This document shows positions 1 through 55,786 of a stretch of DNA of 55,786 bases, in pieces. Numbering within the stretch: the first letter of the stretch is position 1; each line of letters begins with the position of its first letter. Origin of the DNA: Bacteroidota bacterium (lineage in GTDB: Bacteria; Bacteroidota; Rhodothermia; Rhodothermales; UBA10348). The stretch covers positions 1-55,786 of the forward strand of contig JAQBZH010000016.1 of assembly GCA_027622005.1 (NCBI GenBank), read 5' to 3'. The translations under genes were made by a program, and so were the position numbers. The notes beneath the pieces were generated by a model, which worked only from the letters and a program-made list of their open reading frames with translations, searched no databases and had not been told where the DNA came from.

Positions 1-27
1 GTTGGTCTTCTACCGATTGGGGAAAAA

Positions 28-60
28 AAAGCGGGGGCTCCCAAAGGGAGCCCCCGCTTT
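28..60 (-). terminator. Intrinsic terminator of the PpiD gene
   Basis: A perfect 15-bp GC-rich stem (28-42 with 46-60) closes on a three-base loop. Read on the minus strand it is followed by a run of eight T (positions 30-23), the standard layout of a Rho-independent terminator. It sits about 20 bases past the stop codon at 82. Confidence 0.93.
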
Positions 61-81
61 ATAACCAATTTTATTGAGATG

Positions 82-2166
82 CTACTGCTGGAATAAGCGA
101 CGATTGTCAACAATATCTGCAGACTCTCTAAGCGCCGTAATCCATTGCGAACGGACCACATTTTGGCGCTGATTTTTGAGTTGTTCTTTGAGCGCCGAAA
201 ATGTCGCTGGATCAAGCGGTTGGGGCTCAGTCAACGCGGTGACCAAAATCACATAGGCTGAACTTTCACCTTCAATGACTTTCGAAGTGCTACCCACTGT
301 CAGACCGAGAGCCGTACCAACAAATTTAGGATCACGACCAATGGCTGGCACAATCATATTGGCATACGATAGGCCATCAGCTGTTTGTTCAGGAGAACCA
401 ACCGCAACTCCCAACCCATCAAACCCACTACCTAGCGCATCGGAAAGCTTTTTGGCCTGAATTTTAGCCTTCAATTCATTTCGTAGCCGTGGCTCCAACT
501 GTTCTTTCACGTCATCAAACGGTGTGAATCCAGCCTTATTAACTTTGTCCACCACAGCGACAATGAAAACGTCATTCAATTCAATCACAGGCGTGACGCT
601 ACCCACTTTGGCGGTTTCCAAAAAAGTTACTATAGTCCGGCTATTACCAAGTCCTGGAATAAACTCCTGCTTCTCTTGAATCGATACAGTCTGAAGTGGT
701 AATTCTCTGCGAGCAACTTCCTCAGCAAAATTTCCTTCTTCAGTAGCATAGTATTGAAGATCGTCAAGCGATGCCTGGACGCGATTCAGCGTTTGAACGC
801 TAGCACTGAGGCCGAGCGCGAAGTCTGCAATATGAGCTTCTTGTGTGGCACGCTCAACTACCTTAATAAGGTGATATCCAAAAGCTGTTTCGACCGGACC
901 CACAACGCGGCCGACGCCGGCGGCGAAAGCAGCTTTTTCGAAGGCTTCAACCATTCTACCTTTTCCAAACCATCCCAAATCACCACCGGTAGCGGCAGAA
1001 CCATCATCAGAAAATTCGCGAGCCATATCCGCAAAATCAGCTCCGCCGTTAATGCGTCGAAGTACGTCATTGGCTTCTTTTAAAGCGGCTGTACGGGCTA
1101 CAACGTCGCCTTCAGTAGCACGAAACAAAATGTGGCTGGCTTTAACGGCTGTTTCGGTAGGAGCGCGAAGGTCAATGACTTTAACTAGGTGAACTTTATC
1201 TCCCGAAATAATAGGACCTACTACGCTACCGACTACCGGATTGGCGAAAACTGCGGTTGCCAGGACGGCATCCATTTCATCCTGACGGACATAGTCAGCC
1301 GTAAAAGGCACATCAGAACCGTTACGAGCTAGGAATAGGGAATCGTCCTCAGCTGCTTGAAACTCTGCCACAAGTCCCGTCAAATCCGAATAAACAGAAG
1401 CGGTGTCCTCACTGGTGGCAGATTTGGACATCGAAACGTAAGACATATCAAATGTCTTTTCTCGTTCGAATTCCTTTTTATGCTCATTATAAAATGAGCG
1501 AAGGTCCGAGTCCGTGTAAGTGATTTCTGCGTCTGGAAGCGCGGTATAGCGAAGTGCAACGTACCGAACGCTAGCTGTAGCATTTTGGCGATGATGTTCT
1601 TGATTTACATCAGCATCTGTCACGCGAACAGAAGCGCTAATCAGGTTTTCCAATTTCTGACGGCGGCGTTCGCTTCGTATATACTCTTCAATGTTTACCC
1701 AATCGGCAGTAGCTTCCGGATTGGCGATAAAATTTTGCAGCAGCGTGCGGTCAACGCCACCTTGGCCGTCACTGAAATACGCATTGATAATCGGGTGAGG
1801 GGTTGGTCCCTGAATCATATCAATGAGTTCTGCATCGGAGACGTCTAAACCTAAACGCTCCATTTCCTGCTCGCGCAGCCTAGCCTCGACCAACTGATTG
1901 AACACCCGATCCCGGGTCTGGTCCATCATCTGTGGCGGCATGCTCTCGCCAGTCTGATTCTGGTAACTTTGTACCTGTTGATCGACCGCTTGATTGTACT
2001 CTTCCACTGTAATGGGTGAGCCGTTGACCGTTCCAATATTATTCGACAAGTTGCCGACAGCATCCAATCCACCAGAATCCTGAAGAACCCAGATGACGCC
2101 AAAGGCAAAAACAAGAATCCAGAGGATCACTCCGGTGTTCTCCCGGAGATTATTCATAACACCCAT
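82..2166 (-). CDS. ppiD: PpiD/SurA-like peptidyl-prolyl cis-trans isomerase
   Basis: This 694-residue periplasmic foldase is anchored in the inner membrane by one N-terminal helix (about residues 12-29). A SurA-N-type chaperone region follows (about 40-200). The parvulin domain lies at about 341-440 and shows the family signatures VKASHILFRAT, GGDLGWFGKGRM and FGYHLIKV. A long C-terminal chaperone-like part completes the protein. Length and order match PpiD of Gram-negative bacteria, which helps newly exported outer-membrane and periplasmic proteins to fold. The ATG at 2166 is preceded by GAGG at a 7-base spacing, which supports this start. The gene stands alone behind the sigma-factor terminator and has its own terminator at 28-60. 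Parvulin domains in PpiD proteins are sometimes catalytically weak, so isomerase activity is inferred. Confidence 0.92.
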   Translation of the reverse strand: MGVMNNLRENTGVILWILVFAFGVIWVLQDSGGLDAVGNLSNNIGTVNGSPITVEEYNQAVDQQVQSYQNQTGESMPPQMMDQTRDRVFNQLVEARLREQEMERLGLDVSDAELIDMIQGPTPHPIINAYFSDGQGGVDRTLLQNFIANPEATADWVNIEEYIRSERRRQKLENLISASVRVTDADVNQEHHRQNATASVRYVALRYTALPDAEITYTDSDLRSFYNEHKKEFEREKTFDMSYVSMSKSATSEDTASVYSDLTGLVAEFQAAEDDSLFLARNGSDVPFTADYVRQDEMDAVLATAVFANPVVGSVVGPIISGDKVHLVKVIDLRAPTETAVKASHILFRATEGDVVARTAALKEANDVLRRINGGADFADMAREFSDDGSAATGGDLGWFGKGRMVEAFEKAAFAAGVGRVVGPVETAFGYHLIKVVERATQEAHIADFALGLSASVQTLNRVQASLDDLQYYATEEGNFAEEVARRELPLQTVSIQEKQEFIPGLGNSRTIVTFLETAKVGSVTPVIELNDVFIVAVVDKVNKAGFTPFDDVKEQLEPRLRNELKAKIQAKKLSDALGSGFDGLGVAVGSPEQTADGLSYANMIVPAIGRDPKFVGTALGLTVGSTSKVIEGESSAYVILVTALTEPQPLDPATFSALKEQLKNQRQNVVRSQWITALRESADIVDNRRLFQQ

Positions 2167-2487
2167 TGACGAACCTCTATCGCACCTGTAAAGTGCGAAT
2201 TGTATTTGTCTGAAAGTAAAGTTGTACGCCGAAAATCAGCGTTTGAAGCACTTGAATGGCATATCTGCACACTCCGCGCCTAGCCTAGCAATATACTGAA
2301 TCTTATTTCAATAGTTCACTCATTCGCAGAAGATTAAAGGAGTGCCCTATTGGTCCAGAAATGCCGACCCCACCAGCTGCGTCTCCGCGGTACAGGTGGC
2401 TGTAAAAAGGAAAGGGGGAGCGGTAAAACCGCTCCCCCTTAACCTTTCCTCAAAAACGATTCGGAGCAATCAAGCTCGGGGCTCGCT
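2167..2487. other. 321-bp intergenic region between sigma factor and ppiD
   Basis: This stretch holds the terminator of the sigma gene at 2412-2440, and must hold the ppiD promoter. A TACAAT hexamer on the minus strand near 2192-2197 could be a -10 box, but no convincing -35 element is visible. No open frame or structured RNA could be recognised. Confidence 0.4.
2412..2440 (-). terminator. Intrinsic terminator of the sigma-28-like gene
   Basis: A 13-bp stem (2412-2424 with 2428-2440) with a 3-base loop is followed on the minus strand by a T-rich tract (2411-2401). It lies about 50 bases beyond the sigma-factor stop codon. Confidence 0.9.
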
Positions 2488-3249
2488 TTAAGCCGCGCGA
2501 TTCGATACCATTGAGAGCTGAAGTCTCAACGTTTTTAATACTTTTGCCAGAATTTGACTGATACGAGCCTCTGTGCGATCCATCAATCCCGCGATTTCAC
2601 GAAGGGTAAGGTCCTCGAAGTAATAGAGAGCCAAAATGGTTTGCTCACGTTCCGGCAGTTCTTTAATAAGTGTTCCGATATAAGCTTTTAAAGACTCGGT
2701 GTCGATGGCTTCAAAAGCCAACATCGTGTCCTCATTTGGGATTGAATCTACAACCGTTTGTTCACCGTCGGAATCAATAGGGGAGTTCAATGACAATGAA
2801 AAACGGCACTGAGCGTCACGTAGAAGGGTGTGATATTCAAAAAGCGACATACCCATGTAATCGGCGACCGCGTGGTCGGATGGCTCATCACCAAGCTCTT
2901 GTCTTAACACATCCATGGCTTTGTGCGCTTCAGCCAGCAATCGCCGGCGTTCACGAGGAAGGGCATCAATCGATCTGAGATAGTCAACTAACGCTCCACG
3001 AACACGGCCATAAGCGTATGAAACGAAAGGAGTACCACGTTCAGGGTCAAATCCATCCAGTGCCTGAAGCAGACCAAGAGATCCTACACTTTCCAAATCT
3101 TCCCGAGTTGCCAAAGGGTGGTCAGGGATATTGAGTCGATTTACAATCGATCGAACCAATGGAATCGCAGCAATTACTACGGCTTCTCTGTTTTTTTCAG
3201 TTGGGTTTACAACAAACTCAACAGCAACGCTTTGTAAATCTTGTGACAT
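2488..3249 (-). CDS. fliA: RNA polymerase sigma factor, FliA/WhiG (sigma-28) family
   Basis: At 253 residues this has the usual size of FliA-type alternative sigma factors. Region 2 (about 31-95) contains LVRSIVNRLNI, a DLESVGSLGLLQALDGFDP core-binding segment and FVSYAYGRVRGALVDYLR for the -10 contact. Region 3 follows, and region 4 (about 195-245) shows LPEREQTILALYYFEDLTLREIAGLM and a helix-turn-helix ending in SQILAKVLKTLR. In other bacteria this family drives late flagellar and chemotaxis genes (FliA) or developmental genes (WhiG). It follows a small membrane-protein gene by 35 bases and comes at the end of a block with an NtrC-type activator and kinase, an arrangement like flagellar hierarchies. 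No flagellar structural gene lies in the window, so the regulon is unknown. Confidence 0.92.
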   Translation of the reverse strand: MSQDLQSVAVEFVVNPTEKNREAVVIAAIPLVRSIVNRLNIPDHPLATREDLESVGSLGLLQALDGFDPERGTPFVSYAYGRVRGALVDYLRSIDALPRERRRLLAEAHKAMDVLRQELGDEPSDHAVADYMGMSLFEYHTLLRDAQCRFSLSLNSPIDSDGEQTVVDSIPNEDTMLAFEAIDTESLKAYIGTLIKELPEREQTILALYYFEDLTLREIAGLMDRTEARISQILAKVLKTLRLQLSMVSNRAA

Positions 3250-3284
3250 GATCTTGGAGGGTACAACTTTGAGGGTAGGTGTCT

Positions 3285-3629
3285 TTAAGCCGCCAACTGG
3301 TCGCTTTGCGAGCCGGATGGAAATTCAGACTCATAGGGTTGTTTGGCCATCAAATCATCTTCGAACATCCCTAACTCAACCGGCTGATTTCTGAAACTGA
3401 ACGTTGGAGACTCGGAAGTCGTTTTTTCCAACAGACGGTGAACGGAATAGTCGCCCAAAAGGAGAATGAGGTAAACCATGCAGCCGACAGCCAAGCCCCA
3501 AGCAATGGAGGCGATAGGACTGGTTGTTTCGTTACTCAAATTCAAGATCGTCATGATTGCGACGAGGAGGCTGAATTGAGTGAAGATGGCTCGCATGGTG
3601 GTGTTCGAATCAATGTTGACAGATAACAT
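3285..3629 (-). CDS. Small membrane protein of unknown function
   Basis: A protein of about 114 residues with two hydrophobic segments, one near AIFTQFSLLVAIMTILNL and one at SIAWGLAVGCMVYLILLLG, then a polar tail of about 50 residues. I do not recognise the family. The open frame extends to a TTG at 3644, but the ATG at 3629 is the better start; neither has a clear ribosome binding site. It sits 35 bases upstream of the sigma-28-like gene and is probably cotranscribed with it, so a link to that sigma factor (membrane partner or regulator) is possible but only inferred from position. The 240 bases between this gene and the NtrC-type gene contain no supported feature. Confidence 0.6.
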   Translation of the reverse strand: MLSVNIDSNTTMRAIFTQFSLLVAIMTILNLSNETTSPIASIAWGLAVGCMVYLILLLGDYSVHRLLEKTTSESPTFSFRNQPVELGMFEDDLMAKQPYESEFPSGSQSDQLAA

Positions 3630-3869
3630 GATGTCGAAGGGCAAACGTTATGCCACGAGCCGAAAGAGCCTTCTATCGAGAGGAGAATGGAGGCTTGGTC
3701 ATGAGCCGAATGATCCACAAAACGGCCTTTATCGCTCAGAATTGCGGATCTATGTCAGAAATAAAAGAATCGTAAGAAAATTTTTAACGACGCTTAAGAA
3801 AGGTGAGGATGTGGCCGATTAGGAAAATCTTTCCAGATCTAAAGCAAACCAGTGGAGGAAATTTCTTCC

Positions 3870-5273
3870 TCAATCGATAAATCCGTCTTCACGGTACTTG
3901 TGCAGCTTGTTCCGAATGGTCCGGGCGCTGATTCCCAGTTTGTCTGCTGCTACTTGTTGGTTATTACCCGATTCATCAAGGGCTTGAAGAATCATGTAGC
4001 GCTCCATATCGTCGATGGTGGACAATTTGGCGTCATCAGAAGAGGGTGAACCCGATTTTATGGAATCGGCATCCGTGAATAAGTCGTCGTAGACGTCCAG
4101 CTTTTGAACTTCTGACCTTTCGGCCGACAACAAAACCCCTCGCTGCACCTTATTCTCGAGTTCTCGCACATTTCCTGGCCAAGAATGGCTTTCAAAATGC
4201 TTGACCAGCTCCTTAGACAGGCTTTTGGAGGGTAGGTTGTAAAGCTGACAATACTTTTCAACGAAGTGATTGGCGAGCAACGTCACATCCCCCGATCGTT
4301 CTCTTAAAGGAGGTACCGTTAATGGGAAAACTGCCAGTCGGTGATATAAATCTTCCCTAAAAATACCGGACGCGATGGCCTCCCCGAGATTTCGATTACT
4401 GGTCGCTATTACTCTAACGTCTACTTGTTTAATGTCCGAAGAACCCACTTTTTGAAATTCCTTCTCTTGAAGAACACGAAGGAGTTTAGCCTGGACGGAC
4501 AGTTCGACTTCCGTAATCTCGTCTAACAAGAGCGTCCCACCATCCGCATGTTCAAAAGCTCCTGTCATATCTTCGACAGCGCCTGTAAAAGCTCCTCTTT
4601 TGTGACCAAAAAGGTGACTTTCAACTAACTCGCGCGGCAAATTGGCGCAGTTTATGGTCAAATAGGGCCCTTTTGAACGGTCGCTGGTTTGATGAATCAG
4701 TTTGGCCAGAATCTCTTTACCCGTACCCGATTCACCCTGGATAAAAACTGGTGCTTGATTTTGGCTTACCCGTGGTAGAACGGCCTTCAATCGTTGAATA
4801 CTCGCAGACTCACCTATATAATTAACGGTGCGTTTAGCCGGATCAGGAGCCGTCTTAGACGAAGCCTTTGCCGGTGCATCAACCGGGACATCGATCGGCT
4901 TGCTTAATGATCCTTTAACGCGCTCTACGAGATCGGCCGCCGTAAACGGTTTTGGAATGTAGTCTATCGCTCCATGTTGCATCATGCGAACGGCGTGTTG
5001 AACATTGGCATGCGCCGTGACCATGATCACACGGGTTGTGGGATAATATTCCCGTATGTGGCCGAGGAGGGAGAACCCATCCATATCCGGCATCATGAAA
5101 TCGGTTATCACCAAATCAAACTGCTCAGACTTTAAAATTTCAATAGCCTGAATGGCAGAGGCAGAACACGTGACTTTAAACCCATTTCGAGTAAATAGTC
5201 GTTCAAAAAGATTGTGGAGGAGATTTTCGTCGTCTACGAAGAGAAGATTGGGTTGAGGATTCCTGCGGTCTAG
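3870..5273 (-). CDS. NtrC-family sigma-54-dependent response regulator, start codon missing
   Basis: A complete three-domain regulator can be read over 467 codons. The receiver domain carries the acid pair in LLFVDDEN (residues 14-15) and the phospho-acceptor aspartate in VITDFMMPDMDG (residue 58). The AAA+ domain has the Walker A motif GESGTGKE (about 180-187), the sigma-54 contact loop GAFTGA (about 227-232) and LLLDEI. A Fis-type helix-turn-helix closes the protein (DKLGISARTIRNKLHKYR). It would activate sigma-54 promoters on phosphorylation, presumably by the kinase just upstream. The oddity is at the start. The frame opens after a TAG at 5276-5274 and has no ATG, GTG or TTG before the TTG at 5114, which lies inside the receiver. 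A GGAG at 5285-5282 is well spaced for a start exactly at the TAG/CTA junction. One substitution (TAG to TTG) or one inserted T (giving ATG) restores a normal start, so this is either a sequence error or a recent lesion. Confidence 0.85.
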   Translation of the reverse strand, partial: LDRRNPQPNLLFVDDENLLHNLFERLFTRNGFKVTCSASAIQAIEILKSEQFDLVITDFMMPDMDGFSLLGHIREYYPTTRVIMVTAHANVQHAVRMMQHGAIDYIPKPFTAADLVERVKGSLSKPIDVPVDAPAKASSKTAPDPAKRTVNYIGESASIQRLKAVLPRVSQNQAPVFIQGESGTGKEILAKLIHQTSDRSKGPYLTINCANLPRELVESHLFGHKRGAFTGAVEDMTGAFEHADGGTLLLDEITEVELSVQAKLLRVLQEKEFQKVGSSDIKQVDVRVIATSNRNLGEAIASGIFREDLYHRLAVFPLTVPPLRERSGDVTLLANHFVEKYCQLYNLPSKSLSKELVKHFESHSWPGNVRELENKVQRGVLLSAERSEVQKLDVYDDLFTDADSIKSGSPSSDDAKLSTIDDMERYMILQALDESGNNQQVAADKLGISARTIRNKLHKYREDGFID

Positions 5274-5342
5274 CTAAACGACTCCAAGATTGGTGTTAAC
5301 ACTAGACCAATATACCACATTCACCCAATCGAAAAGGCCTTC

Positions 5343-6128
5343 TTATTTGCTAGAAAGGTCCAACGTACACGTAAACTCCGTACCTGCATCGATTTCAGAG
5401 GACGTATAGAGCACATCTCCTCCGTGTTCGCGGAAAACGCGACGAGCCATGGTCAAACCCAGCCCCAAATTTGTGGCTTTAGTAGTGAAAAATGGGTTGA
5501 AAAGCTGCCTTCTAGTGCTTTGATCCGCGATTGGAATCGGGGAGTAAATGCGGAATTGCACTACGGAAGTTCCCGGAAAAGCGTCTACAAAAAGAGAAAC
5601 CGGCAGCTTATTAGGAGCCGTAGCTTCAAAGGCATTTCGGAGGACAGAAAGAAGGGCTTGTTTTATTTTGGTTTGATCGATCACCGCGGAAACGCCATCA
5701 GGGATGCGGCACTCAAAAATCAACCGATCAGCCTCTGAATCGGCAAGGAGTCCCAGTACTTCGGCCATAAGCTTCCGAATGTTTTTGATCTCTTTATTGA
5801 GAGAAAAAGACTCCTGATAGTGTTTTACATCGGCCAGGATACCTCCGACCCGAGAGACACTTTCCAAAATGCGAAAAGCGTTTTCACGATCCTCCTTAGA
5901 ATCGAGTTTGGCCATGATGAGATCCGTGTACCCTTCAATGCTACTGAGTAGACTTCCAATGCGATGGGTTACCACCTGAGAAAAATCAGAAAGGGTTTCG
6001 GATGAAACGCTTTCGGATGAAACGCTTTCGTTTTGATTGCTTACTGACCTGCGAATCGGGGCCCTTTCAGACGTTGGATGTAAGGTTGGCATGATATTCT
6101 TTAATGGCGGCGAACCGTGGTCAATCAT
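5343..6128 (-). CDS. Soluble NtrB/FlrB-like histidine kinase with degenerate G1 box
   Basis: This 261-residue kinase has no membrane segment and no recognisable sensor domain. The phosphorylated histidine is residue 55 in VVTHRIGSLLSSIEG. The N box is SVLRNAFEAT (Asn165) and the F/G2 region is LFNPFFTTKATNLGLGL (about 209-225). The G1 box, normally DxGxG, reads RIYSPIPI here and so lacks the aspartate that contacts adenine. ATP binding may be altered or lost. It overlaps the HDOD gene by 8 bases (translational coupling) and is followed by the NtrC-type regulator in the same frame, so they form a two-component pair. Sensorless kinases of this type with NtrC partners control flagellar genes in several bacteria, which fits the nearby sigma-28-like gene. 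The N-terminal tail contains a repeated SVSSE pentapeptide. Confidence 0.85.
   Translation of the reverse strand: MIDHGSPPLKNIMPTLHPTSERAPIRRSVSNQNESVSSESVSSETLSDFSQVVTHRIGSLLSSIEGYTDLIMAKLDSKEDRENAFRILESVSRVGGILADVKHYQESFSLNKEIKNIRKLMAEVLGLLADSEADRLIFECRIPDGVSAVIDQTKIKQALLSVLRNAFEATAPNKLPVSLFVDAFPGTSVVQFRIYSPIPIADQSTRRQLFNPFFTTKATNLGLGLTMARRVFREHGGDVLYTSSEIDAGTEFTCTLDLSSK
6000..6029. repeat. 15-bp tandem duplication inside the kinase gene
   Basis: The unit GGATGAAACGCTTTC occurs twice in tandem (6000-6014 and 6015-6029). It is in frame with the kinase gene and encodes the doubled pentapeptide SVSSE just before the histidine-containing helix. Confidence 0.9.
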
Positions 6129-7083
6129 TTCGATTGGATGAAAGGGCTATTTTTGTTTGTGATTTGGCTGCCAAATGAGCGGCTGGATCTCGATCGGGAC
6201 CGCGTTCTTGGTGCTTGATTTCTGTGCGGGACGGTCTAGTAAGAAATTGGTGTGATTCGGCGAGTACGATAGATGCCAAGCCTGCGGTTTGGTTTTCAAT
6301 CCATCGCAATCCCGGAGACAACTCGAGTTGTACAAATGACCCCTGGGGATTAATTCCATAACCAAGTGAAGTCGCTAAATTTGAAGCAGCATTTACCGTC
6401 ATGGCTAAATTGTAAGACGGATTGGAGCTCTTGAGCGCTGTCGGATCTTCAATGTGGCGAATCACATCAGTAAGGTCACTTGGAAGGCGATACTTGACCC
6501 CGATAAACGCGCCAACTTCAGAGTAGTCTGCACCAAATTGGAGCTGTTCAAGTTCTAACAAGGATCCTGACACCGGAAAAGCGTGGTCCGAATATCCGTA
6601 AAGGACATTCGCCTGCTCGGGATGCGAAGTACATATAGCGAGACGTCCGATGGAGTGTAAGAGCCCGGCAGTAAAGACTCCTCCAATCGTTGAATGACCA
6701 TTATTTGACCAAATCCAATGGCCATACGTCAGTCGGTGACTTATTTGGGCTGTGACAAACGCATGCTCAGAGGTCATCCTCATTGGAAGATTCGCTCGAT
6801 CCGAAGACGCGGACGTTTCAATCATGGCCAAAACGTTTGAAATACCAAGTATTTCGACCGCATGAGTCAAACTGTTGACATTGCCCGATAAACCGTAGTA
6901 GGCATTATTTGCTCGTTTCAAAATGAACACGGCAAATGAAATGTCCGAACTAAGTATTCTCGCCACTTCTTCGACTGTTACGTTGTCCTGTTGGATTAAA
7001 CGCTTTCCTTCGTTCACCAGATCAGGAGAGGGGGGCTGCCTGAACGAGAGGTTGAAAAATATGCTTGTTGAAGAAGCAGACAT
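6121..7083 (-). CDS. HDOD-domain signalling protein
   Basis: The 320-residue protein is almost entirely an HDOD domain, an HD-superfamily fold that has lost phosphohydrolase residues. Visible features are the N-terminal DNVTVEEVARILSSDISFAV segment, ILKRANNAYYGLSGNVNSL and HAVEILGISNVLAMIE, which are hallmark HDOD stretches, followed by helical segments such as GLLHSIGRLAICT. HDOD proteins act as non-catalytic scaffolds in stress, motility and c-di-GMP-linked regulation. Here the gene precedes and overlaps the histidine kinase by 8 bases, so the two products are made together; it may bring the kinase an input signal in place of a sensor domain. The start is an ATG with no clear ribosome binding site. 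Confidence 0.88.
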   Translation of the reverse strand: MSASSTSIFFNLSFRQPPSPDLVNEGKRLIQQDNVTVEEVARILSSDISFAVFILKRANNAYYGLSGNVNSLTHAVEILGISNVLAMIETSASSDRANLPMRMTSEHAFVTAQISHRLTYGHWIWSNNGHSTIGGVFTAGLLHSIGRLAICTSHPEQANVLYGYSDHAFPVSGSLLELEQLQFGADYSEVGAFIGVKYRLPSDLTDVIRHIEDPTALKSSNPSYNLAMTVNAASNLATSLGYGINPQGSFVQLELSPGLRWIENQTAGLASIVLAESHQFLTRPSRTEIKHQERGPDRDPAAHLAAKSQTKIALSSNRND

Positions 7084-7125
7084 GGCCGTAACAGATGAAT
7101 AGTAAAAGGGCGATGGAGCGCAGGA

Positions 7126-8025
7126 TTAAGCGGCAAGTTTCAAAGCACCCGGACGAGTAAGTTCTCGTGCTTCTTGTAGATTGCCTTCCTTTACACAAAG
7201 AGCCACCAATCGACGACGGAGCAGTTCATTTTCAGGTTGCTTCGAGTAAATCGATCGGTAGAGCGGGAGAGCTTGCTTGATCCAACCACTTTGCACGATA
7301 GTTTGAAGAATCTCATCAGCGCCCGCTACGGAGCGCAAGTCCAGGAGGCTGGCTGCCGCGGCTGCTGCATCGTCGGCTGAACCGCGATAAAGTGCCAATT
7401 TGAACCAATCTTCGCGTATTTCAGCAGGCATTTCTGAAAGCCCGTTTGGGTAGGCTGTTTCCAAATGATCCGCTACTTGATCCCATTCGCCCAGCTGCCA
7501 GGCCCAAGCGGCCAACGAAATATGGATGTCCTGCTGGGAAATGTTCATATCCCACGAAACGATGCTTTTTGGAGATGGCAAATTCGCTAAATGCAAATAA
7601 GCAGCTGCAAAGTCTTTGTGGGCTACATAAATAGTCAACAAGATGCGGTGAGCGGCATACTGATTCGGACAGAGATCAAGTGATTTACCGGCCAATCGCT
7701 TGGCGGCATCCGTTGCGCCCAAATGATATTCAGCCATTGCAAGAGCCAAGTTCATCGCGGCGCGTTCTTCCTGAGGGAAGATTCGCGGTTCTTGCATCGC
7801 CGTTATCGTCAGCGTACGAGCCTCTTCGTATTTCTGCTGATTCAATCTTGCCCACAACGGGCGCAGCGAAGAGTAGGGAAGTTCGATCGCGTTAAATGAC
7901 GGTTCGGAAATTCGGTAAGAGGAAAGAAAAGATTCGTTCCGGGTCTGAAGTTCGACTTTACGCATCATGGCAGTTCTCAATAGTTTGTGGACGAAGCGTC
8001 CATCAGGGTTTGTTCTCGGACCCAT
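7126..8025 (-). CDS. Tetratricopeptide-like helical repeat protein
   Basis: About 299 residues, made mostly of paired helices with TPR-like spacing (for example ERAAMNLALAMAEYHLGAT, DAAKRLAGKSLDLCPNQYAA and WAWQLGEWDQVADHLETA). It has no signal peptide, so it is likely a cytoplasmic interaction scaffold. Two starts are possible: ATG 8025, or ATG 7968, which gives MRKVELQ and a compact N terminus; neither has a strong ribosome binding site. It lies 42 bases upstream of the HDOD gene on the same strand and is probably the first gene of the HDOD-kinase-NtrC block. The 175 bases upstream, up to the rpmA terminator, should contain its promoter. No more specific function can be read. Confidence 0.75.
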   Translation of the reverse strand: MGPRTNPDGRFVHKLLRTAMMRKVELQTRNESFLSSYRISEPSFNAIELPYSSLRPLWARLNQQKYEEARTLTITAMQEPRIFPQEERAAMNLALAMAEYHLGATDAAKRLAGKSLDLCPNQYAAHRILLTIYVAHKDFAAAYLHLANLPSPKSIVSWDMNISQQDIHISLAAWAWQLGEWDQVADHLETAYPNGLSEMPAEIREDWFKLALYRGSADDAAAAAASLLDLRSVAGADEILQTIVQSGWIKQALPLYRSIYSKQPENELLRRRLVALCVKEGNLQEARELTRPGALKLAA

Positions 8026-8200
8026 TGCCCAATTCAGGAAATGGTGTCCGGAGTTTCCTATACAAACGACTTGCCAAGATGGATATGGCTTTAATTTGGC
8101 CCTAATGCGGTTTATGCGTGGAGATCACGAGGCATTTATTTCCGAATCGGAGACATTTTTACCTAGCAAGATACCTCTGGGAAAAAGTTGACAAACAAAA

Positions 8201-8231
8201 AGAGCCCCTCGTCCAGCGGACGAGGGGCTCT
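8201..8231 (-). terminator. Intrinsic terminator of rplU-rpmA
   Basis: A perfect 14-bp stem (8201-8214 with 8218-8231) and 3-base loop are followed on the minus strand by TTTTTGTTTGT. It lies 27 bases beyond the rpmA stop codon. Confidence 0.93.
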
Positions 8232-8257
8232 CAAATACTCTGCGAAACCGGGATCGA

Positions 8258-8521
8258 TTAAGCTGTAGCTGCCGGGTCGATGTGAACGAATTTACGCTTT
8301 CCAACACCTACACTGAACCGAACCGTTCCAGGCGAAGTAGCGAACAGCGTATCGTCATTTCCACGTCCTACGTTGTTGCCAGGGTGGAATTTGGTTCCTC
8401 TCTGTCGAACGACGATGGAACCTGCTTTTACAAATTCACCGCCAAAAGCCTTGATTCCCAGCATCTTGGGGTTGGAGTCGCGACCGTTTCTGGTGGACCC
8501 CATTCCTTTCTTATGAGCCAT
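8258..8521 (-). CDS. rpmA: 50S ribosomal protein L27
   Basis: The 87-residue protein begins [19 protein letters not shown], the diagnostic L27 start, and keeps [21 protein letters not shown] and the basic segment [21 protein letters not shown]27 sits near the peptidyl-transferase centre of the large ribosomal subunit, and its N terminus reaches towards the P-site tRNA. There is no N-terminal extension of the kind cleaved in Firmicutes. An AGGAG ribosome binding site sits 9 bases before the ATG. It is cotranscribed with rplU, 20 bases upstream, the usual pairing. Confidence 0.98.
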
Positions 8522-8541
8522 TGTGAAACTCCTGGTTTGGG

Positions 8542-8922
8542 TTATTCGGCAGCTGCTTCAGCTGCTGCTTTTGGTTTTGCTGCTTTCTTGGATGCCTTTT
8601 CTTTGGCTCCTGTCGCGGAAACAGCTTCAATTTTAATCTTAGTGTACGGCTGACGGTGGCCGTTTTTCACTTTGTAGCGTTTACGGCGCTTCTTTTTGAA
8701 GACTAGCACCTTATCGCCCTTAACGTGGTCAACAATGACCGCTTGCACGGAAGCGCCTTCAACTGCCGGAGATCCTACAGTTATATTTTCACCATCAGCT
8801 ATTAAAAGAACGCGGTCAAAAGTGACTTTGGTTCCAGCTACGGCTTCTTGAGTGGCAACGTATAAGGTGTCGTCTTGGGACACTTTATACTGCTTTCCAG
8901 CAATTTCTACTATTGCGTACAT
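8542..8922 (-). CDS. rplU: 50S ribosomal protein L21
   Basis: The first 100 residues are a typical L21: [20 protein letters not shown] at the start and [20 protein letters not shown] near the end, the part that binds 23S rRNA. About 25 extra C-terminal residues are rich in Ala and Lys, a variable tail seen in several phyla. It is the first gene of the rplU-rpmA unit and ends at the terminator at 8201-8231. Confidence 0.98.
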
Positions 8923-9101
8923 TATGTTCTCTTCTTTCGAGCACCGGACTGGCTACCGGCGCGAGAGTTCTAAATAATTAACCGGACCGGACCGGACTGA
9001 GCCGAACCGATCTCGTATCGGGTCAGCTTTTGAAAGCAGTCATAAAACTGCCTAGCCCACAAATTTACGACAATAAATAACCTGATACAATTGTTTTCGG
9101 T
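8923..9101. promoter_or_regulatory. Divergent promoter region and rplU leader
   Basis: These 179 bases separate rplU (minus) from the fumarylacetoacetate-hydrolase-family gene (plus) and must carry both promoters. The rplU leader side contains a short tandem CCGGA repeat at 8981-8996, a CCGG...CCGG pair at about 8951-8961 and a small CCGAT/ATCGG hairpin at 9007-9021. On the plus strand GATACAATTG (9084-9093) offers a possible -10 TACAAT, but it is close to the ATG at 9102. Autoregulatory leaders occur before rplU in some bacteria; no known class is recognised here. Confidence 0.4.
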
Positions 9102-9764
9102 ATGGATGAATTTCGAATTTCAGACAAAGGCCCCGTTTTTTTGCCGGGCAAATTGATTGGTATTGGACGCAATTACGCCAAACACGCCAAAGAATTAGGG
9201 AATGCCCTGCCGGAACAGCCGATGGTATTCCTAAAACCAGCATCTTCGCTGATTGGAACCGGCCAGGATATTGTGCTTCCGAAAATGTCCCAGGATATTC
9301 ACCATGAAGTAGAACTGGTTGTTTTGATCGGCACCAGAGCAAAAAATATCTCTACTCAACATGCGCTGGATTACGTAGCTGGGTACGCCGTTGGCTTGGA
9401 TATGACCGCTCGTGATCTCCAAAATGAAGCAAAAGCCAAAGGCTTTCCCTGGAGTGTGGCCAAAGGATTTGACACGTTTGCGCCTCTAGGACCTTTTGTT
9501 GCAAGTTCTAAAGTGGCCGACCCGCAAGACCTCCAAATCGAGCTCAAAATAAACGGAGAGATTCGTCAGTCGGGATCTACATCGGACATGATTTTTCCGG
9601 TCACGGAGCTCATTTCGTGGTGCAGCCAGATTTTTACCCTTATGCCGGGCGATTTGATCTATACGGGGACTCCAGAAGGAGTCTCGCAGGTACACGTAGG
9701 AGACCGGCTAGAGGCCAGCATCAATGGATTCCCCACGTTACACGTCGGTGTCCGAAGCGAATAG
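9102..9764 (+). CDS. Fumarylacetoacetate hydrolase family protein (FAHD1-like)
   Basis: At 220 residues this is the short, single-domain form of the family, closest to FAHD1-type acylpyruvases/oxaloacetate decarboxylases. Visible signatures are GKLIGIGRNYAKHAKELGN, the metal-site segment DIHHEVELVVLIG with the conserved glutamates, GYAVGLDMTARDLQ, GFDTFAPLGP and GDLIYTGTPEGV. The enzyme would be a cytosolic Mg-dependent hydrolase or decarboxylase of beta-keto acids. The exact substrate cannot be told from sequence. It is a single-gene unit divergent from rplU and convergent with lysA, with no terminator visible in the 33 bases between the two stop codons. Confidence 0.9.
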   Translation: MDEFRISDKGPVFLPGKLIGIGRNYAKHAKELGNALPEQPMVFLKPASSLIGTGQDIVLPKMSQDIHHEVELVVLIGTRAKNISTQHALDYVAGYAVGLDMTARDLQNEAKAKGFPWSVAKGFDTFAPLGPFVASSKVADPQDLQIELKINGEIRQSGSTSDMIFPVTELISWCSQIFTLMPGDLIYTGTPEGVSQVHVGDRLEASINGFPTLHVGVRSE

Positions 9765-9797
9765 ATCCGAAACTACCAGGACGCTCGACGACCAAGA

Positions 9798-11024
9798 CTA
9801 TACAAACGATAAGGCTTCTTTGACGATCGACTCTGGCGTACTCCGTGAGCGAAAGAGGATCGGCTTGGAAGAATCGGATGGGACATAGACCTCGGCCGGT
9901 AGCGAGCGCATGTTGTAGTGATTGGCCATAGACATGCCATAGGCACCCGTATCCAAAACGGCTACAATGTCCCCTTCTCTCAACTGCTGGACCATCCGGC
10001 CTTTGGCGAAAAAGTCGGCGGACTCGCAAATATTCCCCACGATATCGTATTTCTGAAGCGGCCCGTCGGGGTTTGAAAGATTAACAACTTCGTGAAAAGC
10101 GCCGTACATAGCGGGCCGAACCAAATGATTCATCCCGGAATCTACCCCGGCAAACGTAATGTGCTCCGTCTCTTTGATGGTGTTTACCGTTGCCAGTAGC
10201 ACGCCGCATTCGGCTGTAAAAAAGCGACCGGGTTCAAACCAGATTTGGAGCTTTTTAGATGGGTGATTCGAAAGGAATAACTTGAGAGGAGCTACAATTT
10301 TTGAAGCAAACTCGTCCATAGGAATTCCACTTTCACCGGCCCGATACGGAATACCCAAACCGCCCCCTACATTAATAAACTCCAGTCTATCGAAGGAAAG
10401 GGACGCATTTAACATGACGTTTATGGCTTTCCATAGCGTATCCGTATCCAGAATTCCGCTACCAATATGCTGGTGAAGTCCCCGAACATGCAGATCGTAT
10501 TTTTGGGAGATGGAATGAATCTGGTCGATCTGTTCGACCGGAATTCCAAATTTGCTTTCGGTGCCAGCCGTAATCACATGTTTGTGGTGGCCTGCCCCGA
10601 TTTGAGGATTCAATCGAACGCAAACGTCACTTCCGGGATACGTGGCACCCAGTTTTTCAAGCCGGGATAGCTCTCCAACATTTAAAATGGCACCTTTTTG
10701 CTTTGCAAAGTGCATCTCCGAATCCGTCATATTATTGGCGGAGAACAGAATTTTATCAACCGGAAACCCTAGTTCAATGGCCAACAGCAATTCAGCCGGG
10801 GAAACAGCGTCAATTCCCAGACCTTCTTGCTTTATTCGCTTCATCAAAGGAATAGCGTGATTTGCTTTCATGGCGTACAAAAGCTGCAGCGGTAGCCCAT
10901 CTAGGTGTTTTTTCAACGAAGAAATTCGGTCGATTAGAACATTTTCTAAATAAACATAAGTTGGGGTTCCAAACGTAGAAGCGACTCGCAGAAGTGTTTC
11001 TGGTACGGGGGCTGGCTTGAGCAT
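9798..11024 (-). CDS. lysA: Diaminopimelate decarboxylase
   Basis: The 408-residue PLP enzyme makes lysine from meso-diaminopimelate, the last step of the DAP pathway. The PLP lysine is in LLYAMKANHAIPLM, the substrate/PLP loop in HQHIGSGI and GGGLGIPY, and the catalytic cysteine motif in CESADFF. The C-terminal beta domain has DTGAYGMSMANHYN. Length and motif order are normal. The ATG at 11024 lacks an obvious ribosome binding site, as do many genes here. A 136-base gap separates it from the mlaE-type gene upstream on the same strand, so it may have its own promoter. Free lysine is also a possible headgroup for the aminolipid pathway suggested upstream, but that link is speculative. Confidence 0.96.
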   Translation of the reverse strand: MLKPAPVPETLLRVASTFGTPTYVYLENVLIDRISSLKKHLDGLPLQLLYAMKANHAIPLMKRIKQEGLGIDAVSPAELLLAIELGFPVDKILFSANNMTDSEMHFAKQKGAILNVGELSRLEKLGATYPGSDVCVRLNPQIGAGHHKHVITAGTESKFGIPVEQIDQIHSISQKYDLHVRGLHQHIGSGILDTDTLWKAINVMLNASLSFDRLEFINVGGGLGIPYRAGESGIPMDEFASKIVAPLKLFLSNHPSKKLQIWFEPGRFFTAECGVLLATVNTIKETEHITFAGVDSGMNHLVRPAMYGAFHEVVNLSNPDGPLQKYDIVGNICESADFFAKGRMVQQLREGDIVAVLDTGAYGMSMANHYNMRSLPAEVYVPSDSSKPILFRSRSTPESIVKEALSFV

Positions 11025-11160
11025 GATGTTGAAAAAGGAGAAATCGTGCTAGAAAACGAAAATACTTCCGGAGACCGGTCCAAAATACGACCGGAATCGG
11101 TCAAAAGAGTACAATAGACGAACAGGAGAGATGAATCGTCTTAATAGGGAGAGTTACACG

Positions 11161-11922
11161 TCACAGAAGCAGTTCAGCTAATATGTAATCCGCTATCAGG
11201 ATACTAACGCAACTGACCACGACGGCTTGAGTAGTCGCTATGCCTACGCCTTGAGCCCCGCCTTTGGTATTGAATCCTTTCCAACATGCAACGGAAGTAA
11301 TCAGAAAACCGAATGCCATGGACTTAGTCATTCCGTAGAAGGGGTCGAACGGTAAAAAATAGGTCCTGGCTCCCAGAACATAGGATTCCATGGACAAATA
11401 CCCAAGCCATTCTCCGGCAAAACCACCGGCCAATATGGATACCAATGCAGACGCAACGTAGATGGAAGGAAACATCACGGTGCCAGCAATTACGCGAGGT
11501 AAAACTAAATAAGCCACAGAGTTGAGTCCCATGGCCTCGATAGCGTCAATCTGTTCCGTCACTTTCATGGTGCCAAGTTCGGCCGCAATGCTCGCGCCCA
11601 CCCGGGACGCTAGGACCAAACCCGGAATAAGCGCTGCCATTTCCAACATCAAAGTCGGAACGACCACAGCCCCAACAGCTTCCTCCGAGAGAATGGTGTT
11701 TTTTAATTGATAGGCCGTTTGCAACGTCGTCACAACGCCAGCAAAACAGGAAGCCAGAAAAACGACCGGCAATGATTCTACTCCAATTTGAACCATTTGA
11801 AACCACACAGCCTTTTTGTGAGCCAATGCCTCTCGGGTCGTCGAGAAGGCACGAATCATAAAGATGGCATACTGCCCCAATTTTTGGATGATATCGGTCA
11901 GTTTTCCCGTTAGAAGGTTCAT
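11161..11922 (-). CDS. mlaE: MlaE-type ABC lipid transporter permease
   Basis: The 253-residue integral membrane protein matches the MlaE/YrbE permease family. It has the conserved central region LEMAALIPGLVLASRVGASIAAELGTMKVTEQIDAIEAMG, five to six hydrophobic segments and the late stretch MTKSMAFGFLITSVACWKGF. In Gram-negative bacteria MlaE works with the MlaF ATPase and MlaD to move phospholipids between inner and outer membrane. No MlaF or MlaD gene is nearby. Its ATG overlaps the TGA of the hydrolase-DedA-ATP-grasp gene by four bases (ATGA), so the two are translationally coupled. This links the permease to the lipid operon and suggests that the lipid product is transported between membranes. 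Confidence 0.92.
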   Translation of the reverse strand: MNLLTGKLTDIIQKLGQYAIFMIRAFSTTREALAHKKAVWFQMVQIGVESLPVVFLASCFAGVVTTLQTAYQLKNTILSEEAVGAVVVPTLMLEMAALIPGLVLASRVGASIAAELGTMKVTEQIDAIEAMGLNSVAYLVLPRVIAGTVMFPSIYVASALVSILAGGFAGEWLGYLSMESYVLGARTYFLPFDPFYGMTKSMAFGFLITSVACWKGFNTKGGAQGVGIATTQAVVVSCVSILIADYILAELLL

Positions 11923-14537
11923 AATCGGGCCGATTTTGAGGTCTCTGGTTTGTCTACGGGACGCACTTTAAACTGGACGATCAATTGGATAAGTCGTTTA
12001 AATGTAATTGGAACAGTGCCAGAAATCATGTTGACCTTTCCGATTTCGAAGGCTTGTTTCCAATTTCCAGCTAAGGTCCGATAGGCCTCGCGAAGGGTGG
12101 TTGAAGGATCATATATGTGCGTGGCTTCCGATGTCACACCATTCAGTTCGAGAATCTTAAAGTTTTTACCACCAATAAGGTCGTCTGAACACGAAACGCG
12201 GACGTCGAATCGCCCAAAAAAGAAGCCCTTAGCTGAACCTCCGATACGGTTAAACACTTCTTCTAGGGCTTCCGAATTCAAGTGGGCACCGTTTAGGAAA
12301 AGGGCCCCCCTGGCATGAGTACCTACATCCACTAGCTGGAAAATCACTCCAGATTCCAAAACCGAATCTAGAGAGGCCGCGTGGCGCTTTGCAAACACCT
12401 TGTACATGCACCTTGCCCGCGGGTCGTCTAGTATGAGTCTTTCCAGTGTGTGCTTTCCATTCCCGACGACCCGGATCAGTATTTTTTGAGTGATTGAGGT
12501 GATGTACCCCATTGCTTTACTGGGATGACGCACAAAAAACACCCCAAACTCTTCGCCTGATACGTATTCCTGAACAATTGTAGGTCTCTGTTCGACAGCA
12601 AAAAAGGCTTCCACCTCGGACTCAGATTCGATGATGTAGACTCCGTGCCCACGATCTCCTACATCTGGCTTGAAGACAATCGGGAAAGACAAGCCTTCTT
12701 CTTTCATGAATCGAAAGGTTGAAGCGACGCCTGTTCGCGAATCTGCTATCAATCGGTATTTGGCTACAAAATCAGAACTAGCCGCCAGCAAATTTAGAAT
12801 TTCAGATTTCGACTCGCCCACAAATCCACCGTCCGGAATTCCAGGATTAGCGGCTGTGAAAACGGTCAGCGAACGGTGTTTGAAAGCCAACCCAAAGATG
12901 TACAGTAACAAGGGTGGATAAAACACGAACGGTGGCCAAAATTCCCAGTGAACCATCCGTTGCCATCTTGCCAAGAGTTTTTTCCTTCCAAGGTGGCTGG
13001 TTAGGGGTACTCCAACGTGAAAAATACCGTAGACAATTAGGACTCCCCACAAAAAAACCCAGAATGCATAGGCTTCATAAACCGCCCAAGTAGCTAATAT
13101 CTGATTTCCCATTAGAGTCGAAACCCCAACAATAATCGGAGTCCAGATAACCGTTCCAATCAGGAAAAGTCCCGTAAACTTCCAAAAAGGGGCTTTCAAA
13201 ACGCCTGCAGCCACATAGGTCGGAAAACGGGATCCCGGAATGACTCGGCTAACCAATACAACTTTTGTGCCTTCTTTCTTGAACCATGCCTGGCCGCGTT
13301 CTAATTGCTCCTTTCGGATGAACCAACAAAACGGAGGTAAAGTGACAATTTTGGCCCCGAAAAGCCTCCCTGCTAAATAGAGACCCATATCACCGGCAAA
13401 GATGCCAGCAAAAGTGGCTAATAGGGCAACCTCGAAATCTAGAGACCCTCTTGCCACCATCAGGCCAGCACCAATTGCAGCGAGATCTTCGCTTAAAAAT
13501 GTCGTCGTGACGATAAGAAGTATCAAAATGACCAGGCCAAAACCTTCGACAGGAGGCAATTCATGAAAGTCGAACGGCTCCTCCGCCCTTGCAACCCGGT
13601 CTTCAGTGGCTTCAAACCTGGTTTGAACTTGATGGTTTTCTACTCGGTTCACCCACTCTAGGATGACGTTTGCGGCTTCGTCAGGGTGTTCAAAGGGAAT
13701 ACCGTGCCCCCAGTCTGGAAAGGAGACCAGCTCACTCTGGGGGATAATTCGGTGGTGCTCCAAGGCCACCGAATAGGGTACCAGACTGTCTTTCTCCCCA
13801 TGCAGGAGAAGGGCCGGCCCTGAATAGGATGATAAATATGCTCGCAAAGGGCGTTGATCGGAGTCGAAAAAGTTACGCGCATAGGGCACCCCCAATAGGG
13901 TCTTATCCAAAAGTCCGAAATGAGGGATGAACTCGGACAACGACCATAAGACGCTATACTGTAGGCCATGAACTAAGTGATTGAGGTAGTAATCACCCAT
14001 CAACTCCAACTCTTGCACACCCAGCGAGGACAATAACACGACAGAAGACAACCTCGAAGGGTCGCGCTGCATTAACTCGGCGACCACACCTCCCGACATG
14101 CTATACCCAATTAGGTGAGCCTGTGAAATGCCTAAAGAGTCCAGCCAAGCCGAAACATAGGAAGCATGGGAGGAAAAGGAGTAATCCACCAAGTGCCGAG
14201 AAGAACCCTCAAACCCAGGCAAATCAGGTGTTAGCACCCGATAATGGCCGTCTTTGGCCAAGCTCAGATGCATCGGGAGCATAAAAGAGGAAGCCGCCGG
14301 ACTTCCGTGCAAAAGCACTATAACGGGACTGTCTCCTCCAGAATCCATATAGGAGATATTTAGACTGCCGGACAACTGCTCACGAAAATCGAACTGGGAA
14401 ACGGTCAACCATTTTTGATCGGCCCCGGGTGAAAAATCGCTTTGAAAAAAGCGCACGCCGTGAGAGAGGATCAAAAGTAGGAGGTACGCGACCAAAAGAC
14501 GATAAAACGTTCTATTTTTTGGCCGAATAAAATTCAT
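11919..14537 (-). CDS. Alpha/beta-hydrolase - DedA - ATP-grasp fusion protein
   Basis: This 872-residue protein joins three functions. After an N-terminal membrane anchor (about 11-30) comes an alpha/beta-hydrolase (about 55-295) with oxyanion segment LLHGSPAAS, nucleophile Ser146 in GYSMSGG, Asp250 in HGEKDSLVP and His278 in WGHGIPF. Next is a DedA/VTT membrane domain (about 330-515) with DLAAIGAGLM, GDMGLYLAGRLFG and SRVIPGSRFPTYVAAG. The last third (about 600-830) is an ATP-grasp ligase with FPIVFKPDVGDRGHGVYI, IVQEYVSGEEFGVFF and FKILELNGVTSEATHIYDP. DedA proteins flip lipids, and ATP-grasp enzymes join carboxylates to amines. It is in an operon with OlsB-like and PlsC-like acyltransferases and MlaE, so I infer a membrane-bound enzyme that modifies and translocates an aminolipid. 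No assembly error is visible; the frame is open throughout. Confidence 0.88.
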   Translation of the reverse strand: MNFIRPKNRTFYRLLVAYLLLLILSHGVRFFQSDFSPGADQKWLTVSQFDFREQLSGSLNISYMDSGGDSPVIVLLHGSPAASSFMLPMHLSLAKDGHYRVLTPDLPGFEGSSRHLVDYSFSSHASYVSAWLDSLGISQAHLIGYSMSGGVVAELMQRDPSRLSSVVLLSSLGVQELELMGDYYLNHLVHGLQYSVLWSLSEFIPHFGLLDKTLLGVPYARNFFDSDQRPLRAYLSSYSGPALLLHGEKDSLVPYSVALEHHRIIPQSELVSFPDWGHGIPFEHPDEAANVILEWVNRVENHQVQTRFEATEDRVARAEEPFDFHELPPVEGFGLVILILLIVTTTFLSEDLAAIGAGLMVARGSLDFEVALLATFAGIFAGDMGLYLAGRLFGAKIVTLPPFCWFIRKEQLERGQAWFKKEGTKVVLVSRVIPGSRFPTYVAAGVLKAPFWKFTGLFLIGTVIWTPIIVGVSTLMGNQILATWAVYEAYAFWVFLWGVLIVYGIFHVGVPLTSHLGRKKLLARWQRMVHWEFWPPFVFYPPLLLYIFGLAFKHRSLTVFTAANPGIPDGGFVGESKSEILNLLAASSDFVAKYRLIADSRTGVASTFRFMKEEGLSFPIVFKPDVGDRGHGVYIIESESEVEAFFAVEQRPTIVQEYVSGEEFGVFFVRHPSKAMGYITSITQKILIRVVGNGKHTLERLILDDPRARCMYKVFAKRHAASLDSVLESGVIFQLVDVGTHARGALFLNGAHLNSEALEEVFNRIGGSAKGFFFGRFDVRVSCSDDLIGGKNFKILELNGVTSEATHIYDPSTTLREAYRTLAGNWKQAFEIGKVNMISGTVPITFKRLIQLIVQFKVRPVDKPETSKSARL

Positions 14538-14612
14538 GGATGTAGGAGAACCGAGTATGAGCCGGGAATAGGGAGACCGATTTATACAGGAAAGGCCCTA
14601 ATTTGGTTACTT

Positions 14613-15137
14613 TTAGAGCGCTACTTGGACTTTTCTATGTAATAAAGTCGACGGGGCAACACCAAAGTCGGCTTCCGGATCCAATCCTTGCAATCTTAGG
14701 ATCATGGCGATAAGTGCAAAATGATGGACGGTATGTGCTTGAAGGTACTGAAGTTCTCTGCATAGCGAGGATTGACTGACAACCACGTTTTCGCCTAGAT
14801 CAGGTGACAACGTCAAGCGAACATCCAAGGGTTTATCCAGGATCGAAAGGCGCTCCAAATCTTGTTGAAGGTGTCGGATGGTGCTTATTGCGAAACTTGG
14901 GTCCGTCGATATACGAAGGTCCCGAAGGCGAGCATCATAATCCGCCGTTCCAGCAGCAATTCCCGAAAGTAACATGTGAAAATGCTCCACTAGATGCCGA
15001 ACGTGTTCGCCGATACTTGAGGTATAAATCGGAGATTGCCGTTTGGTGTACGCATCTTCGCCAATGGTCTCAATCATTTCGATGCACTGACCCAGCAAAT
15101 GGGAATTAATCGAGATCAACTTAGAAATGTTTGTCAT
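14613..15137 (-). CDS. DinB-like helical-bundle protein
   Basis: A 174-residue protein with the four-helix layout of the DinB/YfiT-like superfamily. The metal-ligand histidines appear as SSIGEHVRHLVEHFHML near residue 45 and LQAHTVHHFALIAMILRL near residue 140, the usual places. Family members include metal-dependent thiol transferases and many proteins of unknown activity. Its ATG overlaps the stop of the PlsC-like gene by four bases, and the fusion gene starts 75 bases downstream, so it belongs to the lipid operon. DinB proteins are not known components of aminolipid synthesis, which makes this membership notable. Its specific role cannot be read from the sequence. Confidence 0.82.
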   Translation of the reverse strand: MTNISKLISINSHLLGQCIEMIETIGEDAYTKRQSPIYTSSIGEHVRHLVEHFHMLLSGIAAGTADYDARLRDLRISTDPSFAISTIRHLQQDLERLSILDKPLDVRLTLSPDLGENVVVSQSSLCRELQYLQAHTVHHFALIAMILRLQGLDPEADFGVAPSTLLHRKVQVAL

Positions 15138-15898
15138 GTGCTAAGCTGGTGTGTTTTTGTGAATATCATGGATACTTTTTTCTTCAACTCGTTGGCTAGA
15201 TTTTTCCGATCAGAATCAACGATTGGGGTAGGTCCAAACCTCAAGAAAGCTGAGGAGGATTTAATTTTGAGAACACTCCAGAAATGGTGAACAAACGAAA
15301 CATCATTCCACCAACACAGCGCTGAAGATGCATCCGCAAAAGGAGTTGAGTAGCTAACAGCAGCGAAATGGACGGGGTAAGCAGACATCGCAAAACCGTG
15401 CAATAAAGAGGACTTAAATGGTCCAACGGCCTGCCCATCGGTGGTCGTTCCCTCCGGGAAAAAAACAATTCCTTCTCCTTCCTGAATGGCTTTTTCCAAC
15501 TTTTCGTTGACTCGAAGAACATCTTGGGAACGATTCCGATCTATAAAAATGGTGCCTACCAGCTTACTCAGAATCCCGATAAATGGCCAATTGGCTACTT
15601 CAGATTTGGAGACCAAAACACAGCCCGTTTGGGCTTGAAAAAGGACGGCATCCAAATAGGAAAGATGGTTTGAAATCAAACAAAAAGGCGGCTTTGGTGG
15701 GTAACCAGAGGTCGTCATTTTAATGTTCAAGATTCTGAGGGTAATTCGTGCCCAATTTTTAGTCATGAATTGCCGCCATCGAATTCTCAATGGGCGTGAA
15801 AAAGCAATCGGAAGATTACCAAGGAGGTACAAAATGACCGATACCATCAAAAACAGGAGAAACGCAATCAGCCGAACTGACGCTCTAAGTGCGGTCAT
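15134..15898 (-). CDS. PlsC/OlsA-like 1-acyl-glycerol-phosphate-type acyltransferase
   Basis: A 254-residue membrane-associated acyltransferase. It has an N-terminal hydrophobic segment (about 8-30), the catalytic HxxxxD motif in SNHLSYLDAVLF, and block III FFPEGTTTDGQAVGPFKSSL. The family moves acyl chains from acyl-ACP or acyl-CoA to a lyso-lipid hydroxyl. It overlaps by four bases both the N-acyltransferase gene before it and the DinB-like gene after it. In ornithine-lipid synthesis OlsB first N-acylates ornithine and OlsA, a PlsC relative, then O-acylates the lyso-lipid. The tandem here matches an olsB-olsA pair, so I favour OlsA-like activity over general phosphatidic acid synthesis. Confidence 0.9.
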   Translation of the reverse strand: MTALRASVRLIAFLLFLMVSVILYLLGNLPIAFSRPLRIRWRQFMTKNWARITLRILNIKMTTSGYPPKPPFCLISNHLSYLDAVLFQAQTGCVLVSKSEVANWPFIGILSKLVGTIFIDRNRSQDVLRVNEKLEKAIQEGEGIVFFPEGTTTDGQAVGPFKSSLLHGFAMSAYPVHFAAVSYSTPFADASSALCWWNDVSFVHHFWSVLKIKSSSAFLRFGPTPIVDSDRKNLANELKKKVSMIFTKTHQLST

Positions 15899-16668
15899 GA
15901 TTTTAGGTGATAAAAAACCGAGGACAGCGCGTCAAAGGAGGTCAAGTCGAAAAGCGTTAAGAAATCTATGGTTTTGAATTCGCGATCAATGGCCGGAGGG
16001 CTACAAATCTTGGCCCCAAGGGATAAATAGGTTCGCATGAGTCGAGGAGGAAAATAGGTTCCACTTGTTTCGGTGTCAGTAGGTTGACAACAATGCGAGT
16101 CCCGTGGAGGAATGAAAATACTGGAATGAACATGGCCTTTGTTTTCTAAGAAAGCTTGAACGGCCCACGCTTCTGACACGTTTTGCCCCGTTATAGAGCA
16201 ACATCCGAATAAATACCTTTTTTGATTGACCTTACAGTAATGACCGATTCCTTTCCAGAGCAAATAGAGAACTTGTAGGCTTCTATGGTCCTGTCGAATG
16301 CATGCCCGGCCAATTTCGACGCTGTTTTTAAGAAAATCGATTGGAGCCTGGTTTAGATCAAATACGGTGGCCGAATAAAAACCCAGATTCGATGTGGCCG
16401 TCTCGTAGGACTGCATGCGATAGGTTCCTACGATTTCGCCGGTCTTTTTAAAGCGAACAAAAAGATGTTGACACTGCGGGTCAAACTCGTCGGCGTCCAA
16501 TCCTGTCTCACGAGACTCATCCAGTCCTTCGTTCAATTCTTCGTTGAAAACCGTATAACGCAGGCGCTGAACCTCCGTCAGATCACTTTTGGATCGTGCA
16601 AAACACAGGTCGTAAGAGCGATTTTGGGACTGCAAGACGTCCTTAATCTGAATACTTTTGGCCTGCAT
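15895..16668 (-). CDS. OlsB-like GNAT N-acyltransferase
   Basis: A 257-residue protein of the OlsB/hemolysin-like branch of GNAT enzymes. Landmarks are VQRLRYTVFNEEL, DADEFDPQCQHLFV, GTYRMQS, FYSATVFDL, VEIGRACIRQDHRSLQVLYLLW and LFGCCSITGQ, and near the C terminus ICSPPAIDREFKTIDFLTL. OlsB-type enzymes attach a 3-hydroxyacyl chain from acyl-ACP to the alpha-amino group of ornithine, lysine, glutamine or glycine. It is the first gene of a five-gene minus-strand operon and overlaps the PlsC-like gene by four bases. Its amino-acid substrate cannot be told from the sequence. The 141-base gap to the divergent cupin gene should hold the operon promoter. Confidence 0.9.
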   Translation of the reverse strand: MQAKSIQIKDVLQSQNRSYDLCFARSKSDLTEVQRLRYTVFNEELNEGLDESRETGLDADEFDPQCQHLFVRFKKTGEIVGTYRMQSYETATSNLGFYSATVFDLNQAPIDFLKNSVEIGRACIRQDHRSLQVLYLLWKGIGHYCKVNQKRYLFGCCSITGQNVSEAWAVQAFLENKGHVHSSIFIPPRDSHCCQPTDTETSGTYFPPRLMRTYLSLGAKICSPPAIDREFKTIDFLTLFDLTSFDALSSVFYHLKS

Positions 16669-16809
16669 AGGGGTAAAAATCGATTGACAAGAAAATACGG
16701 CAACAAAGGTAATTGGATGCGCGGACTCGCGAGATGTTACTCCTTTTCGATTGTCTGTCTACGGCGTGACCTCTACCTTCCAAAATCTATCAAATAAATC
16801 GGAGGAAGT

Positions 16810-17184
16810 ATGCCTAGTTCCGTTTCAAAAGTTGCCTGGGACGCCATACCCATGGAAAAACTGTCGTCCAACATTGGTCGAAAGATGGTTTCTGGCGAAA
16901 AAGTGATGATAGCTCAGGTATTTTTAGACAAAGGGGCAATCGTTCCGAAACATCAACACCATAATGAACAGATAACCTACATTTTGTCCGGTTCCTTGCG
17001 ATTTTGGATCGGGGATGATCAGACGGAAGTGGTGGACGTTTATGCTGGCGAAGTGTTACATATTCCATCGAATGTCTGGCACAAGGCGGAAGCTTTGGAG
17101 GATACATTAGATGTGGATGTTTTTAGCCCGCCAAGACAAGATTGGTTGGACAAAACGGACGCCTATCTGCGTGGAAAGGGCTAG
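16810..17184 (+). CDS. Single-domain cupin protein
   Basis: A 124-residue cupin with the metal-binding motif 1 KHQHHNEQITYILSGSL (two His and Glu) and motif 2 ending in HIPSNVWHKAEAL (His). Such small cupins bind one metal ion and include isomerases, dioxygenases and sugar- or amino-acid-binding regulators; no specific activity can be assigned. A GGAGG ribosome binding site lies 4 bases before the ATG. It is divergent from the lipid operon. Its stop codon TAG shares bases with the stop of the lipoprotein gene on the other strand, within a palindromic CTAG at 17181-17184. Confidence 0.87.
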   Translation: MPSSVSKVAWDAIPMEKLSSNIGRKMVSGEKVMIAQVFLDKGAIVPKHQHHNEQITYILSGSLRFWIGDDQTEVVDVYAGEVLHIPSNVWHKAEALEDTLDVDVFSPPRQDWLDKTDAYLRGKG

Positions 17185-18269
17185 TCTTCAAGCCATAGTT
17201 TCCAATTTTCCCTTTGCGATTTGTCGTATTGCGTCAAAAAGGTCCACCAATTTCGCAGTCTAAAATCGCCATAGGTCAAGGTGTTTCCGTGGCCAGGCAT
17301 ATTTTGCATCCAGTACACGAACCAGCCTAAATGGTCACATTTCCATCGGCTGCATTCAATTTGTTGAAAGCTTCCTGAACCGTCGGGCCTCCAGTCTTCT
17401 ATGTCGCTTGAAACGGCAGTTGAATTGTCCCATTGATAGTCTGATTCAGCGTTTGGAGGGTAATGAGACCACCCGGCTCGCCTCGGATCGAGTAAGTGAT
17501 GAGTCGTATCGCTACCCACAAATTTCCCCCAAAAGAGAAGATTTGGCCATTCTTCGGGCGCGGCATCGTCGCGACCATCTACTGCGTTGAGGACAGCCTC
17601 GAATTGATGCAGATGATTTTCTACTGCCTCTGCGGCGCCGCGCTGGTAATTGTAGTGAAATAAGGTATAGGTCTTATCTAAGACGGGGAGATCGTCTAGA
17701 CTACGGTCGCTGTTGGAAATGTCTCCGTACGGCGAAGACATATTGGACTCCCACAAATCAATGACGCCTCCATGATAGCCCCATATCCAAATTTCGTCTG
17801 CGTTTTGATCACTAACCCAGGACTCTCCGCCCGTTTGAGCCATTATTTTGGCATAATCCGTCATAGGCATTGGGTTTTCCGGACGGAGATACGTGGGAAG
17901 AGGCTCCAAGAATTCTTTTCTCCCTATAATCTTATAAACTAATGACTTAGGAGCCTGTGGGTCTTTGTAGCCGTGCATTCGAGAACCTTCCTCGAGAGCG
18001 TCAATTATTCGGTTGGTCACAGAATCGACTTTGGCTTGGGTAAACTCCAGTGATTTGCCCCAATCCCCTGTTACCGATTGATCGATTTTCCCGTCGGAAA
18101 TGGGAAAATACGAGGCTATGAATACACGAATCGTATCAGGAGGCGAATCCAACTCCGTCTGGCTTTGAGTTTCTACCCCGCACCCAATACTAATGCAGGC
18201 GCACGCGCAAAAGAGAAAAATAGGTCTAATCACCAATGGAATCGGTTTCAATTGAGATGGCCTGATCAA
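17181..18269 (-). CDS. Predicted lipoprotein of unknown family, last gene of the sugar locus
   Basis: About 362 residues with an N-terminal lipoprotein signal (IFLFCACACISIGC, lipobox at the final Cys). I do not recognise the family. The mature part is rich in Trp, Tyr, His and Asp, with stretches such as WIWGYHGGVIDLWESNMS, YTLFHYNYQRGAAEAVENH and FVYWMQNMPGHG, which suggests an enzyme or carbohydrate-binding surface, and it has four Cys near the lipobox and two more in CSRWKC. The start is a TTG whose TTGA overlaps the stop of the glycosidase gene; a TTG and a GTG a few codons later are also possible. Position at the end of the operon suggests a role in binding or degrading the same glycan. 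Confidence 0.75.
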   Translation of the reverse strand: MIRPSQLKPIPLVIRPIFLFCACACISIGCGVETQSQTELDSPPDTIRVFIASYFPISDGKIDQSVTGDWGKSLEFTQAKVDSVTNRIIDALEEGSRMHGYKDPQAPKSLVYKIIGRKEFLEPLPTYLRPENPMPMTDYAKIMAQTGGESWVSDQNADEIWIWGYHGGVIDLWESNMSSPYGDISNSDRSLDDLPVLDKTYTLFHYNYQRGAAEAVENHLHQFEAVLNAVDGRDDAAPEEWPNLLFWGKFVGSDTTHHLLDPRRAGWSHYPPNAESDYQWDNSTAVSSDIEDWRPDGSGSFQQIECSRWKCDHLGWFVYWMQNMPGHGNTLTYGDFRLRNWWTFLTQYDKSQRENWKLWLED

Positions 18270-20473
18270 ATGAAAGGTATAAATAGTGGATTCCCGATCG
18301 TGGAGCTCATTTTAGGCAACACTTCGGATTCGACTGAAAAATCCAGACCGGAAGCCGTAATGGTAAAGGCTTTGCCCCGAATTGTAACGTTTTCAAGCGT
18401 AAAACTAGACAGTCCGAACAGAAATGGATCAAAAACAACTCCTTCTTGGCTCGGTCTAACTCCGCACACATATTGGATGATTAGATCCAAAATCCAGGAA
18501 TGCTGATAGTCATCAACACCTCGGAAAATGCTCGGGCGGCCATTTAGAGGGTGATAATGCTCGAACGAGTTAGGCCTTGATGGATCTCCTTCAAAAAACA
18601 TCATTCGGACGTATTGGGATATGAAGCCAGCCGTCATTTTAGAGAGTTCATCGTCTTTAAATCTGGAGGCACAGGATGCCAACACCTCAGCGATATGGCT
18701 ATTGGTCATAGGCCAAACCCGGCCGTTCCAAGGGCAGTTTTTCCTTTCTCCTTTCCAGAGTCCGTCGGCATCGAAAAAGGGGTCGTCCACGGAGGAGGAA
18801 GGTATGGGGAAGGGGGTATTAAACTCTCGGGGATCATTCAGGTGACGCTTCAAGCCGGGGAGGTGGCTTTCATCAACTAAATCGGTCAAATAGGGGTAAA
18901 AACAAACGGCGGCTTTTACGTTGGTCCGCGTCATCGAGGATGGATCGATATCAAAGAACATCTCCGACTTGACATCCCACATCTTCCCAAGGATGGCCGT
19001 TCCTGTTTTTTGAGCGCTTTGGGTCCATTTGGTTTCGGCTTCTTTCCAGGAATTCCGCCTAGCAATTTCCGATAACGCCTGCTTAATCTGGTACAGGTAT
19101 ACCGAAACATCCACGCCTTTGAGTCGGAAAACACTTCCCCAATGTTTTTGATCGGCCGTGGATTCTACCGCCACATAACGATGCATGTACTCTTGACCTG
19201 TTTCGTAATGATTCAAGATGTCATACAGGCCTGAGCCTTCAGGATCTCGTTCTGAATCAAAAAAAGCTACATAATCCTGCAATGCATGGTACGCGCCGGT
19301 TAAAAATTCGGGGTCGGGATGGACGGCATCGAGTTCCAGGATTCGGCCCCAATTGGCATGGTAAAAAAACTCTCCCGGAAGGGAAAGAGGGCCCAAATAC
19401 CCAATAAACCGACCATCCGGCTGTTGATTCGCAATGAAATTAAGAAGCGAACCTTGAGCTAAGGCAGGATCCAAGAGCCATCGGGTTTCCAGAATATGAC
19501 ACTGTGCGGAATAGGTGATGGGAGCTCTGAAGTATCCAGGGCCTTCGCAAACCGCGGGATAGGGTATACAGGCTGTGCCCCCCGGAATAGCGTTCATGCG
19601 GAGTCCAAACAAACGATAGTCGAAATAAGCATTAAACCAGGGGTCGCTCGACGTGAAAGAGGGACAGGTCTCAAAAAAAGATGCCCAATCAGACATTACC
19701 TGACACGTTACTTGCTCCCCGAATTCGGGGCATTCCACCTTTATCTCGCAAGTAATATCGATTTCTGCACCTTTCAACCCTATATGCATGCCAGCATACA
19801 CCACGTTGCCTGGATCGATCGTTTGGTGGTCGCCGGCCAGGTTAAGGCCGCCGTTAAAAGAGTCGTAAAAAGGCGTCGAATCGAATCTGGGCTCGGGAGG
19901 GCGGCCTTGAGAAGTGCGTATCGAAATAGAATCTGGAATGTGTGAAGTCAAATTCCATGAGATAGAGAGAGGCAACGAAGGCTGATTCAGCAGATGAAAA
20001 GCTGAATTTCCTTGTAGCTGGAATCCCCTTTCGTGAACTGATGCCGTGGATGGATAGAGCACGGAGGCTTCAGGACCCTGGGGGCGTTCCTTGGCTATCC
20101 AAATCACAGCATCCGTACAGCCGAGACCGGGCTTGACGATCCACCGTATTCGAATCGTGTCTTCGGTCGACATTGAAATCGTTTCGCGGACAAAACAGGT
20201 TTTGTCTCGGGACTCAAAATCCCTTTGGAGTCGGTCGGGTTGCCAGTTTCGATCGGTCATCTCCATTTCAAAAGCAACAGCATTGGGAGCAAGCAGCGAA
20301 AGCGTACCTAATGGCCCAATGGGGTGGTTATAGAAATGAGCTTCATCCCATAAACCCAACACGTGGCTGTATTTCGGGTGAGTAGGGGCGTAAATGAGCC
20401 GTTGCGCATTTGATATGACGCACTTATCCGTTCTTCGCAAAGCTTCAAGCCGTTTGGATCCGGATTTCGGCAT
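18266..20473 (-). CDS. Cytosolic six-hairpin glycosidase (GH63/MGH-like)
   Basis: A 735-residue protein without a signal peptide. An N-terminal beta-rich domain (about 1-260) is followed by an (alpha/alpha)6-barrel. Barrel signatures include YPAVCEGPGYFRAPITYS, GRFIGYLGPLSLPGEFFYHANW, LKGVDVSVYLYQIKQAL, WKGERKNCPWNGRVWPMTNSHI (given in parts: the WNGRVWPMTN core is typical of GH63-like enzymes) and GVDDYQHSWILDLII. This group hydrolyses alpha-glycosidic bonds in small sugars such as glucosylglycerate or mannosylglycerate, and in N-glycan glucosides. It would act on sugar imported by the upstream transporter. It starts 15 bases after the TlpA gene and its stop overlaps the lipoprotein gene by four bases. 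The substrate is not determined. Confidence 0.8.
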   Translation of the reverse strand: MPKSGSKRLEALRRTDKCVISNAQRLIYAPTHPKYSHVLGLWDEAHFYNHPIGPLGTLSLLAPNAVAFEMEMTDRNWQPDRLQRDFESRDKTCFVRETISMSTEDTIRIRWIVKPGLGCTDAVIWIAKERPQGPEASVLYPSTASVHERGFQLQGNSAFHLLNQPSLPLSISWNLTSHIPDSISIRTSQGRPPEPRFDSTPFYDSFNGGLNLAGDHQTIDPGNVVYAGMHIGLKGAEIDITCEIKVECPEFGEQVTCQVMSDWASFFETCPSFTSSDPWFNAYFDYRLFGLRMNAIPGGTACIPYPAVCEGPGYFRAPITYSAQCHILETRWLLDPALAQGSLLNFIANQQPDGRFIGYLGPLSLPGEFFYHANWGRILELDAVHPDPEFLTGAYHALQDYVAFFDSERDPEGSGLYDILNHYETGQEYMHRYVAVESTADQKHWGSVFRLKGVDVSVYLYQIKQALSEIARRNSWKEAETKWTQSAQKTGTAILGKMWDVKSEMFFDIDPSSMTRTNVKAAVCFYPYLTDLVDESHLPGLKRHLNDPREFNTPFPIPSSSVDDPFFDADGLWKGERKNCPWNGRVWPMTNSHIAEVLASCASRFKDDELSKMTAGFISQYVRMMFFEGDPSRPNSFEHYHPLNGRPSIFRGVDDYQHSWILDLIIQYVCGVRPSQEGVVFDPFLFGLSSFTLENVTIRGKAFTITASGLDFSVESEVLPKMSSTIGNPLFIPFI

Positions 20474-20488
20474 GGGCTCGTTGTACGA

Positions 20489-21124
20489 CTAGGGTGTTGG
20501 AAGGGTTGGGGTTGGGTCCACTGTCATAGTTTGCCTCAGGAAATCCCGAAACCCCTTGGTGTCGTAATTTGCCATTCCAAAGTGCACGGTGGCCATTTGA
20601 CCGGACGGCGATATCACATAGGTAGTCGGCAAAGATCGAACTGCATACATTTCTGGAACGTTTCCGGAATATCGATACATGGGTAACGTGTAGCCTTTCG
20701 CTTCAACGAATCGTTTGGCCGTTTCTACATCATCGTCGGTTGAAATGAGGACAAACGCGATGTTTTCGTCTTTCAAGTCCTCGTACAAATTCTGGATAAA
20801 GGGCATTTCGGCTAGGCAAGGCGCACACCAGGTTGCCCAAAAATTGACGAAAATGGTTTGTCCTCGGAGGGATTCGAGAGAAAGGGGCTCTCCTTCGAAC
20901 GAAAGTAGTTCGAGATCGAAATTAGCCGGAACGTTGTTCGTTTCGGCATATCGAACGTCGGCTTGCATAATGCCCGTATACAAAAGCCCCTGTTGCAGCC
21001 ATCCCTGAACCACTGTGCCTTGGTCTGTGTATCGAATAAATAGAAACACCGCCACCATGAGGCCCCACGTTAGGATCGATTTCTTCCGGGAAGTGGACTT
21101 TTCTTTGGTACTAGGGTCGGTCAT
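20489..21124 (-). CDS. TlpA/ResA-type membrane-anchored thioredoxin
   Basis: A 211-residue protein with one N-terminal membrane helix (about 17-33) and an exported thioredoxin fold. The redox site is FWATWCAPCLAEMPF, and the cis-proline region is VRSLPTTYVISPSG. TlpA/ResA proteins reduce periplasmic disulfides, often for cytochrome c maturation. It lies between two glycosidase genes (103 bases after the first and 15 before the second), an unusual place. The neighbouring lipoprotein and secreted glycosidase have cysteines that could be its substrates, but this is inference. A short Pro/Thr tail ends the protein. Confidence 0.92.
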   Translation of the reverse strand: MTDPSTKEKSTSRKKSILTWGLMVAVFLFIRYTDQGTVVQGWLQQGLLYTGIMQADVRYAETNNVPANFDLELLSFEGEPLSLESLRGQTIFVNFWATWCAPCLAEMPFIQNLYEDLKDENIAFVLISTDDDVETAKRFVEAKGYTLPMYRYSGNVPEMYAVRSLPTTYVISPSGQMATVHFGMANYDTKGFRDFLRQTMTVDPTPTLPTP

Positions 21125-21227
21125 AATAGAAGCAACGGGTTGATGATTTAGCGTTGGTTACGTCAACCGGTAAAGTGTTTCAATTAACATAAATACAAAG
21201 ACGTGGTCTGCAAACTTCTGAATCCTA

Positions 21228-23870
21228 TCATTGACTTCCCCCGGTGAGTTTGAACTCAATCGTTTGGAACGCAAACTCACGCTCTCCAATCGATGGAATG
21301 GAAACGATCAGTTCATTGTCCTCTAGTTTGGCTCCAATGAGGGAAACGATGGATGAAGAGCCTTCAGTTTGCAACCTATATGTAGTTCCTCTCTTACCTT
21401 CAACACGAAGCATGGCCTGGAGGCCGTCATTCGTGTATTCTAGAATTCGTAATCCTTTGTTTTCATCTCCAACCTGGCTGTTCCAAATAGGAGGAACGAT
21501 TTCTAGGCTTCGATTTACCTTTACTTCTATTTTTGTTTGGCCCCGGTCAAGTGGCCAATCTGAATGGATTTGGACGAGTTCTGCCGTTGTTTTGGTGGTG
21601 AAAGGAACGCTTCGGCCGTTCACCAAAAGCGATTGAATTCGTGCTCCAGGTTGAAAAACGGGGTTAAACAACAACTGCGACGTGAAGGGAGCTTCAATCT
21701 GGTTTTCAATAACGGGCTGCACCAGAGTCGACACCGTATAGGTATCCACGCCATCGATCTTCTCGTATTTGATGTCGGCGAATGCGTTTGTGAGGGCCAC
21801 GTGACGGATCTCGTATTCCGACCAATCGGCGGGAACGGCGGGAGCAAAGGTCAGGGCATGGTTGGAACTGGAGTAATCGATTCCAAACAGGCCTCGGATG
21901 GTTGGAAGCACGGTGGCCGCGGTACAAAAGCCTTGATGGGGGACAGATTCCTGGGGCCACGTATGTCTAGCACCTGAAAAGACCTCCGTTACGTCTCCCA
22001 AACTACGCTCCCAAACGTGCCCAACGGAGGCCATTAGATTCGAATATCCTTGCAAAGGGAGGCCGCGTTTATACTGGGCTGTTGTAACCCAACTCGTTAA
22101 AAATGGCCAAACGGCGCCATAATTGTAGTTGAGAGGCTCATAGTAATCACTTGTGGTGGATAACATGCGGACGCCCCAATCCGTGGTCAAATCGGAATAG
22201 TTCATCCGACGAAGGGAAGCTACGGCTCGCTGGTCACTGCCGTCCATAAACATGAGCCCGACGGCGCTCCAGGGCGTGATTTCTGAAACCGTTTCTCCCT
22301 TTTTGTTGAATGCGTATACATATTGACCGACGCCTTCGTCCCAGAATTTTTCAAATGAAGCGGTTGCTCGGCTGGCTAAATCCTCAATTTCAATCATTAA
22401 ATCTTGGTCGCCGTTCAGTTTGGCCAGTTCTTTCATGGCCCTAAGCGACTGAATCCATACGGCGCCCAAATAAATGTCCGTTTGAATGCCCGTGAGTGCT
22501 CCAAATTCCAAAGCGCCTAGCCCGGCGGCTTCGTTGTCCATCAGGCCATCGCCATCGAGATCGGTTCCACGAGACCATTCAAAGGCTTTTTTAAGCGCGC
22601 TCCATTGTTCGCGGACAACGTCGAGGTCGCCGGTTGCTTCGTAGTACGCGTGTAGTGCCACAATAAAATAGGGGGACGTATCGGCGTGTATAAACGAATA
22701 GGGATAGTCACCGAACCAATCGACATAATCCACCGCCTGCGTGATTTCGTGCGGCATTTTACCATCCGCCCGTTGGAAAGGGGACATGAAAGTGATCGCA
22801 TCCCGGCTCTGAGAAAAAGCACCTAAGGCATTGAGGCTCAACGAGTTGAGATAGGAGTCCCCTCCAAAAAACCAGCCGAATCCGGGTCGTCCACCCATCC
22901 CGGCTTGCGCGAGGCCGGCCATCATCCCGGTGCCCTTTATGTCTGGGTTTTCGACAAACAAACCGTCGTAGCTAAACTTGGCCCATTCGAGAGCTTCATC
23001 GAGGGCGGGCTCGGGTGTTTTTATGGATATCGTTTGCTGTTGCAGGCTTGCCGCGTGTGAATGCGCGTCCAAATAGGCCTTTTGAGGGTTCTGGGCCAAT
23101 CTATCGTAAGTCGCTTTTACTGAATCCCGATCACCTTTTCCGCCCGCGATGAGAATGGGAATCAATCGATTGCGAACTGAATGGGGATCTTCAATCGAAA
23201 TCCGAAACTGATTTGGATTTTCGCCGAGCATGTGGGCAGGTGTATAAGACATGTTTTGTCCTGCCGGAGAGCCTAAATACCCGTGATTTTGACGCGAAGA
23301 CTCTGAAATCAAATAGGCCTTGATGGAATCATCCCACCGCGCATATTGGCCCCCCAGACCCGCTGGCCACATCGGCTGCATAGTCGGGACAAAACTGGCT
23401 ACAACGGAAAGCGGTTCAACCGCGTCAATGTCCAGCAGCAATACAGCCCCAGCCTCATTCGGAGGTACGACAATGTGCAGCGTTATAGTGAACGACTGAT
23501 AAACATAGGTGAAACTTGTTACATCAGGACGGACTTCGATTCGCGTAACTAAGTCTCGTCCCCGTAAAGGCTGGGTGCTCGAACCAATGAAAAACGAAAG
23601 GTCAAAGTGGATAAAAAGCTTTAGTGGCCACGCCCAGGCTTCAAATTCCCCGGCTTCGTTACCAAGAATGCCGAACTTGCGACCCGTCTGGTCGAAATAA
23701 TTGGCCGATGATGCTTCTTGAACAATAACCAAATCAGACAATTTGAGGTCGAATTCGGGAATTGAACCGGGCAGCGCCTGAGCCGCCACCCTTTGACTGG
23801 GAAATAAGGCCAACCACATCAATCCCAAACTGAATAAAAAGCTCTTTAGAGGATGTAATCGACAATTCAT
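21228..23870 (-). CDS. Secreted six-hairpin glycoside hydrolase
   Basis: An 880-residue exported enzyme. The ATG at 23870 gives a clean signal peptide (SFLFSLGLMWLALFPSQRVAA then A-Q-A); the frame is open further upstream, but that part overlaps the permease gene. A beta-sandwich domain comes first (about 40-280), then an (alpha/alpha)6-barrel (about 290-720) with WFFGGDSYLNSLSLNALG, FQRADGKMPHEITQ, YSFIHADTSPYFIVALHAYY, DLDGDGLMDNEAAG and YNYGAVWPFLTSWVTT. A C-terminal beta domain follows. The layout is that of GH15/GH63/GH133-like exo-acting glycosidases, but the family cannot be fixed by eye. It starts 50 bases after the sugar permease gene, so it probably releases the sugar which the transporter imports. 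Confidence 0.85.
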   Translation of the reverse strand: MNCRLHPLKSFLFSLGLMWLALFPSQRVAAQALPGSIPEFDLKLSDLVIVQEASSANYFDQTGRKFGILGNEAGEFEAWAWPLKLFIHFDLSFFIGSSTQPLRGRDLVTRIEVRPDVTSFTYVYQSFTITLHIVVPPNEAGAVLLLDIDAVEPLSVVASFVPTMQPMWPAGLGGQYARWDDSIKAYLISESSRQNHGYLGSPAGQNMSYTPAHMLGENPNQFRISIEDPHSVRNRLIPILIAGGKGDRDSVKATYDRLAQNPQKAYLDAHSHAASLQQQTISIKTPEPALDEALEWAKFSYDGLFVENPDIKGTGMMAGLAQAGMGGRPGFGWFFGGDSYLNSLSLNALGAFSQSRDAITFMSPFQRADGKMPHEITQAVDYVDWFGDYPYSFIHADTSPYFIVALHAYYEATGDLDVVREQWSALKKAFEWSRGTDLDGDGLMDNEAAGLGALEFGALTGIQTDIYLGAVWIQSLRAMKELAKLNGDQDLMIEIEDLASRATASFEKFWDEGVGQYVYAFNKKGETVSEITPWSAVGLMFMDGSDQRAVASLRRMNYSDLTTDWGVRMLSTTSDYYEPLNYNYGAVWPFLTSWVTTAQYKRGLPLQGYSNLMASVGHVWERSLGDVTEVFSGARHTWPQESVPHQGFCTAATVLPTIRGLFGIDYSSSNHALTFAPAVPADWSEYEIRHVALTNAFADIKYEKIDGVDTYTVSTLVQPVIENQIEAPFTSQLLFNPVFQPGARIQSLLVNGRSVPFTTKTTAELVQIHSDWPLDRGQTKIEVKVNRSLEIVPPIWNSQVGDENKGLRILEYTNDGLQAMLRVEGKRGTTYRLQTEGSSSIVSLIGAKLEDNELIVSIPSIGEREFAFQTIEFKLTGGSQ

Positions 23871-23920
23871 AGCTATCAAATCTGTTGTTTTCCCAGGCTC
23901 TACGGCACCCTCGGCAAATC

Positions 23921-24745
23921 TTACGACTTTATACCCGAAAGCGAAATTCCTTCGATAAAGTAGCGTTGTGTGGCCATAAAAAGTATCAGAATTGGTAATA
24001 AAACAACGACGGCCGCCGCCATTTGAAATGGCCAATTAGTGCCTTGTAAGGAAGAAAACATCGCTATTCCGACTTCCAGTGTTCGCATGTCATTTTTAGA
24101 AGTAACGAGCAAAGGCCACAGGAAATCTTTCCAGGTGTTCATGAAAGCAAAAACTGCCAACGTGGCCAAAGCGGGCCTCGATAGTGGCAAGATAACTTTC
24201 CAATAAACCGTCCATTCGGATGCGCCTTCCAGCCGGGCCGCTTCCTCGTACGAGGTTGGAATCGTTAGAAAAAACTGACGGAGCAGAAAGATGCCCCACA
24301 CGCTAGTTAGAATAGGGGTGAAGAGTGCCCAATAGGAATTCATCCATCCGAACGTAGCCACGATAAGGTAGGCTGGGATGAGCGTGACAATTGAGGGCAC
24401 CATCATCGTAGACATGAATAAGGCAAAAAGTCCGTCTCTGCCCTTAAAACGAAGGCGGGCAAACGCATACGCTGCCATGGAGCAGGTAATCAACTGACCC
24501 AAAACGGCGATTGTGGTAACTAAAAAGGTGTTCAGAAAAAACCGCCCAAATGGTAACATGGTCAAGGCGCCAGTATAATTTGACCACTTGATTTCTTTTG
24601 GAAATAGACGCGGGGGAAATTGGTATACCTCCACTTCGCTCATAAGAGAGGTTGAAACCATCCAAATGAAGGGTATCAGCATGGTGACGGCCAACAAACC
24701 CAGACAAATGGTCGAGATCCAATTATATACGCGGCTTTCTTTCAC
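23921..24745 (-). CDS. Carbohydrate ABC transporter permease, MalG-like (CUT1)
   Basis: A 274-residue inner-membrane permease with six predicted helices and the ATPase-contact EAA loop EEAARLEGASEWTVYWKVIL. It resembles MalG-type CUT1 subunits. The frame continues to an ATG at 24820, but the GTG at 24745 gives a four-base GTGA overlap with the stop of the upstream fused transporter gene and a normal N terminus (MKESRVYNWIS), so it is preferred. Its partner is the MalF-like half of the upstream fusion. No ATPase gene is present in the window; CUT1 systems often share one encoded elsewhere. The imported sugar is unknown but should be a substrate for the glycosidases and galactokinase of this operon. 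Confidence 0.94.
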   Translation of the reverse strand: MKESRVYNWISTICLGLLAVTMLIPFIWMVSTSLMSEVEVYQFPPRLFPKEIKWSNYTGALTMLPFGRFFLNTFLVTTIAVLGQLITCSMAAYAFARLRFKGRDGLFALFMSTMMVPSIVTLIPAYLIVATFGWMNSYWALFTPILTSVWGIFLLRQFFLTIPTSYEEAARLEGASEWTVYWKVILPLSRPALATLAVFAFMNTWKDFLWPLLVTSKNDMRTLEVGIAMFSSLQGTNWPFQMAAAVVVLLPILILFMATQRYFIEGISLSGIKS

Positions 24746-27081
24746 GAATATGTAACCCGCTTGCGCGTAATTCTGAACTGAAGCCAGGTAATGGCTCCCA
24801 CAATTAGAAATAGAATCCACGCCATTGCCGAAGCATATCCCATTTGTAAAAAGTCGTACGCATTTCTGTAAATGTTATGGACTACGACTTCGGTGGCATC
24901 GAGCGGTCCTCCCTCGGTCATTATAAATACAAGAGTAAAGACCTGAAAAGATGAGATCACTGAAGTCACTAGAATAAACAGCGTGGTTGGCCGCAAGAGT
25001 GGGAGGGTAATATGCACGAATTGGTGCCACCAATTGGCTCCGTCAACCCGCGCCGCATCGTAATAAGTGGATGGTATTCCTTTCAAACCAGCTAAAAATA
25101 TGACCATCTGGTATCCTATGCTGATCCAGATGTTGACAATCATCAAAGAAATCAGGGCGGTCTTGGGGTCGGTAAGCCATGTACCCGGCGGAAGTCCGAA
25201 GAATCGGAGCCCGTAATTGACAAGTCCAAACTCCGGGTGATACATCCACTGCCAGACCATCGCGATGGCTACCATCGATGAAACCGAAGGGAGAAAGAAA
25301 ATCATCCGCCAAAAAGCCATCCCACGAGTGTTTTTAGAGAGTAACAGCGCTATTCCAAGGCTAATAACCATGCCAATAGGCACGTGAAGTGTGTAAATAA
25401 ACGTGTTGGAAATGGCTTTCCAAAACTGGGCATCCGACAGTAAAGCTTCGAAATTGGACGTGCCCACAAAGGGTTTGTTGGACGATATGATGTCCCATTG
25501 ATGGAAACTCAAATACAGCGAAAAAACGAGCGGAATGAGCACAAAAACGAATAAAACGACAAAAGAAGGTGTTATAAAACTGAGACCGGTTGTCAGTTCA
25601 TAACGGTGCTTCCTCCGGACGGAAACAATGGATGCCCCCACTCCAATCAGAACCAATAGGCAGCCCCAGTACAAAAACCCCATTATTTGCGAGTTTCCTG
25701 AAAGGGGCGCAAAGTCCTTGGACTGTGCCGCGTTTGTCGCAATTAATTGGTCGATTTCCTGAGAGGCCTTCTCCATGACCACGGGCAGGGGTTCATTTCC
25801 AAAAAGCGTCCGGTCGAGCGCCGATTCGAGAATGTATTCGATACGGGAAAAATCGTCGATTTTCGTACCCCAGCTTTGCCGGCCAAAGGCAGCCTCTTCC
25901 ATGAACACCTGTTCTATGCCGAAAGGGTCGTTGCTTGCCTGAATGGCAGCCACCTTCTTTAAACTAGGAATTCCAATTGGGGATTCGGCGCGGATGAGTT
26001 GGGCCTCCTCGCTACTCAAAAAAGCCGCCAATCTCACGGCCCACTCGCGATGAGGACTACTTTTTGAAACACTCCAGCCTGCCGCGTAAATCACGTTCGA
26101 TTTTTGGCCCTTGAAACGCGACGGCAGGGGCGCCACCCCAACGTCTAGATCGCCACTTTGGAGGTAGGGTCGCATCCGTACGTAAGCCCAACGTCCGCTG
26201 GGCATCATAGCGAGCCGCCCGCCATAAAACATGCCAACAGTGCCCTGAATCGCGCCACCTCGGCTGTTTCCCACGCCAACCATCGGGGGAGTCACGCCAT
26301 GTTTGACTCGTAAATCGACCAAAAACTGAAAGGCCTCCAGGGTTTTCTCGGAGGTTAAAACTCCCTTCGTGGTCGTTCCATCCGGAGCAAACAAGTCTCC
26401 GCCGTTAGTCCAAATCCAGGGCTGCCACAAATACAGTTTGTTGTCAAAAGCACTCCCGAACTGGTCTGGCTTTCCATCCCCATCCTCGTCCAGGGTTAAT
26501 GCTTTTGCGGCCGATAGAAAATCATCCCAGGTCCAATCTTCGGACGGATAAGGGAGATTGGCTTTGCGAAAAAGAGCGCGATTGTAGTAAATCAGGAGTG
26601 GAGTAAAATCCTTTGGAAAGGCCAAAAGCTCGCCGTTATTCAAAAAAACGGCCCGTACCGCTTCGTAATAATCGTCGGGATCGATGCCTGTTTGGGGCTC
26701 ATAGGGACTAAGATTTACCAATAAACCCCGATTCATGAGGGCGGGGATGATCGGACTATCAAGCAAAAACACGTCTGGAACGGTGCCAGCGGCATAGGCG
26801 GCTAGTATTTTTTCGCGATAGCTTGACGGAATGGACTCGTGCTCTACCGTTATTTCGGGGTAGAGCTGCATAAATCGTTCCGCCATCCGCTGTTCGAGTT
26901 CGAATTCTTCCGCACTAGCCCACGTTGCGACGCGGAGAGTGATTTTCGGCGGACGCTCCGTAGAAACGATAGGATTGGAGCCCGTCGAGGGCGAGCTGCG
27001 TTCCTGTGCAATGATCTGCGCCGGCCCCAAGGCCCATAAAAAGGTGACAATGACCAGACCGCTCCGTACGGTGTACCTCAT
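24742..27081 (-). CDS. Fused sugar-binding protein and MalF-like ABC permease
   Basis: This 779-residue protein combines two normally separate subunits. A signal-like N terminus (about 8-26) leads into a family-1 extracellular solute-binding domain (about 45-455), with DEDGDGKPDQFGS as a calcium-loop-like insert and GWSVSKSSPHREWAVRLAAF as a typical late motif. A linker helix (about 467-487) joins the permease part (about 500-775), with six helices and the EAA loop YYDAARVDGANWWHQFVHI. The binding domain would sit outside the inner membrane, tethered to the channel. GlnPQ and OpuA are established cases of fused binding domains in other ABC families; a MalE-MalF type fusion is less usual. It overlaps galK by four bases (ATGA) and the MalG-like gene by four bases. 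Confidence 0.93.
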   Translation of the reverse strand: MRYTVRSGLVIVTFLWALGPAQIIAQERSSPSTGSNPIVSTERPPKITLRVATWASAEEFELEQRMAERFMQLYPEITVEHESIPSSYREKILAAYAAGTVPDVFLLDSPIIPALMNRGLLVNLSPYEPQTGIDPDDYYEAVRAVFLNNGELLAFPKDFTPLLIYYNRALFRKANLPYPSEDWTWDDFLSAAKALTLDEDGDGKPDQFGSAFDNKLYLWQPWIWTNGGDLFAPDGTTTKGVLTSEKTLEAFQFLVDLRVKHGVTPPMVGVGNSRGGAIQGTVGMFYGGRLAMMPSGRWAYVRMRPYLQSGDLDVGVAPLPSRFKGQKSNVIYAAGWSVSKSSPHREWAVRLAAFLSSEEAQLIRAESPIGIPSLKKVAAIQASNDPFGIEQVFMEEAAFGRQSWGTKIDDFSRIEYILESALDRTLFGNEPLPVVMEKASQEIDQLIATNAAQSKDFAPLSGNSQIMGFLYWGCLLVLIGVGASIVSVRRKHRYELTTGLSFITPSFVVLFVFVLIPLVFSLYLSFHQWDIISSNKPFVGTSNFEALLSDAQFWKAISNTFIYTLHVPIGMVISLGIALLLSKNTRGMAFWRMIFFLPSVSSMVAIAMVWQWMYHPEFGLVNYGLRFFGLPPGTWLTDPKTALISLMIVNIWISIGYQMVIFLAGLKGIPSTYYDAARVDGANWWHQFVHITLPLLRPTTLFILVTSVISSFQVFTLVFIMTEGGPLDATEVVVHNIYRNAYDFLQMGYASAMAWILFLIVGAITWLQFRITRKRVTYS

Positions 27082-28244
27082 CCGACTAAACCATTTTGGG
27101 GTTCAATCACGGCTCCGTGTCCGATTGACGTAGCCCACCAACCGGATCGAGCTTCAAAAGTGGTCTCGTAAGCATCGGCCACCAGGGCGGCGTCTTCTTC
27201 TGAAAAGTCGGGTGATGTCATGGCAATACAAGCGCCGCCCCACCCGGCTCCCGAAAGCCGGGCTCCAAACACCTTTTCGTTGGCGCACAATTGGGACACC
27301 AAAAAATCTAGCTCTGGGCTGGAGTTTTCGAAGAGGGACCGGGAGCTGTGGTGGGATTCGTTTAAAAACCTACCAGCGGCTCGTAAATCACCAAGCTGTA
27401 AAGCGCGCATAAACGAGCCTACACGACGTTGCTCCCCAGTTACATGCTGTGCTCGGCGCACGAGCACTTCGTCCATAATGACGTCGTAAGCTTTGATATC
27501 CAACGGGTGGAGGTGGGCCAGGTGTCGTATGCCCGGAATGACTTTGGAGAGGGCAATGAGGGCATTGCGACATTCACGATGCCTGATTTCGTATGGAGAA
27601 TACTTTAGTTCATGCCGAATGTGTGTTCGAAAAATGAACAGCTTTGCCGCCTCCGCTAAAGGAAAATTATGGTGTCTTCTCGAACTGGCGTCCAACACGA
27701 CAAGGCTGTTGGTTTTGCCAAATCCGACCACAGTTTGGTCCAAGAGGCCACACGGGACGCCAACAAAACGGTTTTCAGCCCGATGGCTCAATCCAACTAA
27801 CGCGGCCGTCGACAAATCATAACCAAGCACTTGGTTTAAGGCCAGGGCGGTTGCCAACTCAAATGCGGCGCTACTCGCTAACCCCTCACCCTGTGGAATG
27901 GCGGAATCGACGGCTAGGTCGAATCCAAATTCGTTTGATCCGATCATTCTGAGCTCATCAAAAACGCCCAGAGGGTAGGAGGTCCAATGGGGCAGATCCT
28001 GCGTGTCGTACGATTTGACATCCGTATCGACTCGCTCGCCTTCATTTTGACTAAAAAGCCGGATTTGTGAGTCCTCTCGCAACCGGATTGCTACCGAAAG
28101 ACGGCGATCCACACAGGCTCCAACTACCGTTCCGCCGTTATAGTCGGTGTGGTTTCCAATCACTTCAATGCGACCGGGAGCAGACGCCAACACCGTTGGG
28201 GAATGGTTAAATTGATCGACGAATATCTGTTGTATGGGGTGCAT
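27078..28244 (-). CDS. galK: Galactokinase
   Basis: The 388-residue GHMP kinase phosphorylates galactose to galactose 1-phosphate. The galactokinase signature is GRIEVIGNHTDYNGG near the N terminus. The phosphate-binding loop is GEGLASSAAFELATALAL, the GVPCGLLDQTVVGFGK segment carries the catalytic Asp, and RLSGAGWGGACIAM is the third GHMP motif. It is the first gene of the seven-gene carbohydrate operon and overlaps the transporter gene by four bases, so galactose or a galactose-like sugar is a likely product of the glycosidases. No galT or galE gene lies in the window. Other GHMP sugar kinases cannot be excluded, but the N-terminal signature favours galactokinase. Confidence 0.93.
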   Translation of the reverse strand: MHPIQQIFVDQFNHSPTVLASAPGRIEVIGNHTDYNGGTVVGACVDRRLSVAIRLREDSQIRLFSQNEGERVDTDVKSYDTQDLPHWTSYPLGVFDELRMIGSNEFGFDLAVDSAIPQGEGLASSAAFELATALALNQVLGYDLSTAALVGLSHRAENRFVGVPCGLLDQTVVGFGKTNSLVVLDASSRRHHNFPLAEAAKLFIFRTHIRHELKYSPYEIRHRECRNALIALSKVIPGIRHLAHLHPLDIKAYDVIMDEVLVRRAQHVTGEQRRVGSFMRALQLGDLRAAGRFLNESHHSSRSLFENSSPELDFLVSQLCANEKVFGARLSGAGWGGACIAMTSPDFSEEDAALVADAYETTFEARSGWWATSIGHGAVIEPQNGLVG

Positions 28245-28381
28245 GCTTAAAAATCGTGCTTCGAGGTCAGATTCGCTACCTTAAAAACCCGTGCTTTTGA
28301 AGATTCGAGTAGGTTGAAGATCGCTGACAACTGCTGCCGAAGTCAGTCGTATACTTCGCCGAACACTTTGCTGCCAGACGC

Positions 28382-29170
28382 ATGCTTTCGTATAAAACGT
28401 TTAAATCAGAGAAAGGAGAAGATTGGGTCGTGTTCGTCCACGGGGCGGGCGGGAGCTCTGCGGTTTGGTTTAAACAGATTCGTGCTTTTCAAAAAGAGTT
28501 TAATGTTTTGTTGGTAGACCTTCGAGGTCATGGACGATCCAATCAGTTTCACGGAGATGGGTCTAAATACAGCATCAACGCGATTAGCAGTGACATTTTA
28601 GATGTTTTGGATCAAATCAACATAAAATCAGCCCATTTTGTAGGCGTTTCTCTGGGAACGATTCTCATTCGATCCATTATTGATCTGGCGCCCGATCGGG
28701 TACAGTCTGTGATTTATGCTGGTGCGGTGGTCGGTTTTTCCGCCATGGCGCGCATTTTAATCGTAGCGGGTCAGGCGTTGAAGTATATGGTGCCTTTTAA
28801 AACGCTTTACGCAACGTTTGCCTGGATCATCATGCCTGGAAAAAAGGCAGAGGAAGCCCGAAAAGTGTTTAAACGAGAGGCCAAGCGGGTTACACCGGAA
28901 GAATTTAGACGGTGGCTCGGGTTGATTCCTGAGGTGAACAGACGATTGCGAAAATGGATGTCTGAAGTGTCTAGACCCCGATCGTTGTATTTGATGGGGG
29001 GAAAAGACTATATGTTTCTGCCTCCTGCTCGCGCCATAGTCGGGAAAACACCTAATTCTTTTCTTCAGGTGATTTCAGGGGTGGGGCATGTCTGCAATAT
29101 TGAACGTCCCGAACGGTTTAACGAAATTGCAATTTCTTTTTTGCTTCATTCTCCGCAGCATTCCCGTTAA
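28382..29170 (+). CDS. Alpha/beta-hydrolase
   Basis: A 262-residue cytosolic alpha/beta-hydrolase. It shows the oxyanion motif FVHGAGGSSAVW, DLRGHGRSN, the nucleophile elbow VGVSLGT, an acid residue near LMGGKDYMFLP and the catalytic histidine in SGVGHVCNIERPE. A lid rich in basic residues lies between about 120 and 190. The family includes esterases, lipases and C-C hydrolases, and no substrate can be assigned. It is a lone gene, divergent from galK and convergent with the polyprenyl synthase gene. Confidence 0.9.
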   Translation: MLSYKTFKSEKGEDWVVFVHGAGGSSAVWFKQIRAFQKEFNVLLVDLRGHGRSNQFHGDGSKYSINAISSDILDVLDQINIKSAHFVGVSLGTILIRSIIDLAPDRVQSVIYAGAVVGFSAMARILIVAGQALKYMVPFKTLYATFAWIIMPGKKAEEARKVFKREAKRVTPEEFRRWLGLIPEVNRRLRKWMSEVSRPRSLYLMGGKDYMFLPPARAIVGKTPNSFLQVISGVGHVCNIERPERFNEIAISFLLHSPQHSR

Positions 29171-29199
29171 ACCAAAAGAGCCGGAAAAACGCGGTAAAG

Positions 29200-30219
29200 C
29201 TACTTTGACCGGGTAACGGTAAAGGTCACAAGGTCCGCCAGAGAGTTTCTCGCATCATTTTCCGGTAGTCGATTTAGGATCTGGTGCGCTTCTGAAGCAA
29301 ATTCCATCATCTTTTCGGTTGCATAGGCTATGCCTCCGTTGGACTCGACAAACATTCCAACATCGCGAATGTCTGTTTTCGACTTTCCCTTTTTTCGCAC
29401 AATGGCGATAATGCGCTTTTTTTCCGCTTTCGAAGCTTTTCCCAGAGCGTGAATAAGCGGAAGCGTCATTTTTTTCTCCTGCAAATCAATTCCGAGCGGC
29501 TTGCCGATATCCTTGACGCCAAAGTCGAACAAATCGTCCCGAATCTGGAATGCCATACCCATTGCCTGGCCAAATTCCCTAAATAAGAGGATGGTAGCTT
29601 GGTCAGAGGTCGCCGAGGACGCGCCGCAGGAAGTACAAGCCGAGAGGAGCGATGCCGTTTTGTCTGAGATGATTTGAAAATAGGTCGCTTCGTCAATGTC
29701 CAGTTTTCGGGCTTTTTCTATTTGAAGCAGTTCCCCTTCACTCATACGTTTCACGGCGTCGGAGACAATATGCAATAGTTGATAATCTTTGTTATCGAGG
29801 GCCAAAAGAAGTCCTCTGCTCAACAAAAAATCACCTAAAAGAACCGCAATTTTGTTTTTCCACAGCGCATTGATTGAAAACATACCCCGTCTTCTATCGG
29901 CATCGTCGACCACATCGTCATGCACTAGCGTGGCCGTGTGCAACAGCTCGACTAGCGCTGCTCCGCGATAGGTAGACTCTACGATGCCTCCAGCCGCTTT
30001 AGCCGACAGAAGGACTAAAATGGGCCTCATTTGCTTTCCTTTCTGACGCAAAAGGTACTGAATGACCTGATCCATCAAAAAAACATGGGACCGCATCGCT
30101 CCTCTGAAATAACCCTTGAAATGAGCTAATTCAGCGTCAATGGGTTGCTGAATGCTATCCAAAGAAATTTTTCGGCGGTCGTTTTTTTCGAGGGATACCA
30201 TAGGTTCGATCGAAGTCAT
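29200..30219 (-). CDS. Polyprenyl diphosphate synthase
   Basis: A trans-isoprenyl diphosphate synthase of about 339 residues. The two aspartate-rich motifs that bind magnesium and substrate diphosphates are present: LVHDDVVDDADRRRG and FQIRDDLFDFG. GKPLGIDLQEKKMTLPL follows, as in octaprenyl/heptaprenyl synthases. Such enzymes make the side chain of menaquinone or ubiquinone; chain length cannot be fixed by eye. The open frame reaches a TTG at 30240, but the ATG at 30219 is preferred. The gene follows the FecCD-type permease by about 50 bases on the same strand, and may be cotranscribed. Confidence 0.93.
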   Translation of the reverse strand: MTSIEPMVSLEKNDRRKISLDSIQQPIDAELAHFKGYFRGAMRSHVFLMDQVIQYLLRQKGKQMRPILVLLSAKAAGGIVESTYRGAALVELLHTATLVHDDVVDDADRRRGMFSINALWKNKIAVLLGDFLLSRGLLLALDNKDYQLLHIVSDAVKRMSEGELLQIEKARKLDIDEATYFQIISDKTASLLSACTSCGASSATSDQATILLFREFGQAMGMAFQIRDDLFDFGVKDIGKPLGIDLQEKKMTLPLIHALGKASKAEKKRIIAIVRKKGKSKTDIRDVGMFVESNGGIAYATEKMMEFASEAHQILNRLPENDARNSLADLVTFTVTRSK

Positions 30220-30269
30220 GCGTTTAAGTCCGAATTGCAATGAAGCCGCAGCTTAAGTGGTGGGAGATT

Positions 30270-31295
30270 TTATTTGAATTGATAATCGGTTCTTCGAAGC
30301 AAAAAAAGGAAGAACGGAACTCCGAAAATGGCTGTTACAATTCCAACCGGCAACTGTTGGCCTGGCAGAATGCTGCTAGAAAGCGTATCGGCTATCACCA
30401 AAAACAGTCCACCACTCATAAATGATCCGGGCAGGACAAATCGATGATTTACTCCCATGATGCTTCTAACCGCGTGTGGGATAATGAGCCCTATGAAACC
30501 AATAGCTCCCGATAAGGCCACTAGCGTGCCTGTAACGAACGCAGAGATAACGATAAGCAGTTTTTTGATCGATTCCACCTTGATACCGAGCGATCGCGCC
30601 GGTTCTTCCCCCATAAGCAAAGCATCCAGGGATCTAGAAATTGAGATCAGGACAAGCAAAGCAAGTAAGGTGACCGCTGAAGCTATCGGAAGATCAGCCC
30701 ACGTCACTTTATCAAACGAACCCATGAGCCAAAATAACACGGCCCGCATCTTGTTCAAATCCGGAGATGCAAATGTCACAAACGATGAAATCGCGGCCAT
30801 CAACGATGCCATAGCGACGCCCGCAAGCAATAATCTAGATACGGAAAGGCTTTTGCCAGATCGGGCCACGAGATACACGATTGTTATTGATAGTAGGGCT
30901 CCCAAAAAGGCCGCCAACGTGATACTCAGCTGAGTCGCGATCAAGGTGGGTAAAAATCCAAGATAAAAAAGAGAAGCTCCGGCAGATGCGCCGCTCGATA
31001 CACCCAATATATAAGGTTCAGCAAGCGGGTTTCTGACCAGAGCTTGCATCGCTACCCCAATTATGGATAGGCCTCCACCTACTACAAATGCTGCGAGCGC
31101 CTTGGGCAGCCGTAAAAGCAGAACGATTTTAAGCGTGGGAATCGGGTCGGTTTGAGTAGAAGAAAATAGGGCATTGGTCAAAATCCGAAACGACGTGTCC
31201 AATGGGATATAAACCGATCCAAATGCCATGGATAGGCTGAGGACTGGCACGATGGCCAAAGCCAGCACAACAAGTATAATTACATTTTTTCTCAC
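30270..31295 (-). CDS. FecCD/BtuC-family ABC transporter permease
   Basis: A 341-residue inner-membrane protein with about nine or ten helices. It contains LLRLPKALAAFVVGGGLSI, NPLAEPYILGVSSGASAGA, GEEPARSLGI (ATPase contact loop) and GAIGFIGLIIPHAVRSIMG, all typical of iron-siderophore and cobalamin permeases. The GTG start overlaps the stop of the binding-protein gene by four bases (GTGA). No FecE/BtuD-type ATPase gene is adjacent, which is unusual, as the three subunits are normally encoded together. The substrate (iron chelate, heme or B12) is undetermined, and no cobalamin riboswitch was recognised upstream. Confidence 0.94.
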   Translation of the reverse strand: MRKNVIILVVLALAIVPVLSLSMAFGSVYIPLDTSFRILTNALFSSTQTDPIPTLKIVLLLRLPKALAAFVVGGGLSIIGVAMQALVRNPLAEPYILGVSSGASAGASLFYLGFLPTLIATQLSITLAAFLGALLSITIVYLVARSGKSLSVSRLLLAGVAMASLMAAISSFVTFASPDLNKMRAVLFWLMGSFDKVTWADLPIASAVTLLALLVLISISRSLDALLMGEEPARSLGIKVESIKKLLIVISAFVTGTLVALSGAIGFIGLIIPHAVRSIMGVNHRFVLPGSFMSGGLFLVIADTLSSSILPGQQLPVGIVTAIFGVPFFLFLLRRTDYQFK

Positions 31296-32227
31296 GGAAT
31301 CTCAGGAAGATCGCTGAACAGTTCAGGATGAGCCTTTTGCGCCATAATTAATGCTGCATCTACGTTTCGTGGACCCGGACGAAGGATAAAATTCTGGGGG
31401 ATTGAGAAGACCGCACCGGATTTAATAGCCTTTAAGTCATTCCAGGTTGGATGATGTTTAACGAGTTCTAACGGGTCAAAATCATCACCAAAGGTGCCAA
31501 AAATAAGGTCAGGGTCTTCTGTAAGCACCCATTCGTCGGACAGGGGAGCTGCTATATCGATTTCAGCCGTTAAGGACTCAATTCCCGCCCATTCAAACAA
31601 GTCCTGAACGTAGCTCCCTTTTCCAAATGAGTAGCTGGTTACTTCTGAAATCAAAAAGATAGCTCTCGGCTTTTTTCTAACCTTCTCGGTAAGGCCCACC
31701 AGATTATTAACACGCATCTGGAGTGACTCTTGGACCACGGCGGCAACCGAATCAGTCCCCAGAAGTGCCCCCGCTATCCCAATCGAATTATAGACCGCAT
31801 CCCAGGAGCTCCCATCGAGAAAAAAGACTTCAATACCCAACGATTCAAACACCGTAACGTGTTGTGGGTCATTCACTTGGGAGGATGCGAATACGATATC
31901 CGGAGTCAGTGCGACGATTGCTTCAAAATCCATCGGCAAGACAGAAAACCGGGGAAGTTGAGTGACTTCATCGGGAAAAGTGTCTACGTTGCTCACCCCA
32001 ACGAGCAGGTGTAATCCGCCTGCTGCAGCGACAATTTCAGTGGCTCCGGGGGCAATGGTAACGACGCGCTGAATCGGGGTATCGGATGGAAATTTGCGTC
32101 CCAAAGCATCGACCATTCCCTCGGTAACAGCCGATGTCTGGAAGGATTGGTTTTCAGCCGGACTACAAGAAAATGCAAAAAGCGCGATCGGGAAAATAAA
32201 TAGAGCAAATCGCCTGCGAAAAGACAT
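31292..32227 (-). CDS. Periplasmic binding lipoprotein for iron-siderophore or B12 import
   Basis: A protein of about 311 residues with a lipoprotein signal peptide (FALFIFPIALFAFSC, lipobox Cys). The mature part is a class III (FhuD/BtuF-like) binding fold with FPSDTPIQRVVTIAPGATEI, GVSNVDTFPDE, ALTPDIVFASSQV and LGIEVFFLDGSSWDAVYN. The open frame extends to a TTG at 32233, but the ATG at 32227 is the better start. It is the first gene of a two-gene unit with the permease and is divergent from the diacylglycerol-kinase-like gene, with 119 bases between them. Confidence 0.92.
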   Translation of the reverse strand: MSFRRRFALFIFPIALFAFSCSPAENQSFQTSAVTEGMVDALGRKFPSDTPIQRVVTIAPGATEIVAAAGGLHLLVGVSNVDTFPDEVTQLPRFSVLPMDFEAIVALTPDIVFASSQVNDPQHVTVFESLGIEVFFLDGSSWDAVYNSIGIAGALLGTDSVAAVVQESLQMRVNNLVGLTEKVRKKPRAIFLISEVTSYSFGKGSYVQDLFEWAGIESLTAEIDIAAPLSDEWVLTEDPDLIFGTFGDDFDPLELVKHHPTWNDLKAIKSGAVFSIPQNFILRPGPRNVDAALIMAQKAHPELFSDLPEIP

Positions 32228-32346
32228 CGTCAAAACTAATTTCGATAAAAAAGTGAGGGTAAGATAGCGAATCGACGAGGATCATCAGATACAATTGACT
32301 GCAAACTTCTTAGATTCCGGAAAGATTAAAAACGGATCCAACACAT

Positions 32347-33330
32347 TTGGCAGCCTCAGCGTTAGCTCCCATATCGGAGCTGAAGATTTCACCCGACAAT
32401 GTCCTCGTAATTTTCAATCCAGCCGCCGGATCTGGTCGTTTGGGCGCGCGAGAGCTAGATATACGCGCTGAATTGAAGCAGTCGCTCGGAAGGACACCTA
32501 TCGCATCTACGTCTAAAAAGGGTCATGCACGGGAATTGGCAGCCAATTTGTCTTCCAATATTCAGATGGTAGTAGCCATCGGGGGAGATGGAACGGTTCA
32601 CGAAACGGCTTGTGGATTAGCCGAGTCCAATTCATCGGCTGGGATGGCCGTGATTCCCATGGGAACGGGTAACGATTTTGCACGTGCCCTGAAAATGCCG
32701 ATCGATTGGAGAAAAGCCATAAACGAAATTCGATCTGCAAAAAAAATCTCCTCAGATATGGGCCAAGTTAAGTGGAAAGAGGAGGGAGGTGACTTCTCGG
32801 ATTATTTTGTTAATGCGCTGGGAATCGGATTTGATGCGTTTTGTGCACATCTAGCGCCTAAATACAAGGGCTGGCCGTTCGGTATTGGGTATACCGCTTC
32901 CATTGTAGCGGGGCTAAGGGAATGGGTTTCGAGCGGGGCAACGGTTTGGGATACATCATTCGAAAAAAAGCCCATTTTTTCTGGTCGAATGATGTTTACA
33001 ACCATAGGAAATGCCCAGGATTCAGGGGGTGGTTACACCGTTAATCCCAAGGCGTTGATTAGCGATGGTTTATTGGATGCTTGTATCGTAGAGGATCTAA
33101 GTTTTTTCCGAGCCCTTTCGATCTTACCGTCAGCCCGAGATGGAAAACACCTTTCAAAGAAGGAAGTATCCTACTTTCAACTTCAGAATATGCTGATTGA
33201 AACGGATAGAGGCCTTCCGATCCATTCGGACGGGGAGGTTAAAACGCTTCAAGCCCGCTTGATAGAAGTGAATGTTTTACCTGGTAAAATCGCGGTTTTC
33301 GTGCCAAATAGCGCTCCGGAAATCCTTTAA
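32347..33330 (+). CDS. Diacylglycerol kinase family (YegS/DagK-like) lipid kinase
   Basis: The 327-residue protein has the DAGK catalytic motifs VLVIFNPAAGSGR, VVAIGGDGTVHETACGLA and VIPMGTGNDFARAL in the N-terminal nucleotide-binding domain, then the beta-sandwich domain with NALGIGFDAFCAH and a late LPIHSDGEV. Enzymes of this family phosphorylate diacylglycerol or related lipids at the inner face of the membrane, recycling diacylglycerol to phosphatidic acid. No ATG occurs at the right place; the TTG at 32347 is the only plausible start near the conserved N terminus. It may be cotranscribed with deoC, 65 bases downstream. Confidence 0.92.
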   Translation: MAASALAPISELKISPDNVLVIFNPAAGSGRLGARELDIRAELKQSLGRTPIASTSKKGHARELAANLSSNIQMVVAIGGDGTVHETACGLAESNSSAGMAVIPMGTGNDFARALKMPIDWRKAINEIRSAKKISSDMGQVKWKEEGGDFSDYFVNALGIGFDAFCAHLAPKYKGWPFGIGYTASIVAGLREWVSSGATVWDTSFEKKPIFSGRMMFTTIGNAQDSGGGYTVNPKALISDGLLDACIVEDLSFFRALSILPSARDGKHLSKKEVSYFQLQNMLIETDRGLPIHSDGEVKTLQARLIEVNVLPGKIAVFVPNSAPEIL

Positions 33331-33395
33331 CGGACATCGTATTTTAGACTTTTTGGTCAGGGAATAAAACGGACTATGAAGCGTATCATCTCACT

Positions 33396-34286
33396 ATGAA
33401 GGCGGAAGAAAAAAGAAAGATTATTGAGCGACTCCAAAATCGGTACCAGAGCGTATCGCGTTCGGCATCGGCTGGAGTTGGTTTTGATTCCTCTTTTACG
33501 GCTTTAGATAGGCTAGTGGACGCCGGTGCCTGTCGATTTGGAATCTGTGTAGACCAGCCAGATCGGTATAGTTTTGCTGCCTGCGACCTTGCGCCTCCTT
33601 TGGCCCGGATGATTGACCATACGGCCTTGAAGCCCGAAACGACCGAAAAGCAGATTCGGGAGTTGTGCGAGGAAGCTCGGAAATACTGTTTTGCTTCCGT
33701 TTGTATCAATCCTTGTTACGTTCGTTTGGCTTCCGAGCTCTTGTCGGGCTCTCCTGTAGCCGTTTGTACGGTTATTGGTTTTCCGTTGGGGGCATCGGCT
33801 TCCCAGGTCAAAGCGTTGGAGTGTGAGATTGCCATTCGGGAAGGCGCAACCGAGGTCGATATGGTATTGAACGTGGGAATGCTGAAAAGCGGACATCACG
33901 CGTACGTTGAAGATGACATTCGGGCCGTTGTAGACGCGGCCCGATCAGCAGCTAACAGTCGAACCGCGCGGCATAAAATTGTCACCAAAGTGATACTCGA
34001 AACCGCTCTTTTAACAGATGAAGAGAAAGTAATTGCTTCCGTTCTGGCTCAGAATGCAGGCGCCGATTTCGTTAAAACATCGACGGGATTTTCAGGTGGC
34101 GGGGCAACCGCAGCGGACATAGCGCTAATGCGCCGGGCGGTGGGTCCGCGAATGGGCATCAAAGCATCGGGTGGTGTACGAACCAAAGAAGACGCGGAAT
34201 TAATGATTGCGCACGGTGCGACGCGCATAGGAGCCAGTGCTTCGGTAGCGATTTTGAAGGGCAAAACCGGCACGTCAGGGTATTAA
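33396..34286 (+). CDS. deoC: Deoxyribose-phosphate aldolase
   Basis: The 296-residue class I aldolase cleaves 2-deoxyribose 5-phosphate to glyceraldehyde 3-phosphate and acetaldehyde. Characteristic stretches are [51 protein letters not shown], the Schiff-base lysine in DFVKTSTGF and [10 protein letters not shown]. About 65 residues precede the conserved core, longer than the usual form, with an open frame and no alternative start closer to it. The stop codon is one base from the start of the SPOR-domain lipoprotein gene, so the two are very likely cotranscribed. Confidence 0.95.
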
Positions 34287-34287
34287 C

Positions 34288-34833
34288 ATGAAGTTTTTAG
34301 CTCAACTGACCCATCGATCTGTTTTATTTATTGGTTTATCCATTCTCCTTTTCGGTTGTTCTTCGTCGGGGAGCGTGAATACGTTTGAAACTGATTCGCA
34401 ACCGACGGGCCCGACCAAGTGGTCTGAGGTGGAAAAGATTGATCTCGACGCGTTTCCCGAAGTCCCTGTCGAGATTGATCGCGACGTCAAACACGACGTT
34501 CCCGAGATTCTGATGAAAAGTAAAGCCGACGACAGCGTCATAGAGCAGGTCGACGGGTTTCGAGTTCAGGTTTTTTCCTCAGTCGGACAATACGAAGCCA
34601 TTCAGGCAGAAGACCGGGTCCGAGATTGGATTAATTCGCTTAGTGAGCAAAGACGAACGGTTTTGGGCATTCAAACGGCTCCGGTCATTTACAGCCTGTA
34701 CAAGCAGCCTTATTACCGAGTTCGTGTGGGAGACTACCTTACGAGGGCTAGGGCCCAAACCATTTTGAATGCCTTAAAATCAACCTTTCCAGGGGCATTG
34801 GTTGTCCCTGATGTCGTTCAGGTTAGAAGGTAG
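34288..34833 (+). CDS. Lipoprotein with C-terminal SPOR domain
   Basis: A 181-residue lipoprotein. The signal peptide ends at a lipobox ([11 protein letters not shown]). A polar linker (about 30-85) leads to a SPOR domain (about 88-178) that begins [20 protein letters not shown] and ends [19 protein letters not shown] plus a short tail. SPOR domains bind glycan strands stripped of stem peptides, found at the division septum, so the protein probably acts at the envelope during division or cell-wall remodelling. It begins one base after deoC. Its end overlaps the end of ppgK on the opposite strand by 11 bases. Confidence 0.92.
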
Positions 34834-35617
34834 CGATTTCGCCCGTTTCACTCATTTCGCCCGTTTCGCCCGCTTCGCTCGTTTCGCCCGCAAAACAAGC
34901 CGCCCCAATAATGCCGGCTTCATTCTCCAGGCTAGCGTAAAGCAACGTGGCCCGAGTCGATAGGTACTTAGAATACAATGCAACCTTGGCGGGCCTTGAA
35001 ACCCCTCCGCCAATGATAATGGTATCGGGGGCAAACAAGAATTCAATGCGATCCAGATATTTCTGGAATCGAGACGCCCATCGTTTCCACGAAAGACCTT
35101 CGTTGACCCTCGTACGATCAGATACATACAGTTCAGCAGCGTCTCCTTTCAGCCTTAGGTGTCCCAATTCCGTTCCTGGAATGAGCACCTGGTTGTAAAA
35201 CATGGCCGAACCGATACCCGTACCCACGGTAAAGAAAAACACCAACCCCTGTGATTTCAGGCCCTCTCCGAACTTTACGGAAGCGATTCCGGCAGCGTCC
35301 GCATCGTTGATCACGGTTACTTTACAGTTCGTTTTTTCCGAAAGCAGTTTTTCAACGGGCGTGTCCAGCCATAGGGCGTGAATATTGGTGGCCGTCCGGA
35401 CCAATCCGTGTTCTACCCTTGCCGGAACGGTACAACCTATTAATCCCTTCCATTTAAAATGCTGGACGATTTCAAGCACAACGTCTGCGATGGATGAAGG
35501 CGTTGCGTCTTCCGGGGTGGGAAGGCGAAATCGCTCTGCCATCAATTGGCCTGTCTGGATGTTTACCGGAGCTCCCTTTATCCCGGTGCCGCCAATATCA
35601 ATGCCTAAAACTTCCAA
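34823..35617 (-). CDS. ppgK: ROK-family polyphosphate glucokinase
   Basis: A protein of about 264 residues that phosphorylates glucose with polyphosphate and/or ATP. It has the phosphate-binding [14 protein letters not shown], a central [39 protein letters not shown] and PGTELGHL, without the Zn cysteine cluster of many ROK repressors and kinases. This combination fits PpgK. The open frame runs to 35818, overlapping pgm; the TTG at 35617, six residues before the GIDIGGT motif and 6 bases after a GGA, is preferred. The C terminus is an 18-residue (xGE or xSE) repeat encoded by a 9-bp tandem array. The divergent neighbour pgm would use its product, glucose 6-phosphate. Confidence 0.85.
34838..34891. 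repeat. Six-copy 9-bp tandem repeat at the 3' end of ppgK
   Basis: Six consecutive 9-mers of consensus TTCGCCCGT (34838, 34847, 34856, 34865, 34874, 34883) differ by one to three bases. They lie inside the ppgK frame and encode the tripeptides [15 protein letters not shown] and TGE. Gain or loss of units keeps the frame. Confidence 0.92.
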
Positions 35618-35765
35618 AGTGGTTCCGTTTTTTTCGATTGATGCTAAATTAGTCGTTTTGAGAGAGCCCGGCAACGCCGGTAAGCGTATGTTTCGGATGA
35701 GCAAATGATAGCTGTCTGTTTCGACTGATTCGATCAATCCGTTTAGAAGGCCGAATAGTAGGTTT

Positions 35766-37418
35766 ATGTCAATCCATTCTCTAGCTGGCAAAGCGGCTCC
35801 CAAAAAGTTTTTAATCAACGTAGACGCTCTAATCGGGGCGTACTACGATCAAGTACCCAATATTGAAGACCCCATTCAACGGGTTTCTTTTGGGACGTCG
35901 GGTCACCGCGGATCATCTCTCGATACCCGGTTTAACGAAAACCATATTCTGGCGACTACTCAGGCGATATGTGATTACCGGGCGTCTATTGGGATACAAG
36001 GGCCTCTTTTTGTCGGAAAAGACACCCATGCGCTTTCGGGTCCCGCTACCGATACGACGTTGGAAGTTTTGGCCGCCAATGGAGTTGAGGCCAGGTACCA
36101 GTCTGACGGGGGCTTCACTCCGACTCCCGTTATATCCAATGCCATTTTGTCGTTTAATCGGAATTCGAGTGGCTTGCAAGCGGACGGAATCGTCATCACC
36201 CCGAGTCACAATCCACCCAGGGATGGCGGGTTTAAGTATAATCCGCCTTCGGGCGGACCTGCCGGGAGCGAGATTACGCAATGGGTTGAAAAAAAGGCTA
36301 ACGAGTACTTAGGGAAAGGATTGAAGGGGGTAAAACGATTTTCGCTAGGGAAGGCATTGACTTCAAAGAATGTTCAGGCCACGGATTTCAAGGCATCGTA
36401 TATCAATGGGCTGCAAGAAGTTATTGATTTTGATTCCATTCGATCTTCTGGACTAAAAATAGGAACGGACCCCTTGGGTGGGGCCGGTACGTTTTACTGG
36501 GCCGGAATTGCAGAGAAATATGGGATCAACCTGAGTGTCGTCAATGAACGCGTAGACCCGACCTTTTCATTTATGAGGGTGGACTGGGACGGTAAAATTA
36601 GGATGGACTGTTCATCTCCCTCGGCCATGGCCTCCTTGATTGAATTAAGGAATCAATTTGATATCGCGTTCGGAAATGACCCGGATTTTGATCGACACGG
36701 AATAGTTACACCTGATGGGGGCCTAATGAATCCCAACCACTATCTGGCCGTGGCCATAGACTATTTATTTACCTCCCGGTCACTTTGGCCAGAAAGCGCG
36801 GGGGTTGGGAAGACCCTGGTCTCGTCTTCAATGATCGATCGGGTGGCAAAAGCCGTAAATCGATCGGTTTACGAAGTGCCCGTTGGATTCAAATGGTTTG
36901 TCGATGGGCTCTTGGACCGAAGTTTAGGTTTCGGCGGGGAGGAAAGTGCGGGGGCGTCATTCCTCACGCGAAGGGGAAATGCCTGGTCAACCGACAAAGA
37001 TGGTTTTATTTTGAACTTGTTGGCGGCCGAAATGACCTCCGTTACCGGATTAAATCCTTCACAGCGTTACAACGAGCTGACTGCACTGCATGGACAGCCA
37101 GCCTATTCTCGCGTAGATGCGCCCTCTTCGGCGGATCAAAAGAAGGTCCTTTCTTCGATGTCGGCTGAATCGATTAGCGCGAAAGAATTTGCTGGTGAAC
37201 CCATCCAGCATATACTCACGCACGCTCCCGGCAACGGCGCAGCGATCGGCGGGCTAAAAGTTTCTACCAAAAACAGCTGGTTTGCTGCCCGTCCGTCCGG
37301 AACAGAGGACATTTTTAAACTATACGCCGAGAGTTTTTTGGGCGACCAGCATTTGGAATCCGTTTTGTCTGAAGCACAATCGCTGATTTCCGATGTATTT
37401 CGGAAAGCTGGAATTTGA
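35766..37418 (+). CDS. pgm: Phosphoglucomutase (alpha-D-glucose phosphate-specific)
   Basis: The 550-residue enzyme interconverts glucose 6-phosphate and glucose 1-phosphate. It shows [19 protein letters not shown] at the start, the phosphoserine loop [16 protein letters not shown], the metal loop [15 protein letters not shown], the sugar loop [13 protein letters not shown] and the phosphate-binding site [15 protein letters not shown]. Length and motifs match the bacterial Pgm type. It is divergent from ppgK, and the pair links glucose to glucose 1-phosphate for glycogen or cell-wall precursors. It is convergent with the DAHP synthase gene, with 24 bases between the stop codons. Confidence 0.97.
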
Positions 37419-37442
37419 CGCAACAGCCTTCAAACGCGTGTG

Positions 37443-38606
37443 TTATTGCTGTGCCGCGAGCGCAGCTCTGCGTTCGTACGCTTCTCTCGCAATCAAAACA
37501 TCATCCAAAAACCACGACAATTCATCCATTCTGAGCGCCTGTGGACCATCCACCAATGCTTTCGAAGGAGCCGGGTGAAAATCGACCAAAACCATGTTGG
37601 CTCCAGCAATGACCCCTTGGGCGGTAGCGTGAAAAACATCCAGGATTCCGTCTGGCGAGCGGTCTCTCGAACCCACGGAGTGCGAAGGGTCAATACAAAC
37701 GGGCATTCGGGTCAATCGCTTCACCACCGGCACGTGCGTAAAGTCCACCATGTTCCGATGCGGATCTCCTCCTTGGTTTTTCATGCCCCTGAGACCAAAA
37801 ACGACGTTGGGATTGCCTTCGCTGGCCAGATATTCGGCTGCATTGAGCGATTCATCGAGCGTAATTCCAAATCCGCGCTTAAACAATACAGGCAATTCCT
37901 GCTGACGACCCACGTATTTTAGCAATTCGAAATTCTGGGTATTTCGGGTGCCAATTTGAAGCATCACCCCAGTGGCGTTACCCGTTTTTCTGAGGGCCTC
38001 CTGAATTTCGGTTATATGGGATTCATGGGTCACTTCCATCGCAATGATTTTAATACCATATTTACCAGCCAAATCAAAAACCCAGGGTAAACACGAAGCT
38101 CCATGCCCTTGAAAGGAATACGGATTGGTTCGAGGTTTATACGCCCCCATGCGGGAAGTTACCTGATCACGCTCTTTCAAGGCCGAAAACATGGCTTCGA
38201 CGTGCTCCGGATTGTCAACTGCACAAAGACCTGCAAAAACGTGCAAGTTCTGTTGATTAATGGTTACTCCGTTATAGGTAAAGCCGTTATGCCTCACGTC
38301 TTCACCGTGACGCCCAAGAATGCGGTAGGACTCTTGAATGCGTACTACGCGATCTACGCACGGCAAGCTCTTCATTTGATCAACCCCTAGAGCAGCCGTG
38401 TTTCCCAAAAGGTATATTTCGGTCAGTCGCTGTCCCGTTCCTTGTACTTCGTGGATGGAGTAGGTAAAATATTCGTTATCATCCAAATGCGAGATGAGCT
38501 GCCGGTATGGCTCGGAAGAACGATCGACGTTTGGTTGAAGGATCAGAATCACAGAATAGCCGTAGTTTCGATTAAATGGTTTCCAAAGATACTCGCGACT
38601 GTCCAA
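37443..38606 (-). CDS. DAHP synthase, type I-beta (with N-terminal ferredoxin-like domain)
   Basis: A protein of about 387 residues catalysing the first step of aromatic amino acid synthesis from phosphoenolpyruvate and erythrose 4-phosphate. The N-terminal regulatory-like domain (about 19-95) starts SVILILQPNVD. The catalytic barrel (about 115-370) includes FAGLCAVDNPEHVEAM, RMGAYKPRTNPYSFQG, VLFKRGFG and VCIDPSHSVGSRD. The barrel resembles the KdsA/AroG fold, and the added N-terminal domain indicates the beta subtype, often feedback-regulated. The start is uncertain: TTG at 38606 gives an 18-residue extension, while GTG at 38552 begins right at the conserved domain; neither has a ribosome binding site. 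The 233 bases to the next gene, which is divergent, hold no other feature that I could recognise. Confidence 0.93.
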   Translation of the reverse strand: MDSREYLWKPFNRNYGYSVILILQPNVDRSSEPYRQLISHLDDNEYFTYSIHEVQGTGQRLTEIYLLGNTAALGVDQMKSLPCVDRVVRIQESYRILGRHGEDVRHNGFTYNGVTINQQNLHVFAGLCAVDNPEHVEAMFSALKERDQVTSRMGAYKPRTNPYSFQGHGASCLPWVFDLAGKYGIKIIAMEVTHESHITEIQEALRKTGNATGVMLQIGTRNTQNFELLKYVGRQQELPVLFKRGFGITLDESLNAAEYLASEGNPNVVFGLRGMKNQGGDPHRNMVDFTHVPVVKRLTRMPVCIDPSHSVGSRDRSPDGILDVFHATAQGVIAGANMVLVDFHPAPSKALVDGPQALRMDELSWFLDDVLIAREAYERRAALAAQQ

Positions 38607-38839
38607 TTCAATCGCAGATCTTGTTAAAATGAACTAAATTTTAATCCGAGATTTTTTTCTGTGGCGAACCACGAAAATTTAGGATTTGAACGTAATCCAT
38701 TTGTGTAGAACCATATCGAAGATGCTCTCGAAGTCGAATATTGGGCAAAGTATGCCCTGAATCGGCTAAAATGAATGATTGTTCATCGGGGCTCACTCAG
38801 AATATCATGACTGATAGCTACACAATGTTGTCCGATCGC

Positions 38840-39721
38840 ATGCTTAAAACGCTGAATAAAATCGCATTTCTCGTCCTGACGGCAACCATTTTTTCGGCAG
38901 CTCAGGCTCTGGCACAAACGGATGGCGGAAATTCTGGGTTTGCGGTAGGTAATCTCGTAGCTAACACTGGCCTTAAGATGGGTGCCGTAAATGGCGCCCA
39001 AGATGGAATCAAAATCTTAGGTGGCCAGATTCTCGTTGACAGTGAACTTCATTTCGAGGTCACGACGGACGGCGCAGGAACGTTAATTGTTGGTATTGAC
39101 CATTTGGATGCGAACGCTGCGTTTACCGCAAGTGCAGGTCCATATGTCGTTCCTGGCGCAGGAACGCACACTTTTATTGTTGCGGCAGTGCCAAGCTTAG
39201 TTGCTGGTGATGTTTGGTTCAGGTTTGCTTTTGCGGCGCAAGGCGCACTTCCGGATTTTACTGCGGACCATTCTGGAACCCATACTGGAGAAATTGAAGA
39301 TTACCTAGTTACTGTTGTCGCATTAGCTGGCACGCCAGCTTTGGCGGTTGAGCCTGGTGGTGGAACGACATCGGCCGTCAGGTCGGGCGCTGATGTTATT
39401 GTGACCTCTGCTGGCAAGACCATTTTTAAAGGTCCTCAGGCGAGCCTTGGCGGCCTTACAATTAATGGCGATGCCTTAAATAATTCTTTTGTGGTGGATC
39501 TTGCTGGTGGCGACCCAATCCCTGGTGGCGGTTTAACTGTAAATGGAGCAGGTCAAGCTGGAGTCCCGGGCGATGTTCTTACGGTTACGGGAGGCGGCCT
39601 GCAGGCGCTTGTTACGCACACATTCGTTAACGACAATGATGGTTCTGTTGCAGTAACAGAGGGTACTGTAACTTATACCGGTCTGGAGCCGATCACCGAC
39701 AATCTTAGTCTCACTGAATAG
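38840..39721 (+). CDS. Secreted GEVED-like protein, perhaps a truncated giant adhesin
   Basis: About 293 residues after the start chosen, beginning with a good signal peptide (IAFLVLTATIFSAAQALA). In-frame ATGs at 38825, 38807 and further upstream are possible alternatives, without ribosome binding sites. The first half resembles a GEVED domain and ends in TADHSGTHTGEIEDYLV. The second half is Gly- and Thr-rich beta structure (FKGPQASLGGLTINGDAL, GGGLTVNGAGQAGVPGDVL) and stops after YTGLEPITDNLSLTE. Such stretches remind me of N-terminal parts of very large calcium-binding surface proteins, so a truncation is possible. No sorting signal follows. Its codon choice (many GCT, GTT and GGT) seems different from its neighbours, which may reflect transfer. 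Confidence 0.7.
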   Translation: MLKTLNKIAFLVLTATIFSAAQALAQTDGGNSGFAVGNLVANTGLKMGAVNGAQDGIKILGGQILVDSELHFEVTTDGAGTLIVGIDHLDANAAFTASAGPYVVPGAGTHTFIVAAVPSLVAGDVWFRFAFAAQGALPDFTADHSGTHTGEIEDYLVTVVALAGTPALAVEPGGGTTSAVRSGADVIVTSAGKTIFKGPQASLGGLTINGDALNNSFVVDLAGGDPIPGGGLTVNGAGQAGVPGDVLTVTGGGLQALVTHTFVNDNDGSVAVTEGTVTYTGLEPITDNLSLTE

Positions 39722-39736
39722 GGATTTCTTCATTTT

Positions 39737-39766
39737 TCGAAAGTAGGAGTTTTTTTCTACTTTCGA
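39737..39766. other. 10-bp inverted repeat between converging genes
   Basis: TCGAAAGTAG (39737-39746) pairs perfectly with CTACTTTCGA (39757-39766) around a 10-base loop which contains the T run. It lies between the secreted protein gene and kbl, so it could help end transcription from either side, but no T tract follows the stem, so it is not a standard terminator. Confidence 0.5.
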
Positions 39767-39819
39767 GTTCACCGACTTCAGGGAAGCTTACAGCGGAATA
39801 CGAGCAAAACAGGATAAAC

Positions 39820-41010
39820 CTAGGCCAACACCCCGTGTTTTTTGCCAACGCGAACAAATGCCGCCACGCATTCATCGATTTGCTCTGAGGTGTGCCCGGC
39901 GGAAATTTGAACGCGAATTCGGGCCTGGCCTTTTGCCACGACGGGGAATGAAAATCCGATAACATAGATGCCTTCAGAAAGAAGGTCTGCGGCCACGTTT
40001 TGCGCCAGTCGGGCCTCGTAAAGCATAATAGGTACGATGGGGTGAACGCCCGGTTTAATATCGAACCCTGCTTTCGTCATCTCCGTCCGAAAATGAACCG
40101 TATTTTTCTCTAACCGATCCCGAAGTTCGGTGGATGAGCTTAACATATCCAAAACCTTTAGACTTGTATGAGCGATGACCGGGGCTAGTGAATTGGAAAA
40201 CAAGTACGGGCGAGAACGCTGACGCAGAAGTTGGATAATTTCTTTCCGGCCCGTGGTAAATCCTCCCATGGCGCCGCCTAGTGCTTTTCCGAGCGTACTC
40301 GTGATAATGTCCACTCTTCCCATGACATTGCAGTACTCGATGGATCCTCTGCCTGTAGGGCCAAAAAAGCCCGTTGCGTGGCATTCATCGACCATCACCA
40401 TTGCGCCGAATTGATCTGCCAGATCACAAATCTGGTCCAGTTTGGCGATGGAACCATCCATACTGAAAACACCGTCTGTGGCAATAATGGTTCTCTTAGC
40501 TCCTTTGGCTTCTTCCAGACAACGCTCCAGATCGGCCATATCGCCGTGCTCGTAGCGCAGTCGTTTGGCCTTGCAGAGCCGGATTCCGTCAATGATTGAT
40601 GCGTGGTTGAGCGCATCCGAAATGACGGCGCAGTCTTCGTCCAGTAAGGTCTCAAATAAGCCACCATTCGCGTCAAAACACGCGGCGTACAGGATGGTAT
40701 CTTCCGTTCCGAGATAGGTCGAAATACGGCGTTCGAGCTCCTTGTGGACGTCTTGAGTGCCACATATAAACCGGACCGAGGACAATCCAAAACCGTATTT
40801 TTCAACACCGACTTTGGCGGCCTCGATTAACGCAGGATGATTGGCTAACCCTAAATAGTTGTTGGCGCAAAAATTGACCACTTTATCTCCGCTGGAGACT
40901 GAAATGTTGGCCGCTTGCTGCGATGTTATGACTCGTTCTTCTTTATAAAGCCCGGCTTCTTTAATCTCGTTCAAAATGGCTTGAAGTTGCGGGCGGGTCG
41001 TTTCAAACAT
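39820..41010 (-). CDS. kbl: 2-amino-3-ketobutyrate CoA ligase (glycine C-acetyltransferase)
   Basis: The 396-residue PLP enzyme of the alpha-oxoamine synthase family converts 2-amino-3-ketobutyrate and CoA to glycine and acetyl-CoA. Seen are [52 protein letters not shown], the PLP lysine in [17 protein letters not shown] and [14 protein letters not shown]. The close match to Kbl landmarks, and the tdh gene 45 bases upstream, favour this over 8-amino-7-oxononanoate synthase. Its ATG is at 41010. Confidence 0.96.
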
Positions 41011-41055
41011 GGCGGTTCAGTGGTTGGGGAAAAACAAGTGACGGTTCCAATCAGA

Positions 41056-41997
41056 TTAAGAATTGGCAATTTTGGCCCGGACATGAATCAACATATCGGA
41101 AACCATCGCTTCAAGATCATAATCTGGATGCCATTTCCAATCGTGGCGAGCTCTAGAGTCATCAATGGAAGACGGCCATGAATCGGCAATCGCTTGTCTG
41201 AAATCGGGCTCATAAAAGCACGCAAAGTGGGGTATGTGTCGTTTAATCGCAGCCGCCAGTTCGCCCGCTGAAAAACTAAACGCCGCTAAATTGTAGCTAG
41301 TCCGCACCGTAATTCCACTGTTATCATAGTCCATAAGGTCCAAAATAGACTTTACAGCATCTGGCATGTACATCATAGGCATGCGGGTTTGTTCAGAGAC
41401 AAAACAAGTATACGACCCGTGGGCAACTGCTTGGATAAACATGTCGACCGCCCAATCCGTAGTTCCGCCCCCAGGCGGCGCTGAATAACTAATAATACCT
41501 GGAAAACGAACAGATCGAATATCCATCTGGTGGTGATCGGCGTGGAATTTGCACAACAGCTCGCCTGTGACCTTGGTAGCGCCGTACATCGTTCCGGGCT
41601 CAGTTACCGTTTCTTGGGGGGTATCTACTTTAGGCGTAGTCGGTCCAAAAATGGCTATTGAACTGGGCCAAAAGACCCTGCATTTAAAGCGACGGGCAGC
41701 CTCCAAAACATTTCGCACGCCATTAACATTCACATTCCACGCCAATTCCGGATGACGCTGACCGGTGGCTGACAATATTCCGGCTAAGTGAAAAATGGTA
41801 TGTATGTGATTGGAGCCGATAATTTTTTCAACGGACTCCATATAGGTTACATCGAGAACGTCGTATTTTCGGCCCGGTCGATGGATTTCGGGCACGCGAA
41901 GATCGGTAACCAACACTTGGTTGTCTCCAAGCCTATCGACGAGTGCATCTGCCAGATCAATGCCAATTTGGCCGTTCGCACCGGTAATCAGAATCAT
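41056..41997 (-). CDS. tdh: L-threonine 3-dehydrogenase, short-chain (epimerase-like) type
   Basis: The 313-residue enzyme has the extended short-chain dehydrogenase fold. Landmarks are the N-terminal NAD loop ITGANGQIGIDLADAL, IFHLAGILSATGQ, NVNVNGVRNVLEAA and the catalytic YGATKVTGE, then RFPGIISYSAPPGGGTTDWA, a signature of this threonine dehydrogenase branch. It oxidises threonine to 2-amino-3-ketobutyrate, which the kbl product downstream splits to glycine and acetyl-CoA, so the operon is tdh-kbl. It differs from the zinc-dependent Tdh of E. coli. The 214 bases upstream, shared with the divergent cytochrome gene, contain a TATAAT (42191-42196) on the cytochrome side. Confidence 0.92.
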   Translation of the reverse strand: MILITGANGQIGIDLADALVDRLGDNQVLVTDLRVPEIHRPGRKYDVLDVTYMESVEKIIGSNHIHTIFHLAGILSATGQRHPELAWNVNVNGVRNVLEAARRFKCRVFWPSSIAIFGPTTPKVDTPQETVTEPGTMYGATKVTGELLCKFHADHHQMDIRSVRFPGIISYSAPPGGGTTDWAVDMFIQAVAHGSYTCFVSEQTRMPMMYMPDAVKSILDLMDYDNSGITVRTSYNLAAFSFSAGELAAAIKRHIPHFACFYEPDFRQAIADSWPSSIDDSRARHDWKWHPDYDLEAMVSDMLIHVRAKIANS

Positions 41998-42211
41998 CTT
42001 TTTTCCGAATTTTTATGGAGCCAAAAGATACAACGTCTCTAGAACGTCGTTGTAGGAGTTTCTGGTGGATTGATCGGATGTTCACATATCTCGATGGTTC
42101 GACTTGACGAAATATTTCGCATCTTTGGAGTGTCAAACGCGTAACTGAACGCCAAATTACCCCGAATCCGTTATCTCTCTGTACTCAAATTATAATTTGC
42201 TGTCAGAAACT

Positions 42212-43609
42212 ATGAAAATCTATTCTTACCGGGTCCTCTTCCTGATCGGTGTTTTGATTGCCACGGGATGTTCGGCCTCGTCCTCAACTTCTAATGGCGG
42301 CGATGCTTATTCGTCGACCATTCAACCCATTTTCGATGCGAAATGCACTGCATGCCATGGGGGACCAAAAACAGAAGCAGGGTTAAACCTCACTTCTTGG
42401 TCAAATTTGATCAAGGGATCGAACGCCGGAGAAGCGGTCATCGCGTTCAGTAGCGCGCACAGCCTTTTAGTGAAAATGGGTACTAAGCTTCAACCAGCCG
42501 CCCATCCATCCTCGCAATCTGCGTCTGTTCTGAGTGAATCTGAATTGGCGACCATCACCGCGTGGATCGATAATGGAGCCAAAGGTCCTGAAGGAGTAGC
42601 ACCTTTTTCGGGAAATCGGGAGTTTCTCTACGTGACGAATCAGGGTGGCGCAAGTATCAATGTTATTGACGTTGAGACGAAGGTGGTCGCAAGACTTGTG
42701 GACTTGACCAAACTTGGTTTCGCAGCTGGAGCCGCGCCACATCACGTAGCGGTCGAGAAAGACGGGTCGTTCTGGTATGCCACCCTTATTTCAGCAGGGG
42801 TCATTCTTAAATTCAATCGAAATAACGAAATAGTGGGCCGCGCGTCTTTTGAAGTGCCGGGCCTCCTCTCGATGGATCCCACATCTGGAAAACTGTTTGT
42901 TGGACGTTCAATGGGTGCTGTTAACCCGCCAAAGCGGATAGGCATGATTGATCGAAATAGTATGGCTATTGAAGAATTGGAAGTCTTTTTTGGCCGCCCC
43001 CACGCACTTGCTGCATCCATGAACGGAAAATATGTCTATGCTTCAAGCCTAGAAGAAAACAAAGCAATTGCGATAGACATCGAGAATGAAGAGTCGACCT
43101 TTAAGAATTTGGAAGGGCCGATGCATAGCATCATGGACATGAGAGTTTCTCCCGACGGAAAAACGTTGATTGCAGGCGGTCAATTGACCAGAACACTGTT
43201 TTTCTTTGACGCGACCAATCAGGCGGATCTTCCTTTGGAGAATGCTATGCCGGTTAATGGTCCCCCTTGGGATCCAATTTTTAGCCGTGATGGTTCGAAA
43301 GTATATTATGCCGATAAAGTGGCCCAAACCATTTCCATCGTCGATGTAAAATCAAAGACCATCGAAGCGGTTATTGAAGGGTATGGATTAGCTCAGCCGC
43401 ATGGACTCGCTGTTTCAAAGGACGGGAAAACGCTATTTGTAACCGGAAATAACTTAAATGCGGCATACGAATCTCGTTACAATTTCGGAGAAGGCAGTCG
43501 GACGCCTGGTACCGTGTCAGTCATTGATTTGGCTTCAAAAAAAGTCATAAAAGTAATAGAGGTCGGCCTGTATCCATCAGGAATCGCCGGAATACCCAAT
43601 TGGAATTGA
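42212..43609 (+). CDS. Lipoprotein with cytochrome c and YVTN beta-propeller domains
   Basis: About 465 residues from the ATG at 42212; the frame opens five codons earlier at a TTG. A lipoprotein signal (FLIGVLIATGC) leads to a short cytochrome c-like domain with one heme site, KCTACHGG, of the type found before beta-propellers in planctomycete-like secreted proteins. The rest (about 140-460) is a YVTN-type seven-bladed propeller, with blades ending in FLYVTNQGGASINVIDVE, KYVYASSLEENKAIAID, KTLIAGGQLTRTLFF, KVYYADKVAQTISIVDV and TPGTVSVIDLASKKVIKV. It is exported and probably anchored in the outer membrane or periplasm, and may move electrons or bind a ligand. It starts an operon with the FG-GAP lipoprotein 19 bases downstream. 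Confidence 0.88.
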   Translation: MKIYSYRVLFLIGVLIATGCSASSSTSNGGDAYSSTIQPIFDAKCTACHGGPKTEAGLNLTSWSNLIKGSNAGEAVIAFSSAHSLLVKMGTKLQPAAHPSSQSASVLSESELATITAWIDNGAKGPEGVAPFSGNREFLYVTNQGGASINVIDVETKVVARLVDLTKLGFAAGAAPHHVAVEKDGSFWYATLISAGVILKFNRNNEIVGRASFEVPGLLSMDPTSGKLFVGRSMGAVNPPKRIGMIDRNSMAIEELEVFFGRPHALAASMNGKYVYASSLEENKAIAIDIENEESTFKNLEGPMHSIMDMRVSPDGKTLIAGGQLTRTLFFFDATNQADLPLENAMPVNGPPWDPIFSRDGSKVYYADKVAQTISIVDVKSKTIEAVIEGYGLAQPHGLAVSKDGKTLFVTGNNLNAAYESRYNFGEGSRTPGTVSVIDLASKKVIKVIEVGLYPSGIAGIPNWN

Positions 43610-43628
43610 TGCTTGGTTTAAGGAAATC

Positions 43629-45467
43629 ATGTTTATGAAAGAACTTGCACGTTTTTTGCTTTTAGTTTTCGTTACCGGATCCTTCATTGTTGGGTGTTCG
43701 TCGGGCCCAAAGATTGCCAGTCAAGCCTCATCGGGGTTTCCGGCCTTCTTCAAGGAAATAGCTCCATTTACGGTCACGGATAGTGTCGGAATCGACTATT
43801 CCATGCCTTTTCAAGGAGGCTTAAACATTCCTCGACCACAGTTTGCCGACATGGATGGCGATGGCGATGTTGATGTGTTTATCCAGGAAGAATCGGGACG
43901 GATCAAGTACTTTGAAAACGTTGGGGAACCGGGAAAACCAATATTTAAGTGGACAACGGATGCCTACAAAGATCTAACGATCGGAGAATGGTATCGCGTC
44001 GTAGATCTGGATGATGATGGAGATATGGACATTCTGACGGAAGAGCGATTTAGTTACGTCCGATATTACCGCAATGTGGGTGATCGTACCTCTGCAAACT
44101 TCGTCATGGCCGTAGATACGCTGTTAGATGCGACAGGAGCGCCCATCTTTGCTGATCGACAGAATATCCCCCAAATAGTTGATATCGATTGTGACGGCTT
44201 GTTAGATCTGTTTATAGGACGTGTGACCGGAACGATCACGCACTACGAATCCGTTGGCTATGACGAAAATCGAGTTCCGAGATTTCGATTTGTTACTGAT
44301 CGTTGGGAGGATATCGAAATCATCGGGCAAAACGTGTCTCGCCACGGCGCCAACACCATGAATTTTGCAGACATAGACCAAGACAATGATTTGGACTTGT
44401 TTTGGGGAGATTTTTTCGAAGCAGGTGTCCTGTTAATACGAAATCAGGGTACTTGCGGCTCCCCGTCGCTACGGAGTGAACCTGTCAACTTCCCATTAAA
44501 TAACCCAGTCAGAACCAGCGGATACAATGCGCCTGTCGTATTGGATTTAGATGAGGATGGCGATCTCGATATGGTTTTTGGGGTTCTCGGGGGTGCTTTT
44601 AATGCTAATAGCACGACCCGGGATAATTTGTACTATTTGGAGCAAACCGAACCTGGTAATTTTGAAGTACGGACTATGCGTTTCGTGTACGATCTGGATG
44701 CAGGAAGCGAGAGTGTTGTTAAATTGTCAGATCTGGATGGAGATGGCGATTTGGACATGATTTTGGCCAATAAAATTGAGCCGTCGAATCAGAAAACTTC
44801 CCTCATGTTCGTATTTGAAAACACGGGGACCAAAGAGAAGGCCACTTTCAAATACAAAGAGACGTTAGATCTAACCAGTACGTATCATCAAAGTCCAGCT
44901 ATTGCCGATTTGGATGCCGATGGTGATCTAGACATGTTGGTAGGGAAGTGGAATAAGGAAATCGCCTACTTTGAAAATAAAGGGTCCGCCGCCGAATATG
45001 CCTTTAAGGAAGTGAATCCTATTTATGAAGCGTTGTCAAGGGGACAAAATGCGGTTCCTGCTTTGGTTGATATCGATGCTGACGGGGATTTAGACTTATT
45101 TGTAGGCGAAGCTTCCGGTTCAATGAACTTCTACTTGAATACCGGTACAGCCAAAGTGGCCAAATATGAGCTCGTTTCGGACACCTATTTGGATATCGAT
45201 ACCGGTCGAAGAAGTTTTCCAGCATTTGCGGATCTCGACAAAGACGGAGATTATGATCTAGTGCTGGGTACGGAACTCGACGGCTTGACGTTATACATGA
45301 ACAAGGGGACCGCTCAGGTGGCCAATTTCCAACTTTCTGGCGAAATGGATATCGATGTTCAAGCGATTTCTGCCCCTGAATTTGCCGATATAGATGGGGA
45401 CGGAGATCTCGATTTGTTCGTTGGAGGAGCTTCGGGAGGCGTCGTATTCTTTAGAAACGGCAAATAA
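43629..45467 (+). CDS. FG-GAP/VCBS-repeat lipoprotein
   Basis: A 612-residue protein with a lipoprotein signal (LLLVFVTGSFIVGC). The rest is a series of FG-GAP-like repeats, each with a calcium-binding DxDxDGDxD core: FADMDGDGDVDVFIQ, VVDLDDDGDMDIL, IVDIDCDGLLDLFIG, DLDEDGDLDMVFG, LSDLDGDGDLDMILA, IADLDADGDLDMLVG, LVDIDADGDLDLFVG, FADLDKDGDYDLVLG and FADIDGDGDLDLFVG. These build a calcium-stabilised beta-propeller, often used for binding to surfaces or glycans. It is cotranscribed with the cytochrome-propeller gene and ends at a strong terminator. ATG 43629 and ATG 43635 are both usable; an AGGA precedes them. Confidence 0.93.
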   Translation: MFMKELARFLLLVFVTGSFIVGCSSGPKIASQASSGFPAFFKEIAPFTVTDSVGIDYSMPFQGGLNIPRPQFADMDGDGDVDVFIQEESGRIKYFENVGEPGKPIFKWTTDAYKDLTIGEWYRVVDLDDDGDMDILTEERFSYVRYYRNVGDRTSANFVMAVDTLLDATGAPIFADRQNIPQIVDIDCDGLLDLFIGRVTGTITHYESVGYDENRVPRFRFVTDRWEDIEIIGQNVSRHGANTMNFADIDQDNDLDLFWGDFFEAGVLLIRNQGTCGSPSLRSEPVNFPLNNPVRTSGYNAPVVLDLDEDGDLDMVFGVLGGAFNANSTTRDNLYYLEQTEPGNFEVRTMRFVYDLDAGSESVVKLSDLDGDGDLDMILANKIEPSNQKTSLMFVFENTGTKEKATFKYKETLDLTSTYHQSPAIADLDADGDLDMLVGKWNKEIAYFENKGSAAEYAFKEVNPIYEALSRGQNAVPALVDIDADGDLDLFVGEASGSMNFYLNTGTAKVAKYELVSDTYLDIDTGRRSFPAFADLDKDGDYDLVLGTELDGLTLYMNKGTAQVANFQLSGEMDIDVQAISAPEFADIDGDGDLDLFVGGASGGVVFFRNGK

Positions 45468-45501
45468 TTCGTTCACACTTCCCAGGATTGCGTAGAAATT
45501 G

Positions 45502-45537
45502 AGAAAGCGATCGATCCAAATAGATCGATCGCTTTCT
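45502..45537 (+). terminator. Intrinsic terminator of the cytochrome/FG-GAP operon
   Basis: A 15-bp perfect stem (45502-45516 with 45523-45537) and 6-base loop are followed by TTTTTGGTTTTG on the plus strand, 35 bases after the FG-GAP stop codon. Confidence 0.92.
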
Positions 45538-45645
45538 TTTTGGTTTTGTTGAAATCACTGTGTAGAGATTGACAGGAATGCACGCACGTGCTCAACTTCA
45601 TTCCACTGCAGCGAAAGGTCCTCGTTTTTGACGAAGACGGACGCT

Positions 45646-46524
45646 TTAGGCTTTATCAGCAGGGGGAGGAGTATTAGCCTCTTCCTGTGAGGCAAATTTG
45701 GATCCTTGGGGCGCACGATAAACCTGAAAAGGGATGGCCATCAAATTGGCCAGATTGTCATTTTCAGCCGCTTCCATGTGGGTATCTATCCCATAAGTCA
45801 GCTTTGAGGGGTGATCGACCTCGGCAAAAGTTTGAAAAATCCGGTCCCAGAAAGCAAAGATATTGCCGTAATTGGTATCCGTAAGCGGCTGGGTGAAGTG
45901 GTGATGTACTTTGTGCATGTGAGGGGTCACGACGATATAGGACAGGAACCGGTCGAGGCCTTGAGGGAAATTGATATTAGCGTGATTGAACTGAGAGAAG
46001 AGGGCAGAAGCTGTTTGATAAACAAAAACCAAGGCAATGGGCGCCCCCGAAATCAACACGGCAAAAACGGTAAAAGCAGCCCTGAAGATGCTTTCTCCTG
46101 GATGATGGCGGAGCGCGGTGGTCACATCCACGGTCGTGTCGGTGTGATGAATCAGATGAAACTTCCACATCCATTTGACCTTGTGTTCGACCAAATGCAC
46201 CAGCCACGCTCCAATCAAGTCCAGAACCAACACGCCGACGAGCACATTTATCCATAGGGGAACGTCCCACATAAACCAAATTCCAAATCCCGCATCCTGA
46301 ACAAAATCGGCCGCTTTGACGATTAAAAACGCCAACGAAAAATTGACGATGAGGGTTGTAAGCGTGAAAACCAGATTCAGCCCGAGGTGTCGATATCGAC
46401 GATAGCTGAATTTAAAAAGGGGAACAGCTCCTTCCCAAACCCAAAAAATCAGCAATCCGGATGCCAGAAGCACGGTGCGATAGGAAGGGGGAATGGTCTC
46501 AAAAAACTGAAGGAAGGCTTCCAT
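45646..46524 (-). CDS. Sterol desaturase/fatty acid hydroxylase superfamily protein
   Basis: A 292-residue integral membrane di-iron enzyme. The histidine clusters are HLVEH (110-114), HLIHHTD (about 123-127) and HMHKVHHH (about 202-209), with four or five hydrophobic segments around them. Members hydroxylate or desaturate lipids, sterols or carotenoids using oxygen; the lipid cannot be told from sequence. It lies 83 bases downstream of aguA on the same strand, so it may be the last gene of the polyamine operon or have its own promoter. No functional link to polyamines is evident. Confidence 0.92.
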   Translation of the reverse strand: MEAFLQFFETIPPSYRTVLLASGLLIFWVWEGAVPLFKFSYRRYRHLGLNLVFTLTTLIVNFSLAFLIVKAADFVQDAGFGIWFMWDVPLWINVLVGVLVLDLIGAWLVHLVEHKVKWMWKFHLIHHTDTTVDVTTALRHHPGESIFRAAFTVFAVLISGAPIALVFVYQTASALFSQFNHANINFPQGLDRFLSYIVVTPHMHKVHHHFTQPLTDTNYGNIFAFWDRIFQTFAEVDHPSKLTYGIDTHMEAAENDNLANLMAIPFQVYRAPQGSKFASQEEANTPPPADKA

Positions 46525-46607
46525 GTACGTTTCGATTTGGCTCCAAACAACCGATGCAGACGCGAAGATACTACCTGGTGCGGGAAGTGAAGTTGTCGTG
46601 CTTCAGC

Positions 46608-47624
46608 CTAACCGATAAAATCGTCTTTGGGGGCGACAAAACCATGGTGTAGAGGCACTTGTTGGGTCAAACAATGAATTGCGCCTAACCCCCGAATAAC
46701 GTCCCTGCAATCGAGCTGAATGATTTCTCGACTCGGGAAAAAATGAGTCAGGGTTTCCGCTGCTTCATCGTCCGAAGGCCCTCCATACGTCGGCAGGATG
46801 ACGCACGCGTTGGCGATGTAGAAATTCATGTGAGACGATGGTAGTGGACCGCCCTGGTAGAGGAGTGACTTGGCTTCCGGAAGGCAGTCGACTGTAAGTT
46901 TGAGTCCGGCCAGGTCAGCAATGCGGGCCACTTCGTCTACGTTTTGGGGAGTTGCCAATGCTTTTGGCCACAAAATGTGCCGTTCCGACGTGAATCGGGC
47001 CAAATTGTCGATATGTCCGTCGGTATCGTCACCTTCCAAATCTCCGGAAAGCCAGCCGACAATGGGTAATCCTAATTGCTTTGACAATTCCTGATCGGCT
47101 TGGAATTGGGTCAGACCCGGATTTCGGTTCGGATTTAACACGCTCGATGCCGTTGTAAGCAGTATTTGACCGCCGTTGGACTCCAGCGCGCCTCCTTCGA
47201 GGGTTAGCTGGCTTTGGACGGCGTGTATACCCATACGCGCTGCCATGCACTCTCCCAGGCCATCATCCAGATCAAAGGGGGGATACTTATTGCCCCACGC
47301 GTTGTACCTCCAGGTAACTGCCTTTAGCTCAGATTCTTGTAATAAAAACGTGGCTCCGTGGTCCCGGCACCAGGAATCGTTGGAGGGTAGATCGAGCGTG
47401 CGGACGTTAGGGTGATTTTCCGTGAGGTCGTGGACTTGTTTTGCCTCTTGGGGGTTGGAAACGTTCACCAATACGATTTCGCCTTCAGCAATGGCCACTA
47501 TGGCTTTGGCCAGCTTCCGGCGCACCGGATCGAGCACATCGGTCCAGGTATCGATATTGGTGGGCCAGGTGAACCACGTAGCGGCGTGCGGGACCCATTC
47601 GGCCGGAAATTTAGCTTGACTCAC
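46608..47624 (-). CDS. aguA: Agmatine deiminase
   Basis: The 338-residue enzyme converts agmatine to N-carbamoylputrescine and ammonia. It is of the peptidylarginine-deiminase-like fold with WCRDHGATFLL (about 85-95), LEGGALESNG, DTDGHIDNLARF (His204) and the catalytic cysteine Cys318 in GLGAIHCLTQQVP near the C terminus. The start is a GTG, preceded by a G-rich stretch GGGTGGGTG that may serve as the ribosome binding site. It starts 14 bases after the stop of aguB, whose product takes the next step. Confidence 0.96.
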   Translation of the reverse strand: MSQAKFPAEWVPHAATWFTWPTNIDTWTDVLDPVRRKLAKAIVAIAEGEIVLVNVSNPQEAKQVHDLTENHPNVRTLDLPSNDSWCRDHGATFLLQESELKAVTWRYNAWGNKYPPFDLDDGLGECMAARMGIHAVQSQLTLEGGALESNGGQILLTTASSVLNPNRNPGLTQFQADQELSKQLGLPIVGWLSGDLEGDDTDGHIDNLARFTSERHILWPKALATPQNVDEVARIADLAGLKLTVDCLPEAKSLLYQGGPLPSSHMNFYIANACVILPTYGGPSDDEAAETLTHFFPSREIIQLDCRDVIRGLGAIHCLTQQVPLHHGFVAPKDDFIG

Positions 47625-47638
47625 TTAAACACCCACCC

Positions 47639-48535
47639 TTAATCATCCAAATATGTTTTGGTTAGGTCTCCATAGACGTCCGTCCGTCGATCACGCAGAA
47701 ACGGCCATCCATGGCGCTGTTCAGGAATGGCCTTTAGTCGGATATGGGCCGACACCACGCCCTCTTCGGTTTCGGAGGCTTGTTTGATGATGGCTCCGTC
47801 CGGCCCTGCGATAAAAGTCTGACCCCAAAACTGAATGCCGTTCGGATGAGAATGAGCCTCTGAAGTCGGCTCAAAACCGGTTCGGTTTACGGCCACGACG
47901 AAGCAGTTATTCGCCACGGCATGCGAACGCTGAATGGTTTCCCATGCGCCGTATTGAGCCGCCCCGTGCGATTCTTTTTCGTAGAGCTGCCAACCAATTG
48001 CCGTCGGATAACAGATGACCTGTGCACCTTTAAGTGCCGCAATCCGCGCCGCTTCCGGAAACCATTGATCCCAACAGATTAGGACGGCCAATTTGACCCC
48101 TTGCGTTTCAAATATCTGTACCCCAAGATCCCCGGGTGCGAAATAGTATTTTTCCATGAACAATGGATCGTCCGGAATGTGCATCTTCCGGTACTTCCCC
48201 ATATAACCCTTTATCGGATCAACCACGCATGCGGTGTTGTGGTACAAGCCTTCTGTTCGTTTTTCGAACAAGCTGAGTACAATGGAAACACCTAATTCGG
48301 CCGATAATGCCTCAAAAATCTTGCTAGTAGGCCCTGGGACCGCCTCGGCAAGCGCATAATTGCCAGGATCTTCTGTTTGACAGAAGTAGCGGGTCAAAAA
48401 CAACTCGGGAAGGCAGACAATTTTTGCTCCCTCTTTGGCCGCGCTTCTAGTTAATTCGATAGCGCGAGCCAGATTCACTGCCGGATCCGTACTGCAAGAA
48501 AATTGAATAGCTGATATGTGGACCGTATCAGACAT
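47639..48535 (-). CDS. aguB: N-carbamoylputrescine amidase
   Basis: The 298-residue nitrilase-superfamily enzyme hydrolyses N-carbamoylputrescine to putrescine, carbon dioxide and ammonia. The catalytic triad is Glu44 in CLPELFLTRYF, Lys117 in KYRKMHIPDDP and Cys154 in VLICWDQWFPEAAR, as in plant and bacterial CPA. Its ATG overlaps the end of speA by 8 bases, so the two are translationally coupled, and aguA follows 14 bases later. Confidence 0.96.
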   Translation of the reverse strand: MSDTVHISAIQFSCSTDPAVNLARAIELTRSAAKEGAKIVCLPELFLTRYFCQTEDPGNYALAEAVPGPTSKIFEALSAELGVSIVLSLFEKRTEGLYHNTACVVDPIKGYMGKYRKMHIPDDPLFMEKYYFAPGDLGVQIFETQGVKLAVLICWDQWFPEAARIAALKGAQVICYPTAIGWQLYEKESHGAAQYGAWETIQRSHAVANNCFVVAVNRTGFEPTSEAHSHPNGIQFWGQTFIAGPDGAIIKQASETEEGVVSAHIRLKAIPEQRHGWPFLRDRRTDVYGDLTKTYLDD

Positions 48536-50507
48536 TTTTTGATTGGTCGTAATACGTGGACTGATTAAACGTTTCGGCGTACCGCTCCAATAGTTTAAAC
48601 CCTACGCTTGCCTTGATACTCCCTTTTTGGATGGCTGCTCGAATATGTCGATTCATCCGGCTGTAGAGGTCGTTTGGGAAATATTGAACGAGGGCCAACA
48701 TGTCTTTGACGTGCGTACCTGGAAGGATTTTTTCCAAATAGAATCCATCTGGTTCTTCATCGTCCGCGTAAATGTGCGCTTCCGTAACTCTGCCAAATAA
48801 ATTGTGGGTATCGCCCATGATGTCCTGATAGGCGCCCATCAAAAATATGCAGAACCGATAAGTGTCCCCGGGTTCGATATTGTGCATTTCAAGGAAGTTG
48901 TTTCCCCCAATATAACTGCTCACTTTTCCATCCGAATCGCACGTTAAGTCCACAAGCGTTGCTCGTCTGGTGGGCTTTTCGTTCAGTCTCGAAAGCGGGA
49001 CAATGGGGAATCGCTGGCCGATTGCCCAGTGATCCAAAAGCGACTGAAACACAGAGAAATCACACAGGCATTGGTCGATCAAATGAGAATCAAGTTGCTC
49101 AAGTTCGTGTGGCAAAACTTCCTCATCCATGCGGTGAACGCGGGAATTTATTTTGCGACAGATCCCCCAATACAACTTTTCCACTAGGGCCTTTTGTTCT
49201 AACGGCAAATATCCGAGAGAAAACAGGGTATCGGCCTCATTTCGCTTGCCGGCTGCATCATGGTAGGCTTCCAATAGCTCCGAAACGCCCATATTTTCAT
49301 CAGCTGTTAACCAATTGAGCGTTTCGTACAAGTCCATTACGATGCGGTGGTCCTGCTTGGCGGGGCGGAATCCTTCTTCTATCTGGTCTTTGCTGTACAA
49401 TCCAATAGCGTTCATCACCAAAATGGAGTGATGCGCAGTTAGGGCCCGCCCGCTTTCAGAAATGATAATTGGGTGTTTGACGCCCTCCGAGTTACAAACG
49501 TCCTTAAGCGTTGAAACGACTGCATTGGCATATTCTTGGAGAGAGTAATTGATGGCATCGTCAGAGCCTGAATAACCCCCTCCGTAGTTAACCCCGAGGC
49601 CGCCGCCGACGTCCAAATACTTAATTTCGACTCCGCGCTTAATCAGCTGAGCGTAAACTTGGGTGATTTCGCGCACCGCCTTTTTAAGCGTCCGAATATC
49701 TGAAATTTGACTTCCAAGGTGGAAATGGAGCAATTGGAATCGATCCAAGCGGTCTTGGCGCTCCAAAAAGTCAACCACATTCAAAAGTTCTGGAATTGAG
49801 ATTCCGAACTTCGAAAGATCGCCGCCGGAATCCGCCCATTTTCCAGCGCCAGCCGTTGTCAAACGGAGTCGAACACCGAATGGCGCATCCAACTTTCTCC
49901 TTTTGGCCATTTCATTCCAGGCCATAAACTCGTCATATTTTTCGATGACGGGAAGAACGGACTTTCCAATTTGTTGGCCGGTCAGAATCAAATCCAACAT
50001 TGGACGATCCTTGTATCCATTGCAAATAAGTAACGTCTCGTCTTCGTCGAGCAGCGGTAAAGCAGCAATAAGCTCCGCCTTTGAACCGCATTCCAAGCCC
50101 ATTCCGTATTTTTTACCTGCTTCAAGAAGCTCCTCTACGACTTCGTGTAGCTGATTCACCTTGATTGGGTAGACAGAAGTGTACTTACTTTTATATTCCT
50201 GTTCTTCGATGGCCGCCGAAAAAGCTTCATTCAGCTGACGGATTCGACCCATCAAAATATCCTGAAACCGAATCAGGAGGGGAAAGGTGACTCCTTTTTC
50301 AGCCAGGGAGTCCACCACTTTGGCGACATCAATTTTTGAAGCTTGTGCTTCTCCGGCATTAACCTGAATGTTTCCTGCTGGATTAATGGAGAAGTACCCA
50401 TCACCCCATGCATCGAGCATGTAAAGGTCTTGTGCATCCGAATGCGTCCAAGGCGATTCTACGCTAGTCGTATTAAGAGGTGCAGGAGCTTCAGTAGAAT
50501 CCTTCAA
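48528..50507 (-). CDS. speA: Biosynthetic arginine decarboxylase
   Basis: The 659-residue PLP enzyme, of the alanine-racemase-like fold, turns arginine into agmatine. Visible are MLDAWGDGYFSINPAGNI, the PLP lysine region VYPIKVNQLHEVVEELL, LRLTTAGAGKWADSGGDLSKFG in parts, LHFHLGSQISDI, YLDVGGGLGVNY, ESGRALTAHHSILVMN and the C-terminal VDLTCDSDGKV and LMGAYQDIMGDTHNLFGR, all typical of SpeA. The start is taken as the TTG at 50507 because the conserved WTHSDAQDLY segment lies upstream of the first ATG. It follows the DHS-like gene by 27 bases and overlaps aguB. Confidence 0.96.
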   Translation of the reverse strand: MKDSTEAPAPLNTTSVESPWTHSDAQDLYMLDAWGDGYFSINPAGNIQVNAGEAQASKIDVAKVVDSLAEKGVTFPLLIRFQDILMGRIRQLNEAFSAAIEEQEYKSKYTSVYPIKVNQLHEVVEELLEAGKKYGMGLECGSKAELIAALPLLDEDETLLICNGYKDRPMLDLILTGQQIGKSVLPVIEKYDEFMAWNEMAKRRKLDAPFGVRLRLTTAGAGKWADSGGDLSKFGISIPELLNVVDFLERQDRLDRFQLLHFHLGSQISDIRTLKKAVREITQVYAQLIKRGVEIKYLDVGGGLGVNYGGGYSGSDDAINYSLQEYANAVVSTLKDVCNSEGVKHPIIISESGRALTAHHSILVMNAIGLYSKDQIEEGFRPAKQDHRIVMDLYETLNWLTADENMGVSELLEAYHDAAGKRNEADTLFSLGYLPLEQKALVEKLYWGICRKINSRVHRMDEEVLPHELEQLDSHLIDQCLCDFSVFQSLLDHWAIGQRFPIVPLSRLNEKPTRRATLVDLTCDSDGKVSSYIGGNNFLEMHNIEPGDTYRFCIFLMGAYQDIMGDTHNLFGRVTEAHIYADDEEPDGFYLEKILPGTHVKDMLALVQYFPNDLYSRMNRHIRAAIQKGSIKASVGFKLLERYAETFNQSTYYDQSKNV

Positions 50508-50534
50508 TAAGGTGTAAGTTTTAAAATGTGCGTG

Positions 50535-51566
50535 CTAAGTAGCTTGAAATTGATCCAACACAAAAGCAAAAATCAAAGGAGCAACGATGGTTGCATCCGA
50601 TTCAATAATGAAGGATGGACTGGTAACATCGAGTTTTCCCCATGTAATTTTTTCGTTCGGAACAGCACCCGAATAAGACCCAAAACTAGTGGTAGAATCA
50701 CTGATCTGACAAAAATAGCCCCACTTTCTTATGTTTTCCATAAGAAGATCCTGTTCCAACATCGGGACGACGCAAATTGGGAAGTCTCCGGCAATTCCAC
50801 CACCGATTTGAAAAAATCCGACCGAGTGATCAACGACCGTTTTTTGATACCAAGCCGCCAGCTCGATCATGTATTCGATGCCTGAGCGAACCGTGTGAAC
50901 GTTTTTGATATCGCCTTTTATGCAGTGACTTGCATAAATATTGCCGAGTGTCGAATCCTCCCAACCAGGAACCGTTATCGGAATGTTTCTTTCTGCTGCA
51001 GCCAACAACCAGGAATCCTTCGGATCAATTTGATAGTGATGGGTGAGTTTTCCTTCCAATAGGATTTTATACAGAAACTCATGCGGAAAAAATGGTGTTC
51101 CGTTAGCGTCTGCTTCCATCCACGCTTCAAGAATGACATCTTCAATTCGGCGAATCGCTTCGTATTCAGGAATACACGTATCTGTAACACGATTCAAGTG
51201 ACGATCAAGCAGCGCTTTTTCGTCGGCCTTAGTCAGGTCGCGATAATTGGGAAGACGCACATAATGATCGTGTGCCACCAAATTGAAGACATCCTCTTCT
51301 AGATTGGCACCTGTACAGGTAATGGCATGCACCGCGCCTGCACGGATCATATCGGCAAGGGATAACCCAATTTCAGCCGTACTCATTGCGCCTGCGAGCG
51401 TCACCATCATTTTCCCATCGGAATTCAAATGATGGACATACCCTTCTGCGGCATCAATTAAGGCAGCTGCATTGAAGTGCCTAAAGTGATGCTTAATAAA
51501 TTCAACAACACCTTCGATTCCCTTTCGATTACGTTCGATGCCCGGCCTGGACTCAGGACCTACCAT
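50535..51566 (-). CDS. Deoxyhypusine synthase-like protein, probable homospermidine synthase
   Basis: A 343-residue member of the deoxyhypusine synthase (DHS) family. It has the NAD-binding segments VTLAGAMSTAEIGLSLADMI and TGANLEEDVFNLVA, PGWEDSTLGNIYA, FFQIGGGIAGDFP and the catalytic lysine (Lys311) in ITWGKLDV, matching the WGK motif of eukaryotic DHS. Bacteria have no eIF5A substrate, and some bacterial DHS relatives make sym-homospermidine from putrescine. Here it is cotranscribed with speA, aguB and aguA, which produce putrescine, so homospermidine synthesis is the most reasonable role. Its ATG overlaps the stop of the aspartate-rich gene by 7 bases, so it is coupled to that gene. It uses NAD in a cytosolic reaction. 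Confidence 0.88.
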   Translation of the reverse strand: MVGPESRPGIERNRKGIEGVVEFIKHHFRHFNAAALIDAAEGYVHHLNSDGKMMVTLAGAMSTAEIGLSLADMIRAGAVHAITCTGANLEEDVFNLVAHDHYVRLPNYRDLTKADEKALLDRHLNRVTDTCIPEYEAIRRIEDVILEAWMEADANGTPFFPHEFLYKILLEGKLTHHYQIDPKDSWLLAAAERNIPITVPGWEDSTLGNIYASHCIKGDIKNVHTVRSGIEYMIELAAWYQKTVVDHSVGFFQIGGGIAGDFPICVVPMLEQDLLMENIRKWGYFCQISDSTTSFGSYSGAVPNEKITWGKLDVTSPSFIIESDATIVAPLIFAFVLDQFQAT

Positions 51567-51889
51567 TCCTCTTCATCCCCATCGTCCCATTCGTCATCAT
51601 CATCATCCCAGTCGTCGGAATCGTCGTCGTCGGAATCGTCGTCATCGTCGTCGTCATCGGAATCGTCATCGTCGTCGTCATCGTCGTCGTCATCATCGTC
51701 GTCGTCATCGTCAGCGTCCGCGGAGTCGTCGTCGTCAAACAGATAATCGTCTTCATCGAATTCTTCTTCCGAGTCATCGTCTGCCGCTAAGGCATGGATG
51801 GAGCGAAGGATTTCATCCGCGTATGAAGTTTCAAGAACTGATGATTCCTCTACAGTAGAGAACATATTTAAAACCTGAGTCTGTGCCAT
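51560..51889 (-). CDS. Aspartate-rich small protein coupled to the DHS-like gene
   Basis: A protein of 109 residues from the ATG at 51889 (GGA lies 7 bases before it). The first 35 residues look like an ordinary soluble domain, with a helix around ETSYADEILRSIHALA. The rest is mostly Asp, with a run of 17 Asp and blocks broken by Ser, Trp and Glu, ending EWDDGDEEEW. It is clearly the most acidic protein in the window. Its TAG overlaps the ATG of the DHS-like gene (7-base overlap), so it is the first gene of the polyamine operon. I do not know a named family. Polyamines are cations, so a role as polyamine sensor or buffer is conceivable, but this is inference. A spurious frame cannot be fully excluded, as the opposite strand is open too (poly-Ser). 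Confidence 0.7.
   Translation of the reverse strand: MAQTQVLNMFSTVEESSVLETSYADEILRSIHALAADDDSEEEFDEDDYLFDDDDSADADDDDDDDDDDDDDDDDDSDDDDDDDDSDDDDSDDWDDDDDEWDDGDEEEW
51590..51735. repeat. GTC/ATC trinucleotide-repeat tract
   Basis: A run of mostly GTC and ATC triplets on the plus strand, with a few GGA and CCA interruptions, forms the Asp-coding part of the acidic gene on the minus strand. Because the unit is three bases, slippage would change the length of the Asp tail without a frameshift. Confidence 0.85.
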
Positions 51890-52209
51890 TTTCAATTCCA
51901 ATTTTCTAGCATGAAAAACTGCGTTGTCGTTCTGCGATAGGTTGGGTTCGGATTCCCTTGGAGTTCCATGAGAAGCGGACGCTGAAAATTACGGCAAAAG
52001 TACTTAAACAGGAATATGAATTTTATCTGATGTCGATTTCTCATGCGTTTTTGTTCGGAGAGTGGCCGCTCAGCTGACAAATCCTGTGATGGTTCAAGTG
52101 TTACCGTCATTTCTGTACTATAAATTAATATTGATCATTATTGTTTTAATTTAATATTGTAATTAAGTTTAACGGTTCAGTTCACCATTTGATCTACTTA
52201 CCAATTATA
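51890..52209. promoter_or_regulatory. AT-rich divergent promoter region of the polyamine operon and H-NS-like gene
   Basis: About 320 bases between two divergent units. The part from 52115 to 52175 is very AT-rich and contains two direct copies of TTAATATTG (52125-52133 and 52151-52159), 26 bases apart. A TTG (52141-52143) and TAAGTTTA (52164-52171) spaced 20 bases apart resemble the Bacteroidota TTG/TAnnTTTG promoter. H-NS proteins bind AT-rich DNA and repress their own genes, so autoregulation is plausible. A minus-strand frame of 72 codons here is not supported. Confidence 0.45.
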
Positions 52210-52518
52210 ATGGACTTAAAAAAATATTCTCGCGCAGAATTAGTAAAGCTTTCCAACGACATTTCGAAAGAAGTGAGCAGAAGGGCTGAAGCTGATAAAA
52301 ATGAAACTAGAAAAAAACTTGAAAGAATGGCTTCCGAAGCCGGTTTTTCTGTTGAAGAGCTTTTCGGTGTTCAAAAAGCGAATAAGAGGGGCCCTGCTAA
52401 AATCAAATATGCCGATCCTAAAAATCCAGAAAATGCCTGGTCTGGAAGGGGAAGAATGCCTAGGTGGCTTTCAGCAGCTGTTGGCAGTGGAAAGAAGGTA
52501 GAAGATTTTGCTGTTTAG
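52210..52518 (+). CDS. H-NS-like histone family DNA-binding protein
   Basis: A 102-residue protein; the ATG at 52210 is chosen because MDLKKYSRAELVKL begins the helical part. The N-terminal half is helical (about 1-55), suited to dimerisation. The C-terminal half carries the H-NS DNA-binding motif: KYADPKNPENAWSGRGRMPR is close to the consensus Y-x-[DN]-P-x-[NQ]-P-x-x-x-W-[ST]-G-[RQ]-G-R, followed by VEDFAV. H-NS-like proteins are best known from Proteobacteria, and they silence AT-rich DNA. The gene stands behind an AT-rich promoter region and has its own terminator. Confidence 0.9.
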   Translation: MDLKKYSRAELVKLSNDISKEVSRRAEADKNETRKKLERMASEAGFSVEELFGVQKANKRGPAKIKYADPKNPENAWSGRGRMPRWLSAAVGSGKKVEDFAV

Positions 52519-52541
52519 GTTTTATTTCTAAGTCTGATTTT

Positions 52542-52579
52542 AAAATGGCGCATCTCTTTATGAGTGCGCCATTTTTTTT
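52542..52579 (+). terminator. Intrinsic terminator of the H-NS-like gene
   Basis: An 11-bp stem (52542-52552 with 52565-52575) and 12-base loop lead into a run of T (52572-52579), 23 bases past the stop codon. Confidence 0.92.
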
Positions 52580-52627
52580 GCCATTTATTGTGTGAGAATC
52601 GCGGCGGCAGGTAGATTTAGAGGCTAT

Positions 52628-53311
52628 TTATAACAGTTGGGGCAGTGGATCTATTAATCCCGCATGGTCAGTTCGGCCACTATTGACTTCTCGGCTTACG
52701 GGATAGATAGAAATGGTTGACGTATCTATTTCTGTCAGGATGGATTTTAGCGGATTGGATATTTGTTTTAGCCAACTTGAAATATTTTTATGGTCTAAAA
52801 AGACGGGCATTCGGTGGTGGTAAACACCGAGTTTTGAATCAGCTTCAGTTGTTAAAATCGTGCAGGAGTCTACAACGGTGTCCTCATGCTTCCACGTTTC
52901 CCAGAGTCCAGCCAATACCAATGGAATGGATTCTGTATTATGAAAATAAAAGGGCTGTTTGGCTCCTTTTTGCCCCATCCACTCATAATATCCTGATATT
53001 GGTATAACACATCGCCTCCTTTTATAGGCCTCTCTAAAGGTCGGTTTATCTGCGACTGTTTCGCTCCGGGCATTAAATGTTAGATCCGGAATTTTATCAG
53101 GTTTGGCCCAACTTGGAATCAATCCCCATCGAAATGCGGCCCATTCTTGTTTTCCATTTTGAGAAAGTCGAATTCCGGGCAAGAATTGACCTGGAGTCAC
53201 ATTGTAACGAGGAAGAAGGCTGGAATCTTCTAGTATGTCAGCCGCTTCTGCCTCGTCAAATCGTTCTCTGAGGTATCCAGACTTTGTTCCGTTGGCGATT
53301 CTTCCGCACAT
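52628..53311 (-). CDS. SRAP-domain (HMCES/YedK-like) abasic-site protein
   Basis: The 227-residue protein begins MCGRIANG, so after Met removal Cys2 is at the N terminus as in HMCES, which cross-links covalently to abasic sites in single-stranded DNA. Other family motifs are RYNVTPGQFLPGI, FRWGLIPSWA, FNARSETVADKPTF, ISGYYEWMG (catalytic Glu) and YHHRMPVFL (His). Length fits YedK. It lies 100 bases downstream of dnaE2 on the same strand, so both may belong to a DNA-damage unit. The conserved Cys2, Glu and His are all present, so the protein should be active. Confidence 0.96.
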   Translation of the reverse strand: MCGRIANGTKSGYLRERFDEAEAADILEDSSLLPRYNVTPGQFLPGIRLSQNGKQEWAAFRWGLIPSWAKPDKIPDLTFNARSETVADKPTFREAYKRRRCVIPISGYYEWMGQKGAKQPFYFHNTESIPLVLAGLWETWKHEDTVVDSCTILTTEADSKLGVYHHRMPVFLDHKNISSWLKQISNPLKSILTEIDTSTISIYPVSREVNSGRTDHAGLIDPLPQLL

Positions 53312-53372
53312 TTTTTGACAGTTCTTGGTGTTTTGTGGTCAGATTTGAGAAGTTCGTCCTCCTGGTCCCGTT

Positions 53373-53426
53373 GGATCATACGGATCATACGGATCATACG
53401 GATCATACCCATCATACGGATCGGAC
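53373..53426. repeat. 9-bp tandem array straddling the dnaE2 stop codon
   Basis: GGATCATAC is repeated four times exactly (53373-53408), then once with one or two changes (53409-53417) and again in a degenerate form (53418-53426). The dnaE2 stop codon TGA, at 53414-53412, lies inside the fifth unit, so array length could alter the C terminus. The unit is 9 bases, so other frames stay open across it. Confidence 0.92.
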
Positions 53427-55786
53427 CTTTGGATTGCTCCCCGGTTCGGCAGCTTCGAAGATCGTTTCTCGTTCGTCTCGCCCAAAAGAATGACCTCCTG
53501 GCCTACCTTTATACCCTCCGATGACTCCTCCCAAAGCCCAGGCTTCTTCCACCATAATACCTCGCCAAGGGCCGACCGCCTGAACGGCTCCACGGACAAT
53601 GAGAGCGCCTTCTGTTAGTACATCGCCCAGTCGATTCCGAACATCTGGTTTACAAATGCACTGAATAAAGCCGGTTTCGTCTTCCAAGAAGATAAACATT
53701 GTGCCTTTGGCTGTGCCCGGGCGTTGCCTGAACATAACTAGGCCAGCTGCGGTCATTACGGGCGGTTTTTTCTCATTGTACGGCAGCGTATTTCCGAATT
53801 GGCGGGCTATATCAATAGGCCGTATTTCAAAATCGGACAGAAACTGGCGTAGTACAATCATCGGATGCACCCGAGGACCACTATGGGTGCGAAGATCCCA
53901 CTCCAACCGGGTTCGCAGCGTAATACCCGGGAGAGCCGGGATGTCTTTGGCGTGCAAAGCGGTCATATCTAGGAGCGTGCTGCCTGGCAGAGTCCTTACG
54001 TACGAGTTTTTGGATCCCGATGTAACGTATTGGCGCGTAAGGACTTGCAGTTTGTAGAGCACCGTCCGGTTGGAGCCTTCAAGTTGGTCAAAAGCACCCG
54101 CCTTAGCTAGTGCCCGGAGTTCATCTTCCGCTGCGGGGACCCGGTGAAAGAAATCCTCGACACTATGAAAGAGGCCCAGTTGACGCTCCAGGATGATATC
54201 CTTAGACAAGCTGTCCGGTATTCCTTTAACAGAGGTAAGTGGTTTGCGGATGGCCCAAGTAAAATGGGAGGCTTCTAGGTCAAAACGCTGTCCAGATGCG
54301 TTTACGTCCGGAACGAGGACGCGAACACCGTGACGTCGGGCATCCTGCTCGAGGGTCATTTGGGCATACATGCCCGGGCGATGCTGCATCAGAGCGGCAA
54401 AAAAGGCCGCTGGATGGTGCATTTTTAGGTACGCGCTATGATAGACGGTGAGGGCAAAAGAGGCCGCGTGGGATCGGCAGAAACCATAACCCACGAATTT
54501 AGACACCTGATCGAACACACGGTTGGCTACCTGGCGCGAGGCTCCGTTCGCAATAGAGGACTCCACAAAGCGATCTCGCATACCCTCCATTTCCGTAGCA
54601 TCTCTGAATTTGGACATGAGGCGACGGAAGGTGTCGGCCTCGTCGAGCGACCACCCGGCAAATCGGTGAGCTACTTCTAAGACCTGCTCCTGAAATACGA
54701 TCACACCGTAGGTGTCGTGCAAAATTTCCTTCAGCAAGGGGTGGTCGTAGCGTACGGGTTCAAGGCCTTTGTGGCGGCGAATGAATGGATGCATGAGCCC
54801 CCCTTGAATGGGCCCTGGGCGCACCAGAGATATTTGTTTGATCAGATCCTGCATGGTTCGGGCCTGAATACGTGCTCCTGCGCTCATCTGGGCAGGGGAT
54901 TCGATCTGGAAAAGCCCCAAAACATCGCCTTCACAGATCATGTCGTACACTTTTTCGTCGTCGAAAGGGAGTTCATCCAATTCGATGGTTTGGCCTTGCC
55001 GATCCGCCACAATATTAACGGTTTCGGCTATTGCTCCGAGCATTCGAAGCCCGAGCACATCCAGTTTTACCAGTCCCAGCCACTCGAGATCATTTTTGTC
55101 AAACTGCACAATACGCACTCCGTTTGCGCTTTCCTGAAGAGGAGAAAAGGTGCGCATGGGATCCCGGGTGAGTACCATGCCTCCCGAGTGTTGCCCGAGG
55201 TGACGGGGGCATTCGAGTAGCGCTGTGGAAGCGCCCAAAAGGATGTTCAGCAAGGGAGAGGGGCCTCCCGCCACGCGTTCGATGTGCTCCGCGTTGGATT
55301 TTTCTGTTGGGGGAGCATGACCGCATCGTTTGGACATTTGAATGGCCATTTCAGCTGGCCACCCTAGGGCTTTGGCCGTGTCCTGTACCGCCGATTTGGT
55401 TAAATATCGGTCGATAGTGGCCGCCATGCCCGTATGATTAATGCCAAAGCGCTCCTCTATCCAAGAGACGATTTCCATTCTCCGGCTGGAATCAAAGTCG
55501 AGGTCGATATCGGGGGTGCCCTTTCGACCCCTATGCAAAAACCGCTCGAACAACAAATTATGTTCGATAGGGCAGACTCGGGTGATATCTAAGAGGTAGG
55601 TGACAATAGAATTCGCGGCTGAACCGCGGCCCAGGCATCGAATACCGCGGCGCTGCGCCTCTTCGACGACTTCGTTGACCACTAGGAAGAAGTCCTGAAG
55701 TTCTAGGCCGGATATGATGTTGACCTCTTTGGTGAGCCTAGCCTGGGCCTCTTCGCGGTGTGGGGCACCCTCGGGGTAGCGGCGGG
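53412..55786 (-). CDS. dnaE2: Error-prone DNA polymerase III alpha subunit DnaE2/ImuC (5' end outside window)
   Basis: The frame is open to the right edge, so the N-terminal PHP domain lies outside. The visible 791 codons begin RRYPEGAPHREEAQARL, followed by VNIISGLELQDFF and GRGSAANSIVTYLL. Catalytic-core motifs are GTPDIDLDFDSSRR and GQHSGGMVLTRDPM, and VRPGPIQGGLMHPFIRR, GVIVFQEQVLEVAHRFAGWS and EADTFRRLMSKFRD are typical of DnaE2/ImuC rather than replicative DnaE1. The tail includes an OB-fold region. DnaE2 makes damage-induced mutations and translesion bypass, usually with ImuA and ImuB. Those genes could lie upstream. The stop codon lies inside a 9-bp repeat array. Confidence 0.95.
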   Translation of the reverse strand, partial: RRYPEGAPHREEAQARLTKEVNIISGLELQDFFLVVNEVVEEAQRRGIRCLGRGSAANSIVTYLLDITRVCPIEHNLLFERFLHRGRKGTPDIDLDFDSSRRMEIVSWIEERFGINHTGMAATIDRYLTKSAVQDTAKALGWPAEMAIQMSKRCGHAPPTEKSNAEHIERVAGGPSPLLNILLGASTALLECPRHLGQHSGGMVLTRDPMRTFSPLQESANGVRIVQFDKNDLEWLGLVKLDVLGLRMLGAIAETVNIVADRQGQTIELDELPFDDEKVYDMICEGDVLGLFQIESPAQMSAGARIQARTMQDLIKQISLVRPGPIQGGLMHPFIRRHKGLEPVRYDHPLLKEILHDTYGVIVFQEQVLEVAHRFAGWSLDEADTFRRLMSKFRDATEMEGMRDRFVESSIANGASRQVANRVFDQVSKFVGYGFCRSHAASFALTVYHSAYLKMHHPAAFFAALMQHRPGMYAQMTLEQDARRHGVRVLVPDVNASGQRFDLEASHFTWAIRKPLTSVKGIPDSLSKDIILERQLGLFHSVEDFFHRVPAAEDELRALAKAGAFDQLEGSNRTVLYKLQVLTRQYVTSGSKNSYVRTLPGSTLLDMTALHAKDIPALPGITLRTRLEWDLRTHSGPRVHPMIVLRQFLSDFEIRPIDIARQFGNTLPYNEKKPPVMTAAGLVMFRQRPGTAKGTMFIFLEDETGFIQCICKPDVRNRLGDVLTEGALIVRGAVQAVGPWRGIMVEEAWALGGVIGGYKGRPGGHSFGRDERETIFEAAEPGSNPKVRSV

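Follow-up and report, generated by a model that had tools for sequence, protein, structure and literature searches.

A three-domain hydrolase–VTT–ATP-grasp protein encoded beside aminolipid genes suggests a role in building, moving and trimming an unusual membrane lipid

A three-domain chain in a conserved frame

What would a single bacterial polypeptide do with a hydrolase, a membrane-transport domain and a ligase? This question is raised by a protein of 872 aa (hereafter TRI) encoded in the window, by which we mean the whole stretch of DNA analysed (55,786 nucleotides). The ATG-started frame fits positions 11919–14537 exactly and is uninterrupted, as an earlier note on this DNA had described; that note left the strand unsaid, and the frame lies on the minus strand. 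A plus-strand reading of the same interval was ruled out by 44 stops. The combination of alpha/beta-hydrolase, DedA and ATP-grasp in one chain, proposed in the same note, was borne out by Pfam, NCBIfam and fold matches, and all the sequence motifs it cited were found in TRI (Table 1). The full-length fusion recurs in 26 aligned sequences from a single bacterial class, and their alignment over the full length rules out frame-fusion, read-through, sequencing or assembly artefacts. A defence system was likewise rejected, there being no PADLOC match. Because TRI is encoded beside amino-acid-lipid genes, a role in building, moving and trimming an unusual membrane lipid is suggested.

Table 1 Features of TRI and its operon in the window
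Feature	Position	Strand	Remarks
TRI, tri-domain protein (hydrolase–VTT–ATP-grasp), 872 aa	11919..14537	(-)	
N-terminal transmembrane helix, residues 10–31	14445..14510	(-)	Basic N-terminus, predicted N-in; resembles PlaF anchor
Alpha/beta-hydrolase domain, about residues 40–310	13608..14420	(-)	Triad S146/D250/H278; predicted periplasmic
VTT/DedA domain, about residues 330–515	12993..13550	(-)	
Hydrophobic membrane-anchor helix of this ATP-grasp family, residues 533–555	12873..12941	(-)	
ATP-grasp domain, about residues 558–860	11958..12866	(-)	K623, E663, D778, E797, N799 invariant
OlsB-like amino-acid N-acyltransferase (PF13444)	15895..16668	(-)	
OlsA-like lyso-aminolipid O-acyltransferase	15134..15898	(-)	
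DinB-like protein, 174 aa	14613..15137	(-)	Conserved histidines; recurrent partner of TRI's ATP-grasp family
MlaE-type lipid permease	11161..11922	(-)	Overlaps TRI end by 4 bases

An operon related to ornithine-lipid synthesis

The gene order in the window is olsB–olsA–dinB–TRI, an operon related to ornithine-lipid synthesis, in which 4-base overlaps occur at olsB/olsA, olsA/dinB and TRI/mlaE. This ols-operon setting was missed in the earlier note. The OlsB- and OlsA-like neighbours carry PF13444 and PF01553 (Pfam); their best-scoring NCBIfam families are still OlsB and OlsA, yet the scores fall far under the equivalog cut-offs (118 vs 320 and 143 vs 300 bits, respectively), so that these matches do not identify the amino acid of the lipid.

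The olsB–olsA–dinB–TRI block is kept while flanking genes vary between clades, with an OlsA-like gene at most two genes upstream in 39/42 homologous loci; the MlaE-type permease gene is found after TRI in no family but the window's own. In that family PF13444 and TRI either co-occur or are both lacking, except for two mismatches (G091 and G190) that are explained by contig ends. Specifically, G091 was ruled out as a counter-example (OlsB without TRI) since its contig ends inside dinB. Two-domain (hydrolase–VTT) and VTT-only forms still adjoin olsA, downstream of it. Given that forms without the ATP-grasp, or without both enzymes, stand beside olsA, the three parts need not act as one channel.

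Proposed aminolipid pathway

With computational support for the architecture, fold, catalytic residues, operon, cross-phylum linkage and predicted topology, we propose that TRI serves an aminolipid pathway as its dedicated unit for modification and transport, in which the ligase extends, the VTT domain moves and the hydrolase trims; we judge this to have about an even chance of being right. For the lipid substrate, amide product, transport direction and hydrolysis by TRI, we infer a scheme in which OlsB and OlsA would make a fatty-acylated, ornithine-lipid-like amino acid in the cytoplasmic leaflet. On the cytoplasmic side, the ATP-grasp, anchored in the membrane, would then spend ATP and form an amide on the head group, giving a dipeptide-like or otherwise amide-extended aminolipid, which the VTT domain of the same chain would carry to the periplasmic leaflet. 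There, a PlaF-like hydrolase may trim the aminolipid by removing its ester-linked acyl chain or the added group.

In the predicted topology, the VTT domain separates a periplasmic hydrolase from a cytoplasmic ATP-grasp. Loop charges fit this arrangement, the side of the hydrolase being taken from charges only. The full-length model had a pTM of 0.60, so that the placement of the domains relative to each other is uncertain. The lipid-editing reaction across the inner membrane suggested in the earlier note thus agrees with the lipid setting (OlsB/OlsA-like genes in one operon) and with the predicted topology, but most homologues in f17, the sister family, have lost the Ser of the hydrolase.

Hydrolase domain

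The hydrolase domain scored above the Pfam cut-off (Abhydrolase_1, 5e-28), and the Ser146-Asp250-His278 triad is complete, at the positions previously read. It resembles PlaF (PDB 6i8w), a phospholipase A that Pseudomonas aeruginosa carries in its inner membrane, with the catalytic domain lying in the periplasm (PMC9132575). Both have a single N-terminal transmembrane helix and an alpha/beta-hydrolase, the alignment with TRI spans the anchor, and Ser-Asp-His lie at similar positions (S137/D258/H286 in PlaF); however, the PlaF chain stops after the hydrolase, whereas TRI continues with VTT and ATP-grasp.

All 13 sequences of the window's own order retain an intact triad and HG motif, as does one f17 member (G187). 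The Ser is gone from every other full-length f17 homologue examined and from all hydrolase–VTT-only forms. Loss of catalytic residues in most homologues, which would have told against the earlier note, was therefore seen in nearly all of f17 but not in the own order, and hydrolysis is not the conserved core. It is possible, though unlikely, that the main role of the domain is binding or gating on behalf of VTT and that catalysis in the window's lineage is a retained side activity. The widespread loss of Ser is consistent with such a module, as are lid motifs (GVQELELxGxxxLN, PHFG, DQRxxR, EHxR, PQS) that are still conserved among full-length forms, but the intact triad and HG motif in the own order and G187 suggest real selection there. 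In the proposed pathway, the hydrolase domain of decayed-triad versions would be only a binding or regulatory part.

ATP-grasp domain and its family outside the class

The third domain scores under every Pfam and NCBIfam family cut-off, including ATP-grasp_3 (18.7 vs 23.2 bits) and the cyanophycin synthetase family that it matched in NCBIfam at 6e-8 (TIGR02068; 31.2 bits vs an equivalog cut-off of 850). The C-terminal part, modelled with AlphaFold2 (pLDDT 91.2, pTM 0.88), matched cyanophycin synthetases in Foldseek (E 1.6e-12) and one of them, 7wae_C, in VIA (Z 16.8, rmsd 4.0, 254 residues). The nearest folds are amide ligases (cyanophycin synthetase, LysX/ArgX, Ddl, RimK), and the ATP-/Mg-binding residues K623, E663, D778, E797 and N799 are identical in 55/55 relatives. 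Together, these results uphold the earlier assignment to ATP-grasp, and the fold and invariant catalytic residues rule out a chance match. A phage origin of the domain was rejected, as no phage match was found. TRI shares the fold and the complete catalytic set of these ligases but differs in its low identity (~18%), its own anchor helix and an NPxIxxGGxxGESK-type signature. The hydrophobic helix is also carried by stand-alone members of the family.

Outside the class, recurrent neighbours of the family are VTT, LysE-type or LplT transporters, OlsB/OlsF, DinB and TANGO2. Vibrio and Photobacterium have VTT-ATPgrasp-DinB-TANGO2-...-OlsF, Variovorax ATPgrasp-OlsB-LplT, and Bacteroidota DinB-TANGO2-ATPgrasp-LysE; Azospirillum has a VTT-ATPgrasp fusion, and in Paracoccus the ATP-grasp, hydrolase and VTT are separate neighbouring genes. 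We suggest, at somewhat less than even odds, that an undescribed family of membrane-anchored ATP-grasp ligases makes dipeptide- or taurine-like amide-extended aminolipids in Bacteroidota and Proteobacteria, and that one class has fused the ligase to its flippase and its periplasmic editing hydrolase. As a counterpoint to the aminolipid reading, the membrane partner in Bacteroidota is LysE-like. The LysE-like family is best known for amino-acid export.

No PF13444 gene was detectable in 14 sampled Bacteroidota that have the ATP-grasp, which indicates that its substrate is not always an OlsB-type lipid. This absence, the LysE-type translocators after the ATP-grasp in many Bacteroidota, and closest folds that are amino-acid and peptide ligases would all suit an anchored ATP-grasp that joins two small molecules (e.g., into a dipeptide) for export by the membrane domain, with the OlsBA link secondary. 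We consider this improbable given the linkage to OlsBA or OlsF/OlsB in at least three separate settings, the fused VTT (known VTT cargoes are lipids), the LplT neighbour in Variovorax and the conserved hydrophobic anchor helix.

VTT/DedA domain

DedA proteins transport lipids, namely C55-P and PE (PMC12893004). Like the transporters UptA and PetA, TRI scores above the PF09335 gathering cut-off (VTT_dom, 4e-15; 56.7 vs 33.9 bits) and has invariant E350-D351, R431, P434 and R437, but its VTT domain is fused at both ends and lies below the UptA model cut-off. The VTT sequence had no match in the PDB, and the Foldseek matches listed for the full TRI model were taken up by hydrolases, so this call is sequence-based. 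That the domain is a housekeeping flippase for undecaprenyl phosphate or PE, its fusion being accidental co-expression, is very improbable: VTT domains of this kind do move such cargoes and UptA is the best DedA model in NCBIfam (NF052604), yet at 48.1 bits vs an equivalog cut-off of 250, and the window's genome has a second, separate DedA of 240 aa, while VTT is the part that always stays with olsA.

Comparison with known systems

In the lysyl-phosphatidylglycerol synthase-flippase MprF/LpiA, head-group modification on the inner leaflet and translocation of the modified lipid are the work of a single chain (PMC11980842), and in Agrobacterium a periplasmic hydrolase from the same operon as LpiA reverses the modification (PMC13135905). 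This logic of head-group modification, translocation and periplasmic hydrolysis (MprF/LpiA with AcvB/VirJ) resembles the scheme proposed for TRI. MprF/LpiA, however, takes amino acids from tRNA, whereas TRI uses an ATP-grasp ligase, has a VTT/DedA transporter and carries the hydrolase fused in the chain; the MprF and VirJ Pfam families had no match in TRI. As for OlsBA/OlsF ornithine-lipid synthesis, TRI shares an operon with OlsB- and OlsA-like enzymes, but OlsBA and OlsF also occur elsewhere without TRI, and a plain aminolipid therefore does not need it.

Our literature search found no work joining ATP-grasp with DedA, or either step with ornithine-lipid synthesis, and neither a dedicated ornithine-type aminolipid flippase nor an enzyme for amide-extended aminolipids. 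One such lipid, the ornithine-taurine lipid of Gluconobacter cerinus, is mentioned by way of citation in PMC4484230. TRI is a concrete candidate for both the flippase and the amide-extending enzyme; if the amide-extending reading is true, synthesis, flipping and trimming of the lipid are combined in a single chain in one class. The conserved gene set to follow comprises ATP-grasp, VTT/LysE/LplT, OlsB/OlsF, DinB and TANGO2. The link to TANGO2, in humans a disease gene described as encoding an acyl-CoA-binding protein (PMC11867700), is a second lead. TANGO2 is also present in the window's own genome, on another contig.

The tri-domain frame and its predicted topology

The uninterrupted frame described in the earlier note is real and conserved. 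The tri-domain protein (TRI) is read from an ATG on the minus strand, and translation of the plus strand of the same interval gave stops throughout. Pfam placed Abhydrolase_1 at residues 71-171 (5e-28) and VTT_dom at residues 358-472 (4e-15). In the third region, ATP-grasp_3 was below threshold (Pfam, residues 616-675; 18.7 vs. 23.2 bits), a cyanophycin synthetase match was far under the family cut-off (NCBIfam, residues 614-702; 6e-8), and sequence searches against the PDB returned weak ATP-grasp matches. The AlphaFold2 model of residues 555-872 (pLDDT 91.2, pTM 0.88) found cyanophycin synthetases as top folds (Foldseek 1.6e-12; VIA Z 16.8, rmsd 4.0, 254 residues), followed by GshF, LysX/ArgX, Ddl, and RimK. 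The proposed assignment of this region to ATP-grasp is therefore borne out.

The full model (pLDDT 88.6, pTM 0.60) ordered the chain as helix 10-31, hydrolase, VTT helices 333-513, a short helix (541-553), and ATP-grasp. Mean charges over full-length forms (K+R vs. D+E) were 2.2 vs. 0.6 for the N-terminus, 3.3 vs. 1.2 for loop 393-410, 0.4 vs. 1.9 for loop 479-491, and 6.2 vs. 1.0 for loop 514-540. Read by the positive-inside rule, these charges predict a cytoplasmic N-terminus, 393-410 loop and ATP-grasp domain, and a periplasmic hydrolase. The closest solved hydrolase of the same plan is PlaF (6i8w), to which TRI aligned from residue 13, anchor included; PlaF is anchored in the inner membrane, with a periplasmic catalytic domain and an S137/D258/H286 triad (PMC9132575).

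Architectures and catalytic residues

TRI relatives were detected in 80 of the 195 genomes searched across the class, in three architectures. Full-length forms (~810-905 aa) occurred in the window's own family, two others of its order (f9 and f11), and many genera of the sister family f17. Hydrolase-VTT forms lacking ATP-grasp (520-533 aa) were found in genera g51, g53, and g56, and VTT-alone forms (258-278 aa) in genus g47. Across 394 genomes of the phylum, ATP-grasp recurred outside the class only in frames of 340-400 aa or in three longer ones (566-613 aa), two of them TANGO2 fusions; the three-domain fusion is thus confined to the class, as far as sampled.

The ATP-grasp residues K623, E663, D778, E797, and N799 were identical in 55/55 sequences from Bacteroidota and Proteobacteria. 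Whether most homologues have lost the hydrolase triad depends on the family: within the window's order, each of the 13 full-length sequences, the window's own among them, retained S146, D250, H278, and the HG motif. Among full-length f17 sequences, only that of G187 (L061) did so; the other 13 had another residue in place of the Ser. The Ser was also replaced in 10/10 hydrolase-VTT forms, and the VTT tree requires at least two changes of hydrolase active state. Lid motifs (G173-N186, PHFG, DQR, EH.R, PQS) are still conserved in full-length pseudo forms, suggesting that the domain serves in binding or regulation even after catalysis is lost.

Operon context

Coordinates of the TRI operon and other loci discussed
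Feature	Location	Strand	Remark
OlsB-like	15895-16668	-	first in operon order
OlsA-like	15134-15898	-	between OlsB-like and DinB-like
DinB-like	14613-15137	-	conserved histidines; directly upstream of TRI
TRI	11919-14537	-	872 aa, ATG start, open frame
MlaE-like permease	11161-11922	-	downstream of TRI
Second alpha/beta-hydrolase	28382-29170		
Variovorax sp. PDNC026 plasmid	L122:6017-11005		five-gene run, haem-oxygenase-like to LplT
TANGO2-ATP-grasp fusion	L106:6884-8674		one chain
TANGO2-ATP-grasp fusion	L114:6917-8686		one chain

In the window, olsB/olsA, olsA/dinB, and TRI/mlaE overlap by 4 bases. In 39 of 42 homologous loci, one of the two genes preceding TRI was OlsA-like, with outer flanks varying between families and genera, and olsA also precedes the shorter forms. 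Within the window's family, the OlsB domain (PF13444) and TRI were both present in 13 genomes and both absent in six; the two mismatches were G091, whose contig ends inside dinB, and G190 (78% complete), with TRI near a contig end.

The permease is coupled to TRI without adjacent MlaF/MlaD, and the genome has three MlaE genes. A gene of 572-742 aa immediately follows mlaE in six loci (L025, L027, L028, L031, L032, L033) and is absent in the window. In many f17 genomes, a homologue of the second hydrolase is the divergent neighbour of olsB/olsA-TRI, but in the window this hydrolase gene lies elsewhere.

Proposed function

We propose that OlsB and OlsA would acylate an amino acid, and that ATP-grasp, judging from its fold family, would activate the carboxylate as an acyl phosphate and join an amine. 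The VTT domain may then translocate the product, as DedA biology suggests (PMC12893004), and the hydrolase, by its likeness to PlaF, may edit it at the outer face. TRI might work like its nearest functional analogue, in which one chain (MprF/LpiA) modifies and flips a lipid (PMC11980842) and AcvB hydrolyses the modified lipid in the periplasm (PMC13135905), but it shares none of that system's defining domains (Pfam) and is not a member. Among the papers searched, which included few subscription articles and no preprints, none linked ATP-grasp with DedA or with ornithine-lipid synthesis.

OlsBA and OlsF loci exist without any TRI parts, even within the same genomes. TRI therefore lies outside plain ornithine-lipid synthesis and would extend it. 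PF13444 had no match at 1e-10 in 16 of 40 ATP-grasp-bearing Bacteroidota genomes outside the class (at 1e-3, 14 of the 16 still had none and two had weak matches); ATP-grasp must therefore act on another substrate in some genomes. The operon and the portable membrane ATP-grasp are of more interest than the channelled triple reaction first suggested.

A portable ATP-grasp unit

The ATP-grasp family forms a portable unit of its own. The enzyme is probably a membrane protein even without fusion partners, since stand-alone members also carry the N-terminal hydrophobic helix and NPxIxxGGxxGESK-type signature. Salinivibrio, Vibrio, and Photobacterium have VTT-ATPgrasp-DinB-TANGO2, followed in the latter two by YHS, DoxX, and OlsF-like genes. 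Azospirillum has a VTT-ATPgrasp fusion, and in Paracoccus the window's three domains are unfused, as adjoining ATP-grasp, alpha/beta-hydrolase, and VTT genes. Variovorax combines haem-oxygenase-like, methyltransferase, ATP-grasp, OlsB-like, and LplT genes (LplT over the NCBIfam cut-off), and Bacteroidota combine DinB, TANGO2, ATP-grasp, and a LysE-type translocator. Common to these settings is ATP-grasp with a membrane transporter, often with an aminolipid N-acyltransferase.

The haem-oxygenase-like and methyltransferase genes also flank ATP-grasp in Komagataeibacter plasmids (L121, L126). Besides the fusions, TANGO2 (PF05742) adjoins DinB and ATP-grasp in Vibrionaceae and many Bacteroidota, placing a family that includes a human disease gene in a bacterial setting. 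The DinB-like protein with conserved histidines partners ATP-grasp in two phyla.
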